Shown: positions 1-46,863 of the stretch, piece after piece
Layout of the letters: each line of letters begins with the position of its first letter
Numbering within the stretch: position 1 is the stretch's first letter
Origin: a virus
DNA: 46,863 bases
Reading direction: 5' to 3' (one strand)
Virus record (IMG/VR): IMGVR_UViG_3300045964_000079
Location: 1 to 46,863 of that record
Notes under the pieces: model-generated
Database searches by the model: none
Seen by the model: only the letters and a program-made list of their open reading frames with translations
What the model was told of the DNA's origin: nothing
Position numbers and translations under genes: made by a program

Positions 1-1686
1 AAGTACGCGGAGGGCCGCTGCCAGCGGTGGACGCTCAACCAGGACTGGTCTATCGACATCGAGGCGACGCCGACCACCAACCACATGTATGACCTCACCT
101 ACGGCGACAAGCCCGACGATGTGATGGCGCCGCCGATCATCCTGGAGCGGCTCCAATCGATCTCGGGCCTGACCTGGATGCCCAACGAGGTGGGCCCCTG
201 GCCGGGGGATCCGCTCTACCCGGACGGCAAGGCCAGGACGTTCGATGTCTGGCAGGACTACAACATCAGCCGGGACGGCGCCTGGGAGGCGGCGCTCTGG
301 GTGGCGGGGAAGATGCCCATCAACCAGTACACCGAGGGGAACCAGCCCCGGATCGTGGGGGCTCAGCTCAAGCCGGGAGGGACGCTCACCGGCCCCATGA
401 CGGTGTACGCGGCCGTCACCCAGCCCTCTTTCCAGACCCCGCTCCCTCCTTCCAATCTGGTGGGGCTCTGGATCCCCCAGGGGCTCGCCAACCAGCGGGT
501 GGAGCTGAGTATCGCGCTCTCGCCCGATGCGGGCAGCAGGGGGGATCTCTGGGCTGGTACCGACCGCCGTACGATCGGGCTCCAAGAGATCGATATCGAT
601 CTGTCCGGGGCGGTGAGCGTACCCGGCCCGATCCACCCCATGACCGAGGGGCTCCCGGAGGCCGCGGCGCGTAAGATCGCCATCGCCGCCAAACAGGTGT
701 GGCACTCCGGGGTGGCGGGAGTCCTGGTGACGGAGGTGATCGCGCCGAACAAGATCCGCGCCGCCGATTTCGTGGGATCGACGGACAGCTGGATCGGCCG
801 ACCGCTCTCCGCGCTCGCGGACCAGTCGGACGGCGCGGCGCCACTGTGGAACTTCAGCGTCACCGCGTTCGATTCAGCGACCGGGGAGCTGACGGTGACG
901 CCGGATTGCGTCCGGGGCACGGGGCCAGCCGATTCGGTGGAGGCGGGGGATGTCCTGATCGTCCGCTCGCTCGCGGTGTCCAGGACCGCCACCACCGTCA
1001 CCGATCCCATGTGGGACAACTCGGTCGGGCGCAACCAGTTCGGGGTAGCGGGCCTGCGGCCCGACGAGGAGATCGGACGAATCTACCGCGTCCTGTTCGG
1101 GACCGGCGCCGGTCAGTTCCGGCCCATCGTGGACAACGATGCCACCACCATCACGGTGAGTCCGCCGTTCTACCCTCCGCTCGGCCCCGATTCGGTGGGG
1201 ATCGTGGAAGCGGCCGATTGGGTCTACACCGCGCGGACCAGCGACCTCGATGCGCCGCTCCCGCTCCGCGCCGAGATCCGGATGCGCGTCGACAACCTCA
1301 GAGATCGCGTGGCGCTGGTGGGCGGTTTCCTGGTGGACGATCAGGACCGGCTGAGCGCGGAGCTGGTGGCGCCCATGCGCGAGATTTACGTGTTCGGCCA
1401 GCCGCCGACCGTCCGCGAGATCGGACCCGCGCGGCTCGATCCCGCGACCACCGCAGCGTGGGCGAGCGCGGCTACCGACCACACCATCCGCGCCGATACC
1501 TCCGCCAACGACGTGGACCTCCAGCTCCTCCCGCTCTATGCCTATCAGGGCCGCACGCTGATACTGACCAACGACAATGGCCCCAACAACTTCAACGTGA
1601 CGTGCGCGGCGGGCGAGTTTCTGTTTGACGGGGAAAGCTCGATCTCGATTGAGCCGATGGAAACCGTGAGGGTGACAGCGGGGTAA
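1..1686 (+). CDS. Virion structural protein, probably tail or baseplate (5' partial)
   Basis: The reading frame is open from the first base, so the true start lies upstream of the window; the first internal ATG is at 85. The 561 visible codons contain no catalytic motif that I recognise. Alternating short beta-prone stretches with many W, P and G residues, and a C-terminal segment (GRTLILTNDN, then FLFDGESSIS) resembling the tip of tail or baseplate proteins, suggest a structural role. It ends one base before a long fibre gene, so the two are probably co-transcribed. The function is inferred mainly from position. Confidence 0.6.
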   Translation, partial: KYAEGRCQRWTLNQDWSIDIEATPTTNHMYDLTYGDKPDDVMAPPIILERLQSISGLTWMPNEVGPWPGDPLYPDGKARTFDVWQDYNISRDGAWEAALWVAGKMPINQYTEGNQPRIVGAQLKPGGTLTGPMTVYAAVTQPSFQTPLPPSNLVGLWIPQGLANQRVELSIALSPDAGSRGDLWAGTDRRTIGLQEIDIDLSGAVSVPGPIHPMTEGLPEAAARKIAIAAKQVWHSGVAGVLVTEVIAPNKIRAADFVGSTDSWIGRPLSALADQSDGAAPLWNFSVTAFDSATGELTVTPDCVRGTGPADSVEAGDVLIVRSLAVSRTATTVTDPMWDNSVGRNQFGVAGLRPDEEIGRIYRVLFGTGAGQFRPIVDNDATTITVSPPFYPPLGPDSVGIVEAADWVYTARTSDLDAPLPLRAEIRMRVDNLRDRVALVGGFLVDDQDRLSAELVAPMREIYVFGQPPTVREIGPARLDPATTAAWASAATDHTIRADTSANDVDLQLLPLYAYQGRTLILTNDNGPNNFNVTCAAGEFLFDGESSISIEPMETVRVTAG

Positions 1687-1687
1687 T

Positions 1688-4600
1688 ATGGCGACCACCA
1701 AACTCGGCACCTGGATCTACGAGCGCGGAAGCCCCAGCGGGACCACCGGAGGCGGGGCCGGGGAAGAGCCGCCGCCGGTCATCGGCCTCGATAGCTCCGT
1801 CGAGGAGAAGGAGGACGGGCAGATCGAGGTGGCGATCCACTGGACGAAAAACCCATCCGCCACCGCTGAGAACTTTACCGGCGTGAAGGTGTACCTGGAA
1901 GATCCGGATGTCAGCGAGAAGGCGACGGCGCCCCTCGATGACACGGTGACCTTCGGCCAGCGCGGAACCACGGGAACGCCGACCAGCGTGGTGTCCGGAA
2001 CGTGGCAACCGATCCCCAAGACGGAGAGCACCAAATCCCCAGCCGTCCTGCTCATCCCCGGCAAAGCGGTCTGGCGTCCGATCCGCGTCTATCTGCTTTC
2101 CTACCATCGAAGCAAGGTAGCGAAATTCGTCCGCGCCAATCTGGCGAACCCGACTCCCAATCTCCGCATCGGCATCAGCGCGGCGCGGAACATCCTCGTC
2201 AGCGGCATGGAGAACACGTGGCTGATCGAGCATCCGCAGGCGATCCCGGTCACCGATTTCGACAATTCAGCCTATGGCCCGATCTACCGGCTCGATTTCG
2301 ATTTCGACGCCACCTACGAGGGACACCCGTACGACTCCCTCCCGCTTCCTCCCGGCCTGAAGAAATTCGCGGGCGTGCAGATCACCTACGAGCGCCCGAA
2401 CGGCGACCGGAGCCAAGGCCCGTACCTGGACATCAACAAACCGGAGGAGTGGCACTCCTCCTTCGTCGCCATCGCGGCCACGGAGCGGTACAAGTGCTGG
2501 TTCGTCAGCAAGGACATCGAAGGGAACCTGAACACGATCAAGGACGTGACGCCGTCGGTGGACGTGGAGGTCATCTACCCGCCGACTGGTCAGGGGCCGA
2601 CGCCGGATGTCAAGAGCTTCCTCCTCGCCAACAAGCGCCACGCGACCATGATCGACGGCACGCTCTACGCTTTGGCGGATGCGTCTTGGACGCCGCCCGA
2701 CAGTACGCGCTACAAGGGAGTCACCATCTACCGCGTCGGCGTCGATCCCCCGGTCCTGATGGGCAGCTTCCCGTATCCAGCGAAGGCCGCGACGATCCAG
2801 ATCAATACGCTCCCCAATACCTCGGAGACGTGGACGTTTGCAGCCATCGCCTACAACTATGACGGCACGCTCTCCGCAGATCCCTCCAAGTATCCGTGGA
2901 CCGGCCTTCCGGAAGCGACTCGCGTGCCCATCCAAACATGGGTCGTCGGCCCGCCAGGTCCTGGCGGATCGGGCCAGGAGTTCACGCCTCTAGGGACTGC
3001 CGGGACCGTCACCACGGAGCAGCAACTCAACTCCGATGGCATCGTGATGATGCGCCACAAGATCGTCGGCTGGGGCAACCCTACGGAGAATACCTTCGGC
3101 GGGATGAGCATCGCGCGGGTGCATGGCGGCGACATCGCCAACGCGACGTGGTGGGACGCGCCGAAGAACGCGACGAGTTACACGACCGAATGGGAACCAG
3201 CGCCTGCGGCGCGGACGTGGGATTTCTACTTCGTCAGCCGCTCGATGGACGGCAAGCGCAACTCGATCCAGGGGAACACGCCGAAGTACACGCACCCGTT
3301 CACTCCGATGGCGGGCGACGTAATCGTGACGCGGCTCCCCAAGGACTGGTTCGATGAGACGGAGTTTGAGTGGCCCGCTGATGGGAAGTTCCAAGCGGAG
3401 CGGTTCGTCGCCAAGAAGATCTACGTGGGAAGCATCCTCCGTGTCGGCGGCGGCACGCAAACGGGCATCACCAAACCCGACTTCGGCGGATTTGAGAACG
3501 GCCAGATCGCGGTGTACAACTCCAGCAACGTGCTGCGCGGCTGGATCGGGGAGCAACGATCACAGACCACGCCCGATCAGCCCACCAATCCGCATACGGT
3601 GCATGGCGCGTGGTTCAGCGAACTGTACATCGGCGGCGGCTCTCCGGTGAACGCGCCCATCTACGCGACCAATTCCGGCGTGGTGATCGTCGGCGGTTTC
3701 GAGTTCGTCCAGGGCCAGCCCTACGCGCCGTACATCTCGATCCGGCGCAATACCGGCATCGAGGTGGGGCGCATCGGCGCCAGGATCTCGCGCAATACGG
3801 ACGGCTCGACGTTGGTCCCGAACAACGATCCCGCCGACATCGCGGGCGCGTGGTTCACGGAGTTTGCGGTCGGCGGGCAGAGCCTTGCGGACTGGCGCAT
3901 CCTCTCGCGGCGGGACGCATCGAATCCCTCCACGGGCGCGGATCTGGTGAACATCCGGAACATCAACAAGTTCACCATCGACTACCTCCAGAACTACCCG
4001 AACGGCTCCTACCCGAACAACGAGCCGGTCCACCTGGAGTTCGGCTACGACGCCTTCATGGTGGACTCGACAACTCCCGGCGCGTGGAAGTTTCCCGGCC
4101 TCAAGATCAACCGGACGAACACCACGCACGGCTCGATGCTCTTCACCCGTGGGCTGGTGCTCTACGGGCCGAACAGTTTGCGGAAAGCATCGCTGGTTTC
4201 ATGGAACGGCGAACAGACCGGGAACCCGGACACCGCAACCAAATGGTGGGGCGAACTGGCGCTCTATAACGGAGCGGGCGACGGCCTCGTCCTGCTCTCG
4301 GCGGGCGTCTCGGATGGAACCGCCGGCGTTCCCGGCAATGCCTACAATGCTTCCTTCTTCCGGCTGCTCGATGAGCAGCGGAACATCAACTTCTCGGTCG
4401 ATCAGCGAGGCAACGTCTTCTGTCGCGGCGGGCTAACGGTGACTGGCAATCTGAGCGTCACGGGATCGTTTACCCCTTCCTCGATATCCACCGGAGCGAT
4501 CACTTGCACCAGCCTCGCCGCTGGAGCAGGCGCGATCACGGGCGGCTCGTTGAACGTCGGCGCCGGGAACGTGGCGTGCGGCGGCGTCACCTCCAGCGGC

Positions 4601-4951
4601 GCGATGTCTGCGACCAGCTTCAACGGGCCGCTCAACGGGAATGTCAACGGCAACGTGACCGGGAACCTGACCGGCAACGTCAGCGGCGCGGCCACGCTCT
4701 CAGCGACCGGCGGGATCACTGGCGATCACTTCTCGACGACCAGCTACAACGTCATCAACTCCAACGGCCAGTTCATCGGGAAGGGGGTGGATGTCCAGGG
4801 CGAAGGCGTCAACTGCGGCGGCGTGAACATATATCGCTACCCGTATCAGTGGTACGGCGTCGGCTACGATTCCTTCCCGCTTCAGGATGGGCGCACGGTT
4901 CATGTCAGGGGCGGCGTCATCGTCAAGATCGGGGATGCAACTCCCCCGTAA
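1688..4951 (+). CDS. Large tail fibre protein (1087 aa)
   Basis: The N-terminal 400 residues look like repeated beta-sandwich (fibronectin III-like) modules. A short collagen-like PPGPGG stretch follows near residue 425. The middle holds repeats of the type GAWFxEhxhGG (near residues 640 and 720). The C-terminal 170 residues are rich in G, N, S and T, with tandem GNVNGNVTGNLTGNVSG and GNLSVTGSFTPSS motifs typical of trimeric phage fibres. These features, the length and the flanking structural genes support an adhesin or fibre role. The ATG lies one base after the upstream stop, and the Shine-Dalgarno is weak (GGGG). The receptor cannot be told. Confidence 0.75.
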   Translation: MATTKLGTWIYERGSPSGTTGGGAGEEPPPVIGLDSSVEEKEDGQIEVAIHWTKNPSATAENFTGVKVYLEDPDVSEKATAPLDDTVTFGQRGTTGTPTSVVSGTWQPIPKTESTKSPAVLLIPGKAVWRPIRVYLLSYHRSKVAKFVRANLANPTPNLRIGISAARNILVSGMENTWLIEHPQAIPVTDFDNSAYGPIYRLDFDFDATYEGHPYDSLPLPPGLKKFAGVQITYERPNGDRSQGPYLDINKPEEWHSSFVAIAATERYKCWFVSKDIEGNLNTIKDVTPSVDVEVIYPPTGQGPTPDVKSFLLANKRHATMIDGTLYALADASWTPPDSTRYKGVTIYRVGVDPPVLMGSFPYPAKAATIQINTLPNTSETWTFAAIAYNYDGTLSADPSKYPWTGLPEATRVPIQTWVVGPPGPGGSGQEFTPLGTAGTVTTEQQLNSDGIVMMRHKIVGWGNPTENTFGGMSIARVHGGDIANATWWDAPKNATSYTTEWEPAPAARTWDFYFVSRSMDGKRNSIQGNTPKYTHPFTPMAGDVIVTRLPKDWFDETEFEWPADGKFQAERFVAKKIYVGSILRVGGGTQTGITKPDFGGFENGQIAVYNSSNVLRGWIGEQRSQTTPDQPTNPHTVHGAWFSELYIGGGSPVNAPIYATNSGVVIVGGFEFVQGQPYAPYISIRRNTGIEVGRIGARISRNTDGSTLVPNNDPADIAGAWFTEFAVGGQSLADWRILSRRDASNPSTGADLVNIRNINKFTIDYLQNYPNGSYPNNEPVHLEFGYDAFMVDSTTPGAWKFPGLKINRTNTTHGSMLFTRGLVLYGPNSLRKASLVSWNGEQTGNPDTATKWWGELALYNGAGDGLVLLSAGVSDGTAGVPGNAYNASFFRLLDEQRNINFSVDQRGNVFCRGGLTVTGNLSVTGSFTPSSISTGAITCTSLAAGAGAITGGSLNVGAGNVACGGVTSSGAMSATSFNGPLNGNVNGNVTGNLTGNVSGAATLSATGGITGDHFSTTSYNVINSNGQFIGKGVDVQGEGVNCGGVNIYRYPYQWYGVGYDSFPLQDGRTVHVRGGVIVKIGDATPP

Positions 4952-4968
4952 ACCAACAAGGAGCAACC

Positions 4969-5286
4969 ATGCAGAAAGCATTTTCGCTACAACCGGAAGA
5001 AGCGCAGCACGCGAGACAGTTGGAGGAGGAGCAGCGGAATCTCCTCGCCCAACTCGGCTCGATGACGCTGCAAAAGAAAGCCATCAACAAGCGGCTCCCC
5101 CAGATCGAGGAGGAGCAACGGAAGCTCGTCCGCTCCGCAGTGGGCCGTTGCGGCGTCGAGCAATTCAGCGCGGCCCGTATCGACGGGACGAATCTCCTGA
5201 TCGAGATTCCGGACGCGCCACCCGCGCCCCTGATGCCCATCGACGGCGGCAAGCCGAACGGTAGCGCGGCGAACATCGAAAACTAA
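4969..5286 (+). CDS. Small coiled-coil virion protein between fibre genes
   Basis: A 105-residue protein with ATG at 4969 after AAGGAG. Residues 8-60 are rich in Q, E, L and K (QARQLEEEQRNLLAQLG) and probably form a coiled coil; the C-terminus is proline-rich. I do not recognise the family. Its place between two fibre genes suggests a fibre accessory, assembly chaperone or linker, but only context supports this. Confidence 0.6.
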   Translation: MQKAFSLQPEEAQHARQLEEEQRNLLAQLGSMTLQKKAINKRLPQIEEEQRKLVRSAVGRCGVEQFSAARIDGTNLLIEIPDAPPAPLMPIDGGKPNGSAANIEN

Positions 5287-5298
5287 CGGAGGTCCATC

Positions 5299-8200
5299 AT
5301 GGCGGGCTGGCTGAGTCGGATCAACATCACCCAGGACGATTACCTCAATGCGGACATGTTGAATTTTTTGGGTATCGATGTCCGTAACTGGGGCGGCGAT
5401 GTCAACGGCGGCGGCTTTCAATTGACCAACGTCCGGATCACTGGAGCCGTCAGTTCGACCTACAGCCCGTCGCCCCTCAACGTCACGCAGACGAGCGGCG
5501 GCGGCAACGTCGCCGTCACGCAGTACAGCACGGCCTATACCGGGGAGCCGCCCGCCCCGGCCCCCGTCGCCCGCTGGACGGTGGGTAAGGACGGCACGAC
5601 GGAGAGCGGATTCAACGCAGGCAGCAACTTCGCCATCGTTCGCTACCAGGACAACGGCACGCCGTTCGCTGGGACGCCGCTCTCCATCGAGCGATCCACC
5701 GGCATCATCTCGATGGGGCAACAACTCTGGACGGCCAACGTCAACGGCGGCGGCAAGACGCTCTCCAACGTGGTGATCCCCGGCATGCTCTCCGATCCCA
5801 CCACAAGCAAGGGCGACATCGTGGCGCGAGGAGCTTCGGCTCTGGAGCGGGTGGCGGTCGGCCAGAACGATTACGTCCTGGTCGCGGACTCCACGCAATC
5901 GAGCGGCGTCAAATGGGCGCCAAACACAGGGGCGGTATCCTCAGTCTTTGGCAGGGTCGGCGCTATCGTGGCGACCGCTGGCGACTACACGGCGGCGAAG
6001 GTGACCAACGCCGTCGATAGCTCCGCTTCTTATGCGGACCCGATCTGGATCACCAGCCTCAACTGGTCGAAGGTCACCGGAGCGCCCGCATTCGCTCTGG
6101 CCTCGCGCAACGTCTTCGCCGGGGCGGGTATGAGCGGCGGCGGGCCGTTGTCGGCGGACGTGACGCTCAACGCACTGGTGACCTCGGTCTTCGGGCGCAC
6201 GGGCGCCGTGGTGCTGACGCCCGCCGATGTCTCGGGCGCGGGCGGCGTTCCCTCGACGCGGCAAGTCATCGCCGGTTCCGGCATGACGGGCGGCGGCGCT
6301 CTCTCAGCCGACGTGACGCTCAATGCGGCAGTTCAATCGGTCTTCGGGCGCACCGGGGCCATCGCTCTTACCGGCACGGATGTCAGCAGCGCGGGCGGCG
6401 TTCTCCAGACGCGCACGCTCAACGCCGGGACGGGACTCACGGGCGGCGGTGACCTCTCGGCCAACCGCACCTTCGCCGTGGTCGATGATACGAGCGTCCA
6501 GAAAATGCGCGTCTCCAAGGACACCGGCCTCATCGGGACGCGCCGCGAGATCAACTTCATCCAGGGCAGCAATATCGTTCTCAGCATCAACGACATTCCC
6601 GGCAGCAACCGGGTGGACGTGGCAATCGCCGCTCTCGGCGGAACCAATCCCGGCCCCATCGATCCCACTACGACCAAGGGAGACATGATCGTCCGCTCCG
6701 CGAATCTGCCGTCAGGCGCACTGGTGCGGCTCCCGGTAGGACTCGCGGGCGAGGTGCTGACCACGGACCTCGACCAGCCGCTCGGCGTCATCTGGAAAGC
6801 AGCGCCAACCGGCCAGCCGCAGACGCCGTGGCTGAGTGATATCTACGGCGGCGGTCACAACCTCTACGATGTCGCCTCGATCACCGCGACCGGCCTCATC
6901 AAATCGACCACGAGCGGCATCGGCTATCCGGACGGCACGACGCAGATGACTGCTGGAGTTCTACCGACCGTCCAGGTTCTCGCGGGCGCTGGCATGACGG
7001 GCGGCGGCGCTCTCTCAGGCGACGTGACACTGAACGCCAAGGTGACCAGCGTCCAAGGCCGCATCGGTGACGTGACGCTCACCGCAGAGGACATCGCCAG
7101 TAGCGGCGGCGTGCCTTCCACGCGCCGGGTAAACGCTGGCACGGGCATGACGGGCGGCGGGCCGCTCTCGGCGGATGTCACCCTCAACGCTGACGTGATC
7201 AGCGTCTTCGGGCGCACCGGAGCCGTGGTGCTCACCGCTGGCGACGTTTCCGGAGTCGGCGGCATGATCGATCCGATGAACACCAAGGGCGATCTGATCG
7301 TGCGCTCCGCGTCGGCAAGCTCCCGGCTTCCGGTGGGAACGAATGGACAAGTGCTCTCCGCTGACTCGACGCAGACGCTGGGTGTGAAGTGGGTGACATC
7401 CGCGGGCCAGACGCCATGGACGAGCGATATCGATGCGGCTGGATACAAACTGTTGAGGCTGGGCACAGCTTCTCAAGTTGGCTTATTGACCGGATCGGCG
7501 CGGCAGTACTTCCATGCCCATGCCGGGGGTTGCGCCCTTGAAATGTGGAAGGATCAGACACCTACCAAGGCCGTCAATATCGGAATGAGCAGTTCGCCCA
7601 GTGGCCTCACCAATGACATGATCTTCTCCACATTCGATGGAACAACATGGTATGACCGGATGCGGATCACCAATGCAGGCAACGTGGGGATCGGGACGAC
7701 ATCTCCCGGCGCACCGCTACACGTTGTATCTTCTGCGACACCCTCGGCATCCGGTCAAGAAGTGCTACGGCTAGCAGCGACTCATGACGGTGGAATAGTT
7801 GGCAGTGGCTCACGGATTAATTTCTATGCAGCCGCGACGTTAGCAGCGCAAATCGCTTCTGTAACGGAAGGGGCGGGCGCCATTGGTTTGTCATTCCGCC
7901 CGTACTCCAACGGAACTTTGCCAGACGCGCTACACATTACGACTAGCGGCAACATAGGGATAGGCCGACCTGACCCTCAAGGAACCCTCGATATTTACAA
8001 GCCTCTGGGCGAGGTCCGCATTACCTCCACGTCAGCAGGAAATTACGTTCGTCAGTGGATGTTTAACACGGAGAATCAGATACAGTTAGCCATCGAGCCA
8101 GCGTCGGGAGGCGTGTGCGTGAGCGGAACATTGGGTGGCGCCGCAGTTCTTTCCAGCGTCATTGCCGGGAAGGCATTGCACTTCGCTGTTGGCAACGGCA

Positions 8201-8964
8201 CTCGCATGACGGTTGCCAGTGATGGAAATATTGGGATTGGACTAAATAATCCGCAATACCTACTACACGTTAAATCGTCAGCTAGCGCCGTAGCGATCAC
8301 CAGCGAGAACACTGCGGCTGGAGGCTTCGCGCAATTCCGCATCGTCTCCAATTCCAGAGCTTATCAGTTGTCCGTAGGTGGCAGCACTTCGGGATGGAGC
8401 GGGAACTTCTACCTCTACGACGAAACAGCGGGCGCGGCCCGCTTCCTGATGAATAGCGGCGGTCAACTCGGAATTGGGACTATTGGGCCGACGGCCAAGC
8501 TGCATGTTGTTGGCGACGTAAAAGTTGGCACACAAGGATATACAAATACGGTTGGCGATCTTGGGGTTTCTCGGGATAGCGCCCCTGGAACCGGGGCAGT
8601 CTTTTTCGGTAATGCTGGCGCGTACATCTACTATGATGGATCGAAGTTTCTCTTCAACCCTGGATCTAGCAATCTGAGCGGCGGCGTCACGGTGCAGACA
8701 TCCCCCTCGCGTGCAGTGAGTACGACGTATCAGAACACGACGGGTAAACCGATGATGGTGACGGTTACGCTGTCGATGGCTGCTGGCACTAGTGCGCCAG
8801 TTGTGTGCGATTCCAGCAGTTCGCCAAGCACGGTGGTGGCATATCCTGCTGCAAGCACCGTAGCTCCGTGGGTGCCGGTGACGTTTTGGGTTTTGCCGAA
8901 TTACTACTATCGAGTCAACATAAACGGAGCAGTTTCGGTGGCATATTGGGCCGAATGGTATTAA
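5299..8964 (+). CDS. Giant repeat-containing tail fibre (1221 aa)
   Basis: The start follows a strong GGAGG. Residues 1-210 form an N-terminal region. Residues 213-700 hold about five copies of a module with VFGRTGAVVLTxxDVS and GxGMTGGGxLSADVTLN, interleaved with three copies of a KGDhIVRSA...LPVG...GVxWxx module. From about residue 715 the protein has repeated GNVGIGTTSPxxxLHV-type elements, common in fibre and chaperone-type tail proteins. The end (VPVTFWVLPNYYYRVN) shows no obvious peptidase S74 chaperone motif. Base composition drops sharply in the last 1.5 kb: 46/60 G+C at 6181-6240 but 22/60 at 8221-8280. This suggests that the receptor-binding tip was acquired by recombination. Confidence 0.8.
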   Translation: MAGWLSRINITQDDYLNADMLNFLGIDVRNWGGDVNGGGFQLTNVRITGAVSSTYSPSPLNVTQTSGGGNVAVTQYSTAYTGEPPAPAPVARWTVGKDGTTESGFNAGSNFAIVRYQDNGTPFAGTPLSIERSTGIISMGQQLWTANVNGGGKTLSNVVIPGMLSDPTTSKGDIVARGASALERVAVGQNDYVLVADSTQSSGVKWAPNTGAVSSVFGRVGAIVATAGDYTAAKVTNAVDSSASYADPIWITSLNWSKVTGAPAFALASRNVFAGAGMSGGGPLSADVTLNALVTSVFGRTGAVVLTPADVSGAGGVPSTRQVIAGSGMTGGGALSADVTLNAAVQSVFGRTGAIALTGTDVSSAGGVLQTRTLNAGTGLTGGGDLSANRTFAVVDDTSVQKMRVSKDTGLIGTRREINFIQGSNIVLSINDIPGSNRVDVAIAALGGTNPGPIDPTTTKGDMIVRSANLPSGALVRLPVGLAGEVLTTDLDQPLGVIWKAAPTGQPQTPWLSDIYGGGHNLYDVASITATGLIKSTTSGIGYPDGTTQMTAGVLPTVQVLAGAGMTGGGALSGDVTLNAKVTSVQGRIGDVTLTAEDIASSGGVPSTRRVNAGTGMTGGGPLSADVTLNADVISVFGRTGAVVLTAGDVSGVGGMIDPMNTKGDLIVRSASASSRLPVGTNGQVLSADSTQTLGVKWVTSAGQTPWTSDIDAAGYKLLRLGTASQVGLLTGSARQYFHAHAGGCALEMWKDQTPTKAVNIGMSSSPSGLTNDMIFSTFDGTTWYDRMRITNAGNVGIGTTSPGAPLHVVSSATPSASGQEVLRLAATHDGGIVGSGSRINFYAAATLAAQIASVTEGAGAIGLSFRPYSNGTLPDALHITTSGNIGIGRPDPQGTLDIYKPLGEVRITSTSAGNYVRQWMFNTENQIQLAIEPASGGVCVSGTLGGAAVLSSVIAGKALHFAVGNGTRMTVASDGNIGIGLNNPQYLLHVKSSASAVAITSENTAAGGFAQFRIVSNSRAYQLSVGGSTSGWSGNFYLYDETAGAARFLMNSGGQLGIGTIGPTAKLHVVGDVKVGTQGYTNTVGDLGVSRDSAPGTGAVFFGNAGAYIYYDGSKFLFNPGSSNLSGGVTVQTSPSRAVSTTYQNTTGKPMMVTVTLSMAAGTSAPVVCDSSSSPSTVVAYPAASTVAPWVPVTFWVLPNYYYRVNINGAVSVAYWAEWY
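5932..7260 (+). repeat. Tandem coding repeats in tail fibre
   Basis: About five degenerate copies of a roughly 150-bp unit encode VFGRTGAVVLT...GMTGGGxLSADVTLN modules, starting near 5941, 6187, 6340, 7050 and 7200. Copies of a second unit (KGDhIVRSA...LPVG) interrupt them. DNA identity between copies (for example TCTTCGGGCGCACxGGxGCC) is high enough to allow unequal recombination and changes of fibre length. Confidence 0.75.
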
Positions 8965-8974
8965 GGAGAAAATC

Positions 8975-9262
8975 ATGACCTATGAAGAAAGCTCTGCCCT
9001 GATGAACGACTTCCAGTTCAGGGGCCGGATCAAAGTGGCGGCGCTCAAATACGCCGACTACATCATGAATGAAGCGAACAACGTCCAGGGCCACAACAGC
9101 CGGGAAAATTGGGCGCGGCGCACATGGCAGATGCCGGAACAGGTAGCGACGGAGCTTCATCCGCCCGTGGTGATGGACGGCGCCGTGCAGAGCGCGGGCG
9201 CGGCGATCACGGACGCGGCGCTCCAGAGCGCCGTCGAAGGGGTCATCAACAAGATCGTCTGA
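8975..9262 (+). CDS. Hypothetical protein in tail region
   Basis: A 95-residue, mostly helical protein preceded by AAGGAG eight bases before the ATG. It has no recognised motif; the sequence is amphipathic (FRGRIKVAALKYADYIMNEA) with an alanine-rich C-terminal helix. It follows the large fibre gene by 10 bp, so it is probably a late-operon virion or fibre-assembly gene. The product is unknown. Confidence 0.6.
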   Translation: MTYEESSALMNDFQFRGRIKVAALKYADYIMNEANNVQGHNSRENWARRTWQMPEQVATELHPPVVMDGAVQSAGAAITDAALQSAVEGVINKIV

Positions 9263-9276
9263 CCGGGAGGATCACC

Positions 9277-9693
9277 ATGCCGCTCTCCAATCGATATGCC
9301 GCCATGTCGGAATACGCCCGCAGTCCCGTGGTGCGCGACCGGCTCTACGGCGGGCTGATGGCGTGGTCGGCGGGCCAGCTTGCCCAGCCGATCCCGGCCA
9401 ATCCGGATGACGAGTGGATCAGACGCCGCCTGATGGCGGAACGGATTCCCCAGACGCCGGATCACTTCACCCAAAGGCTGGCGCCCTACACGCTCCAGAC
9501 CGCCGACATCATCGACCATATCGCGGACCATCTCGCGCCGTTTCTGGAGACGGAGCGAGCCGACGCCGTCGAGACGCAAACCAACGCCGCGATCCAGGCC
9601 GCGATGCCGCACCTCGCGCAATCGGAGATCCCGATTCAACAGGTCGAGCAGTGGCGCATCGACCACAACTTTCCGGCGAATGGGAACAAGTAA
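9277..9693 (+). CDS. Hypothetical protein, last gene of tail operon
   Basis: A 138-residue soluble helical protein; the ATG at 9277 follows GGGAGG. No domain is recognised. It is the last rightward gene before the reverse-strand repressor, and the two coding regions overlap tail to tail by 58 bp. The gene therefore ends the late operon without a visible intergenic terminator. Confidence 0.6.
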   Translation: MPLSNRYAAMSEYARSPVVRDRLYGGLMAWSAGQLAQPIPANPDDEWIRRRLMAERIPQTPDHFTQRLAPYTLQTADIIDHIADHLAPFLETERADAVETQTNAAIQAAMPHLAQSEIPIQQVEQWRIDHNFPANGNK

Positions 9694-10007
9694 TTTACGG
9701 CGAGCATGAACAGCATGAACACGAGGAGCAGCCCGCTCGTCGGGTCCGCTGCTTGCGCCTTGAGGCAATCGTCCAGAGCGCTCATGAATTGCGGCACGGC
9801 CATCCCGAGAGCGCCCGCCAGCTTGTACAGCGTCTCGATCCGGGGGCTGTGCTCGCCCCGCTCGATCCCGCCGTAATAGCCGCGATCCATCCCGGCAAGT
9901 ATCGCCATGCGTTCTTGGGGGATTCGCCGCTCCCTACGGAGCTTCTTCAGACAGCTCGCCAGCGCAGCCCGCAACTGCGCTGGCGTAGGCACAATATCGT
10001 CGCTCAT
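9636..10007 (-). CDS. XRE-family repressor with C-terminal membrane segment
   Basis: A 123-residue protein. Residues 17-73 form a lambda-repressor-type helix-turn-helix (LKKLRRERRIPQERMAILAG, then GYYGGIERGEHSPRIETLYK). Residues 92-111 are a continuous hydrophobic stretch (GLLLVFMLFMLAVNYLFPF) that would span a membrane. I chose the ATG at 10007; a second in-frame ATG at 10034 would put its start inside the operator. It is divergent from the early genes and is the best candidate immunity repressor. It lacks an S24 autocleavage domain, so induction would have to work differently. The membrane tail lies partly antisense to the end of the convergent gene, so it could be accidental read-through. 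Confidence 0.75.
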   Translation of the reverse strand: MSDDIVPTPAQLRAALASCLKKLRRERRIPQERMAILAGMDRGYYGGIERGEHSPRIETLYKLAGALGMAVPQFMSALDDCLKAQAADPTSGLLLVFMLFMLAVNYLFPFAGKLWSMRHCSTC

Positions 10008-10017
10008 ACCCCGCAGT

Positions 10018-10068
10018 GTAAATCTCCCCGGCATTTGTCAAGGGGTGATATATCCCGTGGAGATTTAC
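10018..10068. promoter_or_regulatory. Inverted-repeat operator upstream of repressor
   Basis: A perfect 10-bp inverted repeat, GTAAATCTCC (10018-10027) and GGAGATTTAC (10059-10068), brackets a near-palindromic GGGTGATATATCCC. It lies directly upstream of the repressor start and facing the early genes. This is the usual place for repressor binding sites; that the XRE protein binds here is inferred. Confidence 0.55.
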
Positions 10069-10111
10069 GACAGAGGGACAAATCTAGCGACAGCACTACG
10101 CGCATTATAGT

Positions 10112-10144
10112 GTGACTTCCGCGTGACTTCAGCGTGATAACCGG
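10112..10144 (+). repeat. 11-bp-phased direct repeats, early control region
   Basis: Three adjacent 11-bp units: GTGACTTCCGC, GTGACTTCAGC and GTGATAACCGG. A second set lies 103 bp downstream at 10215-10236 (GTGACTTCCGC, GAGACTTCCTC), so a 19-bp block recurs with one mismatch. One unit per helical turn suggests cooperative binding of a regulator along one DNA face. Confidence 0.6.
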
Positions 10145-10184
10145 ACACGCACATCCCGCTATCCCCATGAGAATAAAATACTTG

Positions 10185-10212
10185 TTGACAGGCGGGGTAG
10201 CCCTGCGATAAC
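10185..10212 (+). promoter_or_regulatory. Predicted sigma70-type early promoter
   Basis: TTGACA at 10185-10190, a 16-bp spacer, then GATAAC at 10207-10212. It lies between the two 11-bp repeat clusters and would read into the small DNA-binding protein and recombination genes. The repeats on both sides suggest regulation. The 333 bp between the repressor start and the gene at 10340 hold only these control elements. Confidence 0.55.
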
Positions 10213-10339
10213 CTGTGACTTCCGCGAGACTTCCTCCAGACAGGACGCGGTTCCAGTACCAATGGAGCGCGGAGGCCCCGGTCATGCCACCGGAGCAAAT
10301 GGTGTGCCTCGATACCGTTTTCATTTGAGGGCTCTCCTT

Positions 10340-10561
10340 ATGCGTAATGGCAGACCAGCGAAACGCGCCGTCACCAAACCGACCAAGCGCGTCACCTACA
10401 CCCTGACCCTAGACCAAATCCAAGCCGTAGAAGAAGCCGCAGCCCAGGAGAACATCCAGTCCGGGTTGTACATCCCTCCTGCCAAAATCGTGGGCGAGCT
10501 GATCGACGCCCACCTCGGCTCCTCGCCGCCCGGTAAGAAGCGGATGCGGCGATCAGCGTAA
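10340..10561 (+). CDS. Small ribbon-helix-helix-like DNA-binding protein
   Basis: A 73-residue basic protein, ATG 10340 preceded by GAGGG. The N-terminus is rich in K and R. Residues 17-45 (VTYTLTLDQIQAVEEAAA...) and 51-63 (PPAKIVGELIDAHL) match the strand-helix-helix pattern of CopG/Arc proteins. As the first gene after the early promoter it is a candidate early regulator or Cro-like protein. The family is assigned by pattern only. A longer reading from an ATG at 10262 lacks a good ribosome-binding site. Confidence 0.55.
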   Translation: MRNGRPAKRAVTKPTKRVTYTLTLDQIQAVEEAAAQENIQSGLYIPPAKIVGELIDAHLGSSPPGKKRMRRSA

Positions 10562-10584
10562 CCAAAACCAGACGGTAAACGGCC

Positions 10585-10728
10585 ATGCAGGACCGACAGG
10601 ATACGTGCGCGTGCGAGGTGTGCCGCCGACCCGGCGACAAGTGGTTCATCGGACGGTGGCTCTGCTGGGAGTGCTGGGAGTGCGAGTTTCACCGGCTGAT
10701 CGAGGAGTGCTATGCGGGACCACGGTAA
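10585..10728 (+). CDS. 47-aa cysteine-rich zinc-ribbon peptide
   Basis: A short gene that reads MQDRQDTCACEVCRRPG... and ends CYAGPR. Cysteines occur as CxCxxC near residues 8-13 and as CWECWEC near residues 28-34, a likely zinc knuckle. It overlaps the exonuclease start by 17 bp. Many phage recombination operons carry such peptides; the function is unknown. Confidence 0.5.
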   Translation: MQDRQDTCACEVCRRPGDKWFIGRWLCWECWECEFHRLIEECYAGPR

Positions 10729-11659
10729 AGCCCAGCCCCGGATCGGCGGGAGCGAGATCAGCGCCCTGTTCGGGCTCAACGACTACCTGGACGAGCGGGC
10801 GCTCTGGATGCGGAAGAAGGATCCGATCCCGTGGGACGAGCCCAACGACCGGATGCGCCTCGGTAAGCACCTGGAGCGCGGCATTGCGGAATACTACGCC
10901 GACCTGGAGGGCGTCGAGATCGACTGGTGCGACATCACCAGCCAGCACCCGGTCTACGAGTTCATGTGCTACACCCCGGACGCCCTGGTGAGAGGGAAGC
11001 GGCGGGGGATGGACTGCAAGCTCGTCGGCTGGGATCAGTCTTACCGCTGGCGCCACGGCCCCACCGATCACTCCCAGATGCAGGCGTGGTGGTACATGGC
11101 CGCGCTCGATTACGACGAGTGGGACGTGGTGCCGCTGATCATGGGCGAGGACCGGCCTCGGGTCTACCGCGTGAAGCGGGACGCCGCCGTCGAGCGGATC
11201 ATGCTCCGGAAAGCGGAGAGCTGGTGGCGGCGCTACCTCGTGGGCGACGAGCGCCCGCCCATCACCGGGAGCGATCTCAGCTCCGCGTGGCTGAAGCACA
11301 CCTACCCCAAGCACCGGGCCAATACGCTCGATATCGCCGATGACGAGGAAGCCGCGCTCCTCACCGAGTACGGCCAGATCCGGCGCTGCTACCGCCGCTA
11401 CGAGGCCGACAAGAAGCTGTGGGAGAACCGGATCAAGGAAGCGCTGGGGGAGCGCGAGGGGCTCCGGTGGCCGGGTGGGAAGCTCACCTGGAAGAAGACC
11501 CGCGACTCCCACGTAGTCGAGTGGGAGCCGCTCGCGGAGGCGCTCCTCGCACGCCATCCCGAGGGCGACCGGCTCCGCGAGGACTTCACCGTGACCAAGC
11601 CGGGGCACCGCCGTATTCACTTCAAACCTGTCGATGGAGAGGAGGAAGAACTTGGCTGA
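10712..11659 (+). CDS. YqaJ-family viral recombinase (exonuclease)
   Basis: 315 residues. The N-terminus IGGSEISALFGLNDY is the usual opening of YqaJ/lambda-Exo-like nucleases. RLGKHLERGIAEYYA follows near residue 50. The PD-(D/E)xK core is visible as YTPDALV, then MDCKLVGWDQS (about residues 89-110), followed by DHSQMQAWWYMA, the conserved glutamine helix. It should resect double-stranded ends 5' to 3' and load the annealing protein encoded two genes downstream. The classical ExK motif reads D-C-K here. Confidence 0.85.
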   Translation: MRDHGKAQPRIGGSEISALFGLNDYLDERALWMRKKDPIPWDEPNDRMRLGKHLERGIAEYYADLEGVEIDWCDITSQHPVYEFMCYTPDALVRGKRRGMDCKLVGWDQSYRWRHGPTDHSQMQAWWYMAALDYDEWDVVPLIMGEDRPRVYRVKRDAAVERIMLRKAESWWRRYLVGDERPPITGSDLSSAWLKHTYPKHRANTLDIADDEEAALLTEYGQIRRCYRRYEADKKLWENRIKEALGEREGLRWPGGKLTWKKTRDSHVVEWEPLAEALLARHPEGDRLREDFTVTKPGHRRIHFKPVDGEEEELG

Positions 11660-11885
11660 ACCGATTACTCCGACCGTTCCCTTTCAGGCGATGGAGTGGC
11701 TGGAGCGGCTACTCAAGAACGTGGGATCGCCGGGAACCTGTACCGGCCCCAACTGTAAAGCTCCAGTCCTGTGGGTGATCCACGCCAACGGGCGGCGCTG
11801 CTGCTACAACCACAACGGCGAGCCCCACTGGGCCACGTGCCCCGACCGCGACAGTTTCCGCAAACGAGGAGGATACGCAAAGTGA
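11652..11885 (+). CDS. Small cysteine-rich protein in recombination operon (TTG start)
   Basis: A 77-residue protein. I prefer TTG at 11652, which sits seven bases after GGAGAGGAGG; an in-frame ATG at 11634 lies upstream of that sequence and would add six residues. Cysteines CTGPNCKAP and RCCYNHNGEPHWATC look like an HNH-lacking zinc-binding fold. It is translationally coupled to the annealing protein (GTGA overlap). Its role may be as a co-factor of the exonuclease/annealase pair. Confidence 0.55.
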   Translation: MAEPITPTVPFQAMEWLERLLKNVGSPGTCTGPNCKAPVLWVIHANGRRCCYNHNGEPHWATCPDRDSFRKRGGYAK

Positions 11886-12766
11886 CACCCACCGATGAAA
11901 AGCCGGATCTGGCTCCGATGACGGATCTGGCTCCGCAGAAGCAACGCGCGACCGTGGAGCTGATCAAGGTTCTCAGCGCGCACCCCGAGCACGCGCCCTA
12001 CATGAAGCAGCTCATCGAGGCCGAGGCGATGCGCGAGCTGTTCGACCAGGACTACCGGACGGCGCGGATGTTCGCGATGAGCGGGAAGTTCGATGACATC
12101 AAGGGCTCCACCCCGGAGCAGGCCGTCTGCGCCGCCATGACCAAGATCCGGATCGGCCGCGAGTGGGGGATGAACGACAGCGATTCGATGTCCTTCATCT
12201 ACTTCACCAACGGACGGCCCAACGTGGCCACCGAGATCCTCGCCACCGCGATCCAGAAGGCGGGCTTCTCCTGGGACATCGACTGGAACTGGGTGGAGGA
12301 GCCGGGGGCGGGGAAGGGAGCGAAGCCCTGGCGGCGCTGCACCGGCTGTACGCTCTGGCTGAAGGAGCGGGACACCAACAAGCCCATCCTCGACCGCAAC
12401 GGCGCTCCGGTGTCCGCGTGGTTCACCGAGGCCGACGCCGAGCACGCGGAGATTTACGAGAAGGGCGGGATCAAGAAGCTCTCCGAGAAGTGGAACTTTA
12501 AATCTTGGCCTCAAGATATGTACTTCTGGAGGGCCATGTCGCGGCTCCGGAAATACTACCTGACCGGCGTGATGCGCGGCGCGGTCCAGCGCGAGCTGAT
12601 CGATGAGGAGCCGCCGCCTCCCACCATGCAACCCCAGCTCGCCGCGCCCGAGGAGCAAGCCGCGACTGAAGCCCAGCCCGAGAAATCGCTCCGCGACCGC
12701 ATCCTGGAGGCCGAGCAGACCGAGCTGATCGACGTGGAGCGGCGGGAACCCGGCGAAGGGGAGTGA
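11882..12766 (+). CDS. RecT-like single-strand annealing protein
   Basis: 294 residues from GTG 11882, with GAGGAGG upstream and a GTGA overlap. The central block (AMTKIRIGREWGMN, then SFIYFTNGRPNVATEILATA, then DMYFWRAMSRLRKYYLTGVM) has the spacing seen in phage RecT/Bet-type annealases, whose members share a GRP...A...A core and a W..R..SR..R helix. The C-terminal 60 residues are acidic and proline-rich, probably a tail that contacts SSB. With the YqaJ exonuclease it forms a two-component recombination system. Confidence 0.75.
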   Translation: MTPTDEKPDLAPMTDLAPQKQRATVELIKVLSAHPEHAPYMKQLIEAEAMRELFDQDYRTARMFAMSGKFDDIKGSTPEQAVCAAMTKIRIGREWGMNDSDSMSFIYFTNGRPNVATEILATAIQKAGFSWDIDWNWVEEPGAGKGAKPWRRCTGCTLWLKERDTNKPILDRNGAPVSAWFTEADAEHAEIYEKGGIKKLSEKWNFKSWPQDMYFWRAMSRLRKYYLTGVMRGAVQRELIDEEPPPPTMQPQLAAPEEQAATEAQPEKSLRDRILEAEQTELIDVERREPGEGE

Positions 12767-13053
12767 TGAGCGATCCCCTAATCAAGCTCCGTTTCGTCGG
12801 ACTCGCCAACGGGGATCCGCACGAGATCACCGGCCACTACCTGATTTCGTATGACGTGGAGTGGCACCTCCCGGACGGCTCCTACGACGGCGGGAATCTG
12901 GTGACGACCCCTCACCCGGCCAAAGCTGCTCTGTTCACGCCGTTCGAAGCATTCAGGCTCTGGCACTCCTCGCCGAGCTGCAAGTGTCATCACTGGCGCC
13001 AGGATGGGCAGGAGAACAGACCTCTCTCGGCATTCACGGTGGAGGTGGTGTAG
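12766..13053 (+). CDS. Hypothetical protein
   Basis: A 95-residue protein whose ATG overlaps the upstream stop (TGATG). It has a CKCHHWRQDG cysteine/histidine patch near residue 74 that might bind metal. The N-terminal half looks beta-rich (ISYDVEWHLPDGSYDGGNL). No family is recognised. It is co-transcribed with the recombination genes. Confidence 0.55.
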   Translation: MSDPLIKLRFVGLANGDPHEITGHYLISYDVEWHLPDGSYDGGNLVTTPHPAKAALFTPFEAFRLWHSSPSCKCHHWRQDGQENRPLSAFTVEVV

Positions 13054-13104
13054 ATGGAAGCGAAGGCTATCGAAACGCCCTACAGGGGCTATCGCTGGAT
13101 GTAG
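13054..13104 (+). pseudogene. Remnant of a GYRFRSRLEA-type phage protein
   Basis: A 16-codon reading frame encodes MEAKAIETPYRGYRWM and then stops. Many phages carry a nuclease-like protein whose N-terminus is similar (IET.YKGYRFRSRLEARWAVFF). The resemblance is recalled from general knowledge of phage proteins. The rest of the family signature is absent downstream in any frame that I checked, so this may be a truncated relic or a coincidental short peptide. Confidence 0.25.
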
Positions 13105-13132
13105 CGACCGCCGTTAAGCGAAAGAAAGAGCC

Positions 13133-13378
13133 GTGAAGAAAACATTCCGAGGCGGGGATTTGCGTGTGAGGGTTTGGGACCGCTGGAACGCTCCTACCGA
13201 TACCCGCGGCCCCCTGGCTGATTTCCACGTGAAGTCACACGAGCAAGCAATACGAGCGCTCGATGACTATCCCAAAGTAGTCGAAGCATCACATCGCGGA
13301 GCGCTGTGGGTCAGGATCGAAGATGTTGACGGTCACGGCTGCTGGATACATATTGGGGAACCAAAATCAAAGGAGTGA
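13133..13378 (+). CDS. Hypothetical protein
   Basis: An 81-residue protein with GTG start at 13133 and a weak purine-rich ribosome-binding site. It reads as a small alpha/beta protein (HVKSHEQAIRALDDYPKVVE) with no known motif. It lies between the recombination genes and the 78-aa gene. Confidence 0.5.
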   Translation: MKKTFRGGDLRVRVWDRWNAPTDTRGPLADFHVKSHEQAIRALDDYPKVVEASHRGALWVRIEDVDGHGCWIHIGEPKSKE

Positions 13379-13382
13379 AACT

Positions 13383-13619
13383 ATGGCCAAGACGGAACGG
13401 AAGAAGCAGTATGACGTCGGTTTCGAGGACGCGATCCATCAGGTGCTGATGCTGCTCGCCATCGAAACCGAAACCTACCCGCGCTCGCCGAGCGCCGGGA
13501 TGATCAACCGGGTGATGGAGAAGGAGACGGCGGGTCAGATCCAGGACTTGCTCCGGAAGTACGCGGAGCGGGTCGAGCTGGAAATCGCCAAGATGAGCCA
13601 TGAACACGTTACGGCCTGA
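13383..13619 (+). CDS. Hypothetical helical protein
   Basis: 78 residues, ATG 13383 after AGGAG. Mostly helical and charged (ETAGQIQDLLRKYAERVELE). Its last 20 bases overlap the next gene. No family is recognised. Confidence 0.5.
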   Translation: MAKTERKKQYDVGFEDAIHQVLMLLAIETETYPRSPSAGMINRVMEKETAGQIQDLLRKYAERVELEIAKMSHEHVTA

Positions 13620-14250
13620 ACTCCGCAAACTCCCGCTCCGGATGTCCGTGCTTCCGGTAGACGAGCGCGGCTACCCGGTCCCGGCCTTTGTAGACACCCT
13701 GCCGGACGGCACCCGCGATTTCCGATTCATGAGCAAGCGCCACTGGATCAAGTGCATCACCCATCGCGTCTGCTGGGTCTGCGGGATGAAGCTGGGGAGC
13801 TACCTCGCGTTCTTGATCGGCCCCATGTGCGCGATCAACCGGACCACCAGCGAGCCGCCCTCGCACAAGGAATGCGCGGAGTGGAGCGCTCAGTTCTGCC
13901 CCTTCCTCGCGCGGCCGAAGATGCACCGCCGCGAGGACGAGCTGACGGAGCACGCCAGGGAGCTGGACACCGAGCGCGGCTGTCCCATCCTCCGCAACCC
14001 CGGCGTCGCGCTGGTGTGGGTCACGCGCGGCTACCGGAGGTTGACGGGGCAAATGCTCCTCACGGTGGACGATCCCATCGAGGTGAGCTGGTGGGCCGAG
14101 GGCCGGCCTGCGACCAGAGCGGAGGTCGAGGAGTCCATCCGCACCGGCTACCCGCTCCTGATGGAGATGGCCGAGAAGGATGGCGCTACAGCCATGGCCG
14201 CGCTGGATGCGGCACGGCGCGGGATGGAAAGACTGCTCCCAAGACACTGA
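13600..14250 (+). CDS. Conserved phage hypothetical with CWVCG motif
   Basis: 216 residues. The pattern CWVCGMKLG...FLIGPMCAINRTTSEPPSHKECAEW...CPFLARPKM is one that I associate with a widespread phage and plasmid protein of unknown function. The conserved cysteines and histidine near residues 58-103 probably bind zinc. The C-terminal half (LVWVTRGYRR, SWWAEGRPATRAEVEESI) is also typical of that group. The activity is not known. Confidence 0.7.
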   Translation: MNTLRPELRKLPLRMSVLPVDERGYPVPAFVDTLPDGTRDFRFMSKRHWIKCITHRVCWVCGMKLGSYLAFLIGPMCAINRTTSEPPSHKECAEWSAQFCPFLARPKMHRREDELTEHARELDTERGCPILRNPGVALVWVTRGYRRLTGQMLLTVDDPIEVSWWAEGRPATRAEVEESIRTGYPLLMEMAEKDGATAMAALDAARRGMERLLPRH

Positions 14251-14259
14251 GGATGAATC

Positions 14260-14601
14260 GTGAGGCCCCTACCGCTAGATCCGGCGCTGTTTGGGGATTG
14301 GCGGCGCACCTGCTATCGCTGCGGCGCGGAGTTCTACGCGGAGCACCGGCGCCTGTGCGACGGCTGTCGGGCTCCAGAGCGCCCCAAGAAGCGGATCCAC
14401 AAGCCGGGGGAGCCGCTCACGCGGCGGGAGTGGGAGGTCGTGGCCTTGGTGATGGAGGGGAAGCTCAACAAGCAAATCGCGAACACATTGGCGCTCACCG
14501 AGGGCACGGTCAAGGTGTACGTCCACCGGATCTTCCAGAAAGCTCAGGTGAACACCCGGACGTCGCTCGCCATGAAAGCCGTAGCGGGAGGACTGTCGTG
14601 A
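14260..14601 (+). CDS. LuxR-type HTH regulator with N-terminal zinc finger
   Basis: 113 residues, GTG 14260 after GAGGA. Residues 18-36 carry CYRCGAEF...CDGC, a probable zinc ribbon. Residues 52-108 form a GerE/LuxR C-terminal helix-turn-helix (PLTRREWEVVALVMEGKLNK, IANTLALTEGTVKVYVHRIF). There is no receiver or ligand-binding domain. It is probably a phage transcription factor of the early region. Confidence 0.75.
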   Translation: MRPLPLDPALFGDWRRTCYRCGAEFYAEHRRLCDGCRAPERPKKRIHKPGEPLTRREWEVVALVMEGKLNKQIANTLALTEGTVKVYVHRIFQKAQVNTRTSLAMKAVAGGLS

Positions 14602-14708
14602 CTACCTTCGCCTGGATCGTGGTCGGATTTATCGGCTTGCTGCTGGTCCTGATGATCGTCTCCTGGATCGAAGCGGCGATCCGGAACAAAACGAGAGGGG
14701 AGAAGTGA
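14598..14708 (+). CDS. 36-aa single-pass membrane peptide
   Basis: GTG 14598 overlaps the upstream stop (GTGA). Residues 4-24 are a strong transmembrane helix (FAWIVVGFIGLLLVLMIVSW) followed by a basic tail (RNKTRGEK). It is too short to classify; superinfection-exclusion, membrane anchoring or lysis-related roles are all possible. Confidence 0.55.
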   Translation: MTTFAWIVVGFIGLLLVLMIVSWIEAAIRNKTRGEK

Positions 14709-14709
14709 A

Positions 14710-14904
14710 ATGTCGAGAGTGAGACTGAAAGTGGATCTGACGCAGTACGATTCGCGCTGTGTCGTCGGCTCGATGGGCACCATCGGTCCTCCATGCTCGA
14801 TGTGGGCTAAGGGGTCCGATCTGTTCACGGGCGTTTACTTTGACTCCGGAGCAAGGCTAGATTGCCTCTGGCGTAGTCTTGAGGAAATAGAGGATACCCC
14901 ATAA
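14710..14904 (+). CDS. Small hypothetical protein
   Basis: 64 residues, starting one base after the membrane peptide gene and preceded by GGGGAGAAG. It looks like a compact beta-barrel-like protein (GTIGPPCSMWAKGSDLFTGV). No family is recognised. Confidence 0.45.
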   Translation: MSRVRLKVDLTQYDSRCVVGSMGTIGPPCSMWAKGSDLFTGVYFDSGARLDCLWRSLEEIEDTP

Positions 14905-15014
14905 TCCTGTAAATGCTATATGTCGCAAATAAATGGCTCTATCATATATAAACCTGAGATACTGGGATCCTATGGTACATACCCTAAACCACTGCTACGA
15001 GAGGAGTTCCACTA

Positions 15015-15320
15015 ATGGAACCCCCTCGGAAGCTGCCGACGAAAGCCCTCACGCTCCAGCGCGTGACGGGGGAGGATACGCCAGAAGGGCGTGCGCGGAT
15101 TGCTTGGGGAATCGATTTCATCCTGGGCGAGATCCGCGCCGCGCGGAAGCTCCGGGAGGGCGCCGATGAGCACTCAGCCGATATGCGCTCTGATGGCGCG
15201 GGTATCGCTGCCCTCCCAAGCGGAGAAGGGGTACTCGCTCGAAACACAGATCGAGCTTCTGACTCCGGTTATCGAGAAAAACGGCTACGCCGTCTCCGAG
15301 GATTGGGTTCTAAGGGATGA
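15015..15320 (+). CDS. Small gene overlapping the recombinase (possible directionality factor)
   Basis: The ATG at 15015 has a good GAGGAG ten bases upstream. The first 50 residues look like a real helical protein (DFILGEIRAARKLREGADE). The last 50 lie antiphase within the recombinase gene (155-bp overlap) and look less protein-like, so either the overlap is genuine or the frame is accidental. The preceding 110 bp (14905-15014) are AT-rich with TATCATATATAAACC and may hold the promoter. Small proteins beside serine integrases sometimes control excision; that role is only inferred here. Confidence 0.4.
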   Translation: MEPPRKLPTKALTLQRVTGEDTPEGRARIAWGIDFILGEIRAARKLREGADEHSADMRSDGAGIAALPSGEGVLARNTDRASDSGYREKRLRRLRGLGSKG

Positions 15321-16842
15321 CGGGTACCAGGGGAATGACTGGAATCGCCCCGCAATCAACCGGGGGCTGGACGCGATCCGCGAGGGGAAAGTAAAAGCTC
15401 TCGCGTTCATCAACGTGGATCGCTTCGCCCGCGATGTAGAGGGAGGGCTCGCGCTACTCCGTAAGGTCCGCGAGTCCGGGGGAATCATCATCTTTGGGGA
15501 TCTCGGCCCGGTGAGCGATGATGCAAACTTCCGGCTCATGCTCCACTTGAGGCTGATGATCGCGGAGTATGAGAAGTCGCGCATCAAAACCAGATCGCGC
15601 GAAGTGGTGATGGCGAAAGTCCGGAACCTCAAACAGATCCACGGCGGGAAGGCTCCCTACGGCTACACCTACATCCCCAAGAGCGACACTCCGATTCCGC
15701 ACCTCAAGATCAACCCGGACACCGCGCCCATCGTGCGCTTGATTTTCGCTTGGTACGATGTGGGATGCAGTCTCCGCGAGATCGTCAAGCGGCTGTCGCG
15801 CGATGGGATCCAGCCTCCGGGTCGGCCGCGGCAAACCAAGAAAAATAGCTATTGGGCCGTCACGGTGATCACCCGGATGATCCGCAACGAGGCCTACATC
15901 GGGGATTGGCACTACAACAAGTGCTACTTCACGGTGCCGGAAAAAATCGTGGATCCCTCCAAAACGCGCCACCGCCAAGCGACCAGCCTGAAGGTGAAGG
16001 ACCGCTCGGAGTGGATCCGGATTCCGATTGATCCAATCGTGGATCGCGCCGTCTTCGCCCGCTGTAACGAGCGGCTCTCCAAAAACAAGCGTACGATTGG
16101 GGGGCGCCCCTCGGACCGCTATCTCCTCAAGGGGCTGGTGTGGTGCGCGAAGTGTGGGAAGCGGTTTTGCGGAGCGCGGAAGCGGCGCTCATCGGGCGAG
16201 TACCAGACCTACTACAACTGCACCAATCTCTCAAACCGGCGTCCGGCGAACGATTCCCCGGTTTGCACGGCGCCGAGGGCGAACGGAGTTCCCCTGGAGA
16301 ATTTGGTCTGGGATGAAACCACGATGGCTCTCGGGGAAGAGGAGACGCTGACCCAACTCCTCCGGGAGCACGAGCGAGCCACGGGTAAATCCAAGCCATC
16401 GGATCGCGCCAAGCTCGCCGCCAGGATCGAGGAGCTGCTGGAGAACGAGCTGCAATACCGCACCGATGCTTCGCGGGTTCGCCGCTCCGATCCTCGCGCT
16501 CGCCAGATCCGGGAGCACTATGCCCAGCTCATCGCGGAGTCGGCCCGTCAGCGGGACGCGCTCTCCCTGGAGCTGGCGAAGATCGCTCCCGCCACCAACC
16601 GCGCGAATATCCACGATCTGGTGGTGGAATTTCGAGAGGGGTTAAAAGACCTCTCCCGCGCGGCAAAGCAAAAACTCCTCTCGCGCTGGGTATCGAGGGT
16701 GGAGTATTATGACGGCGAAGTGAGCATTCATCTCGCCATCCCGTTGTTGGGACAAGGGGCGGCGGGGGTCCAAAACTGTAACGGTGGTCAACCCCACTGT
16801 AACAGTTTTATACCCCTAATCCTACACCGGAGGGTCGCATGA
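15166..16842 (+). CDS. Large serine recombinase (phage integrase)
   Basis: 558 residues. I chose the ATG at 15166 because GGGAGGG precedes it and the resolvase domain starts at once. Catalytic Ser14 lies in ARVSLPSQAEKGYSLETQ; DRFARD (85-90) and the EKSRIKTR helix (136-143) complete the resolvase domain. The recombinase domain follows (about 160-300, with GKAPYGYTY). The zinc ribbon uses C327, C330, C352 and C367, and a coiled coil spans about 420-520. The length matches large serine integrases. It should catalyse attP x attB integration and, with a directionality factor, excision. Confidence 0.93.
   Translation: MSTQPICALMARVSLPSQAEKGYSLETQIELLTPVIEKNGYAVSEDWVLRDDGYQGNDWNRPAINRGLDAIREGKVKALAFINVDRFARDVEGGLALLRKVRESGGIIIFGDLGPVSDDANFRLMLHLRLMIAEYEKSRIKTRSREVVMAKVRNLKQIHGGKAPYGYTYIPKSDTPIPHLKINPDTAPIVRLIFAWYDVGCSLREIVKRLSRDGIQPPGRPRQTKKNSYWAVTVITRMIRNEAYIGDWHYNKCYFTVPEKIVDPSKTRHRQATSLKVKDRSEWIRIPIDPIVDRAVFARCNERLSKNKRTIGGRPSDRYLLKGLVWCAKCGKRFCGARKRRSSGEYQTYYNCTNLSNRRPANDSPVCTAPRANGVPLENLVWDETTMALGEEETLTQLLREHERATGKSKPSDRAKLAARIEELLENELQYRTDASRVRRSDPRARQIREHYAQLIAESARQRDALSLELAKIAPATNRANIHDLVVEFREGLKDLSRAAKQKLLSRWVSRVEYYDGEVSIHLAIPLLGQGAAGVQNCNGGQPHCNSFIPLILHRRVA
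16772..16809. other. Candidate attP / recombinase binding site
   Basis: At the 3' end of the recombinase gene AAAACTGT (16772-16779) and ACAGTTTT (16802-16809) form an inverted repeat, and ACTGTAAC recurs at 16775 and 16796, 21 bp apart. Attachment sites of serine integrases often flank the gene and are about 40-50 bp imperfect palindromes. This is suggestive only; the AT-rich 14905-15014 interval is the other candidate. Confidence 0.35.
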
Positions 16843-17087
16843 CCCTCCACTCCAACTCCAACCGTAACAGCAATATCCAGGGGGCGACGCAAGCCGCCCC
16901 TCCCCGTATCGGCGAGCTGTATCTCCAGCTCGGAGTCCGGCTGGTGGTGATCGATGTCACCGATACCCACGTGTATCTGACCTGTAGGGCGGGGCGTACC
17001 CCCGCCCCGCTGGTGGCGTGTACCATCGAGCGGTTCCAGCTCGATCTCGCGGCGGGACATGTGATCCCGGACGTGGAGGCGGCGTGA
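16839..17087 (+). CDS. Hypothetical protein downstream of recombinase
   Basis: 82 residues, ATG 16839 after CCGGAGGG. The core is beta-rich (ELYLQLGVRLVVIDVTDTHV). It overlaps the next gene by one base (TGATG). No family is recognised. Confidence 0.5.
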   Translation: MTLHSNSNRNSNIQGATQAAPPRIGELYLQLGVRLVVIDVTDTHVYLTCRAGRTPAPLVACTIERFQLDLAAGHVIPDVEAA

Positions 17088-17425
17088 TGGTGGTTCACTG
17101 CTCCGTCTGTCACGCCGCTTTCGAGGACAAGTACATCGTCTGTCCGCGCTGTACGGAGGTCCAGGCGAGAGTGCATTACCTGGCGCTCCAGCGGAACTAC
17201 CGGGAGGACATCCTCCTGGAGCGAGTTCCGCTCCAGCTCGGGCTGATGGAGGGGAAGCAGCACATCCAGTTCATCGCGGGCGATCCCCATCACGGGCTCT
17301 GTGGCCGGAAGCTCCATTTCTCCAAGCGGTTGGAACGGCGGTACGGCGAGCTGGAGTTTATGGACACGCTCTGCGCGGAGTGTAAAGGCCAGCTCCAAGA
17401 AATCGTAAAGCTGGTGGCCGCATGA
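17087..17425 (+). CDS. Zinc-ribbon protein
   Basis: 112 residues. Two CxxC pairs near the N-terminus (CSVCHAAF, CPRCTEV) and a CAECK pair near residue 100 suggest one or two zinc sites, and GDPHHGLCG sits in the middle. It is translationally coupled to the VRR-NUC gene. It may be a DNA-binding or accessory protein in replication or recombination; the function is unknown. Confidence 0.55.
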   Translation: MVVHCSVCHAAFEDKYIVCPRCTEVQARVHYLALQRNYREDILLERVPLQLGLMEGKQHIQFIAGDPHHGLCGRKLHFSKRLERRYGELEFMDTLCAECKGQLQEIVKLVAA

Positions 17426-17790
17426 GCTTTCGTCTCACCTCGCCGACTTTCGAGCAGTCCGAGGACGAGGTAATCGCTCGATGTCAAGAGTTTCTCTCGC
17501 GCCGCGGCTGGTGGTTGCGGCGTAATCCTGTCGGACGCTACTGGACCCACAGTGGTCATCCGGTGGACTTCGGGCCTCCTGGTATCCCGGACTACACCGC
17601 GATCCACGCAACGTACCCGGCGTTCTTTGTGGAGTTCAAGCGACCCCGAGCCCACCTCAGACCGGGACAGGTCGACAAATTCAGGGAGATCCAATTCGGC
17701 TTCGGGCTCCACGCCGTGATGGTGGACAGCGCCGAGGAGCTGGTCGCGTTTTTGAGCGGCCACGAAGCTCGATCCGCCAGGGGTCCGTAA
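17422..17790 (+). CDS. VRR-NUC domain nuclease
   Basis: 122 residues. The PD-(D/E)xK core appears as GIPDYTAIH, then FFVEFKRPRA (about residues 52-75). RPGQVDKFREIQ and FGLHAVMVDS follow, the order seen in small phage VRR-NUC proteins. Such enzymes act on branched or flapped DNA and could resolve recombination or packaging intermediates. The ATG overlaps the upstream TGA. Confidence 0.8.
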   Translation: MSFRLTSPTFEQSEDEVIARCQEFLSRRGWWLRRNPVGRYWTHSGHPVDFGPPGIPDYTAIHATYPAFFVEFKRPRAHLRPGQVDKFREIQFGFGLHAVMVDSAEELVAFLSGHEARSARGP

Positions 17791-17817
17791 CCCCGAAACC
17801 TCCGCTCCAAAAACAGA

Positions 17818-17855
17818 AGCGCTCCGGAGCAGTTTGGCGACTATCCCGGAGCGCT
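17818..17855 (+). terminator. Inverted repeat after VRR-NUC gene
   Basis: AGCGCTCCGG (17818-17827) and CCGGAGCGCT (17846-17855) form a 10-bp stem with an 18-nt loop. It lies 28 bp after the stop and before the replication gene. No T-run follows, so it may be a weak terminator or an RNA-stability or processing element. Confidence 0.4.
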
Positions 17856-17931
17856 AAAGCCCAAAACAAGCCCGGCCGCGATTAACAACCGGAAGAACCG
17901 GTCACCCCCCAGACCGTCAAGGAGCAGGAAA

Positions 17932-18957
17932 ATGACCGTCCCTGACACCAAGTTTTACCGAACCCTGCCAATTCATCCAGTAGTAAAAACCCTAGCCGGT
18001 GACGCACAAGTACTGCTCGCCACACTTTACTGGTACAGAAATGCACGTACCGGGCAATTAAATCCCCGTCAGGAGACAATCGCCAAAAACCTCGGCTGGT
18101 CACTGCGCAAAATTCAACGGCGGATGAGGGATCTGCGCGAGACGTGCATCATCCGGACGATCCCCGGCCAACGTGCGGCAGATTACGAGATCCTACCTGT
18201 CGAGAGGTGGCACCGGAAGCCATGTAAGCCCCGTGTAATCCAGCTCAAAATGGCCTTTTCTGTCGCGACAGAAGTGGCGGGGCAGGATTCCCCCTTCCTT
18301 AATGAAAGAGAGACATTTCTTTCTGAACTAAAAACAGAGCCGCCGCCGCCAAGCTCCGATACTGTTAGCGGCAGCGGAAGGCGACCGGCTGGCGTCGGCG
18401 GCGCGCCTGCGGCGCCAAAAGAAAAACCTCCCAGGAAGGCCGAAAACCCTCCCCCCGCAGGCTCACCCGGTGAGCCACCCCCTACAACTCGGGTTGAAAG
18501 ACCATCAACTCCGGTTGTAGTCCGGGATGAGCATCACCGTACGGCCCAGGCCCTGGTCGGGGAGCTGGCCCCGATCCACCCCACAGCCGGGAACATGGCC
18601 AGGGCGGTGGAGCCGATCGCGCGGCTGCTGAGGTCCGGCGAGGCGACGCTCGAATCCCTAAGATCCAGCCACGCGGCCTATCGGCGGATGTGGGCGAACT
18701 ACCGCCGCGGCCGGTTCATTCCGCAGCTCTGGCGCTGGATCGAGGACAACGACTGGCGCTACGCGCCGGATGAGGCCCAGATCAAGTCAGCGTTCAACCC
18801 AGCGGAGCGGGAAGCGGAAGCGGAGGCCCAAAAGACCGCCGCGCGGCTGGCGCGGGAGATCGCGGAGGACGCGGAGCGGGAGAAGCGAGCGCAGGAAAAG
18901 CGGGAGCGGGCCCTGGCTGAGTGGCGCCAATTGAAAGCCGAGGGGAGAATCCTGTGA
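17932..18957 (+). CDS. Replication initiator-like protein with HTH
   Basis: 341 residues, ATG after AAGGAG. Residues 29-75 are a winged-helix-like HTH (ATLYWYRNARTGQLNPRQET, then SLRKIQRRMRDLRE) as in phage replication-organiser or DnaD-like proteins. A low-complexity proline-rich linker spans about 135-200, and a helical C-terminal domain with FIPQLWRWIEDNDW follows. A charged coiled coil ends the protein. The domain plan (HTH, linker, C-terminal helicase-loader-like region) suggests origin recognition; the origin itself is not identified. Confidence 0.65.
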   Translation: MTVPDTKFYRTLPIHPVVKTLAGDAQVLLATLYWYRNARTGQLNPRQETIAKNLGWSLRKIQRRMRDLRETCIIRTIPGQRAADYEILPVERWHRKPCKPRVIQLKMAFSVATEVAGQDSPFLNERETFLSELKTEPPPPSSDTVSGSGRRPAGVGGAPAAPKEKPPRKAENPPPAGSPGEPPPTTRVERPSTPVVVRDEHHRTAQALVGELAPIHPTAGNMARAVEPIARLLRSGEATLESLRSSHAAYRRMWANYRRGRFIPQLWRWIEDNDWRYAPDEAQIKSAFNPAEREAEAEAQKTAARLAREIAEDAEREKRAQEKRERALAEWRQLKAEGRIL

Positions 18958-19379
18958 CGCTGGACCGCCAAGCCGCGCACGAGCTGATCCTCCGTTTCAA
19001 GATCCTGGAGAAGTTCCCCAAGACGGACGAGGGGGTAAAGGCGCTGGTGGACGCGCTCCTCACGGTTGCCTCTCCGGTGAAAGCGGAGCGGCTGGTCGAG
19101 AGCTGGATCAAGAACAACCGGCGCGCGCCGATGCCCTGCGATGTGTACGACGCGATAGGCCGCGCGTCGGAGCCGATGCGTCACGCCTCGGCGCTGCTCC
19201 CGCCGCTCCCGCGCGGCCAAGAGCCGCCGCCGCTCGAATACCGCTGCAACCAGTGCGAGGACACGGGCTGGTACATCATCACGACCAACCGGCCCATCCC
19301 GGATCTACCCGGCGAGTTCTACACCGCTGCCAAGCGCTGCCCGCACCCCCTGGAAGCTCGCGGCTCAAAATATGACTGA
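18954..19379 (+). CDS. Small protein with CxxC, probable replication accessory
   Basis: 141 residues, GTG overlapping the upstream stop. The N-terminal half is helical (ILRFKILEKFPKTDEGVKAL). The C-terminal part has YRCNQCEDTGWYI...AAKRCPHP, a zinc-type motif. A partner of the initiator-like protein or a helicase-loader-like factor is plausible from context. No ATP-binding motif is present, so it is not a full DnaC-type loader. Confidence 0.5.
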   Translation: MTLDRQAAHELILRFKILEKFPKTDEGVKALVDALLTVASPVKAERLVESWIKNNRRAPMPCDVYDAIGRASEPMRHASALLPPLPRGQEPPPLEYRCNQCEDTGWYIITTNRPIPDLPGEFYTAAKRCPHPLEARGSKYD

Positions 19380-19398
19380 CGGATCACGCACGCTCGCT

Positions 19399-19442
19399 GC
19401 GATTTTCGTGTGATTTTCGTGCGATTGGCTGGTGATAGCGCT
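19399..19442 (+). repeat. Four 11-bp-phased direct repeats
   Basis: Consecutive 11-mers GCGATTTTCGT, GTGATTTTCGT, GCGATTGGCTG and GTGATAGCGCT, with the shared core GYGAT. They fill the gap upstream of the gene at 19499. The period equals one helical turn, as in the array at 10112. Confidence 0.6.
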
Positions 19443-19473
19443 ACCCTGGAGATGGTATACCGTGGTGTGATAG
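19432..19473 (+). promoter_or_regulatory. Putative promoter and degenerate shared operator
   Basis: GTGATA (19432-19437) stands 18 bp from TATACC (19456-19461) and follows the phased repeats. CCGTGGTGTGATAGCAC (19460-19476) resembles the operator and -10 of the promoter family seen from 24.6 kb onwards, but lacks its -35. This is a weak case. Confidence 0.35.
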
Positions 19474-19498
19474 CACCCGGAGCCGTAAGGAGAAGCGA

Positions 19499-19792
19499 TT
19501 GAAGAAACCCAAACCACCAGAAGTCGACGCCGAGCTGCTCCACTACGCTCAGCTCGGGATGTCCCAAACCATCGAGCACCTGGAGAACCGGATCGGGGAG
19601 ATCCGGGAACGGCTGGGCGGGCTAAAGAACGGAGTAGTCAAATCACGGAAATGTGCCGTGAGCGGAGGCGTCGGCGTCGCGTCATCCTGGGCCAAGTTCG
19701 ACACCCCGGAGAAGCGGAGCGCGGAGATGCTCCGGAGGCGAGCGCTCACCGCGAAAAACAAATTGCGCGTCAAGCTGGCGGTGGCGTCGTGA
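19499..19792 (+). CDS. Hypothetical coiled-coil protein (TTG start)
   Basis: 97 residues from TTG 19499, preceded by AAGGAG at ideal spacing. Residues 20-45 probably form a coiled coil (QTIEHLENRIGEIRERLGG); the rest is basic. No family is recognised. Confidence 0.5.
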   Translation: MKKPKPPEVDAELLHYAQLGMSQTIEHLENRIGEIRERLGGLKNGVVKSRKCAVSGGVGVASSWAKFDTPEKRSAEMLRRRALTAKNKLRVKLAVAS

Positions 19793-20112
19793 CCCGCGAG
19801 CGCACCTTCTCCCGTCGGATCTACGGGGTGATGGAGATCTTCACCCACGCGGGCCGCGGCTACCACATGCCTCGCGATGAGGCGCAGACGCTCGACCAGC
19901 GCCCTTTCCGCGCTCTCCTGGTCCGGGAGTGGATCAGCTTCCGGCCTGAGCGCGGCTTCCATCTGACCCGCGCGGGCTGGGACGCCTGGAAGGATCTCCA
20001 CTCGACCAGCGTGATCCGGAAGAACCCCATAGCGCCCTTGACCGCGTATTTTGACGAGAAGGATTACGGGCTCCATCGAGTCCACACCATGCCGCGACGG
20101 GGCGCGGCGTGA
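19789..20112 (+). CDS. Hypothetical protein
   Basis: 107 residues, GTG 19789 overlapping the upstream stop. RIYGVMEIF...YHMPRDEAQTL and GFHLTRAGWDAWK look like a small winged-helix-type fold. This assignment is tentative, and no conserved motif is recognised. Confidence 0.45.
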   Translation: MTRERTFSRRIYGVMEIFTHAGRGYHMPRDEAQTLDQRPFRALLVREWISFRPERGFHLTRAGWDAWKDLHSTSVIRKNPIAPLTAYFDEKDYGLHRVHTMPRRGAA

Positions 20113-20119
20113 TGTCGGG

Positions 20120-20163
20120 GCGGGCTCCGGAGTGGAGGCACGACCACGTAGCACGGAGCCCGC
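20120..20163 (+). promoter_or_regulatory. Leader hairpin
   Basis: GCGGGCTCCG (20120-20129) pairs with CGGAGCCCGC (20154-20163), a perfect 10-bp stem with a 24-nt loop. It ends just before the GGAGG of the gene at 20179. It may stabilise or control the transcript. Confidence 0.45.
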
Positions 20164-20178
20164 TACCTGGAGGAAACG

Positions 20179-20394
20179 ATGAAAAACGAACTTGAAGGTT
20201 TACGCGTGGTGGAGGACAACGGCCCGATAGGACCGTATCACCGTCCGATCCGGCGCGTCATCGATGCGATCCTCAACATCGCGCACGTGGAGCTGGCGTG
20301 CGGTCACACCGTCATCGTCACCAACCCGGAGCTGATCGCGGAGCGCAGCTTCCTGGTACTGTGCGGCGAGTGCGAGGCTCAGGATCAGCAGTGA
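20179..20394 (+). CDS. Small zinc-ribbon paralogue A
   Basis: 71 residues, ATG after GGAGG. The layout GPYHRPIRRVI...ELACGHTVIV...LCGECEAQ (P-Y-x-R, then CGH, then CxxC) recurs in the products at 20558 and 21051, so the three look like diverged paralogues. Zinc binding by C, H, C and C is likely. The function is unknown. Confidence 0.55.
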   Translation: MKNELEGLRVVEDNGPIGPYHRPIRRVIDAILNIAHVELACGHTVIVTNPELIAERSFLVLCGECEAQDQQ

Positions 20395-20603
20395 AACGGT
20401 TCAAGGTCAGCTTCGATGTCCAAGGCCCCGACGGCTCCCACCCTCGCCAAGTGAGCGAGATTGTAGAAACCGCGCTCGATCAGGTGTTCCAGCACAAAGC
20501 TCCCCACTTCAGCGTTCGCGTCCGCGAGATCAAGCCGAAACGAAAGCGTGAAGCACCATGTCCTCAGACGAACTCGCCCTCCGATACGGGGGATTGCTGG
20601 TAG
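20391..20603 (+). CDS. Hypothetical protein
   Basis: 70 residues, GTG 20391 overlapping the upstream stop. A short alpha/beta N-terminal part (KRFKVSFDVQGPDG) is followed by a basic, disordered tail. The last 46 bp overlap the next gene. Confidence 0.45.
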   Translation: MKRFKVSFDVQGPDGSHPRQVSEIVETALDQVFQHKAPHFSVRVREIKPKRKREAPCPQTNSPSDTGDCW

Positions 20604-20785
20604 TCGTTCACCCCCCATACAGCCCCGTAGATCGACAGATCGTGTTCATCAGCTTCCTCACTGAAGACTGCGCGATCCTGTGTCTCGATTGCGGACATTT
20701 CTTTATTGCGCGGGGCCTCCTCCCCAACGCGCTCTACCATCCGGGCCGCATCCGCTGCGGCGCCTGCGCGGCGAGGTTGAACTGA
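20558..20785 (+). CDS. Small zinc-ribbon paralogue B
   Basis: 75 residues. PPYSPVDRQIVFIS...LCLDCGHFFIARG...RIRCGACAARLN follows the same layout as the products at 20179 and 21051. The closest match is to the 21051 product (ALDCGH and RIRCEVC). Probably a zinc protein of unknown role. Confidence 0.55.
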   Translation: MSSDELALRYGGLLVVVHPPYSPVDRQIVFISFLTEDCAILCLDCGHFFIARGLLPNALYHPGRIRCGACAARLN

Positions 20786-21054
20786 TGCCGAACGCCAAGT
20801 TCCCCTCCTCGGCCAAAATCCTCGCCGCCGTGAGCAAGACCATCCGCGAGTTCCGGCTCTCCCGCAACATGTCCCAGGAGGCGCTGGCGACCGCCTCGGG
20901 GATCGACAGGGGCTACATGGGCTCGCTCTGTCGCGGCGAGCATATGCCCACCGTCGAGACCGTGCTCAAGGTGTGCGCGGGGATGGAGGTCCCTCCCGAG
21001 GTGTTCACGCGGGAGCTGATGAAGAAGTTCCGGAATAATAGAAAATCGACATGA
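20785..21054 (+). CDS. XRE-family HTH regulator
   Basis: 89 residues, ATG overlapping the previous stop (TGATG). A lambda-repressor-like HTH spans residues 14-68 (TIREFRLSRNMSQEALATAS, then GIDRGYMGSLCRGEHMPTVE). The short C-terminus has no dimerisation or protease domain. It is a candidate for the protein that binds the dispersed operators further right, though any of several small DNA-binding proteins could be. Confidence 0.75.
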   Translation: MPNAKFPSSAKILAAVSKTIREFRLSRNMSQEALATASGIDRGYMGSLCRGEHMPTVETVLKVCAGMEVPPEVFTRELMKKFRNNRKST

Positions 21055-21284
21055 GAGGCCTGAAGCTGGCGAACCCGCCCTACGGCCCGTACGACCGGGA
21101 GATCAAATATTGTCTCGCTCTCCACGACAAGCAGATGCCGATGCTCGGCATAGCGCTCGATTGCGGCCACATGGTCATGCTCGGCGGGATGGAGTTATTG
21201 AAATCCGAGTGGGCTCGCGCCACCTCCGCAGACTGGATCGGGGGCCGCATCCGCTGCGAGGTGTGCGTGGTGAGGGGAAACTAG
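21051..21284 (+). CDS. Small zinc-ribbon paralogue C
   Basis: 77 residues, ATGA overlap with the regulator. PPYGPYDREIKYCL...ALDCGHMVMLGG...RIRCEVCVV matches paralogues A and B. The three copies flank and surround the XRE gene, which suggests local duplication. Confidence 0.55.
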   Translation: MRGLKLANPPYGPYDREIKYCLALHDKQMPMLGIALDCGHMVMLGGMELLKSEWARATSADWIGGRIRCEVCVVRGN

Positions 21285-21288
21285 AGGT

Positions 21289-21513
21289 ATGAAAGCCGAA
21301 TTTCTGGTGGACCGCACAGCGGTCATTTTCGAGGTCGATTTAACGGGTCTGGTGGAGCCTCCCCGGACCCTGTTCATCACAACCAGGAAGTGCCCCAAGA
21401 GCCCGACCCTGGTGTACGATCTGGTGTTCGACCGGAAGGACGCGGATCGCGAGACGCTGGTGTACCGGATGCTCGGCTCGCGGACTCCGGGGGTAGCGGC
21501 GTTTCAGCCATGA
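21289..21513 (+). CDS. Hypothetical protein
   Basis: 74 residues, ATG after AGAGG. Predicted beta-rich (AEFLVDRTAVIFEVDLTGLV). No motif is recognised; it overlaps the next start by four bases (ATGA). Confidence 0.45.
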   Translation: MKAEFLVDRTAVIFEVDLTGLVEPPRTLFITTRKCPKSPTLVYDLVFDRKDADRETLVYRMLGSRTPGVAAFQP

Positions 21514-21818
21514 GCGACGAGTATTTCATCTCCGCAGCCAAAAATCCCATAGCGGGCGATCCCAGGTGTCCTACATGCGGCAGGCCCGCTGACGGAGCGA
21601 CGAGCTTCAACAACGTGGACGAGTACGTCGATCCCCAACCCGGCGATCTAGCGTTGTGCCTCTACTGCGGCGCATTCCTCCGGTACGACGAAAGCATGCG
21701 GCCAGAGTTGCTGTCGCGAGCGGAATGGCGGCGAATCGCGCGGAGCGATCCCGGCTTGCGCGATCTGATGGAAGTAGCGGAGATGGCGGCGCGCGCGGCG
21801 CGAAAGACATGGCACTAA
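21510..21818 (+). CDS. Zinc-ribbon protein
   Basis: 102 residues. CPTCGRPADG (about 20-29) and LCLYCGAFLRYD (about 49-60) form a two-CxxC zinc ribbon of the type seen in many phage and archaeal DNA-binding peptides. A helical C-terminus follows. The specific role is unknown. Confidence 0.55.
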   Translation: MSDEYFISAAKNPIAGDPRCPTCGRPADGATSFNNVDEYVDPQPGDLALCLYCGAFLRYDESMRPELLSRAEWRRIARSDPGLRDLMEVAEMAARAARKTWH

Positions 21819-22069
21819 GCCCCGAGACCGAGAGCGCCCTCAAGCTGGTGCTGCTGTTTTACAGCGGCGTGTGGGACCGTAAGCAGCAGATCGCCTGGGA
21901 CAACTATATCCGCGTGATCGAAGAAGCGACAGGCCGTCGGATCGAGCATGAACCGACCTCGCGCATCCTCTGCGACGCGGTCCGCGCGGTGCTGTACGCG
22001 GGGAGCGAATATGCTGCATCGACTCTGGCTTACCCACCCGAAGATGACGGTGGCCGTGGGGGTGGATGA
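21809..22069 (+). CDS. Hypothetical helical protein
   Basis: 86 residues overlapping the upstream gene by 10 bp. Helical throughout (ALKLVLLFYSGVWDRKQQIA) with a glycine-rich end. No family is recognised. Confidence 0.45.
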   Translation: MALSPETESALKLVLLFYSGVWDRKQQIAWDNYIRVIEEATGRRIEHEPTSRILCDAVRAVLYAGSEYAASTLAYPPEDDGGRGGG

Positions 22070-22187
22070 GGATCTGATCATCGTGGAGGCCGCGCCCATC
22101 GTGGGGCGGTTCGTTGGCCAGCCGATCACGAACCTGACCAACTGGCTGAACGCGATGGGGCCGGGGCTGGAGGTGGAGGAGCTGTGA
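22011..22187 (+). CDS. Small hypothetical protein
   Basis: 58 residues, ATG 22011 after GGGAG, overlapping the upstream gene by 59 bp. The beta-rich core is MTVAVGVDEDLIIVEAAPIV. No motif is recognised. Confidence 0.45.
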   Translation: MLHRLWLTHPKMTVAVGVDEDLIIVEAAPIVGRFVGQPITNLTNWLNAMGPGLEVEEL

Positions 22188-22435
22188 CAATCCACGATCA
22201 CTTTGATGGCTCCGCTCACTGCGTGGAGTGTGGGGGGCCATGTCGGCTCGATCCGGAATCAGCAGCGGTGACAGGTGTCATCCGTCACCTGTATGAAGCG
22301 CTTGCAAGTACTGGAACAGGTCCCAACATGATGGTGAGGAGCGCGATGGAAAAGCTCGGCCTGGATGCGATGGGGTTCTGGATGCGAGCGCGGGGAGCGA
22401 CCGAGAGGGAATGGCGTGGCCGCTATCCTCGGTAA
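22184..22435 (+). CDS. Small cysteine-containing protein
   Basis: 83 residues, GTG overlapping the upstream stop. HCVECGGPC near residue 12 suggests a half zinc site. Its last 20 bp overlap the PP-loop gene. Confidence 0.45.
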   Translation: MTIHDHFDGSAHCVECGGPCRLDPESAAVTGVIRHLYEALASTGTGPNMMVRSAMEKLGLDAMGFWMRARGATEREWRGRYPR

Positions 22436-23243
22436 AAAGCAATCCCTCTCTTCCCAAGCCATCTGGCTGGAAGCGAGACGCCGCGCGGCTGAACTGGACA
22501 TCCGCCCCCGGATCGATGAGACGATCCAACGGATTCGCGAGACGGTGGGCCACCGGGATCTCGCCTTCGGCTGGAGCGGAGGGAAGGACTCCATCGTCCT
22601 CGAAAAGATCCTCGCGCTGGCTGGCTACCGGGCCTGTGTCCTGGTGATCACCCAGCTCGAATACCGCGCGTTTCTCCAGTGGGCGACCGACCACATGCCC
22701 GAGAGGCTTACCGTGATCCGGACGCATCACGATCTGGATTGGCTCGCCAGGAACGAGGAGATGCTGTTTCCAAAAGACGCCGCTATCGCGGCGCGATGGT
22801 TTCATCAGGTCCAGCACTGGGGCCAGGAGGTGTACCTCAAGCGGGAGCGGTTCGATCTCCTGGCGGTCGGCCGACGCCGCAAGGACGGCAACTACTGCGG
22901 CCGCGACGGGATCTACACCAACGCCCGAGGGATCACGCGCTACGCGCCGCTGGCCGACTGGACCCACGAGGAAGTCTTCGCTGCGATAGAGTACTTTCAA
23001 GCGGCGCTTCCACCCAACTACAGTTGGCCGCGCGGGTATCAGGTCGGGACGGGGCCGTGGGCAGCTCGACAGTTTGCGTCGACGCAAGATCAGGCGTGGC
23101 GCGAGGTATGGGAGATCGAGCCGGGAATCGTGGAGGCTGCTGCCACCCGGCTGGAGAGCGCGAGGGAGTGGATGCGCGATGGACGGCTCCGACTGGGTGA
23201 TCTTCACGGTGGCGATCATCGTCGTGCTCTATCTGCTCCGTAG
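22416..23243 (+). CDS. PAPS-reductase-like PP-loop ATPase
   Basis: 275 residues from GTG 22416 (GAGGGA upstream); in-frame ATG 22365 lacks a ribosome-binding site. The PP-loop is FGWSGGKDSIV (SGGKDS at 54-59). The C-terminal signature RYAPLADWTHEEVFAAIEYF is that of the PAPS reductase / ATP pyrophosphatase superfamily, which activates a substrate by adenylation using ATP. No active-site ECG motif for true PAPS reduction is visible, so another adenylating reaction is likely. It is separated by three tiny genes from a glutaminase, which suggests an ammonia-using ligase pair. Confidence 0.8.
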   Translation: MAAILGKKQSLSSQAIWLEARRRAAELDIRPRIDETIQRIRETVGHRDLAFGWSGGKDSIVLEKILALAGYRACVLVITQLEYRAFLQWATDHMPERLTVIRTHHDLDWLARNEEMLFPKDAAIAARWFHQVQHWGQEVYLKRERFDLLAVGRRRKDGNYCGRDGIYTNARGITRYAPLADWTHEEVFAAIEYFQAALPPNYSWPRGYQVGTGPWAARQFASTQDQAWREVWEIEPGIVEAAATRLESAREWMRDGRLRLGDLHGGDHRRALSAP

Positions 23244-23262
23244 GTGGGGGAGGGTAGGATGA
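23179..23262 (+). CDS. 27-aa membrane peptide
   Basis: The product reads MDGSDWVIFTVAIIVVLYLL then RRWGRVG: one hydrophobic helix plus a basic end. The gene lies inside the end of the PP-loop gene in another frame and overlaps the next ATG by four bases. It is a possible phage membrane micropeptide, with low certainty because of its size. Confidence 0.35.
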   Translation: MDGSDWVIFTVAIIVVLYLLRRWGRVG

Positions 23263-23414
23263 TCAGTTGGCGCGACGAGGTAGGGATGGCGACCCTGGAG
23301 CTGAACGGGGCGCTCGACAAGCATGCAACCTCAGAGCAAGCTCTGGAGCACCTCCAGGAAGCGCAGCGGCACGTCAACAACGCCGTGGAGGAGCTGGAGG
23401 GGCGGATCCGGTGA
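23259..23414 (+). CDS. 51-aa helical peptide
   Basis: ATGA overlap with the membrane peptide. Residues 12-48 are a charged amphipathic helix (ALEHLQEAQRHVNNAVEELE), a likely short coiled coil. It is coupled to the next gene by GTGA. The function is unknown. Confidence 0.45.
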   Translation: MISWRDEVGMATLELNGALDKHATSEQALEHLQEAQRHVNNAVEELEGRIR

Positions 23415-23572
23415 GCGAGGAGCGGCGATCCTGGCGGGAATGGGAGGAGGGGCGCGAGCATCGCGACTCGGTCCCACTCCCGGCCACGTGTATGTTGTGC
23501 GGATTCTGGAAGGACTGTCACCGTGTCAACGATCTCGGCTGGGTTTGTGTCCAATGTCTGAGGCGAACGTGA
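23411..23572 (+). CDS. 53-aa zinc-finger peptide
   Basis: GTG 23411 overlaps the previous stop. CMLCGFWKDC...WVCVQC gives CxxC and CxxC pairs separated by about 15 residues. It lies immediately before the glutamine amidotransferase and overlaps its ATG, so the two are co-translated. It may be a small partner, but this is unproven. Confidence 0.45.
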   Translation: MSEERRSWREWEEGREHRDSVPLPATCMLCGFWKDCHRVNDLGWVCVQCLRRT

Positions 23573-24438
23573 TGTGCGGGCTTCTCGCTTGGGCCGGCGC
23601 GGTCGGCGGCGAGCTGGGGGATCTCCTCCAGGACATCCGCCGCAGGGGGCCGGACATGCTGGGGATCGCGCTCCCGATGGACACCGGCTGGGCGGTCCAC
23701 CGCTACCGGACGCCAAGCTGGCCCTACGGCTGGGATCTGGAGAGCGAGATCGCGCCCGCGACCTGGGGCGTGGCCCACGCGCGGCTCGCGACATCAGGGG
23801 ATGGGAGCCTTGACGATGGGCAGCCCCTCCTGGTCGGAGACGATCTGGTGTTCGCGCACAACGGGACTGTGTATCGGCACTTGGAGCTGGCGCGAAACCT
23901 CGACCACGAAACCCCCCTCCAGACCGGGAATGACAGCGAGGCCTTGGCCTGGCTGTTCGAGGCCTGCGGGCGGGATCCGCTGGACACCATGCGGCACCTT
24001 CGCTTACATCAGGGAACCGGCGCTCACGCCTGGATCGCGGCTACGCCGGAACGGATGTGGATCGTCCCGTGGGGCCAGCCCCTCTGGTTTCGGGAGTGGG
24101 AGGGGAAACGGGTGGTTTCCTCCTGGCGGTTCAGGGGCTCCCAGCTCCTCGCCGCCGGGATGATGCGGGTGTGGGAGCGCGATAGAAAGGAGAACCGGAA
24201 TGTATCAGCCTCTATCGACCGACGTGAGCGGCCGCAACTACCAGGAGGAAATGCGGATCATGCTCCAGGTAATGATCCCGGCTTACGAGGATCACTTCAC
24301 GCTGCCCAAACTGGGGCCGTCGCTGATCAAGGAAATGAACGACATGCTGGAGTTCTGCGCGGCTACGGTGACCGGCGTCGAGGACCGCGCCCAGGCGATC
24401 ATCGACTACCTGGAGCACCACTACAACGACGGCCCTAA
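23572..24438 (+). CDS. Class II glutamine amidotransferase (Ntn hydrolase)
   Basis: The ATG at 23572 puts Cys directly after the initiator Met (MCGLLAWAG), as Ntn glutaminases require; an upstream in-frame ATG would bury it. RRGPDMLGI (24-32), WGVAHARLAT (65-74), FAHNGTVYRHLEL (94-106) and GNDSEALAW (119-127) are the glutamine-site motifs. The recognisable domain ends near residue 205. The frame then stays open for about 80 arginine/proline-rich residues overlapping the next gene by 239 bp, so the true C-terminus is doubtful. No synthase domain is fused. The nearby PP-loop protein could use the released ammonia, as in asparagine synthetase or Gat-QueC. Confidence 0.8.
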   Translation: MCGLLAWAGAVGGELGDLLQDIRRRGPDMLGIALPMDTGWAVHRYRTPSWPYGWDLESEIAPATWGVAHARLATSGDGSLDDGQPLLVGDDLVFAHNGTVYRHLELARNLDHETPLQTGNDSEALAWLFEACGRDPLDTMRHLRLHQGTGAHAWIAATPERMWIVPWGQPLWFREWEGKRVVSSWRFRGSQLLAAGMMRVWERDRKENRNVSASIDRRERPQLPGGNADHAPGNDPGLRGSLHAAQTGAVADQGNERHAGVLRGYGDRRRGPRPGDHRLPGAPLQRRP

Positions 24439-24475
24439 ACCCGAGTGGTATGCCAATCTGACGGGGGGCAAATGA
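24200..24475 (+). CDS. Hypothetical helical protein
   Basis: 91 residues with an excellent AAAGGAG before the ATG. All-helical (EEMRIMLQVMIPAYEDHF, EDRAQAIIDYLEHHY). It is the more convincing of the two overlapping frames here. No family is recognised. Confidence 0.6.
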   Translation: MYQPLSTDVSGRNYQEEMRIMLQVMIPAYEDHFTLPKLGPSLIKEMNDMLEFCAATVTGVEDRAQAIIDYLEHHYNDGPKPEWYANLTGGK

Positions 24476-24624
24476 TCATCACGGTGAAACTGGTGTTGCT
24501 CGTCCTGGCTTTCGTGCTGTTCGTGTTAGCCGCGGCGGGCGTCACGCACCCGCGCTGGAACCTCATCGGGGCGGGGCTGGCTTGCTGGGTGGCTTCGCTG
24601 CTGTTCAACCCGGCGGTTCCGTAA
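24472..24624 (+). CDS. 50-aa membrane protein with two helices
   Basis: ATGA overlap with the upstream gene. Residues 4-25 (TVKLVLLVLAFVLFVLAAAG) and 31-47 (LIGAGLACWVASLLF) are hydrophobic, with a short polar turn between them. The hairpin shape resembles small holins or immunity peptides, but no lysin lies beside it. It ends the operon just before a new promoter. Confidence 0.5.
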   Translation: MIITVKLVLLVLAFVLFVLAAAGVTHPRWNLIGAGLACWVASLLFNPAVP

Positions 24625-24635
24625 GAGACAACCAT

Positions 24636-24664
24636 TACACATCAGCTCCGTGGTGTGGTACGAT
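24636..24664 (+). promoter_or_regulatory. Shared-family promoter a
   Basis: TACACA, then a 17-bp spacer TCAGCTCCGTGGTGTGG, then TACGAT (24659-24664) with an extended -10 TGG. The spacer holds the ACATCA...TGGTGT operator shared by promoters b to g. It drives the AT-hook gene. Confidence 0.6.
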
Positions 24665-24700
24665 TGGAGCGTATGTACAACCACACCAAGGGGGCTGACA

Positions 24701-25045
24701 GTGAGTAGAGCCTGGAGCCCCACATTCGACATGAGCACGATCCCGGAGGGGATCTTCAACAGCGAGCTGGCGCGGCGGAATTCGGCCAAGCGCAAGACCA
24801 AATCGGGCGGGGTGGTCTGGGGTCAGCACAACCCGGACACGCTCCGCTGTAGGTGCGCGGACTGCTCCGTGAAGCGCGAGGAGCGCCGCGCGGAGGAAGC
24901 GGAGATCCCCAAGCGTCCGCAGGGTCGGCCGCCGAAGGAGCCGGTGGTGACGGTGAAGCGGCCCCAGGGTCGGCCCCGCCTCCACCCGGAGATCGACCCC
25001 GTGGCTCCCAAGCGGCCCAGGGGGAGGCCGCGGAAGGTTGCGTAG
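24701..25045 (+). CDS. AT-hook DNA-binding protein
   Basis: 114 residues, GTG 24701 after AAGGGGG. The C-terminal 45 residues hold three AT-hooks (KRPQGRPPKE, KRPQGRPRLH, KRPRGRPRK), which bind the minor groove of AT-rich DNA. A CRCADCS motif near residue 50 may bind zinc. It is likely a phage nucleoid or regulatory protein. It is the first product of promoter a and is followed by a histone-H1-like gene. Confidence 0.75.
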   Translation: MSRAWSPTFDMSTIPEGIFNSELARRNSAKRKTKSGGVVWGQHNPDTLRCRCADCSVKREERRAEEAEIPKRPQGRPPKEPVVTVKRPQGRPRLHPEIDPVAPKRPRGRPRKVA

Positions 25046-25057
25046 ACAATCGCAACC

Positions 25058-25128
25058 CCCAGTGTCGATTTTCTGGGACATCGATCGGAACATGCTCCAT
25101 CCTGGGATCACGGGATCGATGATCCCGA
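25058..25128 (+). promoter_or_regulatory. Degenerate shared leader before H1-like gene
   Basis: GTGTCGATTTTC, a box that precedes promoters b to d, is followed by GGGACATC at the usual -35 position. A hairpin, CGGGATC gat GATCCCG (about 25110-25127), comes next, and then the shared leader AAGGAACTCTAAACC. The -10 is poor. It fits a diverged copy of the promoter-hairpin cassette. Confidence 0.4.
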
Positions 25129-25157
25129 ATCTAACGTGAAAAGGAACTCTAAACCAA

Positions 25158-25775
25158 GTGGTAGCTAAGAAGAAAGCGGCTCCAGCCGCTAAAGCGGCGC
25201 CCGCTAAAAAAGCGGCGCCCAAGAAGAAGGAGGCAGCGGAAGTCGTAACGCTTCCGGTCACTCCACCTCCTGTAAAAGAGGAGGAGAAAAAAGAGGCGGA
25301 ACCCGTCGGCGCTCCGCTCCCCGCTCCGGATAAGCTGAGCGCGACGGGGCCGAGCGCTAAGTACCCCTTCGGGATCAAGATCACCCAGGGGAAGCACGTC
25401 GCCTACGAGCGATTCGAGCGAGCGGATACGCGGGATATGCGCCTCGCATCGTTCGGGAAGCGGGCCGAGGTGGAAGCGGTGGATTACAAGCCGCTCCAAG
25501 CGCCCGCTCCCAAAGCGGCTCCCAAGGGCCCTCAAGCGGTCCCGGATAAGCCCAAGGTCGCCAACATCAACAAGCGGATCACCGAGGGCGCCGAAGTCAA
25601 GGAGTGGCGCTGGGTGAGATCGCTGCGGCAGGGGTACCCCGGTTTCTTCGCGCAGGGCGGTCACTACAAGCGGACCAACCGGGGAAACGAGTTCGTGGTG
25701 GGGGAGGAGCATCACTTCAAGCTCCTCGCGGACGCTCAGCGTTTCGTGATGGAGAAAGCTCCCACAACCACGTAG
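25158..25775 (+). CDS. Histone H1-like basic protein
   Basis: 205 residues, GTG start. Residues 1-40 are a lysine/alanine/proline tail (KKKAAPAAKAAPAKKAAPKK) of the H1/HctB/AlgP type. An acidic stretch follows, then a compact C-terminal domain (YPFGIKITQGKHVAYERF, EWRWVRSLRQGYPGFFAQGG). The tail should bind DNA without sequence preference. With the AT-hook protein upstream it suggests phage-directed DNA compaction or silencing. The globular domain is not recognised. Confidence 0.65.
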   Translation: MVAKKKAAPAAKAAPAKKAAPKKKEAAEVVTLPVTPPPVKEEEKKEAEPVGAPLPAPDKLSATGPSAKYPFGIKITQGKHVAYERFERADTRDMRLASFGKRAEVEAVDYKPLQAPAPKAAPKGPQAVPDKPKVANINKRITEGAEVKEWRWVRSLRQGYPGFFAQGGHYKRTNRGNEFVVGEEHHFKLLADAQRFVMEKAPTTT

Positions 25776-25782
25776 GGCAGAG

Positions 25783-25810
25783 CCCCGCGCGACCCTCTCT
25801 CCGCGCGGGG
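25783..25810 (+). terminator. Strong GC hairpin between operons
   Basis: CCCCGCGC (25783-25790) pairs with GCGCGGGG (25803-25810) eight bases after the H1-like gene. No T-run follows. It may be a terminator of low strength or the 5' hairpin of the next gene, whose leader GAAAGGAACCCAAAACC follows. Confidence 0.5.
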
Positions 25811-25838
25811 CGACTCCCTGAAAGGAACCCAAAACCGA

Positions 25839-26225
25839 ATGGAAAAAACCAAGAAGCTACAGGTGTATCAAATCGCGGTCACCGAATTCTGGCGGCTGGT
25901 ATACCGCGTGGAGGCCGAGGAGAACGATCCCTCCGCCGCGCTCACGATGTACGAGTGCCTCGCGGCGCTCGGCTCGCTCCCGGATCCCCAGCGGACCCCG
26001 CTCGGGCGGATCGAGCCTCCCGAGTTCGTCTACGACGAGAGCGGGCGAGTGCTCCACTCCAACCCGCCCCCCAAGGATGACGCGGAGCGGATGCTGTTCG
26101 TGGAGCTGTTCCGGCGACAGGCGCGGGGGAAGAACCTCCGGAGCGTGCAGATCGGGATGAAGCTCATTTGCGAGATCAAGTGCTGGGATCTCCGCGAGCT
26201 GCGGAAGGAGGTGTACGCGGCATGA
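25839..26225 (+). CDS. Hypothetical protein
   Basis: 128 residues with the shared AAAGGAAC...AAAACC leader. Helical (YQIAVTEFWRLVYRVEAEEN) with a basic C-terminal part (RSVQIGMKLICEIKCWDLRE). No family is recognised. It begins a run of tightly coupled small genes to 27023. Confidence 0.55.
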   Translation: MEKTKKLQVYQIAVTEFWRLVYRVEAEENDPSAALTMYECLAALGSLPDPQRTPLGRIEPPEFVYDESGRVLHSNPPPKDDAERMLFVELFRRQARGKNLRSVQIGMKLICEIKCWDLRELRKEVYAA

Positions 26226-26416
26226 GGCTGATTATTCCCATGAACCAGACCCACAAGGAAGCGGCCGAGTGGAATCGGACGCACCGGAAGGCGATGGAGG
26301 AAACCATCATACAGATGATCCTCACCGACCCAAACCCCATCGAAACGCTGCTGGCAGAGTTGTCGGACGGCGCCCTCCGGGGATTCATTCTCAGGCGGGG
26401 GGATCTGAAGAAATGA
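26222..26416 (+). CDS. Small hypothetical protein
   Basis: 64 residues, ATGA overlap. Helical and charged (EAAEWNRTHRKAMEETIIQM). Unknown. Confidence 0.5.
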   Translation: MRLIIPMNQTHKEAAEWNRTHRKAMEETIIQMILTDPNPIETLLAELSDGALRGFILRRGDLKK

Positions 26417-26667
26417 CCAAAGTCTACGTACAACCCGGCGAGATCGTCCGTCTCTGTCTAGCTCACTCCGAGGTGTGCATGCACATGGGCGTGGCCGGGA
26501 AGGTGATGGACGTCAAGCTCGTCCAGGGCGCTCCCGAGGCGTGGCCGATGGCGCAGCTTCTCACCGTCGAGGGGCTGGAGTACTCCGCTCCCATCACCGT
26601 GGGCGAGGCGGGCTTTTACTACGAGAACGACACCAAGCGGTTCTACTGCTACCCGGAGGCTCGATGA
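26413..26667 (+). CDS. Hypothetical beta-rich protein
   Basis: 84 residues, ATGA overlap. The pattern VYVQPGEIVRLCLAH...GKVMDVKLV...LTVEGLEY suggests an SH3-like or KOW-like small barrel. Unknown family. Confidence 0.5.
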   Translation: MTKVYVQPGEIVRLCLAHSEVCMHMGVAGKVMDVKLVQGAPEAWPMAQLLTVEGLEYSAPITVGEAGFYYENDTKRFYCYPEAR

Positions 26668-27023
26668 AAAACGTGCTGGAATTTGGCTTGAACGCCGCTC
26701 TCCCCCCGCGCACCAAAGTCGCGTGGGGGGCGCGGCTGATCTACCCGGACGATCTCGTCCCGGATCGGAAGTCGCAATTCGGGATGTACGATCCCGAGAA
26801 GCGTGAATACACGCCCAAGGGCCAGAAGCTCCGTGAGTGGCTCAACAACGGAGCGCTGGGGAAAGCGCTGAAAGCCTCGCGGTTTGTCTTTCCCCGCTCT
26901 TACGATTCGAGCGGGATCGATCCGGAGCGCATCAAGGTGATGTACGAGGATGAGGCGGGCGTGATCAAGGGCTGTCCCGCTGGCGGCTACGTGTACGTCG
27001 CGGCGTGGCTAAAAACGCAGTAG
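26664..27023 (+). CDS. Hypothetical protein
   Basis: 119 residues, ATGA overlap. WGARLIYPDDLVPDRKSQFG and WLNNGALGKALKASRF are distinctive, but I do not recognise the family. Last gene before promoter b. Confidence 0.5.
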   Translation: MKNVLEFGLNAALPPRTKVAWGARLIYPDDLVPDRKSQFGMYDPEKREYTPKGQKLREWLNNGALGKALKASRFVFPRSYDSSGIDPERIKVMYEDEAGVIKGCPAGGYVYVAAWLKTQ

Positions 27024-27038
27024 CGTGTCGATTGTCTG

Positions 27039-27093
27039 GTTACATCAGCTCGGTGGTGTGTTACCTTGGGGGAGTAGCGATAAGCGCTCCCCC
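27039..27093 (+). promoter_or_regulatory. Shared-family promoter b with leader hairpin
   Basis: GTTACA (27039-27044), 17-bp spacer TCAGCTCGGTGGTGTGT, TACCTT (27062-27067). The box GTCGATTGTC lies just upstream. GGGGGAG (27068-27074) pairs with CTCCCCC at 27087-27093, and the shared AAGGAACCTTAAACC leader comes before the ATG at 27136. Confidence 0.7.
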
Positions 27094-27135
27094 GTTCTTG
27101 TTGAGGGGAGCGCGGGAAGGAACCTTAAACCAACG

Positions 27136-27408
27136 ATGGCGGAAGTAATCAAAACCACGGGCGAACGGATCATCGTCGCGCCCAAGAGCGGTAAAAAGAA
27201 GTTCACCCTGGAGGAGCTTCAGGGGTACGTGGGAGGCTACATCGAAGCGGTGTACCTCCCCAAACGGCGGGTGATGGTGGTGAACGAGGAGGGGAAGCTC
27301 CGCGGGCTCCCGTTCAACCAGATCGCCACCGCGATGGTGATGGAAGCGGGGCAGATCGTTGGCCCCATCGTGGGCGACGTGATCATCTGCGGACCGGGGG
27401 AGATGTAG
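27136..27408 (+). CDS. DUF3846-like protein
   Basis: 90 residues, ATG 27136 preceded by AAGGAACCTTAAACC. LEELQGYVGGYIEAVYL, NEEGKLRGLPFNQIATAM and GDVIICG match the order of motifs in DUF3846 phage and plasmid proteins, whose function is unknown. First gene of operon b. Confidence 0.7.
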   Translation: MAEVIKTTGERIIVAPKSGKKKFTLEELQGYVGGYIEAVYLPKRRVMVVNEEGKLRGLPFNQIATAMVMEAGQIVGPIVGDVIICGPGEM

Positions 27409-27409
27409 C

Positions 27410-27694
27410 ATGATGACCCCCGAACGCAGGACCAAGGTCAAGGCCGCGATCCAGGTTTTGATCGATGAGGTGAACGGCGGGACGCCCGCCGAGCTGGCCG
27501 AGGTGATGTTTGAGGTGCTCACCAAAACCCACCGCACTCTCCAGCAGTCGTTCCTGGGAGCGGTGAAGATCACGCTCCACAAGTACGGCTCGCTGGAGCC
27601 GTTCCGGATCGATCTCCGGAACGAGTTTGCCTGGAAGTGGGCGAAGGAAGTCTCCAAGATCGAGAACTCGGATGTGAGGTTCCCGCTGATATGA
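27410..27694 (+). CDS. Hypothetical protein
   Basis: 94 residues. ATG 27410 is followed at once by a second ATG. Helical (KVKAAIQVLIDEVNGGTPAE). The next gene's ATG overlaps its stop. Unknown. Confidence 0.5.
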   Translation: MMTPERRTKVKAAIQVLIDEVNGGTPAELAEVMFEVLTKTHRTLQQSFLGAVKITLHKYGSLEPFRIDLRNEFAWKWAKEVSKIENSDVRFPLI

Positions 27695-27975
27695 ACCTCA
27701 CCAAGCCCGTCAAAATCTTCATCTGCGCGGATGGAACTATCACCTACGGAGACCGCCCCTTTAACGGGGCGGCGCTCCCGGTGCATTCGGTGGATACCCC
27801 GGAGACCGCCCACGCGCTCCAGATCCTCCTGGGGAAACTCCAGTACCGCGAGCACCCGGATCTCCCCGGTAAGCCGTGGTACCGCTTCACCGTGATCGAG
27901 CTGATCGGCGACGTGGACAAGCTCCCGGAGATCGGGCAGCTCTTCCAGGATGCGGAGGGGAGGATCGGGAAATGA
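27691..27975 (+). CDS. Hypothetical protein
   Basis: 94 residues, ATGA overlap. IFICADGTITYGDRPFNG and WYRFTVIELIGDVDKLPE suggest a small alpha/beta protein. Unknown family. Confidence 0.5.
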   Translation: MNLTKPVKIFICADGTITYGDRPFNGAALPVHSVDTPETAHALQILLGKLQYREHPDLPGKPWYRFTVIELIGDVDKLPEIGQLFQDAEGRIGK

Positions 27976-28352
27976 GCGAACACATCCCTCTCTCCGGTGG
28001 GCGCTCCGTGTGGAGCAGCGGAAAGCACAAACAGCGGCGGATCGCGGAGCTGAATGATCTCGCGCGAACTGCGATGGGCGTGGCGTCCAAGCTGATCCAG
28101 ACGTCCGGGATCAGCGCTCTCGCGCCCGAGGACCAATCGAAGATCCGGGAGGAGGTGGAGAAGTTCAACAAATTCACCCCGGATAACGATCCGTACGGCG
28201 AGCACGATTTCGGCTCGTTCTTCCATAAGAGCCACAAGATCTTCTGGAAGATCGATTACTACGACAAGAACTACCAGCACGGGAGCGAGCACCCGGAGGA
28301 CCCCTCGGTAACGCGGCGGGTTCTCACCATCATGCTCGCGGAGGAGTACTGA
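27972..28352 (+). CDS. DUF3768 protein
   Basis: 126 residues, ATGA overlap. RIAELNDLARTAMGVA, DNDPYGEHDFGSFF, IFWKIDYYD and TRRVLTIMLAEEY are the conserved blocks of DUF3768, common on phages and plasmids of Alphaproteobacteria and relatives. The conserved D, H and E residues (DPYGEHDFG) may bind metal. Function unknown. Confidence 0.8.
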   Translation: MSEHIPLSGGRSVWSSGKHKQRRIAELNDLARTAMGVASKLIQTSGISALAPEDQSKIREEVEKFNKFTPDNDPYGEHDFGSFFHKSHKIFWKIDYYDKNYQHGSEHPEDPSVTRRVLTIMLAEEY

Positions 28353-28609
28353 TGAAACCGACGATGGAGCAGGCAAAAAAACGCTACAAGAGCCACACGC
28401 GCGGAATCCTCACAGCGGAGTTCAAGAAGTATTGCGAGGCCGCTGAGTGGATCGAGATCGACGGGTACCCGGCGCTTCAATCGCGGGTATTTGATCGGAA
28501 CATCCTCCTCCACTTCCGGACGGATGGCGATGGGGTGTTCGCGGCAGTGGGTCACCCGGATAAGTACGACGGGATGAGCACCCGCGCGTTCGGGAAAGGA
28601 GATCGCTGA
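28352..28609 (+). CDS. Hypothetical protein
   Basis: 85 residues, its ATG sharing one base with the upstream stop. Basic N-terminus, then IEIDGYPALQSRVFDRNILL. Unknown. Confidence 0.5.
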   Translation: MKPTMEQAKKRYKSHTRGILTAEFKKYCEAAEWIEIDGYPALQSRVFDRNILLHFRTDGDGVFAAVGHPDKYDGMSTRAFGKGDR

Positions 28610-28611
28610 GG

Positions 28612-28866
28612 GTGCGCGAGGTGCGCGTATCTGTGGAGCTGAGCCGGACCCCCAAAAGGGTCTGGCTTAAGATTCTCCCCAAGGAGGGAGCAGCGCAGAT
28701 CTTCAACATTTCCGCTATCGATGCGGAGCGGTTACGGAACCGCTGGTGCGAGCGGTTGAGCGAGGAGTACGACGTGGTGATCTCGGGGCCGATCCCCCGG
28801 CGCGGGAGAGCGCCGCGGCTGGAGCTGGTCCCGGACTCGAAAGGAGAATTGAGAGCCTACAAATGA
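28612..28866 (+). CDS. Hypothetical protein
   Basis: 84 residues, GTG 28612. Basic and possibly nucleic-acid binding (RVSVELSRTPKRVWLKILPK). No recognised domain. Confidence 0.45.
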   Translation: MREVRVSVELSRTPKRVWLKILPKEGAAQIFNISAIDAERLRNRWCERLSEEYDVVISGPIPRRGRAPRLELVPDSKGELRAYK

Positions 28867-29138
28867 CATACACACTGGTCCAGCATTCCGCGTGGGTCGC
28901 CAAGCGCGATCCACAGTTCCAATGGGCGGTCGAGACGAGATCGATCCAAACCAAGGCGCAGGGCGAGCGCGTCCTCAAGGCCGGGGGCGTGATCTTCACC
29001 GATTACAATCTGGCGAGCGAGCGCGAGTACGCGGAGAATTACCCGCCGCACATCCAGGGGATCGTCCCGAGGTGTGAGGGCCACTTCGCTACAGCGGTGC
29101 TCGATGGGAGTCCGATCTACGTGCCGCGAGAACAGTAG
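28863..29138 (+). CDS. Hypothetical protein
   Basis: 91 residues, ATGA overlap. QGERVLKAGGVIFTDYNLAS and EGHFATAVLDGSPIYVPRE suggest a compact alpha/beta fold. Last gene before promoter c. Confidence 0.5.
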   Translation: MTYTLVQHSAWVAKRDPQFQWAVETRSIQTKAQGERVLKAGGVIFTDYNLASEREYAENYPPHIQGIVPRCEGHFATAVLDGSPIYVPREQ

Positions 29139-29160
29139 CGTCGATTGGCGAACATAAATA

Positions 29161-29216
29161 CACACATCAGCTTCCTGATGTGGTACCCTTGGGGGGAGTA
29201 GCGATAAGCGCTCCCC
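29161..29216 (+). promoter_or_regulatory. Shared-family promoter c with leader hairpin
   Basis: CACACA, spacer TCAGCTTCCTGATGTGG, TACCCT (29184-29189). The TCGATTGGC box lies upstream. GGGGGAG...CTCCCCC repeats the hairpin of promoter b nearly base for base. The leader GAGAGGAAACCCAATG follows. Confidence 0.6.
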
Positions 29217-29248
29217 CAGTTTTCTTGAGGAGCGTGAGAGGAAACCCA

Positions 29249-29479
29249 ATGAGCAATTCTTATCTGACACGTAAAGACGAGGGAGTGGGCGATGGGGTAT
29301 TCGATTCCATCGCCTGGGCGCTGGAGGTCCACGTCAAGATCCCGGATACGGGGAAGTACAACGCGGCGCTCTTGTACGGGAACGAGGGCGCTCCGGACAA
29401 GATCGAGTTCTACACCCAGCGGGAGCCGCTGGTGACGGACAAGGTAGCGTTCACCTGGAAACCGGAGGGAGGCGCATGA
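29249..29479 (+). CDS. Hypothetical protein
   Basis: 76 residues, ATG 29249 after GAGAGGAAACCCA. Beta-rich (AWALEVHVKIPDTGKYNAAL). First gene of operon c. Unknown. Confidence 0.5.
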   Translation: MSNSYLTRKDEGVGDGVFDSIAWALEVHVKIPDTGKYNAALLYGNEGAPDKIEFYTQREPLVTDKVAFTWKPEGGA

Positions 29480-29976
29480 GCGCCTCCCTCGATGCGCTCC
29501 GCGAGTACATGGAACAGCGGGTGGCGTGCCAGAAGCACTTCCGCATGGCGCCCGAGGGCTGGCGGTTCTCCTGTATCGAGGACATCGTGCTCCAGCACGG
29601 TAAGGTATACGAGCCGCGGCCTGCTCCGTTCCATCCGATCCCCAAGGCTTGCTATCACCGCGCGTACACCCTGGCTACCCCCGCGCGGTCCAAGTGGATC
29701 TACGTCGAGGGCTACGCGATGAACGGGCCCTTCCTCCACATCCCGGTCCAGCACGCTTGGCTCACCAGGGCGGATGATCCCACGGGCGCCTACGAGTTGG
29801 CGTGGGAGGGGGAATCGAGCGAGCGGGTGTACATCGGAATCCCGGTCCGGAAGGATCATGTGAAGGAAATGCACCGGAAGTCGAAGGGGCAGTGGTACAG
29901 CGTTTTCGATTCCTGGTGGGCTGGCTATCCTCACGTTTCGGGCGAGATCCCCATAGAGGATGTGATCGACAGGTAG
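29476..29976 (+). CDS. Hypothetical protein
   Basis: 166 residues, ATGA overlap. Aromatic-rich (WRFSCIEDIVLQHGKVYEPR, AYTLATPARSKWIYVEGYAM, HAWLTRADDP). The presence of two H residues in a YxxEGYA/HxWLT context resembles small phage proteins of unknown role. I do not recognise the family. Confidence 0.5.
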   Translation: MSASLDALREYMEQRVACQKHFRMAPEGWRFSCIEDIVLQHGKVYEPRPAPFHPIPKACYHRAYTLATPARSKWIYVEGYAMNGPFLHIPVQHAWLTRADDPTGAYELAWEGESSERVYIGIPVRKDHVKEMHRKSKGQWYSVFDSWWAGYPHVSGEIPIEDVIDR

Positions 29977-29998
29977 CGTCGATTGTCGCCGTAACCGC

Positions 29999-30054
29999 TT
30001 TACATCAGCTTGGTGGTGCGATACCATTAAAGAGTACCCCGCTGGAGAGCGGGG
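29999..30054 (+). promoter_or_regulatory. Shared-family promoter d with leader hairpin
   Basis: TTTACA (29999-30004), spacer TCAGCTTGGTGGTGCGA, TACCAT (30022-30027). GTCGATTGTC lies upstream. The hairpin CCCCGCT ggag AGCGGGG spans 30037-30054, close to the expected 5' end of the RNA. The leader AAGGAACCTTAAACC precedes GTG 30080. Confidence 0.7.
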
Positions 30055-30079
30055 AATCGAAAGGAACCTTAAACCAATC

Positions 30080-30316
30080 GTGGCTACACCGAATAAACAA
30101 CAACTCGTCGCGGCGCTGGAGATCATCCAGGCCGTGGGCGAAGCGATCCAGACGCTGGGTCGCGTTCCCTCCGGGGAGCTGTACGCAAACCTGATGGGAA
30201 CCCTGAGTTTTGAGCGCTACACCGAGATCGTCCGGATTCTGGTCAACGCGGGCGTGGTGCGCGAGGAGCGCTCCGGGCTCCTCACGTGGATCGGGCCGGT
30301 GAGGAGGACAGTCTAA
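30080..30316 (+). CDS. Hypothetical winged-helix-like protein
   Basis: 78 residues, GTG start. QLVAALEIIQAVGEAIQTLG, then GELYANLMGTLSFERYTEIV and LVNAGVVREERSGLLTWIGP, reads like a winged helix. It is only a candidate DNA-binding protein; no family is recognised. Confidence 0.5.
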   Translation: MATPNKQQLVAALEIIQAVGEAIQTLGRVPSGELYANLMGTLSFERYTEIVRILVNAGVVREERSGLLTWIGPVRRTV

Positions 30317-30558
30317 TGGCGGGGGAGCGAAAAACTCCCTCCACGCTGGGGGAGTGGGACATCGAGATTGCTGAGCGCAGTCAGGCTGATCTCCTCAACT
30401 ATCAAGAGGCGCTCCGTACGCTCCGCGACGAGTGGGAAGCGTTCAACGGCGCGTTCAAGTGGACGCGGATGTTCGTCCTGATCGACTCGATCCAGTTCGA
30501 GCTGGATCGCCGCGCTCGCGGCCGCGCTCAAGAGCCGCTACCGGAGGTGACGAGGTGA
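30316..30558 (+). CDS. Hypothetical helical protein
   Basis: 80 residues, one-base overlap with the previous stop. Coiled-coil-like (SQADLLNYQEALRTLRDEWE). Unknown. Confidence 0.5.
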   Translation: MAGERKTPSTLGEWDIEIAERSQADLLNYQEALRTLRDEWEAFNGAFKWTRMFVLIDSIQFELDRRARGRAQEPLPEVTR

Positions 30559-30794
30559 ATCAACCGCAGGATTACATCGGAATCCTGATGTGGGGGAGGG
30601 AGCTTGGCTCCTTCCTCCCCTACATCCGGGAGGAACAAGCGAAGGCAGCGGCGGCAAACGCTCCGCTCGACGCGATCTTTGAGAAAACCGCTCCGGGTGG
30701 AGTGCGCACCGGCATTTGGCGTACGATCCGCGATCTCGCGGACGGTCACCCGTTCCACGCGAAGTACCAGCAGGCGCTCAAGGAGAAGCGATGA
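30555..30794 (+). CDS. Hypothetical protein
   Basis: 79 residues, GTGA overlap. IGILMWGRELGSFLPYIREE is distinctive. No family is recognised. Confidence 0.45.
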   Translation: MNQPQDYIGILMWGRELGSFLPYIREEQAKAAAANAPLDAIFEKTAPGGVRTGIWRTIRDLADGHPFHAKYQQALKEKR

Positions 30795-31099
30795 ACCGGA
30801 TCACCGAAATCAAGCTCACGCTCCAGGGCGAATCGTCCTGGATCATCGAAGTCACCAAGGAGTTCGCCCCCCAGTACGGGGGCGGCTCCCAGGTGTTTAC
30901 CGAGTACGGCGGCGCGGAGATCCACGAGGCGCTCAGGCGGGCCTCCTACATGGTCACCTTCACCCCCGCTCACCGCGCGGACTTCCACTCGTTCGTGGCT
31001 ACCCCCGAGGGCGGCGATTGCTCCTCCTGCGGTCGCGAGCGGTCCCACATGATCCACAACTCCAGGGAGGTGAGCAATGCCGCTCAAAATGAAGGCTGA
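30791..31099 (+). CDS. Hypothetical protein with CxxC
   Basis: 102 residues, ATGA overlap. A beta-rich N-terminal part is followed by GGDCSSCGRERSHMIHN, a possible C-C-H zinc site. The final 23 bp overlap the next gene. Unknown. Confidence 0.5.
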   Translation: MNRITEIKLTLQGESSWIIEVTKEFAPQYGGGSQVFTEYGGAEIHEALRRASYMVTFTPAHRADFHSFVATPEGGDCSSCGRERSHMIHNSREVSNAAQNEG

Positions 31100-31325
31100 G
31101 CATTACGAGGCCCTGGCCGCGGCGCTCCAGCCGGTGTTCGCGAAACACTCTCCGGCCAGCTACCGCGCGGCGGGACTCAGCGAGAAGCGTTTCCGCTGGG
31201 ATGCGCTCTGGGCGATCCAGCGCTCCGAGTGGGTCTGTCGCGAGCTGTACCCGTACCTCAACGATGATCACATCGACTCTGCACTTAAGCAAATGGTGGA
31301 GGAGCACTATGGATCCGAACGCTAA
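31077..31325 (+). CDS. Hypothetical protein
   Basis: 82 residues, ATG preceded by GGGAGGTGAG. SEKRFRWDALWAIQRSEWVC and LYPYLNDDHIDSALKQMVEE look like a small helical protein whose RWDALW segment recurs in phage proteins of unknown function. Unknown role. Confidence 0.5.
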   Translation: MPLKMKAEHYEALAAALQPVFAKHSPASYRAAGLSEKRFRWDALWAIQRSEWVCRELYPYLNDDHIDSALKQMVEEHYGSER

Positions 31326-31530
31326 TCTGCAAGACGCGCTCTGGATTGCGCGAGCGCTGGTAATGCCCGAGGGCGGGGTGGAGCGATCCGAGGAGGAAAC
31401 CGCCCGTCTGGGGATGCGGCTCGCCGAGCTGGTGGTCGCGCTCGATGAGTGGATCCTCAAAGGCGGATTCCTCCCGAGGCGCTGGGATCCCACGGTCCCG
31501 AAGGACATCATCCTGGGAGGGAGCCGGTGA
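31309..31530 (+). CDS. Small hypothetical protein
   Basis: 73 residues overlapping the previous gene by 17 bp, with GGAGGAG upstream. Helical with a RLAELVVALDEWILKGGFLP segment. Unknown. Confidence 0.45.
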   Translation: MDPNANLQDALWIARALVMPEGGVERSEEETARLGMRLAELVVALDEWILKGGFLPRRWDPTVPKDIILGGSR

Positions 31531-31886
31531 AACGACCCTACCTGTTCGTGAACATCAAATCGCGCTCCATGCTCCCCAAGCTGGACCCGCTCCAACTGGA
31601 CGCGCTCGCTACCCGGATCGGCCTGACGCTCGCGCAGCTTGAGCGGCTCCAGGAGGTCGCTTACGGCGTGTACCAGGAGATCGGACACGATCTCGCGGAG
31701 CTGGGGGAAATGACCCGCTACGTGGTGGTCGAAACCGTTCTCGATGCGGGCCGCGTCCGCGAGCGGCTTGGCCGTAACGCCGAGGATCAGGCGCTGATTC
31801 CTGCTTATGATCGGCTTTCCGATTACCCGCTCGATCACGTCTACGAGGCCTTCGCAGCGGGCTTTCCATATCCGAGGTACGAGTGA
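31527..31886 (+). CDS. Hypothetical protein
   Basis: 119 residues, GTGA overlap. PLQLDALATRIGLTLAQLER is helical and HTH-like, but no recognition-helix pattern is clear. Unknown. Confidence 0.45.
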   Translation: MKRPYLFVNIKSRSMLPKLDPLQLDALATRIGLTLAQLERLQEVAYGVYQEIGHDLAELGEMTRYVVVETVLDAGRVRERLGRNAEDQALIPAYDRLSDYPLDHVYEAFAAGFPYPRYE

Positions 31887-32473
31887 TGGAGATTCCCCAG
31901 GAAGCGGTATTTGCGCGTCAGCTCCTCGCGGAGCTGGCGTGTCTCCTCCCCAACGCGATGGAGCGCGAGTTTCCCGGACACCTGGGATGTATCCTCGCTA
32001 CCCGGCTCGCTATCGAGGTGTGCGAGCACTTCGGCGTCAAGGCGCGTCCGCTGGCGTGTCAGGTGATCGCGTACAACGCCCAGTACAAGGCGCACATGGA
32101 TCGCGGCGATGAGTTCGATGTGGAGCGCTGGTATCGGGAGGACGGAGCGCATTCGGTGGGGATCGGGTTCGATCAGGGGGATCAGCCGGGGAGCTGGAAC
32201 GGCCATCTGATCGTGGTCGCGGAAGACACCTTTGCCGATTACACGCTGATGAACGTCGAGCGGCCCATGCTGGGACTCATCATCGGGATGCCGCTGGTGG
32301 GTCCGTACCGGGGAACAAGAACTTGGATGGCCGAGAACGGCCACGGGACGGTGGTTGAATACAAGGAAATCGACAATACGCGCTACCGCGCGGCGCCGGA
32401 TTGGACAGACCCTAAGCGGCGGAAGGCGATCTGCGGTCCGCTGATCCGCGAGATGGAACGAAGGTTTAGCTGA
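31886..32473 (+). CDS. Possible transglutaminase-like / papain-like fold protein
   Basis: 195 residues, TGATG overlap. A conserved layout, GHLGCILATRLAIEVCEHFG (Cys35), then SWNGHLIVVAEDTFADYTL, supplies a candidate Cys-His-Asp triad as in transglutaminase/arylamine N-acetyltransferase folds. I recall similar proteins on plasmids and phages of unknown function. The triad is inferred and untested. It is the last gene before a strong terminator. Confidence 0.55.
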   Translation: MEIPQEAVFARQLLAELACLLPNAMEREFPGHLGCILATRLAIEVCEHFGVKARPLACQVIAYNAQYKAHMDRGDEFDVERWYREDGAHSVGIGFDQGDQPGSWNGHLIVVAEDTFADYTLMNVERPMLGLIIGMPLVGPYRGTRTWMAENGHGTVVEYKEIDNTRYRAAPDWTDPKRRKAICGPLIREMERRFS

Positions 32474-32507
32474 AGGTTTTCATCCTCGATTGGTTTTTCC
32501 TTCAGCG

Positions 32508-32545
32508 GCTCCCGCTCGGTAGGCTCGGGCGGGAGCTTCTTTTTT
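32508..32545 (+). terminator. Rho-independent terminator
   Basis: GCTCCCGC (32508-32515) pairs with GCGGGAGC (32529-32536), followed by TTCTTTTTT. This ends operon d just before promoter e. Confidence 0.85.
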
Positions 32546-32546
32546 G

Positions 32547-32601
32547 GTGACATCACCTACGTGGTGTGGTACCATTTAGGAGTACTCCCATAGAGGGGTA
32601 C
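32547..32601 (+). promoter_or_regulatory. Shared-family promoter e with leader hairpin
   Basis: GTGACA (32547-32552), spacer TCACCTACGTGGTGTGG, TACCAT (32570-32575) with extended TGG. The spacer is the cleanest palindromic operator (CATCACC...GTGGTG). A GTAC-stem hairpin (32582-32601) lies at the expected RNA 5' end, followed by GAGAGGAACTACTAAACC. Confidence 0.75.
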
Positions 32602-32623
32602 GAGAGAGGAACTACTAAACCGA

Positions 32624-32902
32624 ATGCAGTTGATCACAAACCAATCGGCGCTGGATCGAGCGATCCAGGGCGAGTACGGCGCGTACCGGATCCCGCGCGG
32701 CGCCCGGTTCTCGGCGGGCGTAAAGCTCGGCTCCGGGATCTACGTGATGGGCCGGAACTACATCGAGCTATCCAACGAGCTGGATGCGGAGCGGCTCGCG
32801 AGCGCGTTGATCGCGGAGCGGGCCTACAAGCTCAGCAAGAAGGGCGTCAAGCGGCTCACCCTGGAGGGGGGCAAGATCGTGGTGGGAGGAGCGAGCAAAT
32901 GA
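32624..32902 (+). CDS. Hypothetical protein
   Basis: 92 residues, ATG after the shared leader. LITNQSALDRAIQGEYGAYR and KLSKKGVKRLTLEGGKIVVG suggest an alpha/beta fold. First gene of operon e. Unknown. Confidence 0.5.
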   Translation: MQLITNQSALDRAIQGEYGAYRIPRGARFSAGVKLGSGIYVMGRNYIELSNELDAERLASALIAERAYKLSKKGVKRLTLEGGKIVVGGASK

Positions 32903-33141
32903 AGCGGATGACCAAGAACGAGGCGAACATCATCGGGAACTTTGTCGCGGATCGGGTCGGTCCGCTGGTGGGGGAGGAAGGCTACATCCTCCTCGCTACC
33001 AAGCTCACTCGTAAGCAAGCGGAGGTGATCACACAGGCGTTCCGAGATACCAACTTTTTCCCCAACGAGTGGTTCATGGGATTCGTGGAGGCTCCCCGCG
33101 CGGAGCGCTCCACCAGCCACCGCGAGAGGAGGAGCAAGTGA
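32899..33141 (+). CDS. Hypothetical protein
   Basis: 80 residues, ATGA overlap. NEANIIGNFVADRVGPLVGE and KLTRKQAEVITQAFRDTNFF are helical, with a basic C-terminus. Unknown. Confidence 0.5.
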   Translation: MKRMTKNEANIIGNFVADRVGPLVGEEGYILLATKLTRKQAEVITQAFRDTNFFPNEWFMGFVEAPRAERSTSHRERRSK

Positions 33142-33467
33142 GCGATAAGCAAAAGCTGATCGGTAAGAAGGCGATCGACAACCTCATCGCCGGGGAGTGG
33201 GAAGGCTTGGTGAATGTGGTGTTCGAGCCTGAGAACTACGAGATGGATCGGGACACCGCGCGGTACTTTAAGCGCCAAGTGGAATTCGGGTTGTGGCTCC
33301 TCCAGACGGTGAACGTGCTCCGCGGCGGGAAGGGACACTACTACTCGCTCCCGGAGAGCACTCCGGAATGCTTTTGGAGCGAGTACGAGGAGTGGAAGAA
33401 GAATGCGGATCGCTGGATCGATCCGGTCACGGCGGCTTACGACAAGCGGGAACGGGAGGGGAAATGA
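33138..33467 (+). CDS. Hypothetical protein
   Basis: 109 residues, GTGA overlap. Aromatic and charged (YFKRQVEFGLWLLQTVNVLR, ECFWSEYEEWKKNADRWIDP). Unknown. Confidence 0.5.
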   Translation: MSDKQKLIGKKAIDNLIAGEWEGLVNVVFEPENYEMDRDTARYFKRQVEFGLWLLQTVNVLRGGKGHYYSLPESTPECFWSEYEEWKKNADRWIDPVTAAYDKREREGK

Positions 33468-33787
33468 TCACCGATGGAATGCGCGTCAAGCTAAAAAGCA
33501 AAACCTGGGGCGATGGCTGGGGTAAGCTCCACCCCGGAGAAACGGAAAGCGAAAACGCCAAGCGGCCCGGCTGGTATCAATGCGAGATGGATGTCCCGGA
33601 GGGAACGCTCGGCACCGTGGAGATGGGGAAGGATAGGATCCACGTCTGGTGGGATCCGTTTGAGAGTTTCGCTTGGCTCCGGTATCCCGGAGCGGATCGG
33701 GGGAAGGAGGGACGCCGCCAGTACGAGAAGGTGTACACCTACTTTCCCCCGGAGTCTTTCTTGGATGAGTGTGAGGTGATCGGATGA
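33464..33787 (+). CDS. Hypothetical protein
   Basis: 107 residues, ATGA overlap. Beta-rich, with a GTLGTVEMGKDRIHVWWDPF stretch that resembles small KOW or SH3-like barrels. Unknown. Confidence 0.5.
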   Translation: MITDGMRVKLKSKTWGDGWGKLHPGETESENAKRPGWYQCEMDVPEGTLGTVEMGKDRIHVWWDPFESFAWLRYPGADRGKEGRRQYEKVYTYFPPESFLDECEVIG

Positions 33788-34197
33788 AACGCCGCGATTT
33801 GTTCAAGACGATAGCGGGAGCGATGAGCGCTCCCGCGCTCCCCGCCAAGGAACCGGAGCCGGTGGTGGATTTCCATAGCGAGCCGGGGCCGCTCACCGGG
33901 AAGCGCGTCCGGATGGCGGATGAAATCCTGGAGATGGATTGCTGGTACCGCGTTAGACCGGGAGATACCGAAAACGCGGATTGGGCGCGGAGCTGCGCAG
34001 CGGGCGAACAGGATGAGCGCACCGATCCAGGCTGGGGATTGGCGATCTCGGATGTCACGGTGGGCGCAACCGGGACCGTGGGGGACTACGCGGATTTCGG
34101 GTGTTACTCGATCAAGTGGGATGACACCGAGGAATACCGCAACGCACACTCCTGGCTCTCCGGTGAGCTGATCCACGACTACTGTGAATTCATCTAG
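33784..34197 (+). CDS. Protein with a Tat-like N-terminus
   Basis: 137 residues, ATGA overlap. It begins MKRRDLFKTIAGAMSAPALP, close to the twin-arginine consensus RRxFLK, with a short hydrophobic stretch and an AxA-like site. If real, it would export a folded protein; the hydrophobic region is shorter than usual. The remainder (GTVGDYADFGCYSIKWDD) is related in style to the neighbouring small barrels. Last gene before a terminator. Confidence 0.5.
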   Translation: MKRRDLFKTIAGAMSAPALPAKEPEPVVDFHSEPGPLTGKRVRMADEILEMDCWYRVRPGDTENADWARSCAAGEQDERTDPGWGLAISDVTVGATGTVGDYADFGCYSIKWDDTEEYRNAHSWLSGELIHDYCEFI

Positions 34198-34210
34198 CAA
34201 ACCGACTCAA

Positions 34211-34234
34211 GGGCCTCTCCGGAGGCCCTTTTTT
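34211..34234 (+). terminator. Rho-independent terminator
   Basis: GGGCCTC (34211-34217) pairs with GAGGCCC (34222-34228) and six T residues follow. It ends operon e 13 bp after the last stop. Confidence 0.85.
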
Positions 34235-34398
34235 CAGTTCCCCGCGCCCGCAGTCCCGAATGCCTTGATGTCAAGACGTCCGGACCCGTGCTTTTTCTGG
34301 CGGGCTGGCGCGAGCGCGCGGGCCAAGGGCCCCCGGGGGGTACCGCGCTGGCTGGTAGTACCTCCGTTGGGCTTTTTTTTTAGTTGTTGGTCTTTTTT

Positions 34399-34432
34399 AC
34401 TTGACATCCACACCACCGTGTTGTTGTCAAGT
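34399..34432. promoter_or_regulatory. Operator-like site h (inverted TTGACA)
   Basis: ACTTGACA (34399-34406) and TGTCAAGT (34425-34432) face each other around TCCACACCACCGTGTTGT, which carries the ACACCACC operator core. TTGACA occurs on both strands without a good -10. Confidence 0.5.
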
Positions 34433-34453
34433 TTTTTGTTGAGTTTTTTTGGA

Positions 34454-34476
34454 GGGGAGGGGAGAGGGGAGAGGGG
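34454..34476 (+). other. G-quadruplex motif
   Basis: Four GGGG tracts with loops A, AGA and AGA. A second purine stretch at 34511-34528 has three such tracts. It lies just downstream of the reverse-strand gene. Confidence 0.6.
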
Positions 34477-34491
34477 AGCGCTGTACCTCTG

Positions 34492-34534
34492 AGCGCTCCC
34501 CTGGTGTAGCGGGGAGAGGGGAGAGGGGAGCGCT
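34492..34534 (-). terminator. Inverted repeat after reverse-strand gene
   Basis: AGCGCTCCCC (34492-34501) and GGGGAGCGCT (34525-34534) form a 10-bp stem. A further AGCGCT at 34477 could compete for pairing. No T-run follows on the reverse strand. Confidence 0.4.
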
Positions 34535-35025
34535 TACGCGCTCACCTCAGCGATAACAGCGCTCACCTCGCGAGCGCTCTTAAGCTCCGCATTGAGCTTA
34601 ACCATCAGCTCCTGAGCGCTCCTCAAATCCCCCATAGGGTACTCCACAGCTACCGTAAACATCGTACGGTGAGCGCTCACCGGGTGGGGAGCGCTAAACC
34701 CACCTTGTACGTAATGGGTAACCGGGATCCCGGAGCGGAGGTGGTTACCCTTACGCTGATTGGTACACACGCGATAGGTTTGGATCCGCTCCATACCTAC
34801 GGTAACCCGCTTGGTGTTGTTGGGGATCCCCAACTCATACTTATCCAGCGTAACCACCGGAGCGGGAGCGGGAGCGGGGAGCGTAACCACAGGAGCGGGA
34901 GCGCTCTCGGGAGCGGGAGCGGGAGCGCTCTCGGGAGCGGGAGCGCTCTCGGGAGCGCTCACCAGGAGCTTACCTAAATCGCTCAGCTTACCTTTGATCA
35001 CCTTGCTGCTTTTCTTGTTTTTCAC
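34534..35025 (-). CDS. Hypothetical protein with Ala-Pro-Glu-Ser linker
   Basis: 163 residues, GTG start at 35025 after GAGGA. A lysine-rich N-terminus is followed by an APESAPAPESAPAP repeat linker (about residues 24-58), then an unknown globular domain (KRVTVGMERIQTYRVCTNQR, HRTMFTVAVEYPMGDLRSAQ). The linker is encoded by tandem GAGCGCTCTCGGGAGCGGGA-type DNA, so the AGCGCT repeat has spread into coding sequence. It has its own promoter. Confidence 0.6.
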   Translation of the reverse strand: MKNKKSSKVIKGKLSDLGKLLVSAPESAPAPESAPAPAPESAPAPVVTLPAPAPAPVVTLDKYELGIPNNTKRVTVGMERIQTYRVCTNQRKGNHLRSGIPVTHYVQGGFSAPHPVSAHRTMFTVAVEYPMGDLRSAQELMVKLNAELKSAREVSAVIAEVSA

Positions 35026-35141
35026 GTTTTTATCCTCGGTTTTTTTGGTTTAGTTTTGTTGGTATCCCGCGCTCGTATCGGTGTAGTGGGGATCTAGGAT
35101 CCCGGTACAGTGGAGCGGAGCGCTCTCAACCAACTAAATCC

Positions 35142-35170
35142 ATCTTAGCGAATCCGCTTGGTGGTGTCAA
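35142..35170 (-). promoter_or_regulatory. Promoter of reverse gene at an operator
   Basis: On the reverse strand: TTGACA, a 17-bp spacer CCACCAAGCGGATTCGC, TAAGAT. The forward strand of the same DNA reads ATCCGCTTGGTGGTGTCAA, an operator core in the opposite orientation to most family members. Confidence 0.55.
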
Positions 35171-35210
35171 TTGTTTTTTGATCTTTTTTTGATCTTTTTT
35201 TGAGCGCTCC

Positions 35211-35268
35211 CCGCTATCACACCACCGAGGTGATGTCAACATGCGCCACACCAGCAAGCGGATGTCAA
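35211..35268 (-). promoter_or_regulatory. Tandem operator-like sites j and k
   Basis: On the reverse strand two TTGACA boxes 29 bp apart are each followed by an operator spacer: TCACCTCGGTGGTGTGA, and TCCGCTTGCTGGTGTGG. The -10 positions read TAGCGG and CGCATG, so activity as promoters is doubtful. Confidence 0.5.
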
Positions 35269-35320
35269 GTCCCACGGGTACCGTGAGCGCTCCCCTGGTA
35301 CCGCGCTGGTACCCTCCCCT

Positions 35321-35352
35321 CTTGACACACACACCACCGAGCGGATGTCAAG
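35321..35352. promoter_or_regulatory. Operator-like site l (inverted TTGACA)
   Basis: CTTGACA (35321-35327) and TGTCAAG (35346-35352) are inverted around CACACACCACCGAGCGGA, like site h. Confidence 0.5.
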
Positions 35353-35376
35353 TCTTTTTTTGGGGAGCGCTCCGGA

Positions 35377-35400
35377 TCACACCAACGAGCTGTTGTCAAG
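35377..35400 (-). promoter_or_regulatory. Operator-like site m
   Basis: Reverse strand: CTTGACA followed by ACAGCTCGTTGGTGTGA, then TCCGGA. No -10. Confidence 0.45.
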
Positions 35401-35585
35401 GGGATCACACAAAATAATTTTTATCAAGTACTACGGGTACTCTACGGGTACCACTGGTACGGGTAATGGGAGCGCTACGGAGTATAGTACAGTACCCTTG
35501 TGAGTAATGGGAGTTATAGTACTCCAGCCCGCTCCGCTCCCCCGCTCCCAGCTCTCCAGCCCCCAGAGCGCCTATCAGACGGACA

Positions 35586-36112
35586 GCCAACCAAGGGGAT
35601 ACCCCCGCGCCCGCCAATCAAGGGGATAGCCCGAAGGACAGCAAGGCAGGCCCGTATGGGGAGCGCCCGCACGCCAGCCCCATGCGGCTCCGCGCTTTCT
35701 TTCCTGCGCGTCTGCAACGGCGGACCTGTCTATCGGCTGGCCTGAGAAATTGCGAGAATGCCCGAAGTTCCGTGCCGCAAGCGCCTGCCGCAAGCAAGAC
35801 AGTGCCGAAGCCCGTGCAAGAAAAACCCGACAGGAAAATTCGCGGGCAAGAAAAAACCCGCCAGTGAAATTTTCGGGGAAAGAAAAACCCGCCAGGACAG
35901 ACTCCGTGCCAGCAAAAAGCCGTTAGGCAAATTTTCGGGGAAAGAAAAACCCGCCAGAACCGCAGGGAAATTGCCGCATTTCGCCTTCGGGCCTGCCGCC
36001 GTCGGGCCTGCCCGCCAGCCTACCAGACCCATAGCCTACCAGACCCCATACCCTTACGCCGTCCAGACTGCCAGAAAGGGCCCTGGGGCCAGCCAACCAG
36101 ACCCATAGCCCC
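35586..36112 (+). repeat. Dispersed GCCAACCARACCCATAGCC repeats, left cluster
   Basis: Five copies start at 35586, 35613, 36018, 36034 and 36092. Two more lie at 38637 and 38691, on the far side of the reverse-strand genes. Consensus GCCAACCARACCCATAGCC(C); the first two copies read GGGGATA in place of GACCCATA. Confidence 0.6.
35820..35975 (+). repeat. About 31-bp tandem repeats
   Basis: Five consecutive units start at 35820, 35850, 35882, 35912 and 35944 (30-32 bp each), with core GAAAAACCCGCCAG. Alternate units carry AAATTTTCGGGGAAAG, giving a 62-bp higher-order period. No spacer pattern, so not CRISPR. Confidence 0.7.
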
Positions 36113-36203
36113 TTGCCAGCCCGTGGAGTAGAATTGACGGAACTTCGATGCTCACGAAAAGCCGAGCGGGTACTCGGGGGAGGCCGCTCGGCTCGGGATT
36201 CGC

Positions 36204-36692
36204 TTACTCGTAGCGGGGCCGGACTTCGGGGAAGTGTTTCGGCGCGTAGTCGGTGTAGACCGCCGCTTGGAACACCCCATCGCTCAGGACGGAGGATTTC
36301 TCGCGCTTCCCCTGGTTCGGGCCGTACAGCCGGGAGTGGAGGTGGCCGTTGAGCCGCCGACAGTAGCGGTACGCGCCCTCCTTATGCCGGAAGATCCGCA
36401 TGATCCGGGTGAGCGATCCGTGATCGTACCACCAGCCGCCTTCCTCGGGTCCACCGTACGCGAGCGCGGTGTCGTAGACGGCGACGATGTAGGAGTGCCG
36501 GTCGGCGCGGGTATTCCAGCGGTGGTAGCATTCCAAACACCGGATCTCGGGGCAATCCTCCTCGTCGCGGTGCGTGTTGTCGCCCTGGCATTTCGGGCAG
36601 ATCACCAGCTCCTCGGGCTGGAGTTCCTGATCCTCACCGTAGTGTCCGGTGATGTAGTTGTCGAGATCGTTTCTTTCACGTTGGTTCATCAT
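36204..36692 (-). CDS. Zinc-ribbon protein of unknown function
   Basis: 162 residues, ATGATG start preceded by GAGAGGAACCCAAAACC. CPKCQGDN...IRCLECYHRW (about residues 32-60) is a four-cysteine zinc ribbon. The following region has YRYCRRLNGHLHSRLYGPNQ. No family is recognised. It is first or single in its leftward transcript. Confidence 0.6.
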   Translation of the reverse strand: MMNQRERNDLDNYITGHYGEDQELQPEELVICPKCQGDNTHRDEEDCPEIRCLECYHRWNTRADRHSYIVAVYDTALAYGGPEEGGWWYDHGSLTRIMRIFRHKEGAYRYCRRLNGHLHSRLYGPNQGKREKSSVLSDGVFQAAVYTDYAPKHFPEVRPRYE

Positions 36693-36716
36693 TGGTTTTG
36701 GGTTCCTCTCTTCAGT

Positions 36717-36737
36717 GGGAGCGCTAGTCGCGCTCCC
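36717..36737 (-). promoter_or_regulatory. Leader hairpin before 36692 gene
   Basis: GGGAGCGC (36717-36724) and GCGCTCCC (36730-36737) form an 8-bp stem with a 5-nt loop, just upstream of the shared GAGAGGAACCCAAAACC leader. The stop codon of the upstream reading frame lies inside it. Confidence 0.5.
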
Positions 36738-37114
36738 TTTCCATGTACTCCATCAACTGCTCATCCTCGTTCCAGTGTTCATAGAGGCGCATCATGCGAG
36801 CCCCCATCCGGTCGAGCCTGTCCTCGATCAGCTCAAACTCCAGTTGCCACTCGGCCTCGCGCTCGCGCTCCGCTCTGGCGATCCCCGCGAGGTACTCGCA
36901 ATCCTCCTGGCGATCCGCTAAGCAAGCGGGGCAGTCCACAGGGTTCCGGCTCGCCGTAGTATCCGTCCTCGTACTCGGCTTGGCGCCGGAATCTCCGCTC
37001 CTCGATTTCGCTGTTGAGAGCGCTCCAGCGTTTCGCCAGAGCTGCCGCGCGAGCGGCCTCCTCCTCGGTATGCTCGCGCGTCTCGTCGGTCCAGGTGTAG
37101 CCACGGCTGATCAT
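36724..37114 (-). pseudogene. Gene apparently split by a frameshift
   Basis: The first part (from 37114, MISRGYTWTDETREHTEEEA...EYEDGYYGEPEP) and the second part (VDCPACLADRQEDCEYLAGI...ending ERERD) are each protein-like. They lie in different frames that meet near 36935. Past the junction each frame turns into shadow-like sequence. A single-base change would join them into one roughly 130-residue charged helical protein with a CPAC motif. Either the gene is broken, or there is a sequencing error, a programmed shift, or two genes with GTG re-initiation. Confidence 0.5.
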
Positions 37115-37530
37115 TTCACCCCCATATACGGGCTCTCGGACTGTCCCTCCAGCGCTCCGGCATCCGTTTGCTGATCGAGCACCGCTGCCACCAGCTCAAA
37201 CAGCTCCACCGCAGTCTCGGAGCTGATCCCGTAGGTCTGCGGATCTTCAATCGCGGCGAGGATGTCTTTCCCCCGGTGAGTCTCAAAAAACCGCGCGGCA
37301 AATTGTTGCGCGGGGTCCCAGTAGCGGATCTCCTCGCCCTCGGTGAAATAAAACCGCGCGTTTTCGCGGATGTGTTGCTCATCCATCGGATCGCTCAACC
37401 CGGCGAGGTTGTCCCACTCGATCCGGTATTGCGCGAGCTGATCCACCGTGCGGATCGTTCCCCGGAGATCGCCATCGAGGGTTTCGATCCTCACCCCGAT
37501 CAAAAGATTGCTCACCCAAAACTTGCTCAC
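37111..37530 (-). CDS. Hypothetical protein
   Basis: 139 residues, GTG start at 37530 overlapping the upstream stop. LIGVRIETLDGDLRGTIRTV looks like a small barrel; the second half is helical (GISSETAVELFELVAAVLDQ). Unknown. Confidence 0.55.
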   Translation of the reverse strand: MSKFWVSNLLIGVRIETLDGDLRGTIRTVDQLAQYRIEWDNLAGLSDPMDEQHIRENARFYFTEGEEIRYWDPAQQFAARFFETHRGKDILAAIEDPQTYGISSETAVELFELVAAVLDQQTDAGALEGQSESPYMGVK

Positions 37531-37694
37531 AACCCCACCGCTTTCTGTTGAGCTTGAAGTTTACGCAGCTCCACGGTCATCTCTTCCTTCAGCGTGAGAT
37601 CGCTCTCGGTGACGATCCGCAGCGCGAGATCCCGGATCGCGAAATCGAGATCGCGATAGCGGGCAATTTTTTGCCGGATTACTTTCGGTACCAT
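37527..37694 (-). CDS. 55-aa hypothetical peptide
   Basis: ATG at 37694 follows GAGAGGAAAT. The product starts MVPKVIRQKIARYRDLDFAI and ends KAVGL; it is helical and charged. It is the first gene after promoter f and overlaps the next GTG by four bases, which supports it despite its small size. Confidence 0.6.
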   Translation of the reverse strand: MVPKVIRQKIARYRDLDFAIRDLALRIVTESDLTLKEEMTVELRKLQAQQKAVGL

Positions 37695-37706
37695 ATTTCC
37701 TCTCTC

Positions 37707-37758
37707 GTACCCCGCTTGGGTACTCTCTTAATGTACCACACCACCAAGGTGATGTACA
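37707..37758 (-). promoter_or_regulatory. Shared-family promoter f with leader hairpin
   Basis: Reverse strand: TGTACA, spacer TCACCTTGGTGGTGTGG, TACATT with extended TGG. A GTACCC aagc GGGGTAC-type hairpin (37707-37723) begins about six bases after the -10, at the expected RNA 5' end. Confidence 0.7.
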
Positions 37759-37786
37759 GCGATTGGCGCATAAAACGACGGGAGAT

Positions 37787-37812
37787 GCGGGAGCGTTATT
37801 AAGCGCTCCCGC
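37787..37812 (-). terminator. Perfect hairpin after reverse gene
   Basis: GCGGGAGCG (37787-37795) and CGCTCCCGC (37804-37812), 9-bp stem with an 8-nt AT-rich loop. It lies just downstream of the 37825 stop and a short T tract follows nearby; it probably separates this gene from promoter f. Confidence 0.55.
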
Positions 37813-37824
37813 GTGTTGCTCCTA

Positions 37825-38328
37825 CTACAGCGGCGTACCGGCGCTCTCCTGGTACTTGGAGATCAGATCCGCGATGTCTCCGTTGTCCTCGATTCCGATC
37901 AGCGCGAGAATATCGCGCATATCGGTGAGCTTACGGATGATGCGCATGTAATCCTCATCGCCGGGATCCTTCCAGTTGTCGTAGTAGGCCACGTAGGCAT
38001 CCTGGAAGATCACCCCGAGAGCGCTCCACTGGCGCGGGGTCAGCGTGATCGTTTTGCTCTCCAACTCCTCCATCTCCATTGCCTCCAGGCATTCCTGCGG
38101 ATCGTACTCGCGGTCGAGCCGGTGGTAAATGTCCTTAAGCGGAAAATCACCGTAATCGACGCCGGGAATCGGAGTGCCGTAATCGCTGATATTCGGGCAG
38201 CTGTTTTCCGTCCCCCAAGCATTCGCGGCGTCGCGGTAGTAGCGTTTCAGGTTTTCCCGCGTAACAACGAACACGCTCTCGCTGATTTCGCCGTCCACAA
38301 TGTTGAACTCTTGCTGTAGTTCCTTCAC
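37825..38328 (-). CDS. Hypothetical protein
   Basis: 167 residues, GTG start at 38328 after GAGAGGAAC. Acidic and helical, with a clear second half (TLTPRQWSALGVIFQDAYVA, YMRIIRKLTDMRDILALIGI). Single gene under promoter g. Unknown. Confidence 0.6.
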   Translation of the reverse strand: MKELQQEFNIVDGEISESVFVVTRENLKRYYRDAANAWGTENSCPNISDYGTPIPGVDYGDFPLKDIYHRLDREYDPQECLEAMEMEELESKTITLTPRQWSALGVIFQDAYVAYYDNWKDPGDEDYMRIIRKLTDMRDILALIGIEDNGDIADLISKYQESAGTPL

Positions 38329-38342
38329 GTTGTTCCTCTCTC

Positions 38343-38394
38343 GTACCCCGCTTGGGTACTCTCTAATCCTACCACATCAGCGAGGTGATGCACG
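38343..38394 (-). promoter_or_regulatory. Shared-family promoter g with leader hairpin
   Basis: Reverse strand: CGTGCA, spacer TCACCTCGCTGATGTGG, TAGGAT with extended TGG. The hairpin and the GAGAGGAAC leader match promoter f almost exactly, and CGTCGATTGTC lies upstream. Confidence 0.65.
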
Positions 38395-38738
38395 ATTATT
38401 TGCCGACAATCGACGCGGGATGCGCCACGCAACCAGGACGGAAAGCAATGCGGGATGCGGGAGAAATACCGACGGCGTGTGGGCGTCGCACGTGTGCCAC
38501 TCGTGTGCCACTTGTGTGCCACTCGCTCAGCGCGGCGGGAAAGCGCCCGTGAGCGGCTGCATGTCGTTGCGCGATTGCCACACTTTCCTTACATTTGCCG
38601 TCCCTCCGCTCGTCCTGCCTGCCCATGTAAATGCCCGCCAACCAAACCCATAGCCCTCTCGACGGCGAGCAGGCCAAGGCCCTATAGAGCGCCAACCAAA
38701 CCTATACCCCCTTGCCGGAATTGGCGTATCATCGCGGC
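38395..38738. other. Intergenic region before beta-helix gene
   Basis: About 340 bp without a gene. It holds three 11-bp direct repeats (38492-38524) and two copies of the GCCAACCAAACCCATAGCC repeat (38637, 38691). The promoter for the gene at 38739 is not clear. Confidence 0.5.
38492..38524 (+). repeat. Three 11-bp-phased direct repeats
   Basis: GTGTGCCACTC, GTGTGCCACTT, GTGTGCCACTC, with no gaps. The period matches the arrays at 10112 and 19399, though the sequence differs. Confidence 0.7.
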
Positions 38739-40043
38739 ATGGCATCCCCTGAATTGCGCGTGATCGCGGAATCCTGCCCGGTCGATGGAACGCCGCACAA
38801 CTTTCTGCCGGTGCCCGAGAAACCGGGCTGGGTCTACTGCACCAAATGCCTCACATCGATGGAGCTGACTTTCAACCCGGAGCCCCCGGATCCTCCCGAC
38901 CCCCCGGACCCGGAGCCGCCCGATCCTCGTCCCGTGAGGGTCTATCAAGCGAACGGAACCGACGACACGGCGGCGCTCCAGAGCTGGCTCAACCAGCAGC
39001 CCAACGACTCCATCTACGACATTCAGGGCACGGCTGCGATCAACAGCCAGGGCGTGCGAGTGCTGGGAAAAGTGCGCGTCAAAATCACCAGCAGCAACGG
39101 GGGCGGGTTCAAAGCGATCAGCAACGGCCCCTATACCTCGCCGTTCAGCGCAATGGTCTACGCGGAGGGATTCAACGAAAGCGAGTTCAACGGCCTGAAG
39201 TTCAATTCCAACAGCAAGCAGGCGATGGGCATATTCCTCCTCAAATCGACCCGTGGGAAGGTGTTGAAGTGCGAGTCCTGGGGAGTCGCTCAGAATCCCA
39301 ACGGGGCGCCGTGGGCGGGGATCTACGGCGAGCAGTGTACGGAGACGGAGATCGGCTACTGCCACGTCCACGATACCGCTCCGACCGTGAGGGGCATCTG
39401 GCTGGGAGTGGGCGACCGCCGCGATAGCAAGCCGCACATCCACCACTGCAAAGTAGAACGGACTGGTCACACCGGCATCATCACCGAAGCCAACGGGCCC
39501 TACGTCCACGACAACGAGGTCTACGACATCCCGCAGCACGGGACCGGGTACAAGTTCATCCCCCGAGGCCCCGCTGACGCCGCGATGTGGGAGAACAACC
39601 TCGTGAGCGGGACGGGCAATGCCGGGTTCATGATGGAAGGCTCCACGACCGATCCACCCATCGAAATCAGAAACCACACGTTCAAAAACTGCGGCGCCGA
39701 CAATACCACCTTCGGCGGCTTCTACCTCGTCAACGGCCAGGGGAACACCAACCTCAACATCCACGATTGCTCGTTTGAGAATTGTCGACGCCTCGGCGCG
39801 ATGCAGTACGTGACGAACAGCCAGTTCCGGAACATGACGATCAAGAGCAGCAGCGATCTCTGGAGCCTGGAGCTGAACAACGCCAACCTCATGTTCCAAA
39901 ACGCCGGTAAAGTCGAGATGGGCCAGGGGAACAGCGATATCAACGTCCAGGGCGCTCCCGCGCCGCAGCAGATGCAGGGTCCGATTGTGGACTACGACAA
40001 AGCGGTCAAGATCGCACTGCTGATCCGGCTGATCGGTCTGTGA
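38739..40043 (+). CDS. Right-handed beta-helix tailspike-like protein
   Basis: 434 residues, ATG 38739. A short N-terminal domain with CTKC is followed by a proline/aspartate linker (PEPPDPPDPPDPEPPDPRP, about 53-72). A series of short strand-turn repeats comes next (VHDTAPTVRGIWLGVG, HIHHCKVERTGHTGIITE, VHDNEVYDI, IRNHTFKNCG), typical of parallel beta-helix pectate-lyase-fold spikes. It could bind or cleave surface polysaccharide. It lies far from the other fibre genes, near the packaging module. Confidence 0.65.
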   Translation: MASPELRVIAESCPVDGTPHNFLPVPEKPGWVYCTKCLTSMELTFNPEPPDPPDPPDPEPPDPRPVRVYQANGTDDTAALQSWLNQQPNDSIYDIQGTAAINSQGVRVLGKVRVKITSSNGGGFKAISNGPYTSPFSAMVYAEGFNESEFNGLKFNSNSKQAMGIFLLKSTRGKVLKCESWGVAQNPNGAPWAGIYGEQCTETEIGYCHVHDTAPTVRGIWLGVGDRRDSKPHIHHCKVERTGHTGIITEANGPYVHDNEVYDIPQHGTGYKFIPRGPADAAMWENNLVSGTGNAGFMMEGSTTDPPIEIRNHTFKNCGADNTTFGGFYLVNGQGNTNLNIHDCSFENCRRLGAMQYVTNSQFRNMTIKSSSDLWSLELNNANLMFQNAGKVEMGQGNSDINVQGAPAPQQMQGPIVDYDKAVKIALLIRLIGL

Positions 40044-40327
40044 CGTGCCGGTGCGGCCACGGCTACCAGGAGCACACCGGGCGAGGGTGCGCGGTGAGCT
40101 GGTGCCTCTGCCGGGGATTCAGGAGGTGGGAAGTGCCGGACAACGATCTCAAGGATGTCGCCCCGCTCAAGAAGGGATACTCGAAAGAGACGATCTCGGA
40201 CAATATCCGGATCGGCCGACGTTTGGGTCGCCCCGAAAAACAGGCCGTCGCCGTAGCCTTCAACGTGGCCAGGAAAGCCGCCAAGAAAGCGGGAAAGCGT
40301 CCGGCTCACCTACGGCCCAAGCGGTAA
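40040..40327 (+). CDS. DUF6496-like basic protein with CxC N-terminus
   Basis: 95 residues, GTGA overlap. The C-terminal 55 residues (APLKKGYSKETISDNIR, then a run of A, K and R) match the small basic phage/plasmid family DUF6496. The N-terminus has CRCGHGYQEHTGRGCAVSWC, an extra zinc-like module. Function unknown. Confidence 0.65.
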   Translation: MTCRCGHGYQEHTGRGCAVSWCLCRGFRRWEVPDNDLKDVAPLKKGYSKETISDNIRIGRRLGRPEKQAVAVAFNVARKAAKKAGKRPAHLRPKR

Positions 40328-40398
40328 AGGGACCGCCCGAAACGCCCAACCGGAGTCAAGCGCGGTCCCGTAGGTCCTGGGCGATCCCCAGGAGCATT

Positions 40399-40566
40399 AT
40401 GCCTCTCAGGAAGGGTTACAGCAAGAAGACGATTTCCAAGAACATCCGCGCCGAGCGTCGCCGTGGCCGACCCGCTAAGCAAGCCATCGCGATAGCGTTC
40501 AGCGTGGCCAGGAGAGCCGCAAAAAAAGCAGGGCGCCGCCCGCGTCACCTCCGCAAGAAGCGGTAG
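40399..40566 (+). CDS. DUF6496-like basic protein (paralogue)
   Basis: 55 residues, ATG after GGAG. It reads MPLRKGYSKKTISKNIRAER and continues with the same A/K/R pattern as the C-terminus of the preceding gene, so the pair is a tandem duplication. One copy has gained or lost the cysteine-rich part. Confidence 0.65.
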   Translation: MPLRKGYSKKTISKNIRAERRRGRPAKQAIAIAFSVARRAAKKAGRRPRHLRKKR

Positions 40567-40569
40567 AAA

Positions 40570-40578
40570 TGGTACAAT
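40570..40578 (+). promoter_or_regulatory. Extended -10 promoter element
   Basis: TGGTACAAT with no clear -35. It is followed only about 30 bp later by a strong terminator, so any transcript would be short. Confidence 0.35.
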
Positions 40579-40604
40579 AGTAATCGGTTTAGGGTTTCTA
40601 TCTC

Positions 40605-40643
40605 GGCCCGCTGGTTTTCACGTTCCAGCGGGCCATTTTATTT
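40605..40643 (+). terminator. Rho-independent terminator
   Basis: GGCCCGCTGG (40605-40614) pairs with CCAGCGGGCC (40625-40634), followed by ATTTTATTT. It separates the DUF6496 genes from the ParB gene. Confidence 0.85.
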
Positions 40644-40772
40644 GCTTCCTTGCGTACTACGTTCCAGTACGGGTAGACTGTAGCAAATTAAGCACCACCG
40701 CGAGCCGCTGGGATTGGCTCTCAAAGCAAGTGATAACATCCCACACTTTGCTTCCGAGGTCCGTAGTCCCTC

Positions 40773-41438
40773 ATGGCCCCGACAATCGATACATCGCAAT
40801 GGCCCGCCCTCCAGGTTGAGCTGGTCCCGATAGCCGACCTGATCCCCTACATCCGGAATCCCCGCCAACATTCGCCCGAGCAAATCGCGCAGATCGCCAG
40901 TTCCATGATGGAATTCGGGTGGACGATCCCGGTCCTCCGGGACGAGGACGGGGTGCTGATCGCCGGACACGGCCGCATCCTGGCAGCCCGCAAGCTGGAA
41001 TGGGACGTAGCGCCGGTGACCACCGCGAGGGGCTGGAGCGAGTCCAAGAAACGAGCCTACCGGATTGCGGACAACAAGCTCACCATCAACTCGACCTGGG
41101 ACATCGACCTCCTGAACACGGAGATCGAGGCGCTCGCCGAGGAGGAATTCCCGCTCGACCTCACCGGCTTCAACGAGGCCGATCTCGCGCGGCTGGCCGA
41201 CGATCTGATGGCCAACCAGTTCACCGAGGCGCAGCAGCCCGCTCAGGATCCGCCCCAGGACGGCAACGGCGCTGCGCCGCGCTCCGCTCCGGATCAGGTG
41301 TCGCTGGTGATTCCGATGACCGTGGCGCAGCGCGAGGGGATTTTCGAGGCCATCCAGAAAGCCAAGCGGGACTACGGACTCGATCAGAGCGCGGAGGCTT
41401 TATGGCAGATTTGCAGAACGTATCTGGAGCAGGAGTAG
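40773..41438 (+). CDS. ParB/Srx-fold nuclease-like protein
   Basis: 221 residues. The ParB N-terminal domain is clear: NPRQHSPEQIAQIASSM (29-45), then FGWTIPVL and VLIAGHGRILAARK (61-74). Phage members are often found beside methyltransferases or packaging genes. The C-terminal 90 residues are proline/glutamine-rich and then helical. Roles as a DNA nuclease or as a CTP-binding regulator are both possible. Confidence 0.8.
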   Translation: MAPTIDTSQWPALQVELVPIADLIPYIRNPRQHSPEQIAQIASSMMEFGWTIPVLRDEDGVLIAGHGRILAARKLEWDVAPVTTARGWSESKKRAYRIADNKLTINSTWDIDLLNTEIEALAEEEFPLDLTGFNEADLARLADDLMANQFTEAQQPAQDPPQDGNGAAPRSAPDQVSLVIPMTVAQREGIFEAIQKAKRDYGLDQSAEALWQICRTYLEQE

Positions 41439-42217
41439 CGTTCAGCTCCTACGATCCAGCAGCAACCTGGAACGAGCTGGCCCAGCTCGCGGGCGGCGTT
41501 CTCCGCTCCCTCCAGCTTCCTTCGATGAGCCCGCTGTGGCTCCCCGCCGACCAATCGCACTTCGGGTATCTCAGCCGCGGCTCGCTCCACGTGGTTTGCC
41601 GGGGCGTCAACTTCACCATCCAACCGGGCTTCCACTTCTCGCTCCCCGGCGCCGCCGAGCTGATGGCGATGGACGCGACGGACGGGATCGTCGTGTCGCG
41701 CCCCGGCTACGAGAGCTACCTGACGATGGGGCTCCTGGAGGACCAGGGCCGTCTCCGCTACATCGACGGCTGCACAGACTCGCTCCTGATCCCCCCGGTC
41801 AAGCTGGGCGATCCGTGCCTCAACCTCCTGTACTTCCCACCGGACACGGACCAGACCATGCACACGCACCCGAGCGACCGGATCGGGATGATTCTTTCGG
41901 GGCAGGGCGTGTGCGTCACCCAGGACGAGCGCGGCGAGCTGGAAACGCCGCTGGTGCCGGGGATGATCTTCTGCATCCACACCGGGGGAAAGCACAAGTT
42001 CCGGACGCTCGATTCGCCCATGCGCGTCCTCGCCTACCATCCGGACACCGATTTCGGGCCGACCGACGAGGACCACCCGATGATCAACCGGACGATGGTG
42101 AACGGCGTGAGCGCGGCCAAGCTGACGGAAATCCACACCGGCGCCAAAGTCGCGATCCGCGCCGTCCCCGAAGAAGTCCTCGTCAAGCGCGGCCCTGGCC
42201 GACCGAGGAAGCAGTGA
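41402..42217 (+). CDS. Cupin-domain protein with C-terminal AT-hook
   Basis: 271 residues, ATG 41402. The cupin core HTHPSDRIGMILSGQGVCVT (154-173), with FCIHTGGKHKF near 190, supplies histidines for metal binding. It ends VKRGPGRPRKQ, a canonical AT-hook core (PGRP). A metal-binding beta-barrel tethered to DNA could be an oxygenase or a sensor. The gene overlaps the ParB and IbrA-like genes, so the cassette is co-translated. The enzyme activity is not known. Confidence 0.7.
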   Translation: MADLQNVSGAGVAFSSYDPAATWNELAQLAGGVLRSLQLPSMSPLWLPADQSHFGYLSRGSLHVVCRGVNFTIQPGFHFSLPGAAELMAMDATDGIVVSRPGYESYLTMGLLEDQGRLRYIDGCTDSLLIPPVKLGDPCLNLLYFPPDTDQTMHTHPSDRIGMILSGQGVCVTQDERGELETPLVPGMIFCIHTGGKHKFRTLDSPMRVLAYHPDTDFGPTDEDHPMINRTMVNGVSAAKLTEIHTGAKVAIRAVPEEVLVKRGPGRPRKQ

Positions 42218-43404
42218 GGCGGCTGGAGAAAAACTGGCTGGAGCGGAACGTCTATCAGGCGGCGCTCGACAGGTTCGAGCTGCTCTACAAGCGGTTCGAT
42301 ACGGTGGTGGTGTCCTTTTCCGGAGGGAAGGACTCGACCGTCTGCCTTCACCTGGCGCTCGAAGTCGCAAAAGCGATGAACAAGCTCCCGGTGAAGGCCT
42401 ACTTCTGGGACGAGGAAGCCATCCACCCGGAAACCGTGGAGTACGTGGAGCGGGTCCGGCTCCGGGATGACGTGGACCTGAAATGGCTCTGCATTCCGGT
42501 GAAGCACCGCAACGCTTGCTCGCGGCGCTCGCCGTACTGGTATTGCTGGGATCCCACCAAAAAGCATCTGTGGTGCCGGGAGATGCCGCTCCACGGGATC
42601 GAGGCGCGACAGGTGAGCTGGTTCAAGCCGGGGATGACGATCCCGGACGCCTCGCCGCTGGTGTATGGCCGGGAGTACGGGACGGTGGCCGATATCCGGG
42701 GGATCCGCGCCGACGAATCGCTGCGGCGGCTGATGTCGGTAATGAAGCGCCTCGATGACAACTGGCTGGGCTCCGGACGCGACGGCCACAACTACCCGGC
42801 GTCGCCCATCTACGATTGGACCCTCCCGGACGTGTGGTCCGCGCCGATGCGCTTCGGCTGGGACTACAACCGCACCTACGATGTCTTTTACAAGGCGGGG
42901 ATGCCCATGCAGGATCAGCGGGTGTGCCCGCCCTTCGGCGAGGAGCCGCTCGAAACGCTGTGGCTGTACGCGATCTGCTGGCCAGAGCTGTGGCACAAGA
43001 TGATCCTCAGAGTCCCCGGCGCGGCCACCGCTGCGCGTTATGGGACCACGCAGCTCTACGGCTACGGGGCCGAGAAACTCCCCGCTGGCGTCTCCGACTG
43101 GCGCGACTGGAGCTATCGGCTCCTCGCCCTTTTCCCCGAACCCTACCGTTCGATGATCGCGAAAAGCGTGGTGAACATGATCGAGATGCACAAGAGCAAG
43201 ACGCATCGCCCGATCCCGGACTCCGACGCCGATCCGCTCTCGGGCCTCTCCTGGCGGTTTATCGCCAACGTGGTGAAGCGCGGCGACCTCAAGAACCGGC
43301 GTCGCGGAAAGCTCACCGATTACGGACTCCAGGCGCAGCGGAAGCTGGGCCTCACCTTGGAACAGGTAATGGCGATGGAGACGGACGATGCCACGCGCTA
43401 CTAA
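42214..43404 (+). CDS. IbrA-like PAPS-reductase-family protein
   Basis: 396 residues, GTGA overlap. The PP-loop is VVSFSGGKDSTVCLHL (SGGKDS 36-41). YFWDEEAIHPETVEYV and the downstream REYGTVADIRGIRADES...PIYDWTLPDVWSAP give the PAPS reductase layout; the C-terminal extension resembles DUF3440 of IbrA. E. coli prophage IbrA/IbrB form such a pair and regulate eib genes (from the literature). Here it is followed by an IbrB-like ParB gene, which supports the naming. Confidence 0.8.
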   Translation: MRRLEKNWLERNVYQAALDRFELLYKRFDTVVVSFSGGKDSTVCLHLALEVAKAMNKLPVKAYFWDEEAIHPETVEYVERVRLRDDVDLKWLCIPVKHRNACSRRSPYWYCWDPTKKHLWCREMPLHGIEARQVSWFKPGMTIPDASPLVYGREYGTVADIRGIRADESLRRLMSVMKRLDDNWLGSGRDGHNYPASPIYDWTLPDVWSAPMRFGWDYNRTYDVFYKAGMPMQDQRVCPPFGEEPLETLWLYAICWPELWHKMILRVPGAATAARYGTTQLYGYGAEKLPAGVSDWRDWSYRLLALFPEPYRSMIAKSVVNMIEMHKSKTHRPIPDSDADPLSGLSWRFIANVVKRGDLKNRRRGKLTDYGLQAQRKLGLTLEQVMAMETDDATRY

Positions 43405-44044
43405 GAAACCGCAGAAGCCGCCCAAGGGCAAGACGCTCGCGGAGGTGTTCGCGGCCGAGGAGTCCGACGAGAGCTACGAGGCATCCAAAGCGCTCCTCGA
43501 TGCTCGCAAGCCCAACGGCCACGCTCCCCGCCACTCCTTCGACACCGAGCCGATCTCGCGCGTCGAGTGGGTGGACCGCTCCACGCTTCACGCCAACCAT
43601 TACAACCCCAACGCCGTCGCGCCTCCCGAGCGGGAGCTGATCATCCTATCCATCCTGGAGGATGGCTGGACGCAGCCCATCGTGACGCTCCCGGACGGAG
43701 AGATTGTCGACGGGTATCACCGCTGGATGTTTAGCTGCGATCCGCGCCTGATGGAGCGCTACCACGGGTTCGTGCCGGTCACCCGGATCGTGGTCGATCC
43801 CGTCCACCAGCAGATGTCGACCATCCGCCACAACCGGGCTAGGGGAACGCACGCGATCCTCAAGATGGCCGATATCGTCACCGGGATGCTCAAGGCGGGC
43901 GTGACCTCCAAGCAGATCCAAACCGGCCTGGGGATGGATGACGAGGAAATCATCCGCCTCTCTACCGCTCTCGGGATGCCCGAGCTGGCCGCGAAACCCA
44001 ACTTCACCAAGGCGTGGAAGCCGGGTGAGAAGGAAGTCGAGTAG
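43388..44044 (+). CDS. IbrB-like ParB-domain protein
   Basis: 218 residues, overlapping the IbrA-like gene by 17 bp. NPNAVAPPERELIILSILED (73-92), GEIVDGYHRW (104-113) and the helical STIRHNRARGTHAILKMADI mark the ParB/IbrB class. It probably works with the PP-loop partner. A lysine/proline-rich N-terminus could contact DNA. Distinct from the ParB at 40773, with which it shares the fold only. Confidence 0.75.
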   Translation: MPRATKKPQKPPKGKTLAEVFAAEESDESYEASKALLDARKPNGHAPRHSFDTEPISRVEWVDRSTLHANHYNPNAVAPPERELIILSILEDGWTQPIVTLPDGEIVDGYHRWMFSCDPRLMERYHGFVPVTRIVVDPVHQQMSTIRHNRARGTHAILKMADIVTGMLKAGVTSKQIQTGLGMDDEEIIRLSTALGMPELAAKPNFTKAWKPGEKEVE

Positions 44045-44604
44045 TGGCGAAGCTGGTCCCTATCGGAGTGCTCGCGCGGATCTGCGAGGTGGATCCCCGC
44101 GCGATCCGCAAAGCGGTGGAGAAGGGCCAGTTGGACCGCCGACCGGATGGGATGTTCGATCTCGAAACCGCTCGGCAGCAGTGGGAGGAGAACGTCGAAC
44201 ACACCCGCGGCCGCGACACCGTGAATCCCCGCGTGGTCGAGATGAGAAGAGAGGAAGTCGGCCCCGACGCTCCCGCCGAGATCCCGGAGCGGGCGACCAG
44301 GGGCACGGAATACGCCAAGGCGCGCGCGGCGGTCCAGATTTACGAGGCGCGTCTGAAAAAGCTCCGGTTCGAGGAGCGGGCTGGGCGGCTGGCGCCGACG
44401 TGCGACATCCAGCACGCGCGGTTTCAGGAGATGCGGATCATCCGGGACGCCTGCCTCAACCTCCCCGGACGGGTGAGCGCCGCGCTCGCAGCCGAGACGG
44501 ATGAGCACAAAGTCTTTCAGCTCCTCGAAAACGAGCTGCTCAAGGTGTTCAACGACTACTCCGATGGAAAATACAATCCCCGACCGGAGGATGTATCCGC
44601 ATGA
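44044..44604 (+). CDS. Nu1-like small terminase subunit
   Basis: 186 residues, GTG 44044 overlapping the upstream stop. An N-terminal helix-turn-helix (ARICEVDPRAIRKAVEKGQL, then FDLETARQQW) and a helical C-terminal region (LKKLRFEERAGRLAPTCDI) match lambda Nu1, which recognises the packaging site. It directly precedes the large subunit. Confidence 0.8.
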   Translation: MAKLVPIGVLARICEVDPRAIRKAVEKGQLDRRPDGMFDLETARQQWEENVEHTRGRDTVNPRVVEMRREEVGPDAPAEIPERATRGTEYAKARAAVQIYEARLKKLRFEERAGRLAPTCDIQHARFQEMRIIRDACLNLPGRVSAALAAETDEHKVFQLLENELLKVFNDYSDGKYNPRPEDVSA

Positions 44605-46517
44605 CGCCTTCCATGCAGGGGATCGCGGACACCTACGAGATCGTCCGGAAAGCGATGCGGGCGGGCGCTCGCCCCGATCCCAAGCTCCTGGTGAGCGACT
44701 GGGCCGACCAGTACCGCATGCTCACCACGCGATCCTCGCCCGAGCCTGGGTTATGGCGAACCTCGCGTACCCCCTTCTTGAAGGACATCATGGATTCGCT
44801 CTCGCCCTCCTCGCATTGGGAGCGGGTGATTTTCATGAAGGGCTCGCAAATTGGGGCGACGGAGTGTGGAAACAACTGGATCGGCTTTTCGATCCACCTC
44901 GCGCCTGGGCCCATGCTCGTGGTTCAGCCGACCACCGACATGGTGAAGCGCAACTCGAAACAGAGGATCGGCCCGCTGATCGATGAGAGCCCGGTGCTGC
45001 GGGGATTGGTGAAGGAAGCCCGCTCGCGCTACTCGGGGAACACCATCCTCGCCAAAGAGTTCCTGGGCGGAATTCTCGTGATGACCGGGGCCAACAGCGC
45101 CAAGGGCCTCCGCTCGATGGCCGCGAGGTATTTATTCTTGGACGAGGTAGATGGGTACAAGCTCGATGTCGATAAGGAAGGCGATCCCTGCGAGCTGGCC
45201 ATCGTCCGGACCACCAATTTTCGCCGTAGAAAAATTTTTATATGTTCGACCCCCACGCTCGTAGGCCGTAGCCGCATCTCGCAATACTTTGAAACCACCG
45301 ACCAGTGCTACTACTTCCTCCCGTGCCCGCGCTGCGGACGGAAGATCGTCCTGCTCCCCGAGCAGCTCATCTGGAGCGAGCGCCGCGCCAACGAGGCCGC
45401 GTACCGCTGCCAGGAGTGCGAGGGCGAAATCTACGATCACGAGAAGAACGAAATGTTGCCGGCTGGGGAGTGGCGTCCGACCGCGACCGGCGACGGCTTC
45501 AGCAAGGGCTACCACCTGTCCTCCTACTACTCCCCGGTGGGCTGGCTGAGCTGGACCCAGATCCTCCGGAAGAAAGCCAAGGCCGAAGCCGACAAGAAAA
45601 TGCAGTCGTTCTGGAACACGGTCCTCGGCCTCCCGTACCAGGATGAGGGCGAAGTGCCCGACGTGGACCGGCTGTACGAGCGCCGCGAGGGGTACCTGAT
45701 CGGAGAGGTGCCCGAGGGCGGGCTCATCCTTACCGCTGGCGCGGACGTCCAGATGAACCGCATCGAGGTGGAGATCGTAGCGTGGGGCCGCAACCGGGAG
45801 AGCTGGAGCGTGGACTACCGCATCCTGGAGGGGAACACCAACCAGCCCGAGGTGTGGGACAAGCTCGCCGCGCTGATGGACGAGGACATCCCGACCGTAG
45901 CGGGCGGGGTGCTCCGCATCTCCAAGCTCGCGGTCGACGCCGGATTCCAGACGATGGCGGTCTACAACTTCGTGCGCCGGATGCTCTCGCAGCGGGTGAT
46001 CGCGGTCAAGGGCGAAGCGCACGTTCAATCTTTGGTGGGCGTGCCCTCGCTCATCGAGGTGGGCCCAGGCGGGCGACAAATCAAGGGGGGAGTCCGCCTG
46101 TGGCCCGTCAATAGCGGGATCGCCAAGGAGGAGCTGTACCGCCGTCTCAAGCTGAGCGTCCCGGATCTCAGGGCGGGGGAGAACTGGCCCGAGGGGTTCT
46201 GCCATTTTCCCGCCTACTCCAAGGAGTATTTCGAGCAGCTCTGCGCGGAGTGCCTCGTCTCGCGGGTGGTGATGGGGCAGCTCAAGACCCATTGGGAAAA
46301 GCTCCGCGACCGGAACGAAGCGCTCGACTGCCGGGTGTACGCCCGCGCCGCCGCCGTCTCGATGCGGATGGATGCGTGGATGGATACCCGGTGGGACGAG
46401 CTGGAGCAACAGGTAGCCGCGGCGAGTAAAGCTCGCAGCGCATCGCGGCCCGCGTGGGTGGACCGGCCCGCTCCGACGTTCCGGCCCATGCAGAGCGGGG
46501 ATTCGTTTCTGGACTGA
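44601..46517 (+). CDS. GpA-like large terminase subunit
   Basis: 638 residues, ATGA overlap. The ATPase has a Walker A-like GSQIGATE (81-88) and Walker B FLDEVD (179-184). A zinc site follows (CPRCGRK near 242-248, CQECEGE near 270-276), typical of GpA proteins. TAGADVQMNRIEVEIVAWG marks the nuclease domain. It should pump and cut DNA during head filling. Confidence 0.93.
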   Translation: MTPSMQGIADTYEIVRKAMRAGARPDPKLLVSDWADQYRMLTTRSSPEPGLWRTSRTPFLKDIMDSLSPSSHWERVIFMKGSQIGATECGNNWIGFSIHLAPGPMLVVQPTTDMVKRNSKQRIGPLIDESPVLRGLVKEARSRYSGNTILAKEFLGGILVMTGANSAKGLRSMAARYLFLDEVDGYKLDVDKEGDPCELAIVRTTNFRRRKIFICSTPTLVGRSRISQYFETTDQCYYFLPCPRCGRKIVLLPEQLIWSERRANEAAYRCQECEGEIYDHEKNEMLPAGEWRPTATGDGFSKGYHLSSYYSPVGWLSWTQILRKKAKAEADKKMQSFWNTVLGLPYQDEGEVPDVDRLYERREGYLIGEVPEGGLILTAGADVQMNRIEVEIVAWGRNRESWSVDYRILEGNTNQPEVWDKLAALMDEDIPTVAGGVLRISKLAVDAGFQTMAVYNFVRRMLSQRVIAVKGEAHVQSLVGVPSLIEVGPGGRQIKGGVRLWPVNSGIAKEELYRRLKLSVPDLRAGENWPEGFCHFPAYSKEYFEQLCAECLVSRVVMGQLKTHWEKLRDRNEALDCRVYARAAAVSMRMDAWMDTRWDELEQQVAAASKARSASRPAWVDRPAPTFRPMQSGDSFLD

Positions 46518-46520
46518 CGT

Positions 46521-46799
46521 ATGGCGCTACCACGACAACATCCATTGCGCCCGAGGGAAACCGCCGAGCTCACGCCGTGCGACCGGCTGAAGCTGGCGCA
46601 AGCTCAGCTCGACCGGCTCCTCACCGGGGGAGCGGTCCGGGTGGTGGAGACGCCGCAGCTAGGCCGCGTGGAGTACGGACAGGTGTCCGCGCTCGATCTC
46701 GGGCGGCTGATCGACGCCCTCAAGCGCGAATGCGCGGAGTACCTGGGCGTCACCCCGACCAACGCGCGTAGGCGCATCTCGGTGGAGGTGGACCCGTGA
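46521..46799 (+). CDS. gpW-like head-tail connector protein
   Basis: 92 residues. LKLAQAQLDRLLTGGAVRVV, then RVEYGQVSALDLGRLIDAL follows the gpW layout and it sits directly after the terminase, as in lambda. The protein stabilises the filled head and joins it to the tail. Naming is by pattern and position. Confidence 0.65.
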   Translation: MALPRQHPLRPRETAELTPCDRLKLAQAQLDRLLTGGAVRVVETPQLGRVEYGQVSALDLGRLIDALKRECAEYLGVTPTNARRRISVEVDP

Positions 46800-46863
46800 C
46801 GGGCGAACAGCTCACGCTCACCGGCATGACCGACACAGCCTACTCGGGCGCATCGCTCACCCG
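46796..46863 (+). CDS. Start of next head gene (3' partial, probable portal)
   Basis: GTG 46796 overlaps the connector stop (GTGA). The visible 22 codons read VTGEQLTLTGMTDTAYSGAS. In lambda-like genomes the portal gene follows here. The window ends before any diagnostic motif, so the naming is by position only. Confidence 0.4.
   Translation, partial: MTGEQLTLTGMTDTAYSGASLT

Follow-up and report, generated by a model that had tools for sequence, protein, structure and literature searches.

What is the role of a chain of four genes, encoding two ParB-fold proteins, a cupin, and an IbrA-like PP-loop enzyme, that lies immediately ahead of the DNA-packaging genes of a phage? The locus was found in IMG/VR virus record IMGVR_UViG_3300045964_000079, and the whole 46,863-bp stretch is referred to here as the window. 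The original prediction described four overlapping genes (a ParB-fold protein, a cupin with an AT-hook, IbrA, and IbrB) next to packaging genes, a layout confirmed by both open reading frames and profile searches, with the following features.

40605 to 40634, + strand: terminator-like hairpin 5' of the cassette, with a 10-bp GC-rich stem followed by AUUUUAUUU
40773 to 41438, + strand: ParB1, 221 aa, a stand-alone ParB-N domain plus a C-terminal module
41402 to 42217, + strand: predicted bicupin metalloenzyme, 271 aa from the ATG at 41402, with conserved H154, H156, and H198
42176 to 42214, + strand: AT-hook-like C-terminal tail of the cupin, VLVKRGPGRPRKQ, private to the window phage
42214 to 43404, + strand: IbrA, 396 aa, GTG start, with the PP-loop SGGKDST and DUF3440
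43388 to 44044, + strand: IbrB, 218 aa, ParB fold plus helix-turn-helix (HTH), with the motifs DG[FY]HR and TIRHNRARG
44044 to 44604, + strand: terS, terminase small subunit, phrog_57, overlapping IbrB by 1 nt
44601 to 46517, + strand: terL, terminase large subunit, GpA type

From ParB1 through the cupin, IbrA, IbrB, and terS to terL, successive genes overlap by 37, 4, 17, 1, and 4 nt, which chains the cassette translationally to the packaging genes, and the codon composition of the four cassette genes is that of the adjoining phage genes. The hairpin and its U-rich run have a folding energy of -24.8 kcal/mol (z = -6.2). ibrA and ibrB are adjacent on the same strand with a 17-nt overlap, as in an IbrA/IbrB system. 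No ParA-type family was found by Pfam among the scanned window proteins, so the locus does not classify as a ParABS partition system. A serine integrase gene is also present in the window, and the phage may therefore exist as a lysogen.

ParB1 and IbrB both fall into the ParB/Srx superfamily, as their profiles match Noc/Spo0J structures with E values down to 2e-8 and 3e-5, respectively; the single-sequence Pfam ParB_N match was under the cut-off, and IbrB has no Pfam match. IbrB corresponds to phrog_2159 (E = 1e-60), and its profile aligns with Spo0J/ParB across the N-domain and the helix-turn-helix. ParB1 corresponds to phrog_620 (E = 3e-49), with the ParB-methyltransferase family phrog_498 close behind (E = 2e-45); alignment matches it to the ParB N-domain, and among phage proteins it is most closely related to the N termini of ParB-methyltransferases. 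In ctOK67, pOW20-A, and Javan105, these fusion proteins are encoded immediately or shortly upstream of the terminase, which places the cassette in a slot that is used for DNA modification.

The assignment of IbrA (phrog_2302, E = 4e-83) as a PP-loop enzyme held up well. Its Pfam scores exceed the cut-offs for both PAPS_reduct (54.2 bits against 22.5) and DUF3440 (57.5 bits against 25), residues S36, G38, K39, D40, S41, and T42 of SGGKDST are kept in 55 of 55 aligned IbrAs, and a GxRxxES motif and the conserved cysteines C93, C102, and C238 are also present. The structure model matches the folds of FAD synthase, APS reductase, and ATP sulfurylase, and these matches point to possible adenylyl chemistry. 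IbrA does not classify as a PAPS/APS reductase, since the ECGxH cysteine motif occurs in 0 of 55 IbrAs and the CysH equivalog score is 20 bits versus 154; nor does it classify as a Dnd protein, since CxxC is likewise found in 0 of 55 and the DndC equivalog score is 17 bits where the cut-off is 290. BrxP, DndC, and SspD give weak profile matches. IbrA and IbrB genes are common in phages, yet we know of no biochemical role established for them.

The cupin gives a Cupin_2 match (Pfam, E = 5e-9), and H154, H156, and H198 are invariant across all 112 viral and all 58 cellular rows of the alignment; R160 stands in the place of the motif Glu. The HxH pair and the third His at barrel positions would make it a metal-dependent cupin, judged by its residues, and a single residue signature is common to 111 viral and 57 cellular proteins. 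The structure model of the bicupin (pLDDT 88) resembles the folds of DUF861/ureidoglycine aminohydrolase, oxalate decarboxylase, and quercetin dioxygenase at 10 to 18% identity, a level too low for a substrate to be named from the model.

Cellular members of the cupin family were found at 58 GTDB loci (57 distinct sequences); most lack IbrAB, although three loci (L035, L053, and L055) have ibrA alongside. The genes beside cellular copies encode small-molecule enzymes: a PP-loop protein, dehydrogenases, or, as in Crocinitomix, a TauD-type oxygenase together with an aminotransferase. In Lewinella relatives, the PP-loop gene overlaps the cupin gene; its product found no match in Pfam, NCBIfam, and PDB searches and is asparagine-synthetase-like by motif alone. 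The Maricaulis context, with NeuB and cytidylyltransferase genes, was set aside, as these lie mostly on the opposite strand. A Paraburkholderia plasmid, which carries no annotation, was also among the matches.

The AT-hook had been taken as a sign that the cupin acts while tethered to DNA. The tail itself is present, but it is found only in the window phage and near-identical contigs, in 1 of 93 distinct cupin C termini, and is therefore not a conserved property of the family. The idea of a DNA-anchored cupin as the mechanism of the system was abandoned on these grounds and also because transporters replace the cupin in other cassettes (see below), which suggests that the cupin supplies a small molecule and does not itself act on DNA. 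The window phage encodes a further protein of 104 aa (24731 to 25045) with three similar GRP repeats; AT-hook-like tails may thus be a habit of this phage.

A scan of viral contigs with the cupin query returned 19 loci, and profile scans of viral contigs contributed the best 80 of 203 cupin matches and the best 80 of at least 367 IbrA matches. DNA-level dereplication of the IMG/VR loci left 97 groups, 80 of which contain both the cupin and IbrA. IbrB is present in 78 of these 80 loci, ParB1 in 77, and all four genes in 76, with a median intergenic gap of about 0 nt. The search for the same gene order in other genomes, proposed together with the original prediction, thus supports a conserved unit; the lack of linkage that had been named as evidence against it is not what the genomes contain, and chance co-location is ruled out by the same count. 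Strict coinheritance as one block is not supported, since pairwise identities among the four proteins correlate at only 0.19 to 0.60.

Of 75 loci that either had a detected terminase or continued for 4 kb or more past the cassette, 68 carry the large terminase gene 3' of the cassette, mostly less than 1.5 kb away; in the other 7, all of which have that much downstream sequence, none of the four terL profiles matched. A further 5 contigs end too early. The downstream terL proteins form four clusters (two in phrog_2 and one each in phrog_15 and phrog_9), so the cassette is kept alongside different packaging enzymes. It is carried by many uncultivated phages directly 5' of their DNA-packaging genes; three bicupin queries gave zero matches in 50,697 deposited phage records.

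The main new observation is that the cupin slot is interchangeable. Six IbrA loci without the bicupin have, in the place between ParB1 and IbrA, a gene for a sodium:solute symporter (SSF, PF00474) or for a TctC-type binding protein (PF03401). A separate scan with the symporter query found 161 relatives; among the best 80, most adjoin ParB1, IbrA, and IbrB, and a terminase is often downstream. The sole SSF match among deposited phages, in a human gut phage, has the order SSF-ParB1-IbrA-IbrB, as in the uncultivated loci. Among 231 loci that have ibrA or ibrB, 145 carry the bicupin, 73 SSF, 5 TctC, and 8 none of them, and across 134 dereplicated IbrA loci the numbers are 80, 43, and 3, with 8 others; no two of the three occur together in either set. 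These counts pool in part the results of different queries, one for the cupin and one for SSF, and include related contigs, and hence are not independent samples. Within the subset recovered by the IbrA query (59 groups: 45 cupin, 4 SSF, 2 TctC, and 8 none), zero overlap has a probability of 0.002 under independence with relatedness ignored. The 8 other loci contain a small single-domain cupin in 6 cases and a glutamine amidotransferase (GATase)-like protein with a second PP-loop enzyme in 3, two of which also have the small cupin; this second PP-loop enzyme is related to the product of window positions 22416 to 23243. Whichever type of partner is present, the ParB1-IbrA-IbrB core is kept, and this holds for several terminase families.

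A conserved unit with such an exchange suggests that a small metabolite is put on the phage's own DNA, or on a DNA-bound target, before packaging, and the architecture, a core with a swappable supply gene directly ahead of the packaging genes, would suit a system that spends ATP to transfer a small molecule to phage DNA. We put at about an even chance the view that the cassette is a conserved late-operon module, in which ParB1, IbrA, and IbrB form the core and one interchangeable gene supplies a metabolite, and that it acts in DNA hypermodification before packaging. The partner gene would make or import the small molecule, the bicupin or small cupin by converting it and the SSF symporter or TctC-type protein by capturing it, and the glutamine amidotransferase and second PP-loop enzyme would supply ammonia in the cassettes that have them. 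The PP-loop of IbrA would use ATP to adenylate the small molecule or its DNA acceptor, ParB1 and IbrB would deliver the activated group to phage DNA, and the genome would be hypermodified just prior to packaging by the terminase, most likely as protection against host nucleases. A stronger version appears tentative and somewhat doubtful: that the ParB1-IbrA-IbrB machine attaches the imported or cupin-made metabolite to DNA directly ahead of packaging, that exchange of supply genes between phages alters the attached group, and that this constitutes a new class of hypermodification.

The earlier suggestion that the cassette may modify phage DNA therefore survives in part: DNA-directed modification is the best fit, but not by way of a DNA-tethered cupin. 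The link to DNA is favored by the methyltransferase N-domains related to ParB1 and by the ParB HTH of IbrB. Against hypermodification, the Pfam scan of the window proteins, all but two of more than 1000 aa, showed no DNA methyltransferase, thymidylate synthase, TGT, or CmoA, and hence no "handle" enzyme is visible among them; in addition, IbrAB pairs occur elsewhere with no metabolite gene beside them, annotated as prophage gene expression co-activators. The position ahead of the terminase could also reflect an insertion hot spot.

The co-activator annotation, which comes from E. coli IbrAB, raises the possibility that IbrA, IbrB, and ParB1 co-activate the phage's own late operon, with the cupin or transporter as an effector sensor or as cargo. 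The HTH of IbrB and the place of the cassette at the head of the packaging operon, 3' of the terminator-like hairpin, would agree with such a role; we nevertheless regard it as unlikely, because the catalytic-type residues conserved in IbrA and the bicupin would imply enzymes, because a symporter is an odd component of an activator, and because some IbrAB pairs are located off the late genes, next to a gene with a helicase annotation or profile match. Auxiliary metabolism is similarly improbable: here the genes would be cargo in the pre-terminase slot, serving nutrient uptake or nucleotide or sulfur metabolism of the host or the phage, and the ParB genes would merely be neighbors. IbrA is indeed classed by PHROGs among auxiliary metabolic genes, the SSF and TctC families serve uptake, and the cellular cupins sit in metabolic contexts, but retention of the core with all partner types and several terminase families is unlike loose cargo, and two proteins of DNA-binding fold are hard to fit to metabolism.

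The interchangeable partners also bear on sulfur chemistry, by which IbrA, as a counterpart of DndC/SspD, and the ParB proteins, as counterparts of DndB, would produce phosphorothioate-like or thiolated DNA. Neither the cupin nor the symporter nor TctC has an obvious place in sulfur transfer, no DndA/D/E-like partner was seen in the window, and the DndC score and the missing CxxC and ECGxH motifs point the same way; we hold this reading to be improbable even though IbrA belongs to the PAPS-reductase superfamily with its weak BrxP, DndC, and SspD matches, its three cysteines are conserved, and Dnd systems include ParB-family proteins. Very improbable in our estimate is control of packaging itself, in which ParB1/IbrB with an NTP would act on DNA as a nickase, clamp, or terminase regulator, and a metabolite-linked IbrA would modify the terminase or portal. 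ParB-family domains are NTP-dependent clamps or nickases, and the cassette is tightly placed ahead of terS-terL; the several terminase families served make a specific protein target unlikely, however, and IbrAB genes are also found far from packaging genes.

Under the preferred reading of metabolite transfer to DNA, the interchangeable partner provides a concrete clue to the role of IbrA/IbrB: their substrate should be a small molecule, made by a cupin in one phage and imported by a sodium symporter in another. There is a real chance of a new modification system, and the cassette may be a lead to a large reservoir of DNA modifications in uncultivated phages, with a bearing on phage-host defense. 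As to novelty, the original prediction had considered the addition of a DNA-anchored cupin and a second ParB to IbrA/IbrB undescribed; the part with the second ParB did not stand, because isolated Arthrobacter phages already have ParB, IbrA, and a second ParB annotated beside the terminase, whereas the cupin/transporter part does look undescribed. We found no paper linking a cupin or symporter to IbrAB in literature coverage that was incomplete, and a prior description is possible.

IbrA/IbrB pairs are indeed known in prophages, as the original prediction states, where an IbrA PP-loop gene adjoins an IbrB ParB gene (PMC4541368). The pairs of E. coli PhiR5_2, Streptococcus CHPC877, and Flavobacterium FCL-2 share the adjacent ibrA and ibrB of the window cassette, but their neighborhoods have no annotated ParB1, cupin, or symporter and, in the cases examined, are not pre-terminase. 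Dnd/Ssp phosphorothioation and type 4 BREX resemble the cassette in using PAPS-reductase-superfamily PP-loop enzymes that act on DNA (DndC, SspD, and BrxP), and DndB is of the ParB family; the cassette differs from them by very weak scores, the lack of CxxC, and the absence of further Dnd/Ssp parts among those seen. A phage precedent for ATP-dependent chemistry on DNA is CmoX/CmoY, in which an asparagine-synthetase-like amide ligase works on 5-carboxymethylcytosine in DNA and ParBc neighbors are frequent (PMC12783734). CmoA-CmoX-CmoY clusters resemble the cassette in joining an ATP-dependent ligase and ParBc to place a metabolite on DNA (PMC12783734), but CmoY is an asparagine-synthetase homologue whereas IbrA belongs to the PAPS-reductase superfamily, and neither CmoA nor a CmoX-like C5-methyltransferase was found among the scanned window proteins, so the cassette is not assigned to this system. 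The N-domains of the ParB-adenine methyltransferase fusions of ctOK67, pOW20-A, and Javan105 are about 50% identical to ParB1 and occupy the same pre-terminase slot; the cassette has no methyltransferase domain and instead has IbrA, IbrB, and the cupin as separate genes. A related arrangement is that of the Arthrobacter Laroyevirus phage Wheelbite (ParB-PAPS reductase-ParB-methyltransferase-terS-terL), in which a 192-aa methyltransferase stands in place of the cupin or symporter and IbrA is just 28% identical to that of the window, but the core order is the same and lies, as in the window, directly 5' of the packaging genes.

A conserved PP-loop gene precedes the cellular bicupin copies in Lewinella, Saprospiraceae, and Pirellulaceae (6811-7884 in locus L041, 6691-7797 in locus L065, and their relatives), and in several of these loci it is overlapped by the bicupin gene; searches of Pfam, NCBIfam, and PDB with this PP-loop gene returned no match. 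The window itself contains a second PP-loop gene, listed here with other features outside the cassette.

10712-11659, RecE-like exonuclease
15193-16842, + strand, large serine recombinase (integrase)
22416-23243, + strand, second PP-loop protein, PAPS-reductase-like, phrog_424
24731-25045, + strand, 104-aa protein, three GRP repeats resembling AT-hooks
40040-40566, + strand, small phrog_2423-type ORF with a downstream partial repeat

This second PP-loop gene is distant from the ParB1/bicupin/IbrA/IbrB cassette, and relatives of its product adjoin IbrA and a GATase-like gene in three loci (L152, L153, and L160). The large serine recombinase suggests a temperate phage. The GRP repeats are located in the C-terminal half of the 104-aa protein, and the C-terminal part of the phrog_2423-type ORF is duplicated immediately 3' (61% identical), the repeat ending at 40566.

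Two named phages carry further genes near IbrA/IbrB or the packaging genes.

L232 (Fusobacterium phage phiFN37), 9766-10990, second ParB gene, then queuine tRNA-ribosyltransferase gene
L083 (Arthrobacter phage Wheelbite), 5627-6205, 192-aa methyltransferase, phrog_11826

In phiFN37, the second ParB lies immediately 5' of the queuine tRNA-ribosyltransferase gene, with IbrA/IbrB nearby; the two are possibly a separate deazaguanine DNA-modification pair. The Wheelbite methyltransferase gene is situated between the second ParB and terS, an interval occupied by a small cupin in some other phages.
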